NCBI RefSeq assembly: GCF_004571065.1 | Contig: NZ_SPQN01000044.1 | Coordinates: forward strand, 1-37,330 | Length of the DNA: 37,330 nt | Direction: 5' to 3' | From: Geodermatophilus sp. DF01-2 | Lineage (GTDB): Bacteria; Actinomycetota; Actinomycetes; Mycobacteriales; Geodermatophilaceae | Shown here: positions 1-37,330 of the stretch, one piece after another | Layout: each line of letters opens with the position of its first letter | How positions within the stretch are numbered: position 1 is the stretch's first letter | The notes under the pieces: generated by a model | Seen by the model: the letters and a program-made list of their open reading frames with translations, nothing else | What the model was told of the DNA's origin: nothing | The model's database searches: none | Made by a program: the position numbers and the translations under genes

Positions 1-1
1 C

Positions 2-400
2 GCGCCGGCCCCGGCACCGGCTCCCGCGCCGCGCGCGACCGCGCCCAGCGGCGCGGCGCAGACGGCGGTGGACACGGCGCTGGCCCAGCTCGGCGACCCG
101 TACGTGTGGGCCGCGGCCGGGCCGGACGCCTTCGACTGCTCCGGCCTGGTGCAGTACGCGTACGCCGCCGCCGGCGTGGACCTGCCGCACTCGAGCCGGA
201 TGCAGTCGCAGATGGGCACGCCGGTGTCGCGCTCGGCGCTGCAGCCGGGCGACCTGGTGTTCTTCTACAGCCCGGTCAGCCACGTCGGCATCTACGTCGG
301 CGACGGGAAGATGGTGCACGCCTCGACCTACGGCCAGCCGGTGAAGGTCGCCTCGATCGACTCGATGGGCGGCTACAACAGCGCCCGCCGGATCGCCTGA
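2..400 (+). CDS. NlpC/P60 family peptidoglycan endopeptidase, C-terminal part (cut by window start)
   Basis: Cysteine peptidase that cleaves stem-peptide bonds in peptidoglycan; the family acts outside the membrane. The frame is open from base 2, so the gene begins before the window. The first visible residues are an Ala-Pro repeat, a linker typical between a signal peptide or coiled coil and the catalytic domain. The domain shows the catalytic cysteine in 'FDCSGLVQYAY' and the histidine in 'SHVGIYVGDGKMVHAS', in the normal order and spacing for the family, and ends right after the fold. An internal GTG at 68 could start a protein, but the in-frame linker upstream argues it is internal. The signal peptide cannot be seen. 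The gene is followed at once by a strong terminator. Confidence 0.93.
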   Translation, partial: APAPAPAPAPRATAPSGAAQTAVDTALAQLGDPYVWAAAGPDAFDCSGLVQYAYAAAGVDLPHSSRMQSQMGTPVSRSALQPGDLVFFYSPVSHVGIYVGDGKMVHASTYGQPVKVASIDSMGGYNSARRIA

Positions 401-401
401 A

Positions 402-487
402 GAAGGACCCCGTCCCGACCCCGTCCCGAGGCTCAAACCCCTGCCCCCCGCCGCGAGCCTGCCAGCGGTGGGGGGCGGGGGTCCTTC
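402..487. terminator. Nested inverted repeat, bidirectional terminator between convergent genes
   Basis: The inner stem pairs 438-452 with 467-481: 15 pairs including two G-T pairs, with a 14-base loop. An outer arm GAAGGACCCC (402-411) is complementary to GGGGTCCTTC (478-487). It lies in the 124-base gap between the stop of the NlpC/P60 gene and the stop of the convergent TPP-enzyme gene. It lacks a clear U-tract, as is common in high-GC actinobacteria. Related sequence (GAAGGACCC plus a C-run and CCGCCGC) recurs at 4947-4971 and, inverted, near 5381-5425. Confidence 0.7.
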
Positions 488-524
488 TCCGAGGGGTAGG
501 AGGACGGGGTCCTCCGAGGGGCCG

Positions 525-2183
525 TCAGTGGCCCCGGAACGCCTCCGCGAGCCACCACGACGGCTCGTCGGCGGCCACCTTCGCGTCGACGAGCAGCGGT
601 GCGTCCCGAGTGCCTCCCGCCCATCCGGCGACCCATTCGGCCACCGCGGCGAGGTCCCCGGGCGCGCGCACGGTCACCGCCGCGAAGCCGTGGCCGCGGG
701 CGATCGCCGCGAAGTCGGTCTCCGGGAAGCGGACGGTGTCCAGCGGATGCCCGTCGGGGCCGAAGTGGTGCATCTCGGCGCCGTACGCCGCGTCGTCGTA
801 GACGACGACCACCATGGGCAGACCCAGCCGGACGACGGTCTCCAGCTCCGCCGCGCCCATGAGCGCGCCGCCGTCGCCGAGCGCGGCCACCGGGAGCCGG
901 TCCGGCCGGGCCAGCGCCGCACCGATCGCCGTGGCCAGTCCGAGCCCGACCGACTGGAACGCCTGGGTGAAGCAGAACCCGTGCTCGTCGGGGACGTCGA
1001 GGAACATGCTCGGGTAGCCCATGAAGTTGCCCGAGTCGACGGCGACCACCCGCTCGGCCGGCAGCAGGTCGTCCAGCGCGATGGTGAGGGTGCGCGGGTC
1101 GATCCGGTCCGGCCCCCCGGTGGGGCTGAACGGCACGTCGCGCCAGCGCACCCGCGCCGCGATCGCCGAACGCACCTCCGCCGACCGGTAGCCCGGGACG
1201 GCGCCCTCGCCGAGCGTGGCCGCCACGGCCTCCGCCGTCCGCCGGACGTCGCCCACCACCCCGATGGCGACGTCACGGTGGACCCCGATGGCCGACGGGT
1301 CGTCGTCGACCTGGACGACGACGGCGTCGGCGGCGAGCAGCCGGCCGTGCCGCATCGTCCACATGTTCAGCGCGCAGCCCCAGCCCACCACCAGGTCGGC
1401 GCCGCCGATCAGCTCGGCGGCCAGCGGGGAGGCGAAGCCGCCGGAGACGTCCAGCGACCAGGGGTTGCCCGCGAAGAGTCCCTTGGCCACGGCGGAGGTG
1501 GACAGCAGCGCGCCACACCGCTCGGCGAGCACTTCCAGCGCGGCGCGCGCCCCGGGCCCGCGGGCGCCCCGGCCGGCGACGAAGACCGGACGCCGTGCGT
1601 GCCGCAGCGCGGCCGCCAGCCGCTGCACTCCCTCGACCGCGAGCGCCGGCTGCGGCGGCACCGGCACCGCCGGCGGGCCCGGCGGCACCGGCAGCTCGTC
1701 GACCTGCACGTCCAGCGGCAGGTTGAGCAGCACGGTGCGCCGCCCGTGGACGGCGGTGCCGACGGCGGCGGCCACCTGGTCGAGCGCGTCGCCGGCGGAG
1801 GTGACCCGCATCGGCACCGCGCCCACCGCGGCGGCCAGTGCCGCCTGGTCGACGGCGAAGTTGGACAGCCGCGAGCTCGCCTCGGCGGCCAGCACGACCA
1901 GCGGCGTCCGGCTCTTGGCCGCCTCGGCGATCCCGGTCAGCGCGTTGGTCAGCCCACAGCCCTGGTGCACGGAGAGCGCGGTCGGCCGCCCGCTCGTCCG
2001 GGCGTACGCGTCGGCCATCGTCGCCGCACCACCCTCGTGGCGGGCGGCGACGAACCGAGCCCCGGCGGCGACCATGGCGTTGGTGACGGCGAAGTTGCCC
2101 GAGCCGACGACACCGAACGCGGTGTCGACGCCGCAGCCGACCAGCGCCGTGCCGACCGCCTCGGCGACGCCGGTGCGCCTCAT
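525..2183 (-). CDS. Thiamine diphosphate-dependent enzyme (acetolactate synthase / benzoylformate decarboxylase superfamily)
   Basis: 552 residues with the three-domain layout of the superfamily. The N-terminal pyrimidine-binding domain carries the activating glutamate (Glu50 in 'HEGGAA'), the middle domain is Rossmann-like (about 190-330), and the C-terminal domain binds diphosphate. The cofactor motif begins with GDG at 436-438 but ends in 'YDDAAYG' (462-468), so the usual Asn-Asn pair is Asp-Asp. No FAD-binding or small-subunit signal of true acetolactate synthase was noted. The reaction is probably decarboxylation or ligation of a 2-oxo acid; the substrate is not visible. The start ATG overlaps the stop of the upstream cyclase gene by four bases (ATGA), so the two are translationally coupled and probably act in one pathway. 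Confidence 0.85.
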   Translation of the reverse strand: MRRTGVAEAVGTALVGCGVDTAFGVVGSGNFAVTNAMVAAGARFVAARHEGGAATMADAYARTSGRPTALSVHQGCGLTNALTGIAEAAKSRTPLVVLAAEASSRLSNFAVDQAALAAAVGAVPMRVTSAGDALDQVAAAVGTAVHGRRTVLLNLPLDVQVDELPVPPGPPAVPVPPQPALAVEGVQRLAAALRHARRPVFVAGRGARGPGARAALEVLAERCGALLSTSAVAKGLFAGNPWSLDVSGGFASPLAAELIGGADLVVGWGCALNMWTMRHGRLLAADAVVVQVDDDPSAIGVHRDVAIGVVGDVRRTAEAVAATLGEGAVPGYRSAEVRSAIAARVRWRDVPFSPTGGPDRIDPRTLTIALDDLLPAERVVAVDSGNFMGYPSMFLDVPDEHGFCFTQAFQSVGLGLATAIGAALARPDRLPVAALGDGGALMGAAELETVVRLGLPMVVVVYDDAAYGAEMHHFGPDGHPLDTVRFPETDFAAIARGHGFAAVTVRAPGDLAAVAEWVAGWAGGTRDAPLLVDAKVAADEPSWWLAEAFRGH

Positions 2184-2956
2184 CCCCGTTCCACCAGGGC
2201 GAGCACCCGGGCCGGCGAGCCGGAGCCTGCGACGATCGGCAGCGGCGCGGCGAGCAACACCGCGCCGGTGGGCGGCAGCAGCGCCAGGTTCTGCAGCTGG
2301 GTGAGCCCGTACTTGCCGCTGCCCATGAGCGCCGCGTGGCACGGGAACGGCGGGTCGAAGGAGTGCGCGGCGCCGGCGTCGGTGCCGACGGTCTCCACGC
2401 CGAGGCCGATCACCGGCGCCTCCTCGGCCAGCCAGCGGGCGCACTCGGGGGAGATGCCCGGCGTGTGCGGTCCGGCCTCGTCGGCGTTGAGGAACTGCTC
2501 CTGGGAGTCGGTGCGGGCGTCCCAGCCGGTGCGGTAGAGCAGCCAACCGCCGTCGGGCAGCGGGCCGTGCTCGGCCTCCCACGCCCGCACGTGGTGGACC
2601 TCGAGCAGGAAGTCGGGGTCGGCCGCGGCCTCGGCGGAGAGGTCCAGGACGGCGGCCGGGGCGACGAGCCGGGCGGCCGGGACGGAGGCGACGTCGTCGC
2701 CGTCGGCGCCGGTCACCCAGTGGTTGGGCGCGTCGAAGTGCGTGCCGGTGTGCTCCCCGGTGCGGAAGTTGTTCCAGTACCAGGCCGGGCCGCGGTCGTC
2801 GTACCGGCTGAGCTCCTCCAGCTCGAAGGGGGCGGTCTGGGCGAACTGCGGCGGGAGCGCGATGACCGGGGTCTGCGCCGACAGCGGGGCCGTGAGGTCG
2901 ACGACCTCGATGCCGCCGCCGGTCAGCGCGGCGGCGAACGCGGACAGGGGCGACAT
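2180..2956 (-). CDS. Cyclase family protein (kynurenine formamidase-like metal hydrolase)
   Basis: 258 residues. It carries the family's metal-binding signature 'HTGTHFDAPNHW' at residues 69-80, where the histidines and Asp75 bind metal. Members hydrolyse amide bonds such as N-formylkynurenine or lactone-like bonds. The ATG at 2956 is preceded by GGAGG on the minus strand at good spacing. It is the first gene of a two-gene operon with the TPP-dependent enzyme, with which it overlaps by four bases. No signal peptide is visible, so it is cytoplasmic. True kynurenine formamidase is possible, but there are no other tryptophan-catabolism genes nearby. Family certain, substrate unknown. Confidence 0.85.
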   Translation of the reverse strand: MSPLSAFAAALTGGGIEVVDLTAPLSAQTPVIALPPQFAQTAPFELEELSRYDDRGPAWYWNNFRTGEHTGTHFDAPNHWVTGADGDDVASVPAARLVAPAAVLDLSAEAAADPDFLLEVHHVRAWEAEHGPLPDGGWLLYRTGWDARTDSQEQFLNADEAGPHTPGISPECARWLAEEAPVIGLGVETVGTDAGAAHSFDPPFPCHAALMGSGKYGLTQLQNLALLPPTGAVLLAAPLPIVAGSGSPARVLALVERG

Positions 2957-3015
2957 CGGCGGGTCCTCCACGGAGCTCGGGGGGTGCGGTCCGGAGAGCA
3001 TGCCGCACGCCCAGG

Positions 3016-4731
3016 TCAGCGGCCCGCGGCGGGTGCACCCTCCTGACGAGGGGCGCCGTCCCGGGAAGGTGCGCCGTCCCGGGGATGGCAGCGGACGGCG
3101 ACGATCGCGACGTCGTCGTCGGGCCGGCGCCCGACGATCCGCTCGGTCAGGGCGTCGCACAGCCGGTCCGGCGGGACCGGACCGAGCTCGCGCACCGCGT
3201 CGACCAGCCGGGCGGTGCCCTCGTCGATGCCGGTACGCCCCTGCTCCACCAACCCGTCGGTGTAGAAGAGCAGCGTGTCGCCCGTGCCGACGTCGGCCAC
3301 GGAGTCCGAGCGGGACCGGGTCGACTCCGCGCCCAGGAGGGTCTGCGGGTCGCCGTCGAGCAGCTCCACCCGGCCGTCGGCACGCACCAGCAACGGCGGC
3401 AGATGCCCGGCCGAGGCCCAGCGGAGGATGCGCCGCCCGGTGGCCGCGAGCTCGGGAGCCTGCTCGATCCGGGCGATGAGGGCGGTCGCCAGCGTGCCGA
3501 TCCGCAGGCCGGTCAGGGCCGCGTCGACCCGGGTGAGCACCCGCGCCGGCTCCTCGTGGCGGTCGTAGGCGATGCCGCGCAGGATGCTGCGGATCTGGCC
3601 CATCGCCGCCGCCGCGTCGACGTTGTGCCCGACGACGTCCCCGATGACCAGCAGCGTGGCGCCGTCGGGCTGCTGGAAGGCGTCGTACCAGTCGCCGCCG
3701 ACGTGCAGCGTGCTCGACGCCGGCAGGTACCGGGCGGCGATCTCCAGTCCCTCCGGCTGCGGCGGCGGGGTCAGCAGGCTGCGCTGCAAGGTCTCGGCGA
3801 CGGCGAGCTGCCGGCCGTAGAGGCGGGCGTTGTCGATCGCCAGCGAGGCCCGTCGGGCGACCTCCACCGCGGTGGCGATCTCCATCTCGCCGTGCGGCGG
3901 ACGGGTCGAGGTGTTGACCAGGCCGAGCACACCGAAGGTCTCCGCCCGCGCCCGCAGCGGGACGACGGTGATCGAGGCGGGGTCCAGCCGCTCCCACGCC
4001 GCGCGCACCTCCTCGCTGCCGCCGAACGCCGGCTCCGCCAGCGCCGGGTCGATCGTGGGCAGGTGGATGGGCTCGCCGGTGAGCAGCGCCGTCACCATGG
4101 GGTTGTCGTCGTTGGAGGAACGGACCCTCCCGCCCAGGTAGAGGTCGAGGTCGGCCAGCCGGGCCGGGTCGCGGTGCGCCCGCCCCTCGTCGGCCGGGCC
4201 ACCGTCGTCGCCGAGCACGGTCACCACGGCCCAGTCGCACAATCGGGGGACGACGAGGTCGGCCAGCGTGGCCACCGACTCCCCGGGGTCCAGGGTGCTG
4301 GTCATGGCCTCGCTCACCTCGGCGAGGAAGCGGAGCCGGTCGTACTCGGCCGCCTCGGCGGCGGGGTCGGCGGGTCCGTCGGGAACCGGGCCGACGCTCC
4401 GCCGCAGCGAGACGTGCAGCCGGTCGTCCACCCGCTCCGCGGTCGCGTCGAGCCAGCAGCCGGCGGGCGGGTAGAAGCCCCGCCAGGTCACCCGCTCCCC
4501 GACGCTCCGGGCGTGCAGCAGGAAGCTGTGGAAGATCGTCCCGGCCAGCTCGGGCAGCGCGATCCAGATGTTGCGGCCGGCCAGCTCCTCCCGCCGGCGG
4601 CCCAGCAGGTCGGCGCTCGCCTGGTCGACCGCGACCAGGGTCCAGTCCCCGTCGAAGACGGCGGCGGCCCGCTGCCCCCGGGCCGCCTGCGGGCCGGGGA
4701 CGAGCGCCGCGGGCACCACCGCATCGCTCAC
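3016..4731 (-). CDS. PAS-GAF-SpoIIE serine/threonine phosphatase
   Basis: 571 residues from the GTG at 4731. Order of domains: a PAS-like sensor (about 20-110), a GAF sensor (about 150-305), then a PP2C-type SpoIIE phosphatase (about 330-550) with metal-binding motifs 'GGDWYD' (345-350), 'GDVVGH' (364-369), 'TDGLVE' and a C-terminal 'DDDVAIVAV'. Such proteins dephosphorylate anti-anti-sigma factors (STAS proteins) and so turn on stress sigma factors. The reading frame stays open upstream to 4896, but that part matches a DUF1905 remnant rather than this family, so the GTG at 4731 was chosen. The tail has a short Arg-Asp-Gly-Ala-Pro repeat. No membrane segment is seen, so it senses a cytoplasmic signal. 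No partner kinase or STAS gene is nearby. Confidence 0.88.
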   Translation of the reverse strand: MSDAVVPAALVPGPQAARGQRAAAVFDGDWTLVAVDQASADLLGRRREELAGRNIWIALPELAGTIFHSFLLHARSVGERVTWRGFYPPAGCWLDATAERVDDRLHVSLRRSVGPVPDGPADPAAEAAEYDRLRFLAEVSEAMTSTLDPGESVATLADLVVPRLCDWAVVTVLGDDGGPADEGRAHRDPARLADLDLYLGGRVRSSNDDNPMVTALLTGEPIHLPTIDPALAEPAFGGSEEVRAAWERLDPASITVVPLRARAETFGVLGLVNTSTRPPHGEMEIATAVEVARRASLAIDNARLYGRQLAVAETLQRSLLTPPPQPEGLEIAARYLPASSTLHVGGDWYDAFQQPDGATLLVIGDVVGHNVDAAAAMGQIRSILRGIAYDRHEEPARVLTRVDAALTGLRIGTLATALIARIEQAPELAATGRRILRWASAGHLPPLLVRADGRVELLDGDPQTLLGAESTRSRSDSVADVGTGDTLLFYTDGLVEQGRTGIDEGTARLVDAVRELGPVPPDRLCDALTERIVGRRPDDDVAIVAVRCHPRDGAPSRDGAPRQEGAPAAGR

Positions 4732-4799
4732 GTCGCCCCGCACCCCCGCTCGCAACCGCCGTTGTCGGAGGGAGGGTACGCCAGAGCACCGACAACCCC

Positions 4800-4946
4800 G
4801 GGAACGCGCTGGAACCCGGCCGAGCCGCTCCTCGAGGTGGACGGTGACCGCCTCGCCGGCCTCCTTCCCGATGGCCCGGTCGATGGTGCCGCGCACCTCG
4901 ACCAGGCCGCGGGTGCCGAAGAACTCCGCGGAGCCCGGCGTCTGAC
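4800..4946 (-). pseudogene. DUF1905 gene remnant with internal deletion
   Basis: On the minus strand one frame reads 'SAEFFGTRGLVEVRGTID' and continues directly into 'RAIGKEAGEAVTVHLEERLG'. Both pieces resemble DUF1905: the first is its opening strand, the second its last strand and helix. The middle of the domain, about 30 residues with the usual FRSS and LPVK stretches, is missing. There is no start codon upstream; the frame is cut where a GAAGGACCCCC repeat begins (4947). Downstream the frame runs through unrelated residues into the phosphatase gene. The family match is from memory of the consensus and should be treated as probable. Confidence 0.55.
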
Positions 4947-4971
4947 GAAGGACCCCCCTGCCCCCCGCCGC
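4947..4971. repeat. C-rich GAAGGACCCC-type repeat, copy 2
   Basis: GAAGGACCCCCCTGCCCCCC followed by GCCGC. It shares its opening with the arm of the terminator at 402 and its C-run plus GCCGC with bases 442-454. A more diverged inverted copy lies at 5381-5425. Here the matching right arm is absent; a different, perfect hairpin follows at once (4976-5018). It marks the broken 5' edge of the DUF1905 remnant. Confidence 0.5.
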
Positions 4972-4975
4972 TGTA

Positions 4976-5018
4976 GCGGAGTCGCTCGGTGACGGAAACC
5001 GTCACCGAGCGACTCCGC
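4976..5018. repeat. Perfect 20-bp-stem hairpin with 3-base loop
   Basis: Bases 4976-4995 are the exact reverse complement of 4999-5018, separated by AAA. No mismatch occurs in the 20 pairs. It lies at the 3' edge of the chromate transporter remnant (minus strand) and just upstream of the DUF1905 remnant. As RNA it would be a very stable stem usable as a terminator in either direction, although no U-tract follows. Because it sits between two gene remnants it could also be a palindromic element left by rearrangement. The structure is certain; the function is inferred. Confidence 0.75.
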
Positions 5019-5393
5019 GTATCGCACGCTCCCGGCGGGTCCCTGCAGGGAGCCGACCCAGACGACCAGCAGCGAGGCCAGGACGGCGGCTCCCCACGGG
5101 GCCAGCGCCCGGGTCGCGGTAGGCGCCGACGAAGGCGACGAACTGCACCACCATGATCAGCGGTCCGGGGGTGGTCTCGGCCAGCGCCAGCCCGCGGACA
5201 TCTCCCGCGGTCCGAGCCAGCCGTACACCTCCACCGCCTGCTGGGCGGTCCACCGCTGCTCGTCGACGAGCGTGCGCTGCATGACCGCGATCTGTCCGGC
5301 CGGGCCGCCGAAGGTCTGCAGCGAGATCAGGAACCAGGCCCGTACCGCGGTGCCGAAAGGGACGACGTCGGCCCTCCTGCAGGGTCCCGCCAC
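5019..5393 (-). pseudogene. Chromate transporter (ChrA-type) remnant, frameshifted and internally deleted
   Basis: Three pieces of ChrA-like protein occur in order on the minus strand in different frames. The first (about 5363-5250) reads 'VPFGTAVRAWFLISLQTFGG' and ends near 'LVDEQRW'. The second (about 5190-5113) reads 'LALAETTPGPLIMVVQFVAF' then 'VGAYRDPGA'. The third (about 5108-5045) reads 'ALAPWGAAVLASLLVVWVGS'. Intact ChrA proteins have two roughly 190-residue halves; here most of the first half after residue 40, and the second-half end, are missing. The 5' edge is a C-rich repeat (5381-5425), so the original start region is gone. The gene cannot make a functional transporter. Confidence 0.75.
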
Positions 5394-5425
5394 GAGCTTG
5401 CGAGCGGCGGGGGGCTGTGGGGTCC
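5381..5425. repeat. C-rich repeat, inverted diverged copy, with small stem-loop
   Basis: Read on the minus strand it gives GGGGACCCCACAGCCCCCCG and then CCGCTCGCAAGCTCG. It shares the GGACCCC and GCCCCCCGCCGC parts with 402-454 and 4947-4971. CCCGCC (5386-5391) can pair with GGCGGG (5406-5411) around a 14-base loop. It lies just downstream of the yceI stop, so it can serve as that gene's terminator. Confidence 0.45.
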
Positions 5426-5429
5426 CCGT

Positions 5430-6029
5430 TCAGGAGGCGCGGACGGTGGAGACGTCGAACTCGATCTGGATGCGGTCGCTCACCAGCACACCGCCGGTGT
5501 CCAGCGGGGTGTTCCAGGTCAAACCCCAGTCGCTCCGCTTGATCGCCAGCGCACCCTCGAAGCCCACCCGCGTGTTGCCGAACGGGTCCTTGGCCGAGCC
5601 GGTCAGCGTGAAGTCCACCGACACCGGCCGGGTGGTGTCGCGGATGGTGAGGTCGCCGGTGACGGTGTAGGTCTCCGCGTCGACCTGCTCGACGCCGGTG
5701 GAGACGAAGACGATCTCCGGGTACGTCTCGACGTCGAGGAAGTCCGCGGAGCGCAGGTGGACGTCGCGGTCGGCCTGGCCGGTGTCGATGCTCGCCGTCC
5801 GGATGTGCAGCGTCACCGAGCTGGCCGCCGGGTCGGCGACGTCGAGGTGCGCCGTCCCGGAGAAGTCGGTGAACGACCCGCGCACCGTGGTGACCATGGC
5901 GTGCCGGGCACGGATCCCGATGCGCGTGTGCGCGGCGTCGACCTCGTAGTCCCCGCTGACGTCGACGAGCGCGCTGGTCGCCGCGTCGAAGTCGGTGGGG
6001 TCCGCGTCAGGTGCCCGGTGCTTGCCCAC
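5430..6029 (-). CDS. YceI family protein
   Basis: 199 residues from the GTG at 6029, which has an excellent ribosome site (AAGGAGG, about 7 bases upstream). The family forms a lipocalin-like barrel that binds long isoprenoid or other amphiphilic lipids. Seen here: 'YEVDAAHTRIGIRARHAM' at the start of the barrel, the typical middle 'DVHLRSADFLDVETYPEI' with 'IRDTTRPVSVDF', and the closing 'WNTPLDTGGVLVSDRIQIEF'. There is no signal peptide, unlike proteobacterial YceI, so the protein is probably cytoplasmic, as is frequent in actinobacteria. It is transcribed away from the small protein and the PAS-GAF-ANTAR gene; 151 bases lie between the start codons. Confidence 0.92.
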   Translation of the reverse strand: MGKHRAPDADPTDFDAATSALVDVSGDYEVDAAHTRIGIRARHAMVTTVRGSFTDFSGTAHLDVADPAASSVTLHIRTASIDTGQADRDVHLRSADFLDVETYPEIVFVSTGVEQVDAETYTVTGDLTIRDTTRPVSVDFTLTGSAKDPFGNTRVGFEGALAIKRSDWGLTWNTPLDTGGVLVSDRIQIEFDVSTVRAS

Positions 6030-6180
6030 GGTCGCCCTCCTTCCCGGTATCCGCACCATCCTGACGGACGCATCCAGGAGGGACACGCCAGGGTCCCGCA
6101 GCGGGCGGTCGGGGTCGATCCGGACGGGGCGCGAGCGGAACGGCTGTGCAGCGCCGTCCCCTGCGGAGGAGGATCGGGAG

Positions 6181-6438
6181 GTGGACAGCGACAGCGGCTG
6201 GCGACGAGCGGCGGCACGCGCCGAGGAGGCCGCAGTGCGCGTCCGCGAGCCGGCCGGACGCCGGCGCTCCATGGCCGCCGACAGCGGTGCCGGCGACTCC
6301 GAGGGAGCACGCCGGCGGGCCGCCGAGCACCACCGCGAGGCGATCGCCGACCGGGCTGCGGCGGCCGCGGACCCCCGGCACGGTGCTGCCTCCGCGGACG
6401 GCGCGTCCACCCCCCGAGCTCGAGGAGGGTCCCCGTGA
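6181..6438 (+). CDS. Small Ala/Arg-rich hypothetical protein coupled to the ANTAR regulator
   Basis: 85 residues from the GTG at 6181, with the ribosome site GGAGGAGG at 6165-6172. Its stop overlaps the GTG of the next gene by four bases, so the two are translationally coupled. The sequence is rich in Ala, Arg, Glu and Asp, has no cysteine and no membrane segment, and shows helical stretches such as 'RRAAARAEEAAVRVRE' and 'ARRRAAEHHREAIADRAAAA'. No family was recognised. The good ribosome site and the coupling argue that it is expressed. Its position suggests a partner or accessory of the regulator that follows. Confidence 0.6.
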   Translation: MDSDSGWRRAAARAEEAAVRVREPAGRRRSMAADSGAGDSEGARRRAAEHHREAIADRAAAAADPRHGAASADGASTPRARGGSP

Positions 6439-7763
6439 GCAGCATCCCGACATCGACGCCACACCCCGACACCCCGGCCGTCCGGCCCCTGCCCGCCGAG
6501 GCACTGCACTCGCTGGCCGACCTCGAGGTGGCCCACGAGGAGCTGCGGGTCGCCGAGGAGGAGGTGCGGGTCCAGCAGGAGCAGATCGAGCTGCTGCTGT
6601 CCCGGTACGAGTCCGAGCGACGGTGGCGCAGCCGGCTCTCCGGTCTGGTGCCGGTCGCCCTGGCCCAGACCGACGGCGCCGGCAAGCTGGTCGACGCCAA
6701 CGCGGCGCTGGCCACGTACCTCCAGGTGCCGCTGCACCGCCTGGCCGGGAAGCCGCTGGGCGTCTACCTGGAGACCGACGACGAGCCGACCTTCCGGTCC
6801 GCGGTCCGGGCGCTGTCCACCGGAGCGGCCGACCAGCAGCGGCTGCGGGTGACGCTGCACGGCCACCGCCACGGCCGGGCCACGGCCGATCTGTTCGGCT
6901 TCCCCGACACCACGGCCGGGCAGACCGCCGACACCCGGCTGCAGTGGGTGCTCATCCCCGCCGGGCACGCTGCGGAGGTCCCCGTCCGGCACGCTGCGGA
7001 GCCCCCCACGCGGGCGGACGGGGAGCCCGCCGCCGTGCCCACCTCGGCCGACCAGCTCGGGCTGGCCGCCGCCCTCGCCGAGCTCTCCACGCTACCCATC
7101 GGCGACGCCGACCGGCAGCGGCTGCTCACCCGCATGGCGGTCCTCGTGCAGAGCGCCGTCCCGGCGGCCACCGCGGTGAGCATCACCCTCGGCTCTCCCG
7201 CGGCCCCCCAGCAGCTCGGCAGCGACTCCGCCGTGGCCCAGGAGCTGGACGGCCGGCAGCTGCAGGCCGGGGAGGGCCCCTGCTGGGACGCCCACCGCAC
7301 CGGCTCGGTGGTCGTCTCCCCCGACCTCCCGGCCGACGACCGCTGGCCGCAGCTGCGCCCCCTCCTCGGCGAGAGCCCGGTGCACGGTGTGCTCGCCGTC
7401 CCGCTGTGCGAGGGGGAACAGCCGGTCGGTGTGCTCAACGCCTACTCGGCGCGGGTGGACGCCTTCCGCGGGGACGGCAGGCGGATCGCCGAGCTGGTGG
7501 CCGCCGCGGTCGGTGGCGTACTGCAGAGCGTGGCCGATCGGGAGTCGCTGCGGAACCTCGCGGCCAACCTGGAGAAGGCGCTGACCTCGCGGGCGACCAT
7601 CGACCAGGCCAAGGGCGTGCTCATGGCCCGGCTCGGGATCGACGCGGACGACGCCTTCACCCGGCTGGTCGCGCTGAGCAACCGGCTCAACGTCAAGCTG
7701 CGCGACCTGGCCCAGCTCGTCGTCCAGGGACACGCCGACGAGGTGATCGCCGCCGCGGAGTGA
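6435..7763 (+). CDS. PAS-GAF-ANTAR RNA-binding antiterminator regulator
   Basis: 442 residues. A coiled coil rich in Glu (about 25-62) is followed by a PAS domain (about 68-165), a proline-rich linker (about 172-205), a GAF domain (about 215-362) and a C-terminal ANTAR domain (about 376-430, with 'ATIDQAKGVLMARLGI' and following helices). ANTAR domains bind paired hairpins in nascent RNA and prevent termination. PAS and GAF would sense the signal. The GTG start overlaps the stop of the small gene upstream. The linker DNA carries a 14-base direct repeat (6964-6977 and 6988-7001). No membrane segment, so the signal is cytoplasmic. No histidine kinase is adjacent; the target operon is unknown. 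Confidence 0.9.
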   Translation: MSSIPTSTPHPDTPAVRPLPAEALHSLADLEVAHEELRVAEEEVRVQQEQIELLLSRYESERRWRSRLSGLVPVALAQTDGAGKLVDANAALATYLQVPLHRLAGKPLGVYLETDDEPTFRSAVRALSTGAADQQRLRVTLHGHRHGRATADLFGFPDTTAGQTADTRLQWVLIPAGHAAEVPVRHAAEPPTRADGEPAAVPTSADQLGLAAALAELSTLPIGDADRQRLLTRMAVLVQSAVPAATAVSITLGSPAAPQQLGSDSAVAQELDGRQLQAGEGPCWDAHRTGSVVVSPDLPADDRWPQLRPLLGESPVHGVLAVPLCEGEQPVGVLNAYSARVDAFRGDGRRIAELVAAAVGGVLQSVADRESLRNLAANLEKALTSRATIDQAKGVLMARLGIDADDAFTRLVALSNRLNVKLRDLAQLVVQGHADEVIAAAE

Positions 7764-7810
7764 CGGCGGCGCCCCGTCCCGGCCCGGTGACGTTCCCCCA
7801 CCCGTCCCTT

Positions 7811-7898
7811 CCCGCGGACGCGGGCGGCGGTCCCATCGGCGGCGCTGCACCGAACCGTCGTTCGCCGACCGCACCCGGGGAGCGACCCGCCGCCCGGG
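7811..7898. terminator. Two small stem-loops between convergent genes
   Basis: CCCGCG (7811-7816) pairs with CGCGGG (7819-7824) around a two-base gap. CCCGGG at 7874-7879 can pair with CCCGGG at 7893-7898 across a 13-base loop. Both lie in the 136-base gap between the stops of the ANTAR regulator and the convergent CoA-transferase gene. In DNA of this GC content such stems arise easily, so confidence is low. Confidence 0.35.
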
Positions 7899-7899
7899 C

Positions 7900-9102
7900 T
7901 CAAGTGGCCGCGTTCCCCGCGTCCAGACCGGCGAGCCACCGGCGGATCTCCGCGCCGTGCTCGTCGACGTCCGGAGGCGGCAGCCGGTAGCTGGGCCGGC
8001 TCTCCGAGAACCGGATCGGGTTGCGGACCGTCGGGACGGCCGCCGTCCCCTCTCCCGCGGCGACCACCGGGTCCAGACCCACCTCCTCGGCGAAGGCGAC
8101 GCCCTGGTCGACGGTGTTGATCGGGCCGCAGGGCACGCCGGCGCCTACGATGTCGCGGAACCACTCGAGCTTGCCGCGGGTGCGCAGCCGGGCGGCCAGC
8201 AACGGCCGCAGCTCCTCGCGGTGCACCGTGCGGTCGACGTTGCGGGCGAAGCGCGGGTCGTCGGCGAGCTCCGGTGCGCCGAGCACCTCGCACAGCCGGC
8301 GGAACTGGGCGTCGTTGCCGGCCGCGACGATGAGGTCCCCGTCGGCGCAGGGGAAGGGCTCGTACGGGTAGAGGCTGGGGTGGCCGTTGCCCATCCGGAA
8401 CGGGACGACGCCGCCGGCGACGTACGCGCTGGTCTGGTTGACCAGCCCGGAGAGGGCCGAGGAGAGCAGGTCGACCTCGACGTGCTGGCCGCGCCCGGTC
8501 TCCCGCCGCACGTGCAGCGCGGACAGGACGCCGATGGCGGCGTGCAGCCCGGCGATGACGTCGAACACGGCCACGCCGGCGCGGTAGGGCTCGCCGCCCG
8601 GGTCGCCGGTGAGGCTCATCATCCCGGAGATCGCCTGGACGATGAGGTCGTAGCCGGGCAGCGCCGCACCCTTCGGCCCGCTGCCGAACCCGCTGATCGA
8701 GGCGTAGACGACCCCCGGGTTGGTGGCCGCCACGGTGTCGAAGTCCAGGCCGAAGCGGTCCAGGCCGCCGGGCTTGAAGTTCTCGACGAGCACGTCGGCG
8801 CGGCGGGCCAGCTCCCGGGCGGCCGCGACGTCGGCCGGGTCGGCCAGGTCCAGCGCGACCGACCGCTTGTTGCGGTTGATCGCCAGGTAGTAGGTCGAGA
8901 CCCCGTCGCGCACCGGCGGCTGCCAGGTGCGGGTGTCGTCGCCCCGGGGCGCCTCGACCTTGACCACCTCGGCGCCGAGGTCGGCCAGCAGCATCGTCGC
9001 GTAGGGGCCGGCGAGGACCCGGGAGAAATCGGCCACCAGCAGGCCGGCCAACGGACCCTGCGGCGCCCTCCCGGCCTCGTCGCCGGTCGGCCGGTCGGTC
9101 AC
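7900..9102 (-). CDS. CaiB/BaiF family (class III) CoA-transferase
   Basis: 400 residues, the usual length. Enzymes of this family move CoA between an acyl-CoA donor and a free carboxylic acid. Features: 'LAGLLVADFSRVLAGPYATM' at the N-terminus, the substrate loop 'AINRNKRSVALDL', and the catalytic aspartate at about Asp152 in 'GYDLIVQAISGMM', as in formyl-CoA transferase. The GTG start overlaps the stop of the enoyl-CoA hydratase gene by four bases. It is the last gene of a three-gene operon. With the presence of a hydratase and a racemase, it probably activates or trades CoA on a carboxylic acid intermediate. The substrate is unknown. Confidence 0.88.
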   Translation of the reverse strand: MTDRPTGDEAGRAPQGPLAGLLVADFSRVLAGPYATMLLADLGAEVVKVEAPRGDDTRTWQPPVRDGVSTYYLAINRNKRSVALDLADPADVAAARELARRADVLVENFKPGGLDRFGLDFDTVAATNPGVVYASISGFGSGPKGAALPGYDLIVQAISGMMSLTGDPGGEPYRAGVAVFDVIAGLHAAIGVLSALHVRRETGRGQHVEVDLLSSALSGLVNQTSAYVAGGVVPFRMGNGHPSLYPYEPFPCADGDLIVAAGNDAQFRRLCEVLGAPELADDPRFARNVDRTVHREELRPLLAARLRTRGKLEWFRDIVGAGVPCGPINTVDQGVAFAEEVGLDPVVAAGEGTAAVPTVRNPIRFSESRPSYRLPPPDVDEHGAEIRRWLAGLDAGNAAT

Positions 9103-9863
9103 CGGCCGCGCCAGACCGGGGAGCGCTTCTCCGCGAAGGCCGCCGCGCCCTCACGGGCGTCCTCGCTGGCGAAGACCGGCCCGACCAGCTCGGCCTGCCG
9201 GGCCCAGCCCTCCGTGGTCGTCCAGTCGGCGCTGCCGCGGACCACCGCCTTGGTCGCGGCCAGCGCGAGCGGGCCGTTGGCGGCCACGGTCGCGGCCAGC
9301 GAGAGCGCGCCGTCCAGCGCTCCACCCTCCGGGGTGAGCCGGTTGACCAGCCCGACGTCCGCGGCCCGCCGCGCGTCGAGCGGGTCGCCGGTGAGCAGCA
9401 TCTCCATCGCCACGTTGGCCGGCACCCGCCGCGGCAGCAGCAGCGCGCCCCCGCCGGCGGCGACCAGGGACCGCTTCACCTCGGGCACCCCGAAGCGCGC
9501 CGTCCCGGCGGCCACCACCAGGTCGCAGGCGAGCACCAGCTCGAAGCCGCCGGCCAGCGCCCACCCCTCGACGGCGGCGACGAGCGGCTTGCGCGGCGGG
9601 GCCTGGGTGATGCCGCACAGCCCGCGGCCCTCGATCGACGGGGACTCCCCGCGCAGGAAGGCCTTGAGGTCCATGCCGGCGGAGAAGGTGCCACCGGCGC
9701 CGGTGAGGACGCCGACCCGCAACTCGTCGTCGGCGTCGAGCTCGTCGACCGCCGCGGCCACTGCCTCCGCGACCGTCCGGTTCAGGGCGTTCTTCGCCGC
9801 CGGCCGGTTGATCGTCACCACGAGGACGCTCTCGCGCCGCTCGACCAGTACCTCGTCGCTCAC
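9099..9863 (-). CDS. Enoyl-CoA hydratase/isomerase (crotonase) family protein
   Basis: 254 residues, a typical length. It hydrates or isomerises enoyl-CoA esters. Oxyanion-hole parts are visible: 'NRPAAKNALN' and 'FSAGMDLKAF', and the second loop 'WALAGGFELVLACDLVVAA'. A conserved glutamate is present in 'FGVPEVKRSLVAAGGG', corresponding to the first crotonase glutamate. The GTG start overlaps the racemase stop and its own stop overlaps the CoA-transferase start, so it is the middle gene of a tightly coupled operon. The exact reaction (hydration, isomerisation or another) is not decided by sequence alone. Confidence 0.88.
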   Translation of the reverse strand: MSDEVLVERRESVLVVTINRPAAKNALNRTVAEAVAAAVDELDADDELRVGVLTGAGGTFSAGMDLKAFLRGESPSIEGRGLCGITQAPPRKPLVAAVEGWALAGGFELVLACDLVVAAGTARFGVPEVKRSLVAAGGGALLLPRRVPANVAMEMLLTGDPLDARRAADVGLVNRLTPEGGALDGALSLAATVAANGPLALAATKAVVRGSADWTTTEGWARQAELVGPVFASEDAREGAAAFAEKRSPVWRGR

Positions 9864-11035
9864 CGGGTCCCCTCTCGTGTTCGGTCGGTCTGGACGACGG
9901 CGCCGGACTCCAGCAGCGCGGCCAGCTCGTCGTCGTCGAAGCCCCACGCCGCCAGCGCCGCGCGGGTGTCCTGACCGGCCGCGCGCGGCGCTCCGCGGAC
10001 CGCTCCCGGGGTGCGGGAGAACCGCGGCGCCGGGGCCGGCTCCGGGTGCCCCCCGCGGTCGGTGAAGGTGCCGCGGGCGGCCAGGTGCGGATGCTCCGGC
10101 GCCTCGGTCAGCCCGAGCACCGGCGTCACGCACGCGTCGGTGCCGGCGAAGGAGCGGGCCCACTCGTCGCGGGTGCGGGTGGCGAACGCGGCGGCGATCC
10201 GCGCCCGCTGCTGCGGCCACCGGGCGACGTCCAGCTGCGGGCCGTGCTCGTCGGCGTCGATGTCCAGGCCCGCGAGCAGCTGGGCGTGGAACTGCGGCTC
10301 GATCGCGCCGACGGCGACGTGCCGGCCGTCGGCGCAGGCGTAGGTGCCGTAGAAGGGGGCGGCGCCGTCGAGCAGGTTGGCCGCCCGCCGGTCCTGCCAC
10401 AGCCCCGCGCCGAGCATCCCGTAGACCATCGTGACCAGGGAACTGGCGCCGTCGACCATCGCGGCGTCGACGACCTGGCCGCGCCCGCTGGTGCCCCGCT
10501 CCAGCAGCGCGGCGAGGACGCCGACGACGAGGAACAGCGAGCCGCCGCCGAAGTCGGCGCCGATGTTCAGCGGCGGGATCGGCGCCTCCGCCGTCCCGAT
10601 GGCGTGCAGGGCGCCGGTGAGCCCGAGGTAGTTGATGTCGTGGCCGGCCCGGTCGGCCAGCGGGCCGTCCTGGCCCCAGCCGGTCATCCGCGCGTAGACC
10701 AGCCGCGGGTTGCGGGCCAGGCAGTCGTCGGGCCCGACGCCGAGCCGCTCGGTGACGCCGGGGCGCAGCCCCTCGACCAGCACGTCCGCGGACTCCGCCA
10801 GCCGGAGGACGACGTCGCGGCCGGCGGGGCTCTTGAGGTCGACGGCGACCGACGGACGGCTGCGGCCCAGCGCGTCGTCCTCGGGCGCGACCAGCGCGGT
10901 GCCGCCGCCGGGGCGGTCCACCCGGACCACGTCGGCACCCAGCTCGGCCAGCAGCAGGCAGGCGTAGGGGGCGGGGCCCAGCCCGGCCAGTTCGACGACG
11001 CGGATCCCCGCGAGGGGGCCGGAGGGCGGCAGCAC
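9860..11035 (-). CDS. Alpha-methylacyl-CoA racemase-like protein (CaiB superfamily)
   Basis: 391 residues from the GTG at 11035. It interconverts 2R- and 2S-methyl branched acyl-CoA by proton removal and return. It differs from the downstream CoA-transferase in having the racemase catalytic pair: the histidine in 'AGHDINYLGLTG' (His132) and an aspartate in 'PPLNIGADFGGGSLFLV' (Asp161), matching the known His/Asp of mycobacterial Mcr. It is the first gene of the racemase-hydratase-CoA-transferase operon and divergent from maoC, with 61 bases between the starts. A racemase implies 2-methyl-branched substrates. Confidence 0.85.
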   Translation of the reverse strand: MLPPSGPLAGIRVVELAGLGPAPYACLLLAELGADVVRVDRPGGGTALVAPEDDALGRSRPSVAVDLKSPAGRDVVLRLAESADVLVEGLRPGVTERLGVGPDDCLARNPRLVYARMTGWGQDGPLADRAGHDINYLGLTGALHAIGTAEAPIPPLNIGADFGGGSLFLVVGVLAALLERGTSGRGQVVDAAMVDGASSLVTMVYGMLGAGLWQDRRAANLLDGAAPFYGTYACADGRHVAVGAIEPQFHAQLLAGLDIDADEHGPQLDVARWPQQRARIAAAFATRTRDEWARSFAGTDACVTPVLGLTEAPEHPHLAARGTFTDRGGHPEPAPAPRFSRTPGAVRGAPRAAGQDTRAALAAWGFDDDELAALLESGAVVQTDRTREGTR

Positions 11036-11096
11036 CCTGGCACCGTAACGCCGCGTGTCCGGGCGTCGGCAACACGGCTGCCCTACGGTCGGCGTG

Positions 11097-11549
11097 GTGA
11101 GCGAACGCTGGTTCGACGACTACGTCCCGGGCACGACCGCCGAGTACGGCCCCCTGCGGGTGGAGGAGGCCGACGTCGTCGACTTCGGCCGCCGGTTCGA
11201 CCCGCAGCCCTTCCACGTCGACGCCGAGGCGGCGGCCGCCGGCCCGTTCGGCGGGCTCGTCGCCAGCGGCTGGCACACCTGCGCCCTGATGATGCGGCTG
11301 CTGGCCGACGAGTACCTCTCGCCGGTCTCCAGCCTCGGCTCCCCCGGCGTCGACGAGCTGCGCTGGGTCGCGCCGGTGCGGCCGGGCGACGAGCTCACCC
11401 TGCGGACGACGGTCGCCGAGGCGCGGCCGTCGCGGTCCAAGCCCGACCGCGGGCTGGTCCGCACGCGCGTCGAGCTGCTGCGGCAGGACGGCGCCGTCGT
11501 CCTCACCATGACCGCGATGAACCTGGTCCGCACCCACCCGACCGCGTAG
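11097..11549 (+). CDS. MaoC family (R)-specific enoyl-CoA hydratase
   Basis: 150 residues, hot-dog fold, usual length. The hydratase-2 motif is clear: 'FDPQPFHVDAEAA' gives the catalytic Asp35 and His40, followed by 'GPFGGLVASGWHT'. The product would be an (R)-3-hydroxyacyl-CoA. The GTG at 11097 was chosen because the domain begins there ('SERWFDDYVPG'). No ribosome site precedes it, but TACGGT (11084-11089) sits at -10 distance, so a leaderless mRNA is possible. An earlier in-frame GTG at 11055 would add 14 atypical residues. The acyl-CoA ligase follows after 8 bases, forming one operon. Confidence 0.87.
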   Translation: MSERWFDDYVPGTTAEYGPLRVEEADVVDFGRRFDPQPFHVDAEAAAAGPFGGLVASGWHTCALMMRLLADEYLSPVSSLGSPGVDELRWVAPVRPGDELTLRTTVAEARPSRSKPDRGLVRTRVELLRQDGAVVLTMTAMNLVRTHPTA

Positions 11550-11557
11550 GAGGAGCG

Positions 11558-13096
11558 ATGCCCTGGCCCGGCGCGACCGCGCGCACCGACCCCGACGAGC
11601 CGGCACTGATCATGGCCGGCTCCGGCGCGACGCTCACCTACGCCGACCTCGAGGAACGCTCCACCCGGCTGGCCTCGTGGCTGCGGGCGCAGGGGCTGCG
11701 GCGGGGGGACGTCGTGGCGCTCCTGACCGACAACCGGCTCGAGGTCTCGGAGGTCTACTGGGCCTGCCAGCGGGCGGGGCTGTACGTCACCGCGGTCAAC
11801 CGGCACCTCGCCCCTACCGAGGCGGCCTACGTGGCCGCGGACAGCGGCGCCCGGGTCCTCGTGGCCGCGGCGACGCTGGCCCCGCTGGCGGAGGAGGTGC
11901 GGGCCGCCGTCCCGGCGATCGGGTCCGCCCTGGCCGTGGGCGGGTCGATCGAGGGCTTCGGGAAGTACTCCGCCGCGCTGGCCGCCGGCGACCCGGTGCC
12001 CTCGGCCGACCAGCCCCGCGGCGCGGACCTGCTCTACAGCTCGGGCACGACCGGCCGGCCCAAGGGCATCCGCCCGCCGCTGCCCGACCGGCAGGTGACC
12101 GAGCCCGGCGACAGCCTGGTCGCGGTGTTCGGCACCCGCTACGGGTTCGGCGCGGACACCGTCTACCTCTCTCCCGCGCCGGCCTACCACGCGGCGCCGC
12201 TGCGGTTCGTCGGCGTCGTGCAGGCCACCGGTGGCACGGTCGTGATGATGGAGTCCTTCGACGCCGAGGCGGCGCTGGCGGCCATCGAGCGGTACCGGGT
12301 CACGCACAGCCAATGGGTGCCGACGATGTTCGTGCGGATGCTCAAGCTGCCGCCGGAGGTGCGGGCCCGCTACGACGTGTCCAGCCTGCGCGTCGCCGTC
12401 CACGCCGCGGCGCCGTGCCCGCCGGAGGTCAAGCGGGCCATGATCGACTGGTGGGGCCCGGTGCTCGAGGAGTACTACGCCTCGACCGAGAGCGCCGGCA
12501 TCACGATGGTCGGCAGCGAGGAGTGGCTCGCCCGCCCGGGCACGGTCGGCCGCGACGGCTTCCTCGGCACCGTCCACGTCGTGGGCGACGACGGGCGCGA
12601 CCTCCCGCCGGGCGAGGTGGGTGTCGTCTACTTCGAGCGCGAGACCATGCCCTTCGCCTACCTCAACGACCCGGCGCGGACGGCGGAGGCCCAGCACCCC
12701 GACCACCCGACCTGGTCGACCGTCGGCGACATGGGCTACCTCGACGAGGACCGCTACCTGTACCTCACCGACCGGCAGTCCAACACGATCATCTCCGGTG
12801 GGGTCAACATCTACCCGCGCGAGGCCGAGGACGTCCTGGCCCTGCACCCGGCGGTGCACGACGTCGCGGTGATCGGCGTCCCCGACGAGGAGATGGGCGA
12901 GTCGGTGCTCGCGCTCGTCCAGCCCGCACCGGGCGCGGCGACCGCGGGCCTGCCGGCCGAGCTGGTGGCCTACACCCGCGAGCGGCTCAGCCACTACAAG
13001 TGCCCCGCCCGGGTGGAGCTGGTCGACGAGCTGCCGCGCACGCCCACCGGGAAGCTGCAGAAGCACCTGCTCCGCCGCCGCTACGCGCCGTCCTGA
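11558..13096 (+). CDS. Acyl-CoA ligase (AMP-forming), fatty-acid CoA synthetase family
   Basis: 512 residues. It activates a carboxylic acid with ATP and CoA through an acyl-adenylate. The ANL-superfamily motifs are all present: 'YSSGTTGRPKG' (150-160), 'YYASTE', 'STVGDMGYLDED', 'LTDRQSNTIISGGVNIYPRE' and the catalytic lysine of the C-terminal motif 'PTGKLQK' (about Lys499). The ATG has a good site, GGAGGAG, that overlaps the end of maoC. Substrate range cannot be read from sequence. Its place beside racemase, hydratases and a B12 mutase suggests a branched or modified short-to-medium-chain acid. It ends 37 bases before the convergent BtuF-like gene. Confidence 0.92.
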   Translation: MPWPGATARTDPDEPALIMAGSGATLTYADLEERSTRLASWLRAQGLRRGDVVALLTDNRLEVSEVYWACQRAGLYVTAVNRHLAPTEAAYVAADSGARVLVAAATLAPLAEEVRAAVPAIGSALAVGGSIEGFGKYSAALAAGDPVPSADQPRGADLLYSSGTTGRPKGIRPPLPDRQVTEPGDSLVAVFGTRYGFGADTVYLSPAPAYHAAPLRFVGVVQATGGTVVMMESFDAEAALAAIERYRVTHSQWVPTMFVRMLKLPPEVRARYDVSSLRVAVHAAAPCPPEVKRAMIDWWGPVLEEYYASTESAGITMVGSEEWLARPGTVGRDGFLGTVHVVGDDGRDLPPGEVGVVYFERETMPFAYLNDPARTAEAQHPDHPTWSTVGDMGYLDEDRYLYLTDRQSNTIISGGVNIYPREAEDVLALHPAVHDVAVIGVPDEEMGESVLALVQPAPGAATAGLPAELVAYTRERLSHYKCPARVELVDELPRTPTGKLQKHLLRRRYAPS

Positions 13097-13133
13097 GGGG
13101 GCGGCCGCACAGGCGGGGCCCGGCCGGTCCGCG

Positions 13134-13910
13134 TCAACGGTCGGAGCCGGCGGGTCGCCCGATCGCGTCGAGCAGCCGCCGGCGGGCCGGGCCGAGCGAG
13201 GGGCCGTACCAGGTGAGGTCGCGGCCGGAGACCAGCGCGGCCCGGATGCCGGGGAACGCCTCCGGGCCGTCGTCCGCGGTGAAGACGTACGGCTCGTCGG
13301 GGAGGACGACGACGTCCGGGGCGGTGCCGGTGATCTCGTCGACGTCGACCTTCGGGTACCGGTCGGGGTGCTGCGCGAAGACGTTGACCAGACCGAGGCG
13401 GGCCAGCACGTCGCCGGTGAAGGTGCGCGGGCCGACGACCATCCACGGGTCGCGCCAGACCGGGACGGCGACCCGCAGGCCGGGACCGGGCTGGGTCACC
13501 GGCCGCCCCCACTCCGCCGCGGCCTCGGCCAGCCACCCCGGCTCCCCCACGCCGAGCACCTCACCGAACAGCCGCCGCATCGACGCGATCGCCTCGTCGA
13601 CCGACTCGATGACGGTCACCCACACCGGCACCCCGGCCGCGCGCAGCCGGTCGACGTCCAGCCGCCGGTTCTCCTCCCGGTTGGCCACGACGAGGTCGGG
13701 CTCGAGCGCCTCGATCGCCGCCCGGTCGGGGTTCTTCGTGCCGCGCACGCGGGGCACGCCGAGGTCGGCCGGGTGGGTGCACCAGTCGGTGGCGCCGACC
13801 AGGCGGTCGGGCACGCTGACCGCCAGCGCCTCGGTGAGCGAGGGCACCAGCGAGACCACCCGCCGCGGCGGCCGCGGCAGCTCGACGTCCGTGCCCAGGT
13901 CGTCCTTCAC
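13134..13910 (-). CDS. BtuF-like helical-backbone metal/cobalamin receptor without signal peptide
   Basis: 258 residues, of the fold used by BtuF and iron-siderophore binding proteins. Seen: 'PPRRVVSLVPSLTEAL' at the N-terminus, 'GATDWCTHPADLG', a middle 'LEPDLVVANREENRR', and the second lobe 'FTGDVLARLGLVNVF' with 'PDVVVLPDEPYVFT'. BtuF carries B12 in the periplasm or cell surface for an ABC importer. Here no signal peptide or lipobox is present and no permease gene is adjacent. The GTG start overlaps the stop of the B12-dependent mutase by four bases. That coupling suggests a cytoplasmic role in cobalamin supply to the mutase, which is an inference. A truncated or misannotated start is unlikely because the frame upstream is icmF antiframe. 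Confidence 0.8.
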   Translation of the reverse strand: MKDDLGTDVELPRPPRRVVSLVPSLTEALAVSVPDRLVGATDWCTHPADLGVPRVRGTKNPDRAAIEALEPDLVVANREENRRLDVDRLRAAGVPVWVTVIESVDEAIASMRRLFGEVLGVGEPGWLAEAAAEWGRPVTQPGPGLRVAVPVWRDPWMVVGPRTFTGDVLARLGLVNVFAQHPDRYPKVDVDEITGTAPDVVVLPDEPYVFTADDGPEAFPGIRAALVSGRDLTWYGPSLGPARRRLLDAIGRPAGSDR

Positions 13911-16900
13911 ACGTTGCGCCGGTACTGGCCGCCCACCTCGAAGAACGCGTCGGAGATCTGCCCGAGGGAGCAGACCCGGACGGCGTCCATCAGCTCGGCG
14001 AAGACGTTGCCGCCCTCGGTGGCCGCCCGCTGCAGCGCGGCGAGCGCGGCCGGGGCTGCGTCGGCGTGCCGGGCGGAGAAGTCGGCGAGCCGCTGCAGCT
14101 GGGACTGCTTCTCCGCCTCGGTCGCCCGCGCCAGCTCCAGCGGCTCGGGCGGGGTCTCCTCTCGGTTCGGGTCCAGGAAGGTGTTGACCCCGACGATCGG
14201 CAGGCTGCCGTCGTGCTTGCGGTGCTCGTAGAGCATCGACTCGTCCTGGATCTTGCCGCGCTGGTAGCCGGTCTCCATGGCCCCCAGCACGCCGCCGCGC
14301 TCGGCGATCCGGTCGAACTCGGCCAGCACCGCCTCCTCGACCAGGTCGGTGAGCTCCTCGGTGACGAACGAGCCCTGCAGCGGGTTCTCGTTGCCGGCCA
14401 GCCCCCACTCGCGGTCGATGATCATCTGGATGGCCAGGGCCCGGCGGACCGAGTGCTCGCTCGGGGTGGTCACCGCCTCGTCGTAGGCGTTGGTGTGCAG
14501 GCTGTTGGCGTTGTCGTAGATGGCGCAGAGGGCCTGCAGCGTCGTCCGGATGTCGTTGAAGTCCATCTCCTGCGCGTGCAGCGACCGGCCCGAGGTCTGC
14601 ACGTGGTACTTCAGCTGCTGCGAGCGGGCGCCCGCGCCGTAGCGCTCCCTCATCGCGACCGCCCAGATGCGGCGGGCGACGCGGCCGATCACCGAGTACT
14701 CGGCGTCCATGCCGTTGGAGAAGAAGAACGACAGGTTGGGCGCGAAGTCGTCGATCGCCATGCCGCGTGCCAGGTAGGACTCCACGTAGGTGAAGCCGTT
14801 GGCGAGGGTGAAGGCCAGCTGGCTGATCGGGTTCGCCCCGGCCTCGGCGATGTGGTAGCCCGAGATCGAGACCGAGTAGAAGTTGCGCACCTTGTGCTGG
14901 ATGAACCACTCCTGGATGTCGGCCATGCAGCGCAGCGCGAACTCGGTGGAGAAGATGCAGGTGTTCTGGCCCTGGTCCTCCTTGAGGATGTCGGCCTGCA
15001 CCGTGCCGCGGACGGTGGCCAGCACCCACGCGCGGACCTCCTCGGCCTCGGCGGCGTCGGGCTCGCGGCCCTCCTCCTCGCGGAACCGGTCCAGCCGCTG
15101 GTCGATCGCGGTGTTGAGGAACATCGCGAGGATCGCCGGCGCCGGGCCGTTGATGGTCATCGACACCGACGTCGTCGGGTCGCACAGGTCGAAGCCCCCG
15201 TAGAGCACCTCCATGTCCTCGAGCGTGGCGATGGAGACCCCGGACGTGCCGACCTTGCCGTAGACGTCCGGGCGCGGGTCGGGGTCGCGGCCGTAGAGGG
15301 TCACCGAGTCGAACGCCGTCGACAGCCGGGTCGCCTCGTTGCCGTGGCTGAGCATCTTGAAGCGGCGGTTGGTGCGGAAGGCGTCGCCCTCGCCGGCGAA
15401 CATCCGGGCCGGCGCCTCGCCGGACCGCTTGAACGGGAAGACCCCGGCGGTGAACGGGTAGGCGCCGGGCAGGTTCTCCCGCCGCAGGAAGCGCAGCAGC
15501 TCCGCCTCGTCCTGCGTGCGCGGCAGCGAGACCCGGCGGACCTTCGACCCCGAGAGCGTCTCGCGGGTCAGCGGCGTGCGGATCTCCTTGCCGCGCACCG
15601 TGTAGACGTACTCGTCGCTGGAGTACTGCTCGACCCGGGCCGGCCACTCCTCCAGCAGCTCGCGCACGTCGGGCCGCAGCTCGCGATCGGCCGCCTCGAC
15701 CGCGGCCCGGGCGGCCTCGGCGGCGTCCCCGTCCAGCACCTCGGCGGCCGTGCGCAGGTGCTGCCGGCGGCGGACCACGTCGGCCTGCGCCTCGGTGGTG
15801 GCGTGGTACCCCCGCACCGCCTCGGCGATCTCGGCCAGGTACCGCGACCGCTGCGCCGGCACCACGCTGGTCAGCCCGGACGACGCCCGCACGTCGACCC
15901 GCGGCAGGACGCCGGAGCCCGCGGGCAGGCCCTGCTCGATGAGCAGGCCGAGCAGGTGCTGGTAGAGCGCGGTCACGCCGTCGTCGTTGAACCGGGCGGC
16001 GCTGGTGCCGTAGACCGGCATCTGCTCCCAGGGCTGGCCGAAGGCCTCGCGGTTGCGCACCATCTGCCGGGCGACGTCGCGGCGGGCGTCCTCGGCCCCG
16101 CGCCGCTCGTATTTGTTGATCGCCACGACGTCGGCGAAGTCGAGCATGTCGATCTTCTCCAGCTGCGAGGCGGCGCCGAACTCCGGCGTCATCACGTACA
16201 GCGCGACGTCGCTGAACGGGATGATCCCGGCGTCGCCCTGCCCGATGCCCGGCGTCTCCACGATCACCAGGTCGAAGCCGGCCGCCTTCACCGCGCACAG
16301 CACGTCGTCCAGGTGCTCGGGCGTCTCCGCCCCGGCCGACCGGGTGGCCAGCGAGCGGAAAAAGGTGTGCGACCCCTCCCCGGCCTCCAGGGCGTTCATC
16401 CGAATCCGGTCGCCCAGCAGCGCCCCGCCGCCGCGGCGCCGGGTGGGGTCGATCGCCAGGACGGCGACCCGCAGCTTGTCCTCCTGGTCGGTCCGCAGCC
16501 GGCGCAGCAGCTCGTCGGTCAGCGAGGACTTGCCCGAGCCACCGGTGCCGGTGATGCCCAGCACCGGCACCGTCCGCGCGGCCGCCGCCTCCCGCACCCG
16601 CGCCGCGAGATCCGGGTCGCGGCCGGACTCCAGCACGGTGATGGCCCGGGCCAGCGCAGCCGGGTCGCCGGTCAGCAGCGCCTCGACGTCCGGGCCGTCC
16701 TCCGCCAGGTCGACGTCGCACTCCCGGACCAGCTCGTTGATCATCCCGGGCAGGCCGAGGCGCTGGCCGTCCTCCGGGCTGAAGATGCGGACGCCCTGCT
16801 CGCGCAGCGCGGCGATCTCCTCCGGCACGATCACGCCCCCGCCGCCACCGAACACCTTCACGTGCCCGGCGCCGGCCTCGGCCAGCCGCTCCACCAGGTA

Positions 16901-17149
16901 GCCGAAGTACTCGACGTGCCCGCCCTGGTAGGAGGAGATCGCCACCCCCTGTACGTCCTCCTCCAGCGCCGCCCGGACGACGGAGTCGACGCTGCGGTCG
17001 TGCCCGAGGTGCACCACCTCCGCGCCCTGGCTCTGCAGCAGCCGGCGCATCACGTTGATCGCGGCGTCGTGGCCGTCGAACAGGCTCGCCGCGGTCACGA
17101 AGCGCACCGGGTGGACGGGGACGTGCAGGTCGGACGGCTTGCCGGGCAT
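13907..17149 (-). CDS. icmF: Fused isobutyryl-CoA mutase IcmF (adenosylcobalamin-dependent)
   Basis: 1080 residues, normal for IcmF. It rearranges the carbon skeleton of isobutyryl-CoA to n-butyryl-CoA; some members act on isovaleryl/pivalyl-CoA. Domain order: B12-binding (about 10-140, lower ligand His27 in 'LFDGHDAAINVM'), MeaI-like GTPase chaperone with Walker A 'GTGGSGKSS' (201-209), linker, then the mutase TIM barrel. In the barrel, 'FTAGVFPFKR' has Phe and 'DQGQNTCIF' has Gln where methylmalonyl-CoA mutase has Tyr and Arg, as expected for a non-carboxylated substrate. The ATG at 17149 follows a GAGGGAG site. It is coupled to a BtuF-like gene downstream and is divergent from the acyl-CoA dehydrogenase. 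Confidence 0.95.
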   Translation of the reverse strand: MPGKPSDLHVPVHPVRFVTAASLFDGHDAAINVMRRLLQSQGAEVVHLGHDRSVDSVVRAALEEDVQGVAISSYQGGHVEYFGYLVERLAEAGAGHVKVFGGGGGVIVPEEIAALREQGVRIFSPEDGQRLGLPGMINELVRECDVDLAEDGPDVEALLTGDPAALARAITVLESGRDPDLAARVREAAAARTVPVLGITGTGGSGKSSLTDELLRRLRTDQEDKLRVAVLAIDPTRRRGGGALLGDRIRMNALEAGEGSHTFFRSLATRSAGAETPEHLDDVLCAVKAAGFDLVIVETPGIGQGDAGIIPFSDVALYVMTPEFGAASQLEKIDMLDFADVVAINKYERRGAEDARRDVARQMVRNREAFGQPWEQMPVYGTSAARFNDDGVTALYQHLLGLLIEQGLPAGSGVLPRVDVRASSGLTSVVPAQRSRYLAEIAEAVRGYHATTEAQADVVRRRQHLRTAAEVLDGDAAEAARAAVEAADRELRPDVRELLEEWPARVEQYSSDEYVYTVRGKEIRTPLTRETLSGSKVRRVSLPRTQDEAELLRFLRRENLPGAYPFTAGVFPFKRSGEAPARMFAGEGDAFRTNRRFKMLSHGNEATRLSTAFDSVTLYGRDPDPRPDVYGKVGTSGVSIATLEDMEVLYGGFDLCDPTTSVSMTINGPAPAILAMFLNTAIDQRLDRFREEEGREPDAAEAEEVRAWVLATVRGTVQADILKEDQGQNTCIFSTEFALRCMADIQEWFIQHKVRNFYSVSISGYHIAEAGANPISQLAFTLANGFTYVESYLARGMAIDDFAPNLSFFFSNGMDAEYSVIGRVARRIWAVAMRERYGAGARSQQLKYHVQTSGRSLHAQEMDFNDIRTTLQALCAIYDNANSLHTNAYDEAVTTPSEHSVRRALAIQMIIDREWGLAGNENPLQGSFVTEELTDLVEEAVLAEFDRIAERGGVLGAMETGYQRGKIQDESMLYEHRKHDGSLPIVGVNTFLDPNREETPPEPLELARATEAEKQSQLQRLADFSARHADAAPAALAALQRAATEGGNVFAELMDAVRVCSLGQISDAFFEVGGQYRRNV

Positions 17150-17163
17150 GCCACTCCCTCGGG

Positions 17164-17192
17164 TTCGGATCCCCGCGGACCGCGGGACCGAA
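17164..17192 (-). promoter_or_regulatory. Nested inverted repeat in the icmF leader
   Basis: CCCGCGG (17172-17178) and CCGCGGG (17180-17186) form a perfect palindrome about one base. Flanking TTCGG (17164-17168) and CCGAA (17188-17192) extend the symmetry. It lies 15-43 bases upstream of the icmF ATG, between the start codon and the AT-richer operator candidate. It may be a second protein-binding site or a leader RNA hairpin. Structure seen; role inferred. Confidence 0.4.
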
Positions 17193-17212
17193 TTAGTAGG
17201 ACGTCCTAGTAT
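17193..17212. promoter_or_regulatory. Divergent promoter with palindromic operator TAGGACGTCCTA
   Basis: TAGGACGTCCTA (17197-17208) is a perfect 12-base palindrome in the AT-richest stretch of the 206-base gap between icmF (minus) and the acyl-CoA dehydrogenase (plus). TAGTAT (17207-17212) fits a plus-strand -10 box, and the minus strand of 17193-17198 (TACTAA) fits a minus-strand -10 box. Both overlap the palindrome. A dimeric repressor, for example of the TetR type common in acyl-CoA pathways, could control both operons at once. No regulator gene is adjacent. Confidence 0.55.
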
Positions 17213-17355
17213 CTCACCGACGAGGCCGAGCGTCCATGGTCGGCGGACCCGGTGGACGAGGGGGCTGGCCAACGCGACCGTCGTCGAGCGAGTCTGACCC
17301 TGCCCCTCGGGCCGGGGCGGTTCCCCGCGCCCGCCGCAACCCCGGAAGGATCCGC

Positions 17356-18612
17356 ATGGACCCCTCGCTCCCGCCGGCGCTGACCACCCTGCTCGACGAG
17401 CTCGACGGGTTCATCGCCGCGGAGATCGAGCCGCTGCAGCAGCAGGACGACAACGAGCGCTTCTTCGACCACCGGCGGGAGTTCGCCCGCACCGACGTGG
17501 AGCACGGCGGCGTCCCCCGCCCGGAGTGGGAGGAGCTGCTCGCCGAGGCCCGTCGACGGGCCGACGCGGCGGGCTGGCTCCGCTACAGCCTCCCTGCCGA
17601 GCTCGGTGGGCGGGACGGCACGAACCTGGACATGGCCGTGGTCCGCGAGCACCTGGCGCACCGGGGGCTGGGCCTGCACAACGACCTGCAGAACGAGCAC
17701 AGCGTCGTCGGGAACCTGGTCCTCCCCCACCTGGTGCACCTGTTCGGCACGCCGGGGCAGAAGGAGGAGCTCGTCGAGCCGCTGATCACCGGCCGGCGGG
17801 GGCTGGCCTTCGGCCTGACCGAACCCGACCACGGCAGCGACGCGACCTGGATGGAGACCACCGCCGTCCGCCGCGACGGCGACTGGGTGATCTCCGGGCG
17901 CAAGCGGTGGAACACCGGCGTGCACTCGGCCAGCCACGACCTGGTGTTCGCCCGTACCTCCGGACAGCCGGGCGACGCCCGCGGCATCACCGCGTTCCTC
18001 GTGCCGACCGACAGCCCCGGTTTCTCGGTGCCGTTCTTCTGGTGGACGCTCAACATGCCTTCCGACCACGGCGAGGTGGAGCTCGACGGCGTCCGGGTGC
18101 CGGACTCGGCGGTGTTCGGCGAGGAGGGTGAGGGCCTGGCGGTCGCGCAGACCTTCCTGCACGAGAACCGCATCCGGCAGGCCGCCTCCGGGGTGGGCGC
18201 GGCCCAGTACTGCATCGACCGGTCGGTCGAGCACGCGCGGTCGCGGATCACCTTCGGCAGACCGCTGGCCGAACGGCAGGCGATCCAGTGGCCGCTGGTC
18301 GAGCTGCACACCGAGGCCGAGCTGGTGCGCACGCTGATCCGCACGACCGCCGTCGAGCTGGACCGGTCATCCGCACATGGGGAGCCTGCGGTGTCCATCG
18401 GCCACAAGGTCTCGATGTGCAACTACCGCGGCAACCGGCTGGTGTGCGACGCCGCCGACCGCGCCATGCAGGTGCACGGTGGCATGGGGTACTCGCGGCA
18501 CCTGCCGTTCGAGCACATCTACCGCCACCACCGCCGGTACCGGATCACCGAGGGGGCCGAGGAGATCCAGATGCGCCGGGTGGCCGGGCAGCTGTTCGGC
18601 TTCCTGAGGTGA
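17356..18612 (+). CDS. Acyl-CoA dehydrogenase family protein (ACAD10/11- or LvaC-like context)
   Basis: 418 residues, the normal length for a flavin-dependent acyl-CoA dehydrogenase. It shows the FAD/substrate motif 'GLAFGLTEPDHGSDATWMET', the middle beta domain, and the C-terminal helices with 'MQVHGGMGYSRHLPFEHIYR' and 'ITEGAEEIQMRRVAG', in which Glu399 occupies the catalytic-base position. The ATG at 17356 follows GGAAGGA at good distance. Its stop overlaps the start of the kinase-DUF6285 gene. ACADs coupled to this type of kinase (ACAD10/11 in animals, LvaC in Pseudomonas) act on 4-phosphorylated acyl-CoA, so elimination of phosphate rather than simple desaturation is a real option here. 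Confidence 0.9.
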   Translation: MDPSLPPALTTLLDELDGFIAAEIEPLQQQDDNERFFDHRREFARTDVEHGGVPRPEWEELLAEARRRADAAGWLRYSLPAELGGRDGTNLDMAVVREHLAHRGLGLHNDLQNEHSVVGNLVLPHLVHLFGTPGQKEELVEPLITGRRGLAFGLTEPDHGSDATWMETTAVRRDGDWVISGRKRWNTGVHSASHDLVFARTSGQPGDARGITAFLVPTDSPGFSVPFFWWTLNMPSDHGEVELDGVRVPDSAVFGEEGEGLAVAQTFLHENRIRQAASGVGAAQYCIDRSVEHARSRITFGRPLAERQAIQWPLVELHTEAELVRTLIRTTAVELDRSSAHGEPAVSIGHKVSMCNYRGNRLVCDAADRAMQVHGGMGYSRHLPFEHIYRHHRRYRITEGAEEIQMRRVAGQLFGFLR

Positions 18613-19991
18613 GCAGACCGGCGTCCTCCCCGGCGGAGGCCGCGCTGGCGGCGGGGCTCGAGCGGCGACTGACCGCGCTGGCCGGCGGGCCGGTGCGCGT
18701 CGAGGGCCTCACCCGGCTCACCGGCGGCGCCAGCCGGCAGACCTGGGCGCTCACCGCGGTCGACACCGGCGGCGGCCGGCGCGACCTGGTGCTGCGCAGC
18801 GGCGCCGGCACCGGCGGGGTGGAGCTCCCGGTGGAGGGCGCGGCGATCGCCGCCGCGGCGCGCGCCGGAGTGCCGGTGGCCGACGTGCTCGACGTCGGCC
18901 GCGGCTCCGGCGAGGACGGACTCCCCCCGGCGTACCTGCTCATGGCCCGGGTGGACGGCGAGACGATCCCGCGGCGGCTGCTCCGCGACGCGGAGTTCGC
19001 CGCGGTCCGGCCGCGGCTGGTGCACGAACTGGCCGGGGTGCTCGCCCGGCTGCACGCCGTGCCGCTCGAGGAGCTCGACCGCGTGCCGGTGGGCGGGGAC
19101 CCGCTCGACCGGCTGGCCACCGTCCACGGCGGCGACGAGCCGCCCCCGCCCGGCCTGGCGCTCGGGCTGCGCTGGCTCCGGGAGAACCGGCCGGAGCCGG
19201 CACCGGAGACCCTCGTGCACGGCGACTTCCGGCTGGGCAACCTGATGATCGGCCCGGACGGGCTGCGCGCCGTCCTCGACTGGGAGCTGGTCCACCGCGG
19301 GGACCCGCTGGAGGACCTCGGCTGGTTCTGCGCCAAGGTCTGGCGGTTCGGCTCGCCGCTGCCGGCCGGGGGCTTCGGTACCCGCGAGCAGCTGCTCGAC
19401 GGCTACGCGGAGGCGGCCGGGTGGCGACCGAGCGCCGCGCAGCTGCACTGGTGGGAGCTGTACGCCACCGTGCAGTGGGGGCTGATGACCCGCGTCATGA
19501 CCGAGCGGCACCTGTCCGGCGTGGAGCCGTCGGTGGAGCTGGCCGCCATCGGGCGGCGCGCCGGCGAGCAGGAGTTCGACGTCCTGCTGTCGCTGGGGCT
19601 GGCCGAGCCGGAGCCGGTCCCCGGCCTGCCCGGGGAGGACGACGACCTGCTGTTCGGCCGGCCCACGGCGGCCGAGCTCGCCGACGCCGTGGCGAGCTTC
19701 CTCACCGCCGACGTCCGGGCCGGGACCGGAGGCCGGACCGCGTTCCTCGCGCGGGTGGCGGCCAACGTGCTGGCGACCGTGCGGCGGGAGCTGCTGCTCG
19801 GGCCCGACGCGCGGATCCGGCGGCGGACAGCCCTGGACCGGCTGGGCTGCCGGGACGACGCGGCGCTGGCCGACGCGATCACCACGGGCGCGCTCGACGA
19901 CCGGTGGGACGAGGTGGTGTCCGTCGTCCGTGAGGGGGTGCGGGACCGCCTGCTCGTGGCCAACCCGCGACACCTGTCGCTACCGGCCTGA
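18609..19991 (+). CDS. Phosphotransferase (APH fold) fused to a DUF6285 domain; LvaA-LvaB-like
   Basis: 460 residues. The first 320 or so form an aminoglycoside-phosphotransferase/choline-kinase fold with the catalytic loop 'LVHGDFRLGNLMI' and the metal-binding 'VLDWELVHRGDPLEDLGW'. The last 120 or so, from 'ELADAVASFLTADVRAG' through 'FLARVAANVLATVRREL' to 'LLVANPRHL', match DUF6285 as remembered. In Pseudomonas putida, LvaA (APH fold) needs the small protein LvaB to phosphorylate 4-hydroxyvaleryl-CoA. Here kinase and small domain are one chain, translationally coupled (GTGA) to an acyl-CoA dehydrogenase. It is very unlikely to be an antibiotic-resistance enzyme. The equivalence of DUF6285 with LvaB is my inference. 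Confidence 0.85.
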   Translation: MSRPASSPAEAALAAGLERRLTALAGGPVRVEGLTRLTGGASRQTWALTAVDTGGGRRDLVLRSGAGTGGVELPVEGAAIAAAARAGVPVADVLDVGRGSGEDGLPPAYLLMARVDGETIPRRLLRDAEFAAVRPRLVHELAGVLARLHAVPLEELDRVPVGGDPLDRLATVHGGDEPPPPGLALGLRWLRENRPEPAPETLVHGDFRLGNLMIGPDGLRAVLDWELVHRGDPLEDLGWFCAKVWRFGSPLPAGGFGTREQLLDGYAEAAGWRPSAAQLHWWELYATVQWGLMTRVMTERHLSGVEPSVELAAIGRRAGEQEFDVLLSLGLAEPEPVPGLPGEDDDLLFGRPTAAELADAVASFLTADVRAGTGGRTAFLARVAANVLATVRRELLLGPDARIRRRTALDRLGCRDDAALADAITTGALDDRWDEVVSVVREGVRDRLLVANPRHLSLPA

Positions 19992-20244
19992 GGGTTCGAT
20001 CGGACGCGGTGCCGGACGACCCACCGCGCGGCGATGACGGTCCGCTGGATCTCGTCGGTGCCCTCGCCCGTGACGCGGGCGAAGCGGGCGGTGCTCACGT
20101 CGCTGCGACCGTGCTCCTCGGGCACCAGCAGGCCGAAGCAGCCGAGGGCCTTCATCTCCTCGATGACGTCCTCGGGTAGCGGTCGGCGGCCTCGAACTCG
20201 GCCACCCGCGGGCGCACCCGCTCGTCGTCGGTCAGCGTCGGCAT
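19992..20244 (-). pseudogene. Acyl-CoA dehydrogenase remnant, frameshifted with large internal deletion
   Basis: From the ATG at 20244 (minus) the first residues 'MPTLTDDERVRPRVAEFEAA' resemble an acyl-CoA dehydrogenase N-terminus. A frameshift near 20170 leads into 'EDVIEEMKALGCFGLLVPEE', the usual following helix. After 'HGRSDVS' the sequence jumps to 'TARFARVTGEGTDEIQRTVI', the very C-terminal helix with its EGTDEIQ signature. About 300 residues between are missing. It reaches the stop of the kinase gene on the other strand. It cannot make a working enzyme. The remaining ends show it was a separate dehydrogenase from the intact one at 17356. Confidence 0.8.
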
Positions 20245-20257
20245 GTGGGCTCCCTGG

Positions 20258-20794
20258 TCAGTGCGGCGGTGCGGGTGGGCCGTCGTCGGTGTCGTCGCCG
20301 AGCGGTCGCTGGTACCAGGCGACGTCGTGCCAGCGGCCGAGCTTCCAGCCCACCCGGCGGTAGGTGCCCACCGGCTCGAACCCCATCGCCGTGTGCAGGC
20401 CGACGCTGGCCTCGTTGGGCAGCCCGATGCCGGCGAGGGCCGTCCGATAGCCGCGGGCGGCGAGCCGGTCGAGCAGCGCGGTGTAGAGGGCACGGCCGGC
20501 GCCGGTGCGGCGGCGGCCGGTCTCGGTGTACACGCTGACCGACGTCGACCAGCGGTAGGCGGCGCGGGCGTTGAACGTCGCCCCGTACGCGTACCCGGCG
20601 ACCCGGCCGGCGTCCTCGGCGACCAGCCAGGCGTGCGTGGCGAGGGCGGCCCCGATCCGCCCGGCCATCTCCGCGACGGTCGGCGGCTCGAGCTCGAAGG
20701 AGACCACGGTGTCGCGGACGTACGGGGCGTAGATCTCCTGACACCGCGCGGCGTCCTCGCGGGTCGCGTCCCTGACCAGCCAGCCGGTTGCCAC
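20258..20794 (-). CDS. GNAT acetyltransferase, phosphinothricin N-acetyltransferase-like
   Basis: 178 residues from a GTG. It transfers acetyl from acetyl-CoA to an amine. The N-terminal 'RDATREDAARCQEIYAPYV' and 'VVSFELEPPTVAEMAGRI' are typical of the phosphinothricin/methionine sulfoximine acetyltransferase branch. The acetyl-CoA loop is 'RRRTGAGRALYTALLDRL', and 'GIGLPNEASVGLHTAMGFE' closes the fold. In most bacteria these proteins acetylate methionine sulfoximine-like or unknown amines; resistance to phosphinothricin is not implied. The start codon has only a weak ribosome site (GGATGG). No operon partner is evident; the next gene upstream on the same strand begins 25 bases away. Confidence 0.85.
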   Translation of the reverse strand: MATGWLVRDATREDAARCQEIYAPYVRDTVVSFELEPPTVAEMAGRIGAALATHAWLVAEDAGRVAGYAYGATFNARAAYRWSTSVSVYTETGRRRTGAGRALYTALLDRLAARGYRTALAGIGLPNEASVGLHTAMGFEPVGTYRRVGWKLGRWHDVAWYQRPLGDDTDDGPPAPPH

Positions 20795-20819
20795 GCCGCC
20801 ATCCAACCGGGTGCTCCCG

Positions 20820-21452
20820 TCAGCTGCGCTCGGTGGCCAGGCGGACGCCGAAGCCGAGCAGGACCGTGCCGGTGACGGCGTCGAGCGCGCGCCGCACCGG
20901 GCGGCGGCCGAGCACCGCACGGGCGCGGTGCATCCCGGCGACGAGCAGCAGCAGGTAGAGCAGCCCCAGCACCGCGTGGGTGAGGGCGAGCAGCACCAAC
21001 GTCGGGACGCCGGACCCCGGTTCCAGGAACTGCGGGAGCACCGCGAGGTAGAAGACCAGCACCTTCGGGTTGGTGATGTTGGACAGGAACCCCTGCCGCC
21101 AGCCGGCCAGCCGCTGCGGAGGCCGGGCGTCGGGATGGGCGTGCTGGTCGAGAGAGTGGTGGCCGGCGACCGCCGCGCGCAGCGACTGCACGCCGAGGTA
21201 CACGAGGTAGGCGACGCCGGCCCACCGGATGGCCTCGAACAACGGCTGCGAGCGGCCGACGAGCGCGCCCAGCCCAGCCGCGGCGGCGAGGCCCTGCACG
21301 GCGTTGGAGGTGGTGATGCCGACCGCCGTCCACGCGCCGCGGGTCCGCCCGCCGGCGAGGGTGTTCCGCGTGGTGACGGCGAAGTCCGGCCCGGGGACGA
21401 GGATGAGCGCGACGGCGAAGATCAGGAAGGAGCCGTAGGTCGTCCACGTCAC
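20820..21452 (-). CDS. LysE/RhtB family amino-acid exporter
   Basis: 210 residues, the usual length, with about six hydrophobic segments. The family motif is at the N-terminus: 'LILVPGPDFAVTTRNTLAGG' with the P-G-P-D core, followed by 'GITTSNAVQGLAAAAGLGAL'. The second conserved stretch 'WRQGFLSNITNPKVLVFYLA' begins the second half. Members export amino acids or homoserine-lactone-like compounds; the substrate is not predictable. The GTG start at 21452 is 79 bases from the divergent VTT-protein start, so a shared control region is likely. It may be cotranscribed with the acetyltransferase downstream. Confidence 0.92.
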   Translation of the reverse strand: MTWTTYGSFLIFAVALILVPGPDFAVTTRNTLAGGRTRGAWTAVGITTSNAVQGLAAAAGLGALVGRSQPLFEAIRWAGVAYLVYLGVQSLRAAVAGHHSLDQHAHPDARPPQRLAGWRQGFLSNITNPKVLVFYLAVLPQFLEPGSGVPTLVLLALTHAVLGLLYLLLLVAGMHRARAVLGRRPVRRALDAVTGTVLLGFGVRLATERS

Positions 21453-21531
21453 CGGGCCACGCTAGCGCCGCGCGCCGGGTCGGGGGCCGCCGTAGCGTGG
21501 ACGTCGTGCGCCGCAGCCCCGGACCCGTCGC

Positions 21532-22137
21532 GTGCCGGTAGGTCCCGAACCCGGTGGCGCGTCCGCGGAGCCGTACGCCGACGCACCGCCGACCGGTCGG
21601 CCGTGGCTGCGGCTCGCCGTCCTCGGGGTGCTCCTCGCGGCGGCGACGGTGGTGGCGCTGACCGTCGACCGGCCCGGGGTGCCGGCCCTGCAGGCGTGGC
21701 TGGACGACGCCGGGCCGGTGGGCTGGACCGCCGTCGTCCTGGGCATGGCCGGCGCGCTGATGACGCCCGTCCCGCGGACCGCCCTGTCGGTCCTGCTCGG
21801 CGCCGCGGCCGGGTTCCCCGCGGGGCTGGCGGTGGCGGCCGCCGCCGGCTGGCTCGGCGGGATGGGCGGGTTCGCCCTCGGCCGACAGCTGGGCCGCGCC
21901 GCCGTCGCCCGCCTCGTCGGGCATCGGCTGGCCCGCGCCGACCGGCTGTTCCGCGACCGCGGCTTCCTCGCCGTCGCGCTCGCGCGGGTCAGCCCGGTGC
22001 CGTTCTGGGTGGTCAGCTACGCGGCCGGTCTGTCCAGTGTGCGGTGGTCGCCGCACGCGCTGGGGACGCTGGTCGGCGTCCTGCCGGGCGCGGTGCTGCA
22101 CGTCGGGATCGGCGCCTCGGTCGTGGGCTGGCTGTAG
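21532..22137 (+). CDS. VTT-domain membrane protein (TVP38/TMEM64, DedA-related)
   Basis: 201 residues. A short hydrophilic N-terminus is followed by a membrane segment (about 27-44), then the VTT core with 'ALMTPVPRTALSVLLGAAAG', 'GWLGGMGGFALGRQLGR', the charged loop and 'FLAVALARVSPVPFWVVSYA', and a final hydrophobic stretch. Such proteins are linked to lipid scrambling or transport at the membrane. The GTG at 21532 has no good ribosome site; a leaderless mRNA or a different start cannot be excluded. Stand-alone gene, divergent from lysE. Confidence 0.82.
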   Translation: MPVGPEPGGASAEPYADAPPTGRPWLRLAVLGVLLAAATVVALTVDRPGVPALQAWLDDAGPVGWTAVVLGMAGALMTPVPRTALSVLLGAAAGFPAGLAVAAAAGWLGGMGGFALGRQLGRAAVARLVGHRLARADRLFRDRGFLAVALARVSPVPFWVVSYAAGLSSVRWSPHALGTLVGVLPGAVLHVGIGASVVGWL

Positions 22138-22192
22138 CCCGCCGTCACCCTTTCGGGTCCGCTCCGGCCGGGTCATCCTCACGGACGGTGTG

Positions 22193-22219
22193 CCTGGTGC
22201 CACAATGGTGAACACCAGG
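22193..22219. promoter_or_regulatory. Inverted repeat CCTGGTG...CACCAGG upstream of the 49-residue gene
   Basis: CCTGGTG (22193-22199) and CACCAGG (22213-22219) are perfect inverted arms separated by 13 bases, ending 19 bases before the ATG of the small gene. The size and spacing fit a dimer-binding operator or a leader hairpin. It may control the small gene. No experimental parallel is known to me. Confidence 0.4.
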
Positions 22220-22238
22220 TGAACGAGAGGTGGCTGCC

Positions 22239-22388
22239 ATGCGTATCAATCCGTGTCCGCAGGTTCGCTGGGTGCCGGTCGTCGACAGCGCCGGGCACCG
22301 GCACATGGAGATGCGCTGGACCGTGCCCACCCCGTCGCGGCCGACCGCGCAGCCGACGGCCGCGCCCACCACGCTCCGGGCCGCTTGA
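22239..22388 (+). CDS. Small 49-residue hypothetical protein
   Basis: 49 residues, beginning 'MRINPCPQVRWVPVVDSAGH' and continuing 'RHMEMRWTVPTP', then an Ala/Pro/Thr-rich tail. The ATG is preceded by GAGAGGTGG at a good distance, and an inverted repeat lies just upstream. The W-V-P-V-V-D...M-E-M-R-W pattern looks like a conserved core of small actinobacterial proteins, although I cannot name a family. No signal peptide or membrane segment; one cysteine. The gene stands alone in the 425-base gap between the VTT gene and the HNH gene. I see nothing else between 22389 and 22530. Confidence 0.55.
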   Translation: MRINPCPQVRWVPVVDSAGHRHMEMRWTVPTPSRPTAQPTAAPTTLRAA

Positions 22389-22534
22389 TCCGACCGGCCG
22401 CCGTCCGGACTGCCGACTCCCCGCCGCTGGCCCTCCATCTCTCGCGCCGGTCAGGCACCCGGAAAGCACCTACCCGGTGATCAACTGATCGGCCCTGTCC
22501 CAGCTGCTGTCCTTCCTGGTCAGCGGCCGAAAAC

Positions 22535-22556
22535 TGTCGGACCCGCGCCGTAGGTT
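22535..22556 (+). promoter_or_regulatory. Conserved-type element TGTCGG...TAGGTT before the DUF222 gene
   Basis: TGTCGG (22535-22540) and TAGGTT (22551-22556) precede the GTG at 22563. TAGGTT sits at -10 distance for a transcript that starts at the GTG itself, which would make the mRNA leaderless; no ribosome site is present. The 10-base spacing between the two boxes is too short for a normal sigma-70 promoter, so TGTCGG may be part of an operator instead. Confidence 0.4.
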
Positions 22557-22562
22557 CGTGAT

Positions 22563-24155
22563 GTGTTCATCGGTGGTGGCTACGGCGTGGGTCTGACGGT
22601 GACCGACGTCGAGTTGCCGTTGGTCGCGCCGCCGGGGATGTCGTGGCCGTCGCTGGGTGAGCTGCTGCCGGTGCACGCCCGCTCGCCGGAGGAGAAGGCG
22701 CTGGAGTTGCAGCGGGTGCAGCAGCTCAAGGCCGAACTGGCCGCCTACGAGCTGGAGCTGGTGGCGGCGTTCGCCGCCGACCGGCCGGCCTCGGCCGACC
22801 GGCAGCCCGGTCAGCCCGGTGCCGCGGCTGACGCCGGGAACGACGCGGTGCCGGGCGTGGGCGCGCCGGAGGGGGTGAGCGAGTTCTTCGCCGACGAACT
22901 GGCCTTGACGGTGAACTGCGCGCGGGCGACGGCGACCACGCTGACCGAGTACGCGCTGACGCTGACCGGCCCGCTGCGGGCCACGCACGCCGAGCTGACC
23001 CAGGGCCGACTGGATCCGGCGCGCGCCCGGGCGATGGCCGCCGAACTCGGCTGGAAGATCCGCGACACCGACCCCGACATCGTCGCCGCGGTGGAGGCCG
23101 CGGTGCTGCCCGAGGCCGCCGGGTTGTCGGTGCGCAAGCTCAAGGAGCGGCTGCGCGCCGAGTTGGCCGCCCGGGACGCCGCGGCGTCGGATCGCCGCCG
23201 CGAGCAGGCGCACCGGGCGGTGAACGTGCGCCGCCGTCCGGTCGGCGACGGGATCAGCGAGCTGGTCGCCGGCATGCCCGACGAGCTGGCCGCGGCGTGC
23301 CAGGCCACCATCGACGAGCTGGCCTGGCGGGCCAAGCAGGCCGGCGACGAGCGGCCGATCGGGATGCTGCGGTCGGGAATCCTGGCCGACCTGGTGCTGC
23401 GGCCCTGGCTGGTGCCCGAGCCGGTGGCCGCCCACGTCGAGGTGCAGGTGCCGATCGGCGCGCTGACCCCGGAGCGGTTCCTGGCCGCCGGTGCGCCGCT
23501 GCCGCCGGTCTTTCAGCGGCCCGGCAGTGTCGCGGAGCCGACCGGCACGCTCGCCGGGGTGCCGATCACCGCCGCGCACGTGCGCGACCTGCTGGCCCAG
23601 CTCGACGCCATCGGCCTCCAGGCACCGCCCGGGGGCAGCCTGACCTTCTCGTTCACCGACGACGCAGGCGCCCTGCAGGCCGTCGCCACGCTGCGCGAGC
23701 TGCGCGCCGCCGGCCGGCGCGGCTGCCGCGACCACCCGGGGAGCGACTGCGGCTGCCCGGTGATCACCCGGCCCGCACCGACCGACGCCTACCAGCCCAC
23801 CGCGGCGCAGGACCGGTTCATCACCACCCGGGACCGCAGCTGTCGGCACCCCGGCTGCGACAACCGGGCCGGCTGGGCCGACGCCGACCACGTCATTCCG
23901 CACGCCGCCGGCGGGGCCACCGACTGCTCGAACTTGTGCTGTCTGTGTCGGCGGCACCATCGGCTCAAGACCTTCGCCCGCGGCTGGGTCTACACGATGA
24001 CCCCCGACGGCATCCTCACCGTCACCACCCCCGCCGGCGTCACCCGCACCACCCGACCACCCGGCCTCCAGCTCACCGGACCCCGCGTCCTCACCCGCCC
24101 ACCCGACCAACCACCACCGGAACCCGACCCCGCCGACGACCCACCACCGTTCTAG
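22563..24155 (+). CDS. DUF222 / HNH endonuclease-type protein (13E12 family)
   Basis: 530 residues. The N-terminal two-thirds are DUF222, a largely helical domain; the C-terminal end carries an HNH nuclease motif (427-469): 'CRHPGCDNRAGWADADHV', 'IPHAAGG', then 'NLCCLCRRHHRLK', with the paired cysteines and the D-H of the first HNH position. The extreme C-terminus is a Pro/Asp tail. Actinobacterial genomes carry many copies, often near mobile DNA; the cellular role is unknown. The start codon GTG at 22563 was preferred because it lies at the proper distance from TAGGTT. Nothing else mobile is seen beside it. Confidence 0.9.
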   Translation: MFIGGGYGVGLTVTDVELPLVAPPGMSWPSLGELLPVHARSPEEKALELQRVQQLKAELAAYELELVAAFAADRPASADRQPGQPGAAADAGNDAVPGVGAPEGVSEFFADELALTVNCARATATTLTEYALTLTGPLRATHAELTQGRLDPARARAMAAELGWKIRDTDPDIVAAVEAAVLPEAAGLSVRKLKERLRAELAARDAAASDRRREQAHRAVNVRRRPVGDGISELVAGMPDELAAACQATIDELAWRAKQAGDERPIGMLRSGILADLVLRPWLVPEPVAAHVEVQVPIGALTPERFLAAGAPLPPVFQRPGSVAEPTGTLAGVPITAAHVRDLLAQLDAIGLQAPPGGSLTFSFTDDAGALQAVATLRELRAAGRRGCRDHPGSDCGCPVITRPAPTDAYQPTAAQDRFITTRDRSCRHPGCDNRAGWADADHVIPHAAGGATDCSNLCCLCRRHHRLKTFARGWVYTMTPDGILTVTTPAGVTRTTRPPGLQLTGPRVLTRPPDQPPPEPDPADDPPPF

Positions 24156-24223
24156 AGCCCGACCGACCCGAGCCCCGCGGCGGCGACACACCCGCAGCGG
24201 GGCCGGGCGGGCTGAGCGGCACG

Positions 24224-24691
24224 ATGGTGACCATGAACCCGGCGGGGACTCCGGACGAGCTCGCGCGCATGATCAGCCGCCTGTACGAGGAACACGAGCG
24301 CGCTGCCTTCCCCGACCGTCTCCGCGCCGAGGAACCGTCGGGCGTGAACCTCGTGCTCGTCGACGCACGTCTCGCTGGCTGTGTCGCGACATGGCAGGCC
24401 AGCGGAGGCCGACCCGACGCAGCACAGGGGGTCATCGTGCGTGAGTGCCTGGATGACCTCGACCGGGTCCTCCACCGGCTGACCGACGGCCACGAGCAGC
24501 TGTACGCCCGGCGACTGCACGAGCTCGCCCAGCTCCTGGTGCGGTCCGGCGACTGCGGCTCAGCCGAGTGCGAGCACCCGGACCAGCTGCCGGGCGGCGT
24601 CCCCGCCGTCCGTGATCGCGACGTCGAGGGCGCCGGGCACGTCCAGGTCGTCGAGCAGCCGATGAACCACCGCGCGGCTCGCGGTCGGTGA
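24224..24691 (+). CDS. Hypothetical protein, 3' end antisense to the cysteine ligase gene
   Basis: 155 residues from the ATG at 24224, with another ATG three codons on. The first 110 residues look like a normal soluble protein with helices such as 'ARMISRLYEEHERAAF' and 'CLDDLDRVLHRL', and one small segment 'VNLVLVDARLAGCVATW'. No family was recognised. No ribosome site is visible. The last 44 residues are encoded antisense to the end of the convergent MshC-like gene (24560-24691), which casts doubt on the C-terminus: the original stop may have been lost by a frameshift. Third codon positions are still GC-rich in the unshared part, so the gene is probably real. Confidence 0.5.
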   Translation: MVTMNPAGTPDELARMISRLYEEHERAAFPDRLRAEEPSGVNLVLVDARLAGCVATWQASGGRPDAAQGVIVRECLDDLDRVLHRLTDGHEQLYARRLHELAQLLVRSGDCGSAECEHPDQLPGGVPAVRDRDVEGAGHVQVVEQPMNHRAARGR

Positions 24692-25735
24692 CGACCCGGG
24701 ACGGCCGGCGGCGGAGAAGAGCGCGTCCAGCCGCCCGGAGGCCGCCTCGAGCAGCTCCGGTCGGTACTCCCACGGGTCTGACCACGGCCGGTCGAGCACG
24801 AGCAGCCGCAGCACCGGGCCGGTGGTCTCCCGCAGCAGGTCGGCGACGAGGGTGAGGTTGCCGGTCGACTTGGCCATCTTGGCGCCGTCCTGCGAGACCG
24901 CGCCGACGTGCATCCGGCTCCGCGCGAACGGCGCCACACCCGACGCCGCCTCCGCCATCGCGGCCTGGTGCGCGTGGTGAGGGAACGCCAGATCGGCACC
25001 ACCCACGAGGACGTCGATGCCACGGCCGAGGGTCGCCGTCGCCATGGCCGCGCACTCGGCGTGCCATCCCGGCCGTCCCCATCCCCAGGGTGAGGGCCAG
25101 GCGGGGTCGCGCTCCCCGGAGGGTCGCCACACCGGGACGTCGAAGGGGTCCTCGCGCAGCGGGTCGTCCGGGTCGTCGCCGAACTCGGCGGCGAGCGCCC
25201 GCGCCGGCGCCGCATCGAGCCCCGCGGACGAGACCACCCCGGCGCCGCGGAAGAACACGTGACCCTCGCGCTCGTACGCGCGGTCGGCGCGCAGCAGCGC
25301 CGCGGCCAGCTGCTGCACGTGCGGGATGTGGTGCCGGGCGCGGGGCGCGTGCGCCGGCGGCCGGACGCCGAGCGCGCGCATGTCCTGCTCGAAGGCGAAC
25401 TCCTGGCTCAGCGCGAACTCGTCGTAGTGCCGGCCGCGGGCGTCGGCCGCCCGGGTCAGGACGTCGTCGACGTCGGTGACGTTGCGACTGGTGACCACCT
25501 CGGCACCGGCCAGCCGGAGCACCGCGCCGAGGACGTCGGCCCACACGAACGTCGCCGCGTGGCCGAGGTGGGTCACGTCGTAGGGCGTGATCCCGCAGAC
25601 GTAGACGCGGGCCGGGCTGCTCACCGGCAGCGGCCGCCCGCCCAGCCGCAGGTCCGCGGTGCGGACGTCGACCGGCTCGGCGACGCGACCGGCGACACCG
25701 ACGATCCCGGGTGAGGTCGGAGGAGACAGGGCCAT
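24560..25735 (-). CDS. MshC-like / cysteinyl-tRNA synthetase-related cysteine ligase
   Basis: 391 residues. A class I synthetase catalytic domain: 'VYVCGITPYDVTHLGHAATF' contains the HIGH motif, 'MAKST' stands for KMSKS, and 'GRPGWHAECAAMA' and 'FPHHAHQAAMAE' contain zinc ligands (Cys, Cys, His). It lacks the anticodon-binding domain of real CysRS, so it is closest to MshC, which joins cysteine to glucosaminyl-inositol in mycothiol synthesis. It is shorter and more divergent than typical MshC (about 410 residues), so it may be a paralogue with another amine substrate. The gene is divergent from pdxY (start codons 51 bases apart) and convergent, overlapping by 132 bases, with the hypothetical gene at 24224. 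Confidence 0.78.
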   Translation of the reverse strand: MALSPPTSPGIVGVAGRVAEPVDVRTADLRLGGRPLPVSSPARVYVCGITPYDVTHLGHAATFVWADVLGAVLRLAGAEVVTSRNVTDVDDVLTRAADARGRHYDEFALSQEFAFEQDMRALGVRPPAHAPRARHHIPHVQQLAAALLRADRAYEREGHVFFRGAGVVSSAGLDAAPARALAAEFGDDPDDPLREDPFDVPVWRPSGERDPAWPSPWGWGRPGWHAECAAMATATLGRGIDVLVGGADLAFPHHAHQAAMAEAASGVAPFARSRMHVGAVSQDGAKMAKSTGNLTLVADLLRETTGPVLRLLVLDRPWSDPWEYRPELLEAASGRLDALFSAAGRPGSSPTASRAVVHRLLDDLDVPGALDVAITDGGDAARQLVRVLALG

Positions 25736-25786
25736 ACCGCCATCCTGCCCGTGAGCGCCGAGGACCCGCTGTGCGACCGTTCCCCC

Positions 25787-26638
<852 letters not shown>

Positions 26639-26640
26639 GG

Positions 26641-26887
26641 AAGGACCCTCCCGCCCGGCCCGTGCGGCACGCCCGGGCGCGTACCCGGCCGGAGCTGCGC
26701 CGCCCGTTCCGCGTGCCGTCCGACCCGTCCGCCCCGTCCTGCCCGCGCCGGCCTGCCTGGTCCTGAGGACCGATCTCGCCGTCGACCCTGGCTGCGGTTC
26801 CTCGCCTGGCCGGCGCCGGGTCTGCCGGTCTGCGCGGTGTACGGCTACCGGCACTCACGGCTGCGCGACCGCGCCGGCGCCCCCTGA
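26641..26887 (+). pseudogene. Amino-acid permease (APC superfamily) C-terminal remnant
   Basis: The stretch after pdxY contains scattered pieces of an APC permease in order but different frames: 'RTRPELRRPFRVP' (about 26680-26718), 'VLPAPACLVL' (about 26736-26765), and 'PWLRFLAWPAPGLPVCAVYG' followed by 'YRHSRLRDRAGAP' and a stop (about 26785-26887). In intact permeases these sit in the last 100 residues: cytoplasmic 'RRPFRVP' loop, a membrane helix, another helix and the Y-G-x-R-H-S tail. The helix between is truncated and the rest of the gene is absent. A GGAAGGACCCTCC sequence like the C-rich repeat starts the remnant (26638 onward). Confidence 0.65.
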
Positions 26888-26888
26888 C

Positions 26889-27836
26889 TCAGGGGACCAG
26901 CACGAGCTTGCCGTGCGTGTGGCCGGCCATGCCCTGCCGGTGCGCCGCGGCGACCTCCTCCAGCGGGAAGGTCCCGGCGACGACGACCTCGAGCCGGCCG
27001 GCGCCGGCGGCCTCGGCCAGCTCGAGCCGCGCGGCGTCCCGCAGCTCGGCGCCCGGGTCGGCACCCGGCCCGCCGCCGAGCGCCTGGATGCCGTCGGCCG
27101 CGGCCCGGCCGAACGCGGCGATGGTGGCGATGCGCCGCCTGTCGGCCACCAGCTCCAGGGAGACGTCGACGGCCTCGTCGGTGCCGACCAGGTCGACGGC
27201 GGCGTCCACGCCGCCCGGGGCGGCGGCACGCACCCGGTCGGCCAGCCCGTCGCCGTAGCGCACCGGCTCCGCGCCGAACCGGCGCACCAGCTCCGCACCG
27301 TCGCCGCCGACCGTGCCGACGACGCGCGCGCCGCGCAGCCCCGCGAGCTGCACGGCCATCAGCCCCACCCCGCCGGCCGCGCCGTGCACCAGCACGGTGC
27401 CGCCCGCCCCGACGCCGGTCGCGGTGAGCGCGTGCACCGCGGTCGCCCCGGTGAGCATCAGGCCGGCGGCCTGCTCCCACCCGAGGGACGCCGGCTTGGG
27501 CACCAGGGCCGCCGTGGGGACGACGAGCTCGGCGGCGTACCCGCCGGAGACCCGGAACCCGACGACCTCGGCGCCGACCGACAACGGGCCGGCCGGGCCG
27601 ACGGCGTCCGGCCCCACCGCGGTGACCACTCCGGACACCTCGAACCCGAGGCGCTTCGGCAGCCGGCCCGGGTCGCTGCCGAACGCGCCGGTGTAGCTCT
27701 TCCAGTCCGCCGGGTTGACCCCGGCGGCGCGGACCCCGATCCGGGCCTGCCCCGGCCCTGGGTCGCCCACCGGCTCGTCGACGACGGCCAGCACCTCGGG
27801 GCCGCCGTAGGCGGTGGCCAGGACGACGCGGGTCAT
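26889..27836 (-). CDS. NADP-dependent oxidoreductase, quinone oxidoreductase type (MDR family)
   Basis: 315 residues. A medium-chain dehydrogenase/reductase without zinc ligands: N-terminal GroES-like part with 'AAGVNPADWKSYTGAFG' and 'GFEVSGVVTAVGPDAVG', then the Rossmann part with the nucleotide motif 'VLVHGAAGGVGLMAVQLAG'. It reduces quinones or conjugated enones with NADPH. The ATG overlaps the stop of the semialdehyde dehydrogenase by four bases (ATGA), so the two are made together. The stop codon lies in a small palindrome (26881-26895) shared with the end of the permease remnant. Confidence 0.9.
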   Translation of the reverse strand: MTRVVLATAYGGPEVLAVVDEPVGDPGPGQARIGVRAAGVNPADWKSYTGAFGSDPGRLPKRLGFEVSGVVTAVGPDAVGPAGPLSVGAEVVGFRVSGGYAAELVVPTAALVPKPASLGWEQAAGLMLTGATAVHALTATGVGAGGTVLVHGAAGGVGLMAVQLAGLRGARVVGTVGGDGAELVRRFGAEPVRYGDGLADRVRAAAPGGVDAAVDLVGTDEAVDVSLELVADRRRIATIAAFGRAAADGIQALGGGPGADPGAELRDAARLELAEAAGAGRLEVVVAGTFPLEEVAAAHRQGMAGHTHGKLVLVP

Positions 27837-29257
27837 TCCGACGCGGCCGCCGCGGTGCTGCGGTCGTTGTGCTCGCTGCTGGGCGCGCCGATCCACACGG
27901 TCTTGGCGTTGGTGAACTCGTACATGCCGACCTCGGTCAGCTCGCGGCCGTAGCCGCTCTGCTTGACCCCGCCGAAGGGCAGCTCCGGGTAGCTGGTCGT
28001 CATGCCGTTGACGAACGCCATGCCGGACTGGATGTCGCGGATGAACCGCAGCCGCTCACCGGAGTCCTCGCTCCACAGGTTGGAGCCCAGGCCGTAGACG
28101 TGGTCGTTGGCCAGCCGGATCGCCTCGTCCAGGTCGGCGACGGTGTGCAGCGCGGCGACCGGGCCGAACACCTCCTCCGACCAGATCCCCATCTCCGGGG
28201 TCACGTCGGTCACCAGGGTCGGCTCGTAGAACCAGCCGGGCCGGTCGACCCGCTTGCCGCCGGTGACGACCGTGGCGCCCTTCTCGACGGCGTCGGCCAC
28301 GTAGCGCTCGACGTCCTCCCGCCCGGACTCGGTGGCCAGCGGGCCCACCTGGGTGTCCTCGGCCATCGGGTCGCCGACGGTGAGGGCGGCCAGCTTCTCG
28401 GCGAACAGCCGGGTGAACTCCTCGGCGACGTCGGCGTGGACGAAGAAGCGCTTGGCCGCGATGCAGCTCTGCCCGTTGTTCTGGCAGCGCGCGGTCACCG
28501 CGACCTCCGCGGCCCGCTCGAGGTCGGCCGAGGGCATGACGATGTAGGGATCGGACCCGCCGAGCTCGAGCACCGTCTTCTTCAGCGCGTCCCCGGCGAC
28601 CGTGGCCACCGACTGGCCGGCGGCGTTGCTGCCGGTCAGCGTCGCGGCGACCACCCGGTCGTCGCGGAGCACCCGCTCGACGGCTCCCGAGCCGATGAGC
28701 AGCGTCTGGAAGACGTCGTCGGGGAAGCCGGCCCGGCGGAACAGCTCCTCCAGGTAGAGGGCGGTCTGCGGCACGTTGCTGGCGTGCTTGAGCAGGCCCA
28801 CGTTGCCGGCCATGAGCGCCGGAGCGGCGAACCGCATCGCCTGCCACAGCGGGAAGTTCCACGGCATGACCGCGAGGACGACGCCCAGCGGCTGGTGGAC
28901 GACGTACGCCTCCACCGCGCCCACCGCGGCGGCGTCGACCGGCTGCGGCTGCAGCATCTGCTCACCGTGCTCGGCGTAGTAGCGCAGCGCCTTGGCGCAC
29001 TTGCCGACCTCCGCCTGCGCCGACGCCAGGGTCTTGCCCATCTCGGTGGTCATCAGCTCGGCGACCCGCTCGGCGTCGGCGTCCAGCACGTCGGCGGCGG
29101 CCCGCAGCCAGCCGGCCCGCTGCTGCGGGGTGGTCAGCCGGTAGCCCTCGAAGGCGGCGGCCGCGCGGGCGATCCTGTCCTCGACCGCCTCGTCCGACAG
29201 CGGCTCGAAGGTCTGCAGCGTCTCGCCGGTGGCGGGGTTGATCGTGGCGATGGCCAT
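27833..29257 (-). CDS. NADP-dependent succinic semialdehyde dehydrogenase
   Basis: 474 residues of the aldehyde dehydrogenase superfamily, with the opening 'MAIATINPATGETLQTFEPL' typical of actinobacterial GabD1-like enzymes. Catalytic Glu231 ('LELGGSDPYIV') and Cys265 ('NNGQSCIAAKR') are present, as is 'MPWNFPLWQAMRFAAPAL' of the cofactor site. It oxidises succinic semialdehyde to succinate, often closing GABA or 2-oxoglutarate bypass routes; related aldehydes are possible. The ATG has a strong site (GGAGGAACC). It is the first gene of the operon with the MDR reductase. No GABA transaminase is nearby. Confidence 0.88.
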   Translation of the reverse strand: MAIATINPATGETLQTFEPLSDEAVEDRIARAAAAFEGYRLTTPQQRAGWLRAAADVLDADAERVAELMTTEMGKTLASAQAEVGKCAKALRYYAEHGEQMLQPQPVDAAAVGAVEAYVVHQPLGVVLAVMPWNFPLWQAMRFAAPALMAGNVGLLKHASNVPQTALYLEELFRRAGFPDDVFQTLLIGSGAVERVLRDDRVVAATLTGSNAAGQSVATVAGDALKKTVLELGGSDPYIVMPSADLERAAEVAVTARCQNNGQSCIAAKRFFVHADVAEEFTRLFAEKLAALTVGDPMAEDTQVGPLATESGREDVERYVADAVEKGATVVTGGKRVDRPGWFYEPTLVTDVTPEMGIWSEEVFGPVAALHTVADLDEAIRLANDHVYGLGSNLWSEDSGERLRFIRDIQSGMAFVNGMTTSYPELPFGGVKQSGYGRELTEVGMYEFTNAKTVWIGAPSSEHNDRSTAAAASE

Positions 29258-29475
29258 GGGTGGTTCCTCCCGTCCGGGGTGCGGGGGACCCGGTGCGACG
29301 GCGGGAACGTGTGCCGTCCCGCAGCGGCGTCCCCGGCTGTGGTCCTGCCCTTCCCCGTGCCGCTCGGCCGCACACCCGGGCGCCCGAGGACCGGGCCGGC
29401 CGGGTCACGTCGACAGCGGGTCGAGGGTCGGAGAGGCGGGGGAGCCGGGCCGTGCGGCCCGTCGCCCCGACGGGG

Positions 29476-29850
29476 TCAGGTGCTCGTGTCGCGATCGGCC
29501 CGGGCGGCCATCCACGGCCAGCGCCCGTGCAGCTCCACCTCCAGGGCGAAGGAGAGGAACGTGCGGATCACCACGATGATCGCCAGCACGCCGACCGACG
29601 TGAAGGTCGGCGTCACGGCGACCGTGCGGATGATGTCCCCGGCGACGAGGATCTCCAGGCCCAGCAGGATGCTCCGCCCCAGGAAGCGCCTCGTGGAGGG
29701 GTAGGCCTCCTCCCGGCTACCGGGCCGGGCGACCCGGTAGCCGAACATCACCAGGCTGGCGACCACGCCGAGCGCGAGCACGGCGACACCGATGATCTCG
29801 ACCGCCAGGCCCACGGCCTCGACCACGCCCGTGACGGCGGAGTGGTTCAC
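29476..29850 (-). CDS. DUF1622 family membrane protein
   Basis: 124 residues from a GTG with site GGAGGAG. Three hydrophobic segments are visible, near 12-36 ('IIGVAVLALGVVASLVMF'), 60-80 and 85-105. Conserved features of the family: a middle 'LGRSILLGLEILVAGDIIRT' and 'VIRTFLSFALEVELHGRWPW' near the C-terminus. Function is unknown; some members are found with metal or cation handling genes. It overlaps by four bases with a small upstream reading frame (29847-30029). Confidence 0.85.
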   Translation of the reverse strand: MNHSAVTGVVEAVGLAVEIIGVAVLALGVVASLVMFGYRVARPGSREEAYPSTRRFLGRSILLGLEILVAGDIIRTVAVTPTFTSVGVLAIIVVIRTFLSFALEVELHGRWPWMAARADRDTST

Positions 29851-30029
29851 GACCGGTCTCCTCCGTGCCGCCGTCCCGCCGTGGCCTCACCCGTCGTCGT
29901 CGCCGGGCCGGTCGCGGTGATCGCTGCGCCCAGCAAGCCCGGCCGAGCGCTGCGGGGGTGTGTCCGATCGCCGCCGGAGCCGTGGCCGCGGACGACGGCC
30001 AGGTACCCGTCGGACGTGCTGGTGAGCAC
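29847..30029 (-). CDS. Possible small protein upstream of the DUF1622 gene
   Basis: 60 residues from a GTG with a strong site (GGGGGAGGGAGG just upstream). Its stop overlaps the GTG of the DUF1622 gene by four bases. The sequence is Thr/Gly/Arg-rich ('SDGYLAVVRGHGSGG' near the start) with no recognisable fold. The ribosome site and coupling favour translation, perhaps only to help start DUF1622. Composition is not clearly coding. The remaining 30030-30163 shows no gene. Confidence 0.35.
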   Translation of the reverse strand: MLTSTSDGYLAVVRGHGSGGDRTHPRSARPGLLGAAITATGPATTTGEATAGRRHGGDRS

Positions 30030-30163
30030 GGGCCTCCCTCCCCCGTCGGACGGGCGGCGGTGCGCCGCCCGTCCTGGCCACCCTCCGCGACCCTCGGGAC
30101 CACGGCCACTCGGGACCGCGGTCCAGGCGGCCACCGGCCCGGGCCACCGCGCTGGAACGGCGC

Positions 30164-31246
30164 TCACCCTCCGCCACGTGCCGGTCGGGACCTGACCGAC
30201 GCGCGCCGGGCCCGTGCCAGCAGGGCGAACGTCCGCCGGGCCATGAGCGCGGCGTCGAACTTCGCCGCCGCCCGGGCCCTCGCCCGCCGTCCGAGGTCCG
30301 CCCTCAGGTCCGGGTCGGCCAGCAGCGTCCCCAGTGCGTCCGCGAGCCGCTCCGGATCCTCGGTGGGGACGACGAGCACGTCCTCCCCTGCGGCGGCGGC
30401 GACGTCCCCCACGTCGGTGGCCACGCACGGCAACCCCTCGGCCATGGCCTCGAGCAGCACCAGCGGCAGCGCCTCGCGGCGGGAGGAGAGGCAGAAGACG
30501 TCCAGCCCGGCGAGGAAACCGCGGACGTCGCCGACGAAGCCGCGGAAGGCGACCGGCAGGCCCGCCGCCGCGGCCCGCAGCCGCTCGCCGTCGCGCCCCT
30601 CGCCACCCACCACCACCTCGACCGGCACACCGCGGTCGGCGAGCAGCGCGACGGCGTCGACCAGGACGTCGAACCCCTTCTGCTCGGTCAGCCGGCCCAG
30701 GGCACCGATCCGCGGCACCGCCCGCCCGGCCGGCCCGGCGGGGTCGACCGGGACGTCCACGCCGTTCGGGACGACGTGCACCCGGCCGGCCGGCAGCCGG
30801 TAGTCGGCGAGCACCTGCGCGCGGGCCTCGGAGGCCGGGGTCAGGACGGCGGCCATCGCGCCGTAGAGGTCGGCCAGGTGCGCGCGCCGCTCCCCCGCGC
30901 CGGTGTCGCCGGCCAGGTGCAGCACGCCGACCGTCGGCGCCACCTCCAGCGCCGCCGCCACCGCGGCCGCGTTCGACCCCGGGTCGACGAGGTTGACCAG
31001 CACGACGTCCGGCCGTTGCGCGGCCAGCGCCGCCCGCACTGCGGGCGCGGCCGCGGTGTGCCGGGCCAGCGGGACGGCGGCCGTCCGGTCGGGCGGCAGC
31101 ACCGGCGCGAAGCGGTCCGCGAGCGGGCCGGCGCAGACCAGTGACGCCGTCCAGCCCAGCCCGCCGGCCCGCCGCAGGAGGGAGGTGAGGTAGACCTCGG
31201 CGCCGCCCCAGGCCTCCGAGTCGCAGACCAGCGACACCCGGCTCAC
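30164..31246 (-). CDS. GT4-type glycosyltransferase
   Basis: 360 residues from the GTG at 31246. GT-B fold: the N-terminal domain begins 'VSLVCDSEAWGGAEVYLTSL' with the G-G-A/S-E acceptor loop, and the C-terminal domain carries 'VPNGVDVP', 'LGRLTEQKGFDVLVDAVALL' and the nucleotide-sugar motif 'SSRREALPLVLLEAMAEGLP' (E-x7-E type). It transfers a sugar from a nucleotide donor with retention. The GTG overlaps the stop of the GT9 gene by four bases. It belongs to a four-gene set of glycosyltransferases that looks like a surface-polysaccharide locus. The sugar is not predictable. Confidence 0.9.
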   Translation of the reverse strand: MSRVSLVCDSEAWGGAEVYLTSLLRRAGGLGWTASLVCAGPLADRFAPVLPPDRTAAVPLARHTAAAPAVRAALAAQRPDVVLVNLVDPGSNAAAVAAALEVAPTVGVLHLAGDTGAGERRAHLADLYGAMAAVLTPASEARAQVLADYRLPAGRVHVVPNGVDVPVDPAGPAGRAVPRIGALGRLTEQKGFDVLVDAVALLADRGVPVEVVVGGEGRDGERLRAAAAGLPVAFRGFVGDVRGFLAGLDVFCLSSRREALPLVLLEAMAEGLPCVATDVGDVAAAAGEDVLVVPTEDPERLADALGTLLADPDLRADLGRRARARAAAKFDAALMARRTFALLARARRASVRSRPARGGG

Positions 31247-32304
31247 CGGGGAACCAGTTCCCGGGCCGCGGCCAGCACGTCGCGAGGCCGCACCGACGCG
31301 GCACAGCGGAAGTCGATCGGGCACACCAGGTGCGGGCACGGCGCGCACGGCACGTCGGCCACCACCGCCCGGTGCCGCGGCCCCCGGTGGGCCCACCGCA
31401 CCGGGTCGCCGGGCAGGAACACCGTGACCGAACGCGCCCCCACCGCGGCGGCGAGGTGCGCGGAGCCGGTGTCGTTGCCGACCAGCACCGCGGCGTCGCG
31501 CAGCAGCGCGGCCAGGCCGCCCAGGCTGGTGGCGCCGGTGAGGTCGACCACCGGGGCGCGCATCGCGGTGACGACCGCGGCCCCGACCGCGCCCTCCCCC
31601 GGCCCGCCGGTGACCACGACGGACAGCCCGTCGGCCGCCAGGGCGTCGCCCACGGCGGCGTACCGCCCGGCCGGCCAGCGCCGGGTCGGCGACGAGGCGC
31701 CGGGGTGCAGGACGGCGTAGCCGCCGGGGACCAGGCCGTGCCGGTCCAGCGTCGCCGCGTGCTCGGCCTCGTCCGCAGGGGTGAGCGGAAAGGCCATCGT
31801 GGGTCGACCGGACGGCGGCAGACCCAGGTGCTCGAACAGCCGGGTGTGCCGCTCGACCTCGTGCAGCTCCAGCGGGTAGCGCAGGTGCAGGTGCTCCGTT
31901 CCCGGCGGCGGCTCCCAGCCGGTGGGGGCGAAGCCGCCGACCAGCCGCGCGCCCAGGGCCGCGGTGACCCGGTTGGCCGCCGGCCGGTCGCCGTACACCT
32001 GCAGCGCCAGGTCGAAGCGCCGCTCGGCGGCCGCGGCCACGAACGGGGCCCAGCCGGACGGGTCCGGCGGCCGCTCCGGGATGCCGTCGGCACCGGGGAA
32101 GGGCAGCAGCTCGTCGACGGCGTCCCCCAGGCGGGCGACCACCGCGGCCATCTCCGGCCAGGTGACCAGGCTGACCGACAGGTCCGGGCGGACGTCGCGC
32201 AGCCGGCGCAGGGCCGGCAGCGAGCACAGCAGGTCACCCAGCCCCACCCGGAGCCGCACGAGGGCGACCCGGCGGACCGCCGGGTCGGCGAGGGGTGCGG
32301 TCAC
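31243..32304 (-). CDS. GT9 glycosyltransferase (heptosyltransferase-like)
   Basis: 353 residues from the GTG at 32304, chosen because GGAGG lies five bases upstream; a GTG at 32316 would add four residues but has poorer spacing. GT-B fold: 'LRVGLGDLLCSLPALRRL' at the N-terminus and 'VLVGNDTGSAHLAAAVG' plus 'ARSVTVFLPGDPVRWAHRG' in the C-domain, as in LPS heptosyltransferases. In gram-positive actinobacteria these act on other surface glycans. Four cysteines near the C-terminus ('PCAPCPHLVCPIDFRC') could form a metal site or disulphides. It is coupled to the GT4 gene downstream and starts 95 bases from the divergent GT4/GT2 pair. Confidence 0.88.
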   Translation of the reverse strand: MTAPLADPAVRRVALVRLRVGLGDLLCSLPALRRLRDVRPDLSVSLVTWPEMAAVVARLGDAVDELLPFPGADGIPERPPDPSGWAPFVAAAAERRFDLALQVYGDRPAANRVTAALGARLVGGFAPTGWEPPPGTEHLHLRYPLELHEVERHTRLFEHLGLPPSGRPTMAFPLTPADEAEHAATLDRHGLVPGGYAVLHPGASSPTRRWPAGRYAAVGDALAADGLSVVVTGGPGEGAVGAAVVTAMRAPVVDLTGATSLGGLAALLRDAAVLVGNDTGSAHLAAAVGARSVTVFLPGDPVRWAHRGPRHRAVVADVPCAPCPHLVCPIDFRCAASVRPRDVLAAARELVPR

Positions 32305-32399
32305 CGGCGCCTCCACTCCCCCGGCGCGGGCTCGCCGGGTCTGCTGTACTGCGGGTCCTGTCCAGAAGCGGCAGGTCCCATGCGTGCAGGGGAGGTCCC

Positions 32400-33638
32400 G
32401 TGGACCCGGTCCGCCGCCCGGCCACCGGCCGGCACGTCCTGCGGCTGTGCAGCGTCTTCGAGCCGCTGCCGGCCCGCGGGGACACCTCCGCCGTCGACGG
32501 CCGGGCCGCCCGGTTCGACCCGATCGGCGGCATGCAGAACCACACCGCCACGCTGACCCGCTGCCTCGACGCGCAGGGCTCCGTCCAGACGGTGGTCACC
32601 TCCCGGCTGGCCGGACGGCGCGGCCGTGTGCCGATGGGCCGGGCGGCGGTCGTCCACCGCACCGGGCTGCGGGTGCCGTGGCTGCGGCAGCTGTGGGCGC
32701 TGGATGCGCTGCGCGTTGTCCTCCGGCCGGGAGCGCGGCCGGTCGACGTCGTGCACGCCCACCAGGGGGAGGACCTCGCCACTCTCCTGCTGGCCCGGCT
32801 GGCCGCCCGGCGGCACGGGTGCCCGCTGGTGGTGACGGTGCACTGCAGCGTCGGGCACACGCTGCGCGGCCGAGGCCTGCGCACCCGGCTGCTGCGGGCG
32901 CTCGGGGGGTGGATCGAGCGGTCGGCGTTGTCCCGGGCGGACGCGGTCGTCGTCCTCACCGACCGGACGGCGGCCGCCTTGATGGGCGACGGGGTGCCGG
33001 CCGAGCGGGTGACCACCATCCCGTCGGGCTTCGACCCCGGGCTGTTCGCCGGCGACCACCCCGACGTCTTCCCCGGCGCGGGCCGCCCGCGGATGGGCTA
33101 CGTCGGCCGGCTGGCGCCGCAGAAGCGCGCCGACCGGCTGGTCGAGGCCTTCGGCCGGATGCGCGAGCCGGCACACCTGGTGGTCGTCGGCGACGGCCCC
33201 GACCGCGACCGGGTCCGGCAGCTGGCGGCAGCGAGCCCGCGCGCCGACCGGGTCACGCTGAGCGGCTTCGTCGAGCATCCCGCCGTCCCGGCCGTGCTCG
33301 CCTCGCTCGACGTGCTGGTGCTGCCCTCGGCCTACGAGGAGATGGGCTCGGTGCTGACCGAGGCCATGGCCTCGGGGCTGCCGGTGGTGGCCAGCGACGT
33401 CGGCGGCATCCCGGAGGTGGTGCGCGGCGGCGTCACCGGCCTGCTCGTGCCGCCCGGGGACGTCGACGCGCTGGCCGCGGCGCTGGACCGGTTGGCCGCC
33501 GACCCCGGCCTGCGGGCCCGCCTGTCGGCCGGGGCGCGCGCCCGCGCTGCCGACTACTCGTGGCCCCAGCTGGCCGCGCGGGTGGCCGCGGTCTACGCCC
33601 GCGTGCGGGAGGAGGAGCTGCTGGAGGCCGCGGCGTGA
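32400..33638 (+). CDS. GT4-type glycosyltransferase
   Basis: 412 residues from the GTG at 32400, with GGGGAGG a few bases upstream. GT-B fold: N-terminal 'LRLCSVFEPLPA' and 'DPIGGMQNHTATLTRCLDAQ' (acceptor loop), 'VHAHQGEDLATLL', then 'GYVGRLAPQKRADRLVEAFG' and the donor motif 'SAYEEMGSVLTEAMASGLPV' (E-x7-E). It resembles enzymes that add mannose or glucose to cell-surface lipids or glycans. Its stop overlaps the GTG of the GT2 fusion. It forms a divergent pair with the GT9/GT4 operon, so the four genes probably build one glycan. Confidence 0.9.
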   Translation: MDPVRRPATGRHVLRLCSVFEPLPARGDTSAVDGRAARFDPIGGMQNHTATLTRCLDAQGSVQTVVTSRLAGRRGRVPMGRAAVVHRTGLRVPWLRQLWALDALRVVLRPGARPVDVVHAHQGEDLATLLLARLAARRHGCPLVVTVHCSVGHTLRGRGLRTRLLRALGGWIERSALSRADAVVVLTDRTAAALMGDGVPAERVTTIPSGFDPGLFAGDHPDVFPGAGRPRMGYVGRLAPQKRADRLVEAFGRMREPAHLVVVGDGPDRDRVRQLAAASPRADRVTLSGFVEHPAVPAVLASLDVLVLPSAYEEMGSVLTEAMASGLPVVASDVGGIPEVVRGGVTGLLVPPGDVDALAAALDRLAADPGLRARLSAGARARAADYSWPQLAARVAAVYARVREEELLEAAA

Positions 33639-35437
33639 CGGCGGTCGGCGTGCTCGTTCCCGTGTACGACCAGGCCGCGTTCCTGCCCCGCGCGCTGGAG
33701 GGGCTGCTCGCCCAGGACGTCGCCGACTGGACGGCGCTGGTGCTCGACGACGGCTCCCCCGACCCGGACGTCGTCGCCGCCGTCGTGACCGCGCTCGGCG
33801 ACCCCCGCGTCCGGCTGCTGCGGCAGCCCGGCAACCGGGGCCTCGGCGCCACGCTCAACACCGGGCTCGACGCGCTCGGCACCCCGCTGGTGGCCTACCT
33901 GCCCGCCGACGACGTCTGGTCTCCCCACCACCTCGCCGCGCTGCTGGCGTGCCTCGCCGACCCGGCCGTCGTCCTGGCGTCGTCCCGCCTGGCCGAGCCG
34001 TCGGGCACCCCGTACGCGCAACTGGTGCAGGTCGCCCACCGGGTCACCGCCGAGCGGTGGACCGAGCGGGCGGAGCTGGAGTCCGACGACCTGGGCCGGC
34101 TGATGTGGGACCGGCTGCGGACCCGCGGCCGGACGGCGGACACCGGCCGGGTCACCTGCACGTGGACCCGCCACCCCGGCCAGCGCTCGGCGGCGCTGCG
34201 CGAGTCGCGGGACGGCGGGCTGAACGTCTTCCGCAGCCGCTACCGGGTGGCCGGTCCGCTGCGCTTCGCGTCGTCCGACGGCGGGGACGTCGACGAGGTC
34301 GCCCGCTACGCGCGGTTCCGGTCGTCGGCGTACCCGGTGGCGGTGGACGGGCTCTCCGTGCTGATGGTCGGCGAGCTCGCGCTGAACCCGGAGCGGGTCC
34401 TGGCGCTGGCCGAGCGCGGGCACCGGCTCACCGGGCTGTGGACCGCCGACGGCCTCGGCGACGCCACCGTCGGGCCGCTGCCGTTCGGGCACGTGGCCGA
34501 CCTCGACCGCGACCGCTGGCGGGAGGAAGTGCGCGAGCTGGCGCCCGACGTGGTGTGGGCGCAGCTGAACTGGCGCGCGGTGCCGTTCGCGCGCGAGGTG
34601 CAGTCGGCGTTCCCGGAGCTGCCGTTCGTGTGGACGTTCAAGGAGGCGCCGCAGCGCAGTCTCGTCCGCGGCGAGTGGCCGCTGCTGGCCGACCTGGTGT
34701 GTCGCGCCGACGCCTGCCTGTTCGCCACCGAGGAGGAGCGCGACTGGTTCGCCCTGGCGCTGTCCGGCCGGGTCGACCCGGCGCGGCTCGGCGTGCTGGA
34801 CGGCGACCTGCCCAAGCGCGACTGGCTGGACGCGCCCCTGTCTCCGAAGCTCTCCGACGGCGACGGGCAGCCGCACACCGCCGTCGTCGGCCGGCCGTCG
34901 GGGCTGGACCTCGCCTGGGTGCTGGGCCTGGCCGCCCGCGGCGTGCACACCCACCTCTACGGCCAGGTGCGGGCACCGGGGCCGAAGGGCTCGTGGACCG
35001 GCTGGCTGGAGCCGGCCCTGGCCGCGGCGCCGGAGTTCGTGCACGTGCACCCCGCCGTCGGCCCGGAGGACTGGGTGACCGAGCTGTCCCGGTACGACGC
35101 CGGCTGGCTGCACCGCTTCGACAGCGCCAACGGCGGCGACCTGCGGCGGGCGACCTGGGACGACCTCAACTCCCCCGCCCGGTTGCCGGTCTGCCTCGCC
35201 GCCGGGCTGCCGCTGCTGCAGCAGGCCAACCCGGGGTCGCTGGTGTCGGTGGAGCGGGTGCTGCACCGCGACGGCACCGGGCTGCTCTACTCCGACGCCG
35301 ACGAGGTCGCCGCCGTCCTCGCGGAGGAGGTGGCGTCGCGCCGCGGCGGGACGGCGGCGTTCGCCGTGCGCGAGCAGCACACCTTCGACGCGCACGCCGA
35401 CCGCGTGGTGGAGCTGTTCCGGTCCCTGGCCCACTGA
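33635..35437 (+). CDS. Two-domain glycosyltransferase: GT2 (GT-A) fused to a GT-B-like domain
   Basis: 600 residues. Residues 1 to about 230 are a GT2 fold: 'VGVLVPVYDQAAFLPRALEG', the donor Asp pair in 'LVLDDGSPDPD' (Asp38-Asp39) and 'YLPADDVWSPHHLAAL' (D-D at 92-93). From about 240 on is a second, unrelated half with Rossmann-like pieces: 'LMVGELALNPERVLALAERG', 'APDVVWAQLNWRAVPFAREV', 'GVLDGDLPKRDWLDAP', 'DLAWVLGLAARGVHTHLYG', 'LPVCLAAGLPLLQQANPGSL'. This resembles a GT-B sugar transferase. Two sugars may be added by one chain. The GTG overlaps the GT4 stop. The GT-B assignment is from overall pattern and is moderate. Confidence 0.8.
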   Translation: MTAVGVLVPVYDQAAFLPRALEGLLAQDVADWTALVLDDGSPDPDVVAAVVTALGDPRVRLLRQPGNRGLGATLNTGLDALGTPLVAYLPADDVWSPHHLAALLACLADPAVVLASSRLAEPSGTPYAQLVQVAHRVTAERWTERAELESDDLGRLMWDRLRTRGRTADTGRVTCTWTRHPGQRSAALRESRDGGLNVFRSRYRVAGPLRFASSDGGDVDEVARYARFRSSAYPVAVDGLSVLMVGELALNPERVLALAERGHRLTGLWTADGLGDATVGPLPFGHVADLDRDRWREEVRELAPDVVWAQLNWRAVPFAREVQSAFPELPFVWTFKEAPQRSLVRGEWPLLADLVCRADACLFATEEERDWFALALSGRVDPARLGVLDGDLPKRDWLDAPLSPKLSDGDGQPHTAVVGRPSGLDLAWVLGLAARGVHTHLYGQVRAPGPKGSWTGWLEPALAAAPEFVHVHPAVGPEDWVTELSRYDAGWLHRFDSANGGDLRRATWDDLNSPARLPVCLAAGLPLLQQANPGSLVSVERVLHRDGTGLLYSDADEVAAVLAEEVASRRGGTAAFAVREQHTFDAHADRVVELFRSLAH

Positions 35438-35444
35438 GGTCGTA

Positions 35445-35478
35445 CCCGCAGGCTCGCGGGCCGCACCGGTCCGCCGGT
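35445..35478. terminator. Two small hairpins between convergent genes
   Basis: CCCGC (35445-35449) pairs with GCGGG (35456-35460) over a six-base loop. ACCGG (35465-35469) pairs with CCGGT (35474-35478) over four bases. They fill the 40-base gap between the GT2 fusion stop and the VKOR-like stop, so they may end both transcripts. No U-tract. Confidence 0.4.
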
Positions 35479-36014
35479 CAGCCGCCGCGCACCCGCCGCC
35501 AGGCCCGCCGTGCCTCGGGCAGCGCGAGCGCCAGGGAGGCGGTGGACACGGCGGTGGCGGTCTGGCACCAGGCGCACAGTGCCTTGTTCTCCCGCCACTC
35601 CTCGCGGGCCAGCGCCACGTTCGTGACCACGTCGGTGGCGACCTTGGCGGTCATGAGCAGGGGCAGCACCGGCTTGTGCCGCGCCCGGTCCTGCCCGCCC
35701 GCACCGGCCAGCCAGGCGGTGACCGCGTAGGTGAGGACCATCATCAGGCCGTCCGGGCTGGACGCGCGCCGGTACGCGTAGTCCGATGCGTCGACGCGGT
35801 CGCTGTCGAACGGCCCGACCGGTGGATCGGGGATGTGCCGGAGGATCCCGGTCTGGTAGGCGCCGACGACCTGACCCATGCCGGCACCGAGGAGCGAGAG
35901 ACCCACGATCCATCGGCGGCGCCGCAGGGTGGGGTCCGAGCCGGTGCGCAGGTACCGGGACAGCTGCGACGGGCTCGGGCTGCCGCCGCCGTAGCGCGGG
36001 TCGGGGACGTTCAC
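35478..36014 (-). CDS. VKOR-like membrane protein with a CxxC motif
   Basis: 178 residues from the GTG at 36014, with site AGGAGG. Four hydrophobic segments are predicted (about 35-53, 90-106, 118-136, 147-165). The last one opens with C-A-W-C (Cys147, Cys150). The middle 'DPPVGPFDSDRVDASDYAYR' is a conserved stretch remembered from actinobacterial vitamin K epoxide reductase family proteins. VKOR proteins use a CxxC to reoxidise thiol oxidases with quinone. The second cysteine pair of classical VKOR is not seen, so enzymatic activity is uncertain. It is possible that it is only VKOR-like. Confidence 0.6.
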   Translation of the reverse strand: MNVPDPRYGGGSPSPSQLSRYLRTGSDPTLRRRRWIVGLSLLGAGMGQVVGAYQTGILRHIPDPPVGPFDSDRVDASDYAYRRASSPDGLMMVLTYAVTAWLAGAGGQDRARHKPVLPLLMTAKVATDVVTNVALAREEWRENKALCAWCQTATAVSTASLALALPEARRAWRRVRGG

Positions 36015-36209
36015 GGGTGACCTCCTCGGGACGCTGGATCTGGGGCCAGTGCCCTCCGGCGGCCGACCCGAACCCCACTCGGTGTCCTCGCCGGAGGAGT
36101 GACCTGCGTCCCGGCCGGCAGCCGCCGGCCGGCCGGTCACGCTCCGGACCGGGCGGTCCTGTCGGATCCCCGGTCTAGCGTCGCGCCGTCCGGGCGGGAG
36201 GGGGAACGG

Positions 36210-37052
36210 GTGTCGAGCGATCTGCGGTGGGCGGTCACGGACGGGCCGGCGGGGACCGCTGCCGTCGCGCTGCCCGACGACGGCCCGGCTGCCCACCTGC
36301 TCGACCGCGCCCACGGCGTGGGGTTCTGGTGCTCCCGGCAGGCCGGCGGCTGCGGCGGGCCGCTCGTCCTGGAAGCCGAGGACGGCGTCCGGCCGCGGTT
36401 CCGGCACCAGGGCGACACGCGGTGCCGCTACGTCGGCCGGGAGGCCGACGCGGGTCCGAGGTACGACCACCTCCGCTACCAGCGGGCCCTGGCGGCGTGG
36501 CTCGCCGGACAGGGTCACCACCTCCGCGTGCAGAAGGTGCCCCAACCGGACGGGCGGACCGGGCTGCACGTGGTCGTGGACGACGTCGGTCAGGCGATCG
36601 AGGTGCAGCTCGCACCGCTTCCGGACACCGTCTGGCGCCGCCGCGACGACCGCTACCGACGACAGGTCCGGCACGTGACCTGGCTCTACGGCCCCGCGGC
36701 CCAGTCCGCCGGCGACACGGAGGCGGCCGTGCGTGGCGTGGCGTACTCGGTGCGCCGCCACCGCACGGGGCTTCTGGTCGGCGTCCGGGACGTCGACGGC
36801 GGGACGCGCTGGGTCCCCCTGGGCGCCTGCCGGCTCACCGCCGACGGCTTCGCCGCACCCGGCGCCACGGAGGCCCGGGCCCGGCACGCCGAGCGTGCAG
36901 CCGGACGCCAGGAGGCGGCACGGCGCGCCGCCCGGTGCGCGGCGAGAGCCGCCCAGCAGGCCCTGGGTCCCGGTCGTGGACGGCGGGGTGCCTCGATCAC
37001 GGGGGGCAGACCGCCGGCTCCGGATCTGCACCCGCTGCCCTTCCCGCGGTGA
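36210..37052 (+). CDS. CoiA-like competence/nuclease family protein
   Basis: 280 residues from the GTG at 36210, with GGGAGGGGG upstream. An N-terminal zinc-finger-like region ('FWCSRQAGGCGGPLVLEAE', 'RPRFRHQGDTRCRYVG', with Cys41, Cys48, His66, Cys72) is followed by a restriction-endonuclease-like core: 'YDHLRYQRALAAWLAGQGHH', 'LHVVVDDVGQAIEVQLA' and 'WRRRDDRYRRQVRHVTWLYG'. The I-E-V-Q strand (Glu131, Gln133) matches CoiA. Where CoiA has an Asp in its 'R-x-D-V' strand, this protein has His120, which would weaken a PD-(D/E)xK metal site. A basic, Ala/Arg-rich tail (about 220-280) may bind DNA. No other competence genes are nearby. Confidence 0.7.
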   Translation: MSSDLRWAVTDGPAGTAAVALPDDGPAAHLLDRAHGVGFWCSRQAGGCGGPLVLEAEDGVRPRFRHQGDTRCRYVGREADAGPRYDHLRYQRALAAWLAGQGHHLRVQKVPQPDGRTGLHVVVDDVGQAIEVQLAPLPDTVWRRRDDRYRRQVRHVTWLYGPAAQSAGDTEAAVRGVAYSVRRHRTGLLVGVRDVDGGTRWVPLGACRLTADGFAAPGATEARARHAERAAGRQEAARRAARCAARAAQQALGPGRGRRGASITGGRPPAPDLHPLPFPR

Positions 37053-37330
37053 CTCTCCGCGGCACCGGTGCCACCACCCCCGCGGTTCCCTGACCGACGA
37101 ATCGCCGACTGGACGCAGCCGGACGCGATCAGAACGCCCGGCGTCCCCGACTGACCAACCTATGAGGTCGAAGTCAAGTCGGGCTTGGAGCGTTCTTGGG
37201 TAAGGGTGATCGGCTCGCCGGTGTCCGGTCGAGCTGATCTTGACGTTGGGGTTGTGTGCGCGTGCGTGTGGGCGGTGCCTGCGCCCGTCTCCCGGCCCTA
37301 CGTAGCGTTCAAGCGGGTTGTTCCCGACAG
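37053..37330. other. Gene-free window end with lower GC
   Basis: 278 bases hold no coding frame I can support. Base composition drops relative to the genes (for example around 37150-37210). Bases 37253-37270 are mostly alternating purine and pyrimidine (GTTGTGTGCGCGTGCGTG). The stretch may lead to a gene or mobile element beyond the window. Confidence 0.4.

Follow-up and report, generated by a model that had tools for sequence, protein, structure and literature searches.

A kinase-DUF6285 fusion of the LvaA-LvaB type and its overlapping acyl-CoA dehydrogenase in Geodermatophilus: a putative hydroxyacyl-CoA module

The overlapping gene pair and its DUF6285 domain

The window analyzed here, a stretch of 37,330 nucleotides from the soil bacterium Geodermatophilus sp. 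DF01-2, contains two overlapping genes on its forward strand. The upstream gene (17356..18612, +) encodes an acyl-CoA dehydrogenase (ACAD) of 418 residues, here called class b, with Glu399 at the catalytic position and without the Arg/His/Arg phosphate site. Its signatures are HENRIRQAAS (residues 269-278) and RRYRITEGAEE (residues 393-403), and its Pfam domains are PF00441 (E 5.8e-41), PF02770 (E 1.3e-20) and PF02771 (E 1.7e-9). The downstream gene (18609..19991, +) begins with GTG and encodes a kinase-DUF6285 fusion of 460 residues. Its kinase domain (18708..19424, +; Pfam residues 34-272, E 2.2e-29) has the APH fold and a catalytic set comprising the HxD motif, the asparagine and the metal-binding aspartate, namely H204, D206, N211 and D224. 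The C-terminal domain (19668..19979, +) matches PF19802 (DUF6285) over residues 373-454, with E 5.7e-20 and 72.2 bits against a curated cut-off of 28.1, as a sequence-only reading of the locus had expected. That reading had placed the domain at residues 335-455; in the structure model of the kinase (pLDDT 93.9) it is formed by helices at residues 354-457, close to the proposed limits. NCBIfam gave no family at cut-off for either protein. The domain is the single DUF6285 match at E 0.001 in the genome (4.45 Mb, 99.7% complete).

The two genes share four bases, GTGA (18609..18612, +), which form the stop of the ACAD gene and the start of the kinase gene, precisely the overlap noticed beforehand. 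Of 25 ACAD-kinase pairs that are adjacent on one strand, counting the window, 21 have an in-frame NTGA overlap of this kind, and both ACAD classes are represented; six of the adjacent pairs, in which the literal motif test failed, were typed as LvaC/ACAD11 from the locus survey. Because it recurs in this way, the overlap exceeds what chance would give, and the ACAD and the kinase are probably translationally coupled through it. On the reverse strand (19985-20260) lies what we identified by eye as the remnant of another ACAD gene: an N-terminal fragment (VAEFEAADRYP.., MKALGCFGLLVPEEHG) is joined directly to a C-terminal one (STARFARVTGEGTDEIQR), the middle having been lost and the frame changed.

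To assess the proposed identity of DUF6285 with LvaB, we used a complete lva-type levulinate operon on the Pseudomonas aeruginosa megaplasmid p12939-PER (locus L002), which encodes a prpR-like regulator, a phosphotransferase, LvaB, an ACAD, an SDR-type dehydrogenase, an acyl-CoA synthetase, a DUF485 protein and an acetate symporter. The SDR-type protein is labeled here after LvaD; its database record names it glucose 1-dehydrogenase. LvaB of this operon itself matches PF19802 (E 4.8e-24, 85.3 bits). Aligned by hhalign, a profile of 13 fused C-terminal domains reaches 99.7% against a five-row set of standalone domains, and 96.8% against this LvaB alone (E 2.1e-10, 106 columns); pairwise BLASTP of the window domain with LvaB gave nothing significant (E 43). 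The similarity anticipated between the C-terminal domain and LvaB is thus present, and the equation of the two families holds. With that equation made by Pfam and by profile comparison, the window kinase is, as judged from its sequence, an LvaA-LvaB fusion.

The gene set of L002 matches the one that the available part of an earlier report describes for P. putida, where LvaB binds LvaA and is required for growth on levulinate (PMC6692424). Pfam already places LvaB in DUF6285, and to that extent the databases contained the equivalence implicitly; our literature search found no paper naming DUF6285 and, in titles and the starts of abstracts, none that deals with a kinase-DUF6285 fusion or with a partner ACAD of the Glu type. 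Among the papers listed for LvaA or LvaB, those that bear on the subject deal with levulinate metabolism. Searches of PDB sequences gave five rows up to E 1 with LvaB alone (best E 0.014, none convincing). At E 0.1 the profile of fused domains matched nothing, and that of standalone domains matched 2zbk alone (E 0.045), which is not a convincing relative. Natural LvaA-LvaB fusions provide a single chain in which the role of LvaB can be asked.

The kinase domain points the same way. It groups with LvaA, at 37% identity in a three-row alignment, and apart from three ACAD11-like bacterial kinases, which form a separate branch (SH-aLRT 100, with long-branch warnings on LvaA itself). The ACAD11 kinase is absent from the second structure list for the kinase model (residues 5-334 only, 50 rows), which excludes nothing.

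Residues and affinities of the class b dehydrogenase

The sequence-only reading had assigned to the coupled ACAD the chemistry of LvaC and ACAD10/11. Four residues shown to matter in mouse ACAD11, according to the accessible portion of that study, are D753, R626, H634 and R637 (PMC12440821). At these positions the window ACAD has E399, F267, Q275 and S278. The catalytic position is Glu in 22 of 22 class b alignment rows and Asp in 15 of 15 LvaC/ACAD11-type rows. As for the R/H/R phosphate site (the HCMR motif), none of the three residues is found in the class b rows (0 of 11), and all three are found in 15 of 15 LvaC/ACAD11-type rows; every one of these 11 class b rows, the window's among them, departs from the signature at all four positions. 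In the short- and medium-chain ACAD family the glutamate equivalent to E399 is the catalytic base. With its ACAD domains and a Glu of this type, the window protein has the sequence features of a conventional ACAD.

In a quick tree, class b forms a separate conserved clade (support 100) outside the LvaC/ACAD11 clade. It joins that clade together with L058 at support 96, on a long stem (1.49). L058, a Glu-type ACAD of the same genome, lies nearer to the LvaC/ACAD11 clade (support 86) than class b does. For the ACAD model, Foldseek places short-chain ACADs at the top of its ranking; ACAD11 is absent from its top 50, which excludes nothing, and heads, in a tie, one of two structure lists for the model. 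Because of the four substitutions and the position outside the LvaC/ACAD11 clade, the chemistry assigned to this ACAD was not borne out.

Distribution, fusion and exchange of partners

Among 298 genomes of the order, DUF6285 occurs in 68 and a class b ACAD in 63. Both are present in 62, DUF6285 alone in 6, class b alone in 1 and neither in 229 (Fisher p 8e-56, ignoring shared ancestry). Of the 12 genomes from the genus, 5 carry the two together and 7 carry neither. In 30 short loci (L006-L035), DUF6285 lies outside the kinase frame in 19 and is fused in 11, and the ACAD gene precedes the kinase gene in 27 (17 unfused, 10 fused). Since this order is common to fused and unfused loci, the fusion joins genes that were already adjacent.

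To survey relatives, a scan with a ten-row alignment of fused kinases gave at least 588 matches. We retained the 80 best loci, which together with the window make 81 rows. The kinase is fused in 72 of them, nearly all actinobacterial. The nearest ACAD is of class b in 30 fused rows and of LvaC/ACAD11 type in 17; in a further 25, all among the 80 loci, the fused kinase has no class a or b ACAD within the flank examined, some of these loci being cut by contig ends. The nine remaining rows are unfused, and two of these (L155 and L159) run to the contig end and show no DUF6285. Of the 80 loci, at least 7 (L088, L091, L100, L105, L109, L120 and L166) hold both ACAD classes in one flank. In the kinase tree the class of the partner ACAD changes at least five times, of which the strongly supported branches force only one, and the fusion state changes twice. 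The kinase family of the window pairs elsewhere with true LvaC-type enzymes, and relatives elsewhere have the ACAD, the kinase and DUF6285 as three separate genes. The sequence-only reading had called the locus a third arrangement of the same chemistry; as to form this is right, a kinase fused to DUF6285 and coupled to an ACAD, but it is not unique, the fusion being as widespread as these counts show.

The lva operon of the Pseudomonas putida type shares with the window an APH-fold kinase and DUF6285, in that order, with an adjoining ACAD. Its LvaA and LvaB are two proteins whereas the window has one chain; its ACAD follows LvaB rather than preceding the kinase, and is of another class. Animal ACAD10 and ACAD11 likewise join kinase and ACAD physically, in one chain rather than by overlapping genes, but their ACAD has the catalytic Asp and the HCMR motif, and the accessible parts of the sources mention no DUF6285. 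LvaC-type pairs of Nocardia, Rhodococcus and Streptomyces (e.g., L125, L141 and L107) have the same fused kinase family and the NTGA overlap, but their ACAD, unlike that of the window, has Asp and the R/H/R site. A plasmid cluster of Thermus brockianus (L003), ACAD-APH-DUF6285-histidine phosphatase, has the gene order of the window but is unfused, with an LvaC-type ACAD and the phosphatase as an extra gene. This phosphatase gene (L003:6258-6899) is directly 3' of DUF6285; for the P. citronellolis lva cluster, the available text reports that a histidine phosphatase is present and that lvaB was not found there (PMC6692424). In Nonomuraea gerenzanensis (L005), about 5.6 kb separate the DUF6285 gene from a kinase that is unfused and has an LvaC-type ACAD as its partner.

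The genome of the window also encodes, at three unlinked places, two ACAD11-like dehydrogenases of the HCMR/Asp type (L168:6035-7246 and L169:6519-7844) and one ACAD11-like kinase (L170:8818-9831). The module is therefore an addition to an ACAD11-type set and not its replacement. HCMR-like motifs, by a pattern that also permits A, G, S or W for C, occur in all 63 class b genomes and in 266 of the 298 genomes of the order (lists matched by eye); the reversed-pattern control gave 6 genomes. A host without LvaC-type enzymes, considered as proof of phosphate removal by class b, was rejected on the first of these counts.

Competing readings and the surrounding genes

The reading we prefer, though we give it slightly less than even chances, is that the kinase is a hydroxyacyl-CoA kinase and that the ACAD coupled to it processes the phosphorylated product by means of another active site. 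It builds on the observed homology and gene fusion, on the overlap and co-occurrence of the genes, and on the differing residues. The two proteins would feed hydroxylated acyl-CoAs into β-oxidation via a phosphorylated intermediate. With ATP, the fused kinase would most likely phosphorylate the hydroxyl of a hydroxyacyl-CoA, most likely at the 4-position, so that 4-hydroxyacyl-CoA is the probable substrate. Like LvaC, the class b ACAD would most likely act second, on the phosphoacyl-CoA, though through another active site: E399, a canonical Glu base, together with polar residues specific to the clade (N271, R274 and Q275; H108, D110, Q112 and E114), predicted to face the substrate, would stand in for the Asp and R/H/R site of LvaC and ACAD10/11. 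Its step might be a second solution to phosphate removal or a dehydrogenation of the phosphoacyl-CoA. Several results count against this reading: all four key residues of ACAD11 differ and the canonical Glu fits an ordinary dehydrogenase, class b stands on a long stem and L058 is nearer to the LvaC/ACAD11 clade, short-chain ACADs lead the Foldseek ranking with no ACAD11 in its top 50, pairwise BLASTP does not join the window domain to LvaB, and the fused kinase stands without either ACAD class in the 25 flanks noted above. More tentatively, class b could be a second, undescribed kind of ACAD, processing phosphorylated hydroxyacyl-CoAs by means of a Glu base and a polar pocket of the form N-R-x-R-Q / H-D-Q-E; within Actinomycetota it would alternate with LvaC-type enzymes as the partner of a single kinase family, perhaps to serve another hydroxyl position or a ring-derived substrate.

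Nearly as likely as the preferred reading, with something over one chance in three, is a division of labor in which class b is an ordinary α,β-dehydrogenase, passing electrons to ETF in an upstream or downstream step of the same pathway, while a separate LvaC/ACAD11-type enzyme encoded elsewhere removes the phosphate. The canonical Glu, the missing R/H/R site and the two unlinked HCMR/Asp enzymes of the same genome favor it, and another enzyme could indeed remove the phosphate, since both ACAD classes share a flank in several loci and every class b genome has an HCMR-like motif. However, such motifs are near-universal in the order, so that their presence is uninformative; their number within the genus is the same with the module (5 genomes) as without it (7 genomes), at 1 or 2 matches, and class b sits at the gene position that LvaC-type enzymes occupy in other genera. 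By comparison, it is very improbable that an LvaC-equivalent ACAD merely rearranged uses the same Asp/HCMR chemistry here: gene coupling, the LvaA-LvaB-type kinase and the structural similarity of the ACAD to ACAD11 would agree with this, but the signature residues and the separate clade do not.

It is unlikely that the kinase acts on some other alcohol, for instance a tertiary hydroxyl or one on a steroid side chain, and serves an ATP-dependent dehydration that has nothing to do with 4-hydroxyacyl-CoA. The precedent is the 25-hydroxysteroid kinase of Sterolibacterium, likewise an enzyme of the APH fold, whose phosphorylation of a hydroxyl forms part of an ATP-dependent dehydration. Its substrate, however, is a steroid tertiary alcohol, and the accessible part of its description mentions no CoA ester, ACAD partner or DUF6285 partner, whereas the window kinase groups with LvaA and bears an LvaB-type domain; ties between folds cannot distinguish substrates. 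If, as in the preferred reading, class b handles phosphoacyl-CoAs, then the phosphate is removed in two different ways, and a large actinobacterial group would escape the HCMR/Asp rule by which this chemistry is spotted. If it does not, the kinase is coupled to a reaction other than the one assumed.

In several Pseudonocardiaceae loci, the module is accompanied by a hydrolase of the cyclase family, an SGL protein resembling gluconolactonase and an APH kinase similar to that of ACAD11, and also by TetR regulators, acyl-CoA ligases and crotonases (labels by eye). Its neighbors in Nocardia, Rhodococcus and Actinomadura are CoA transferase, SnoaL-like, glyoxalase-fold and CMD proteins. With labels from Pfam on one representative per cluster, these neighborhoods are compatible with catabolism of hydroxy acids or lactones and leave the substrate unfixed. 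In the window itself, an AMP-binding ligase, a MaoC protein, an enoyl-CoA hydratase and two CoA transferases (7900-13096) do not adjoin the module. Between them and the module, on the reverse strand (13134-17149), an IcmF-type fused acyl-CoA mutase (B12-binding, MeaB and mutase) overlaps a periplasmic-binding-protein-like gene; IcmF (13907-17149) was rejected as a part of the module, being a divergent neighbor found in 0 of 20 related 12-kb loci. Further away (525-2971, reverse strand), overlapping genes encode a thiamine-diphosphate enzyme and a cyclase-family hydrolase, whose Pfam family also neighbors the module in Pseudonocardia. Elsewhere, a fused and an ACAD11-like kinase lie a few genes apart in L088, L100, L092, L094, L145, L149, L101, L112 and L151, and L088 and L100 combine the two kinases with ACADs of each class, as though one pathway dealt with two hydroxyl positions.
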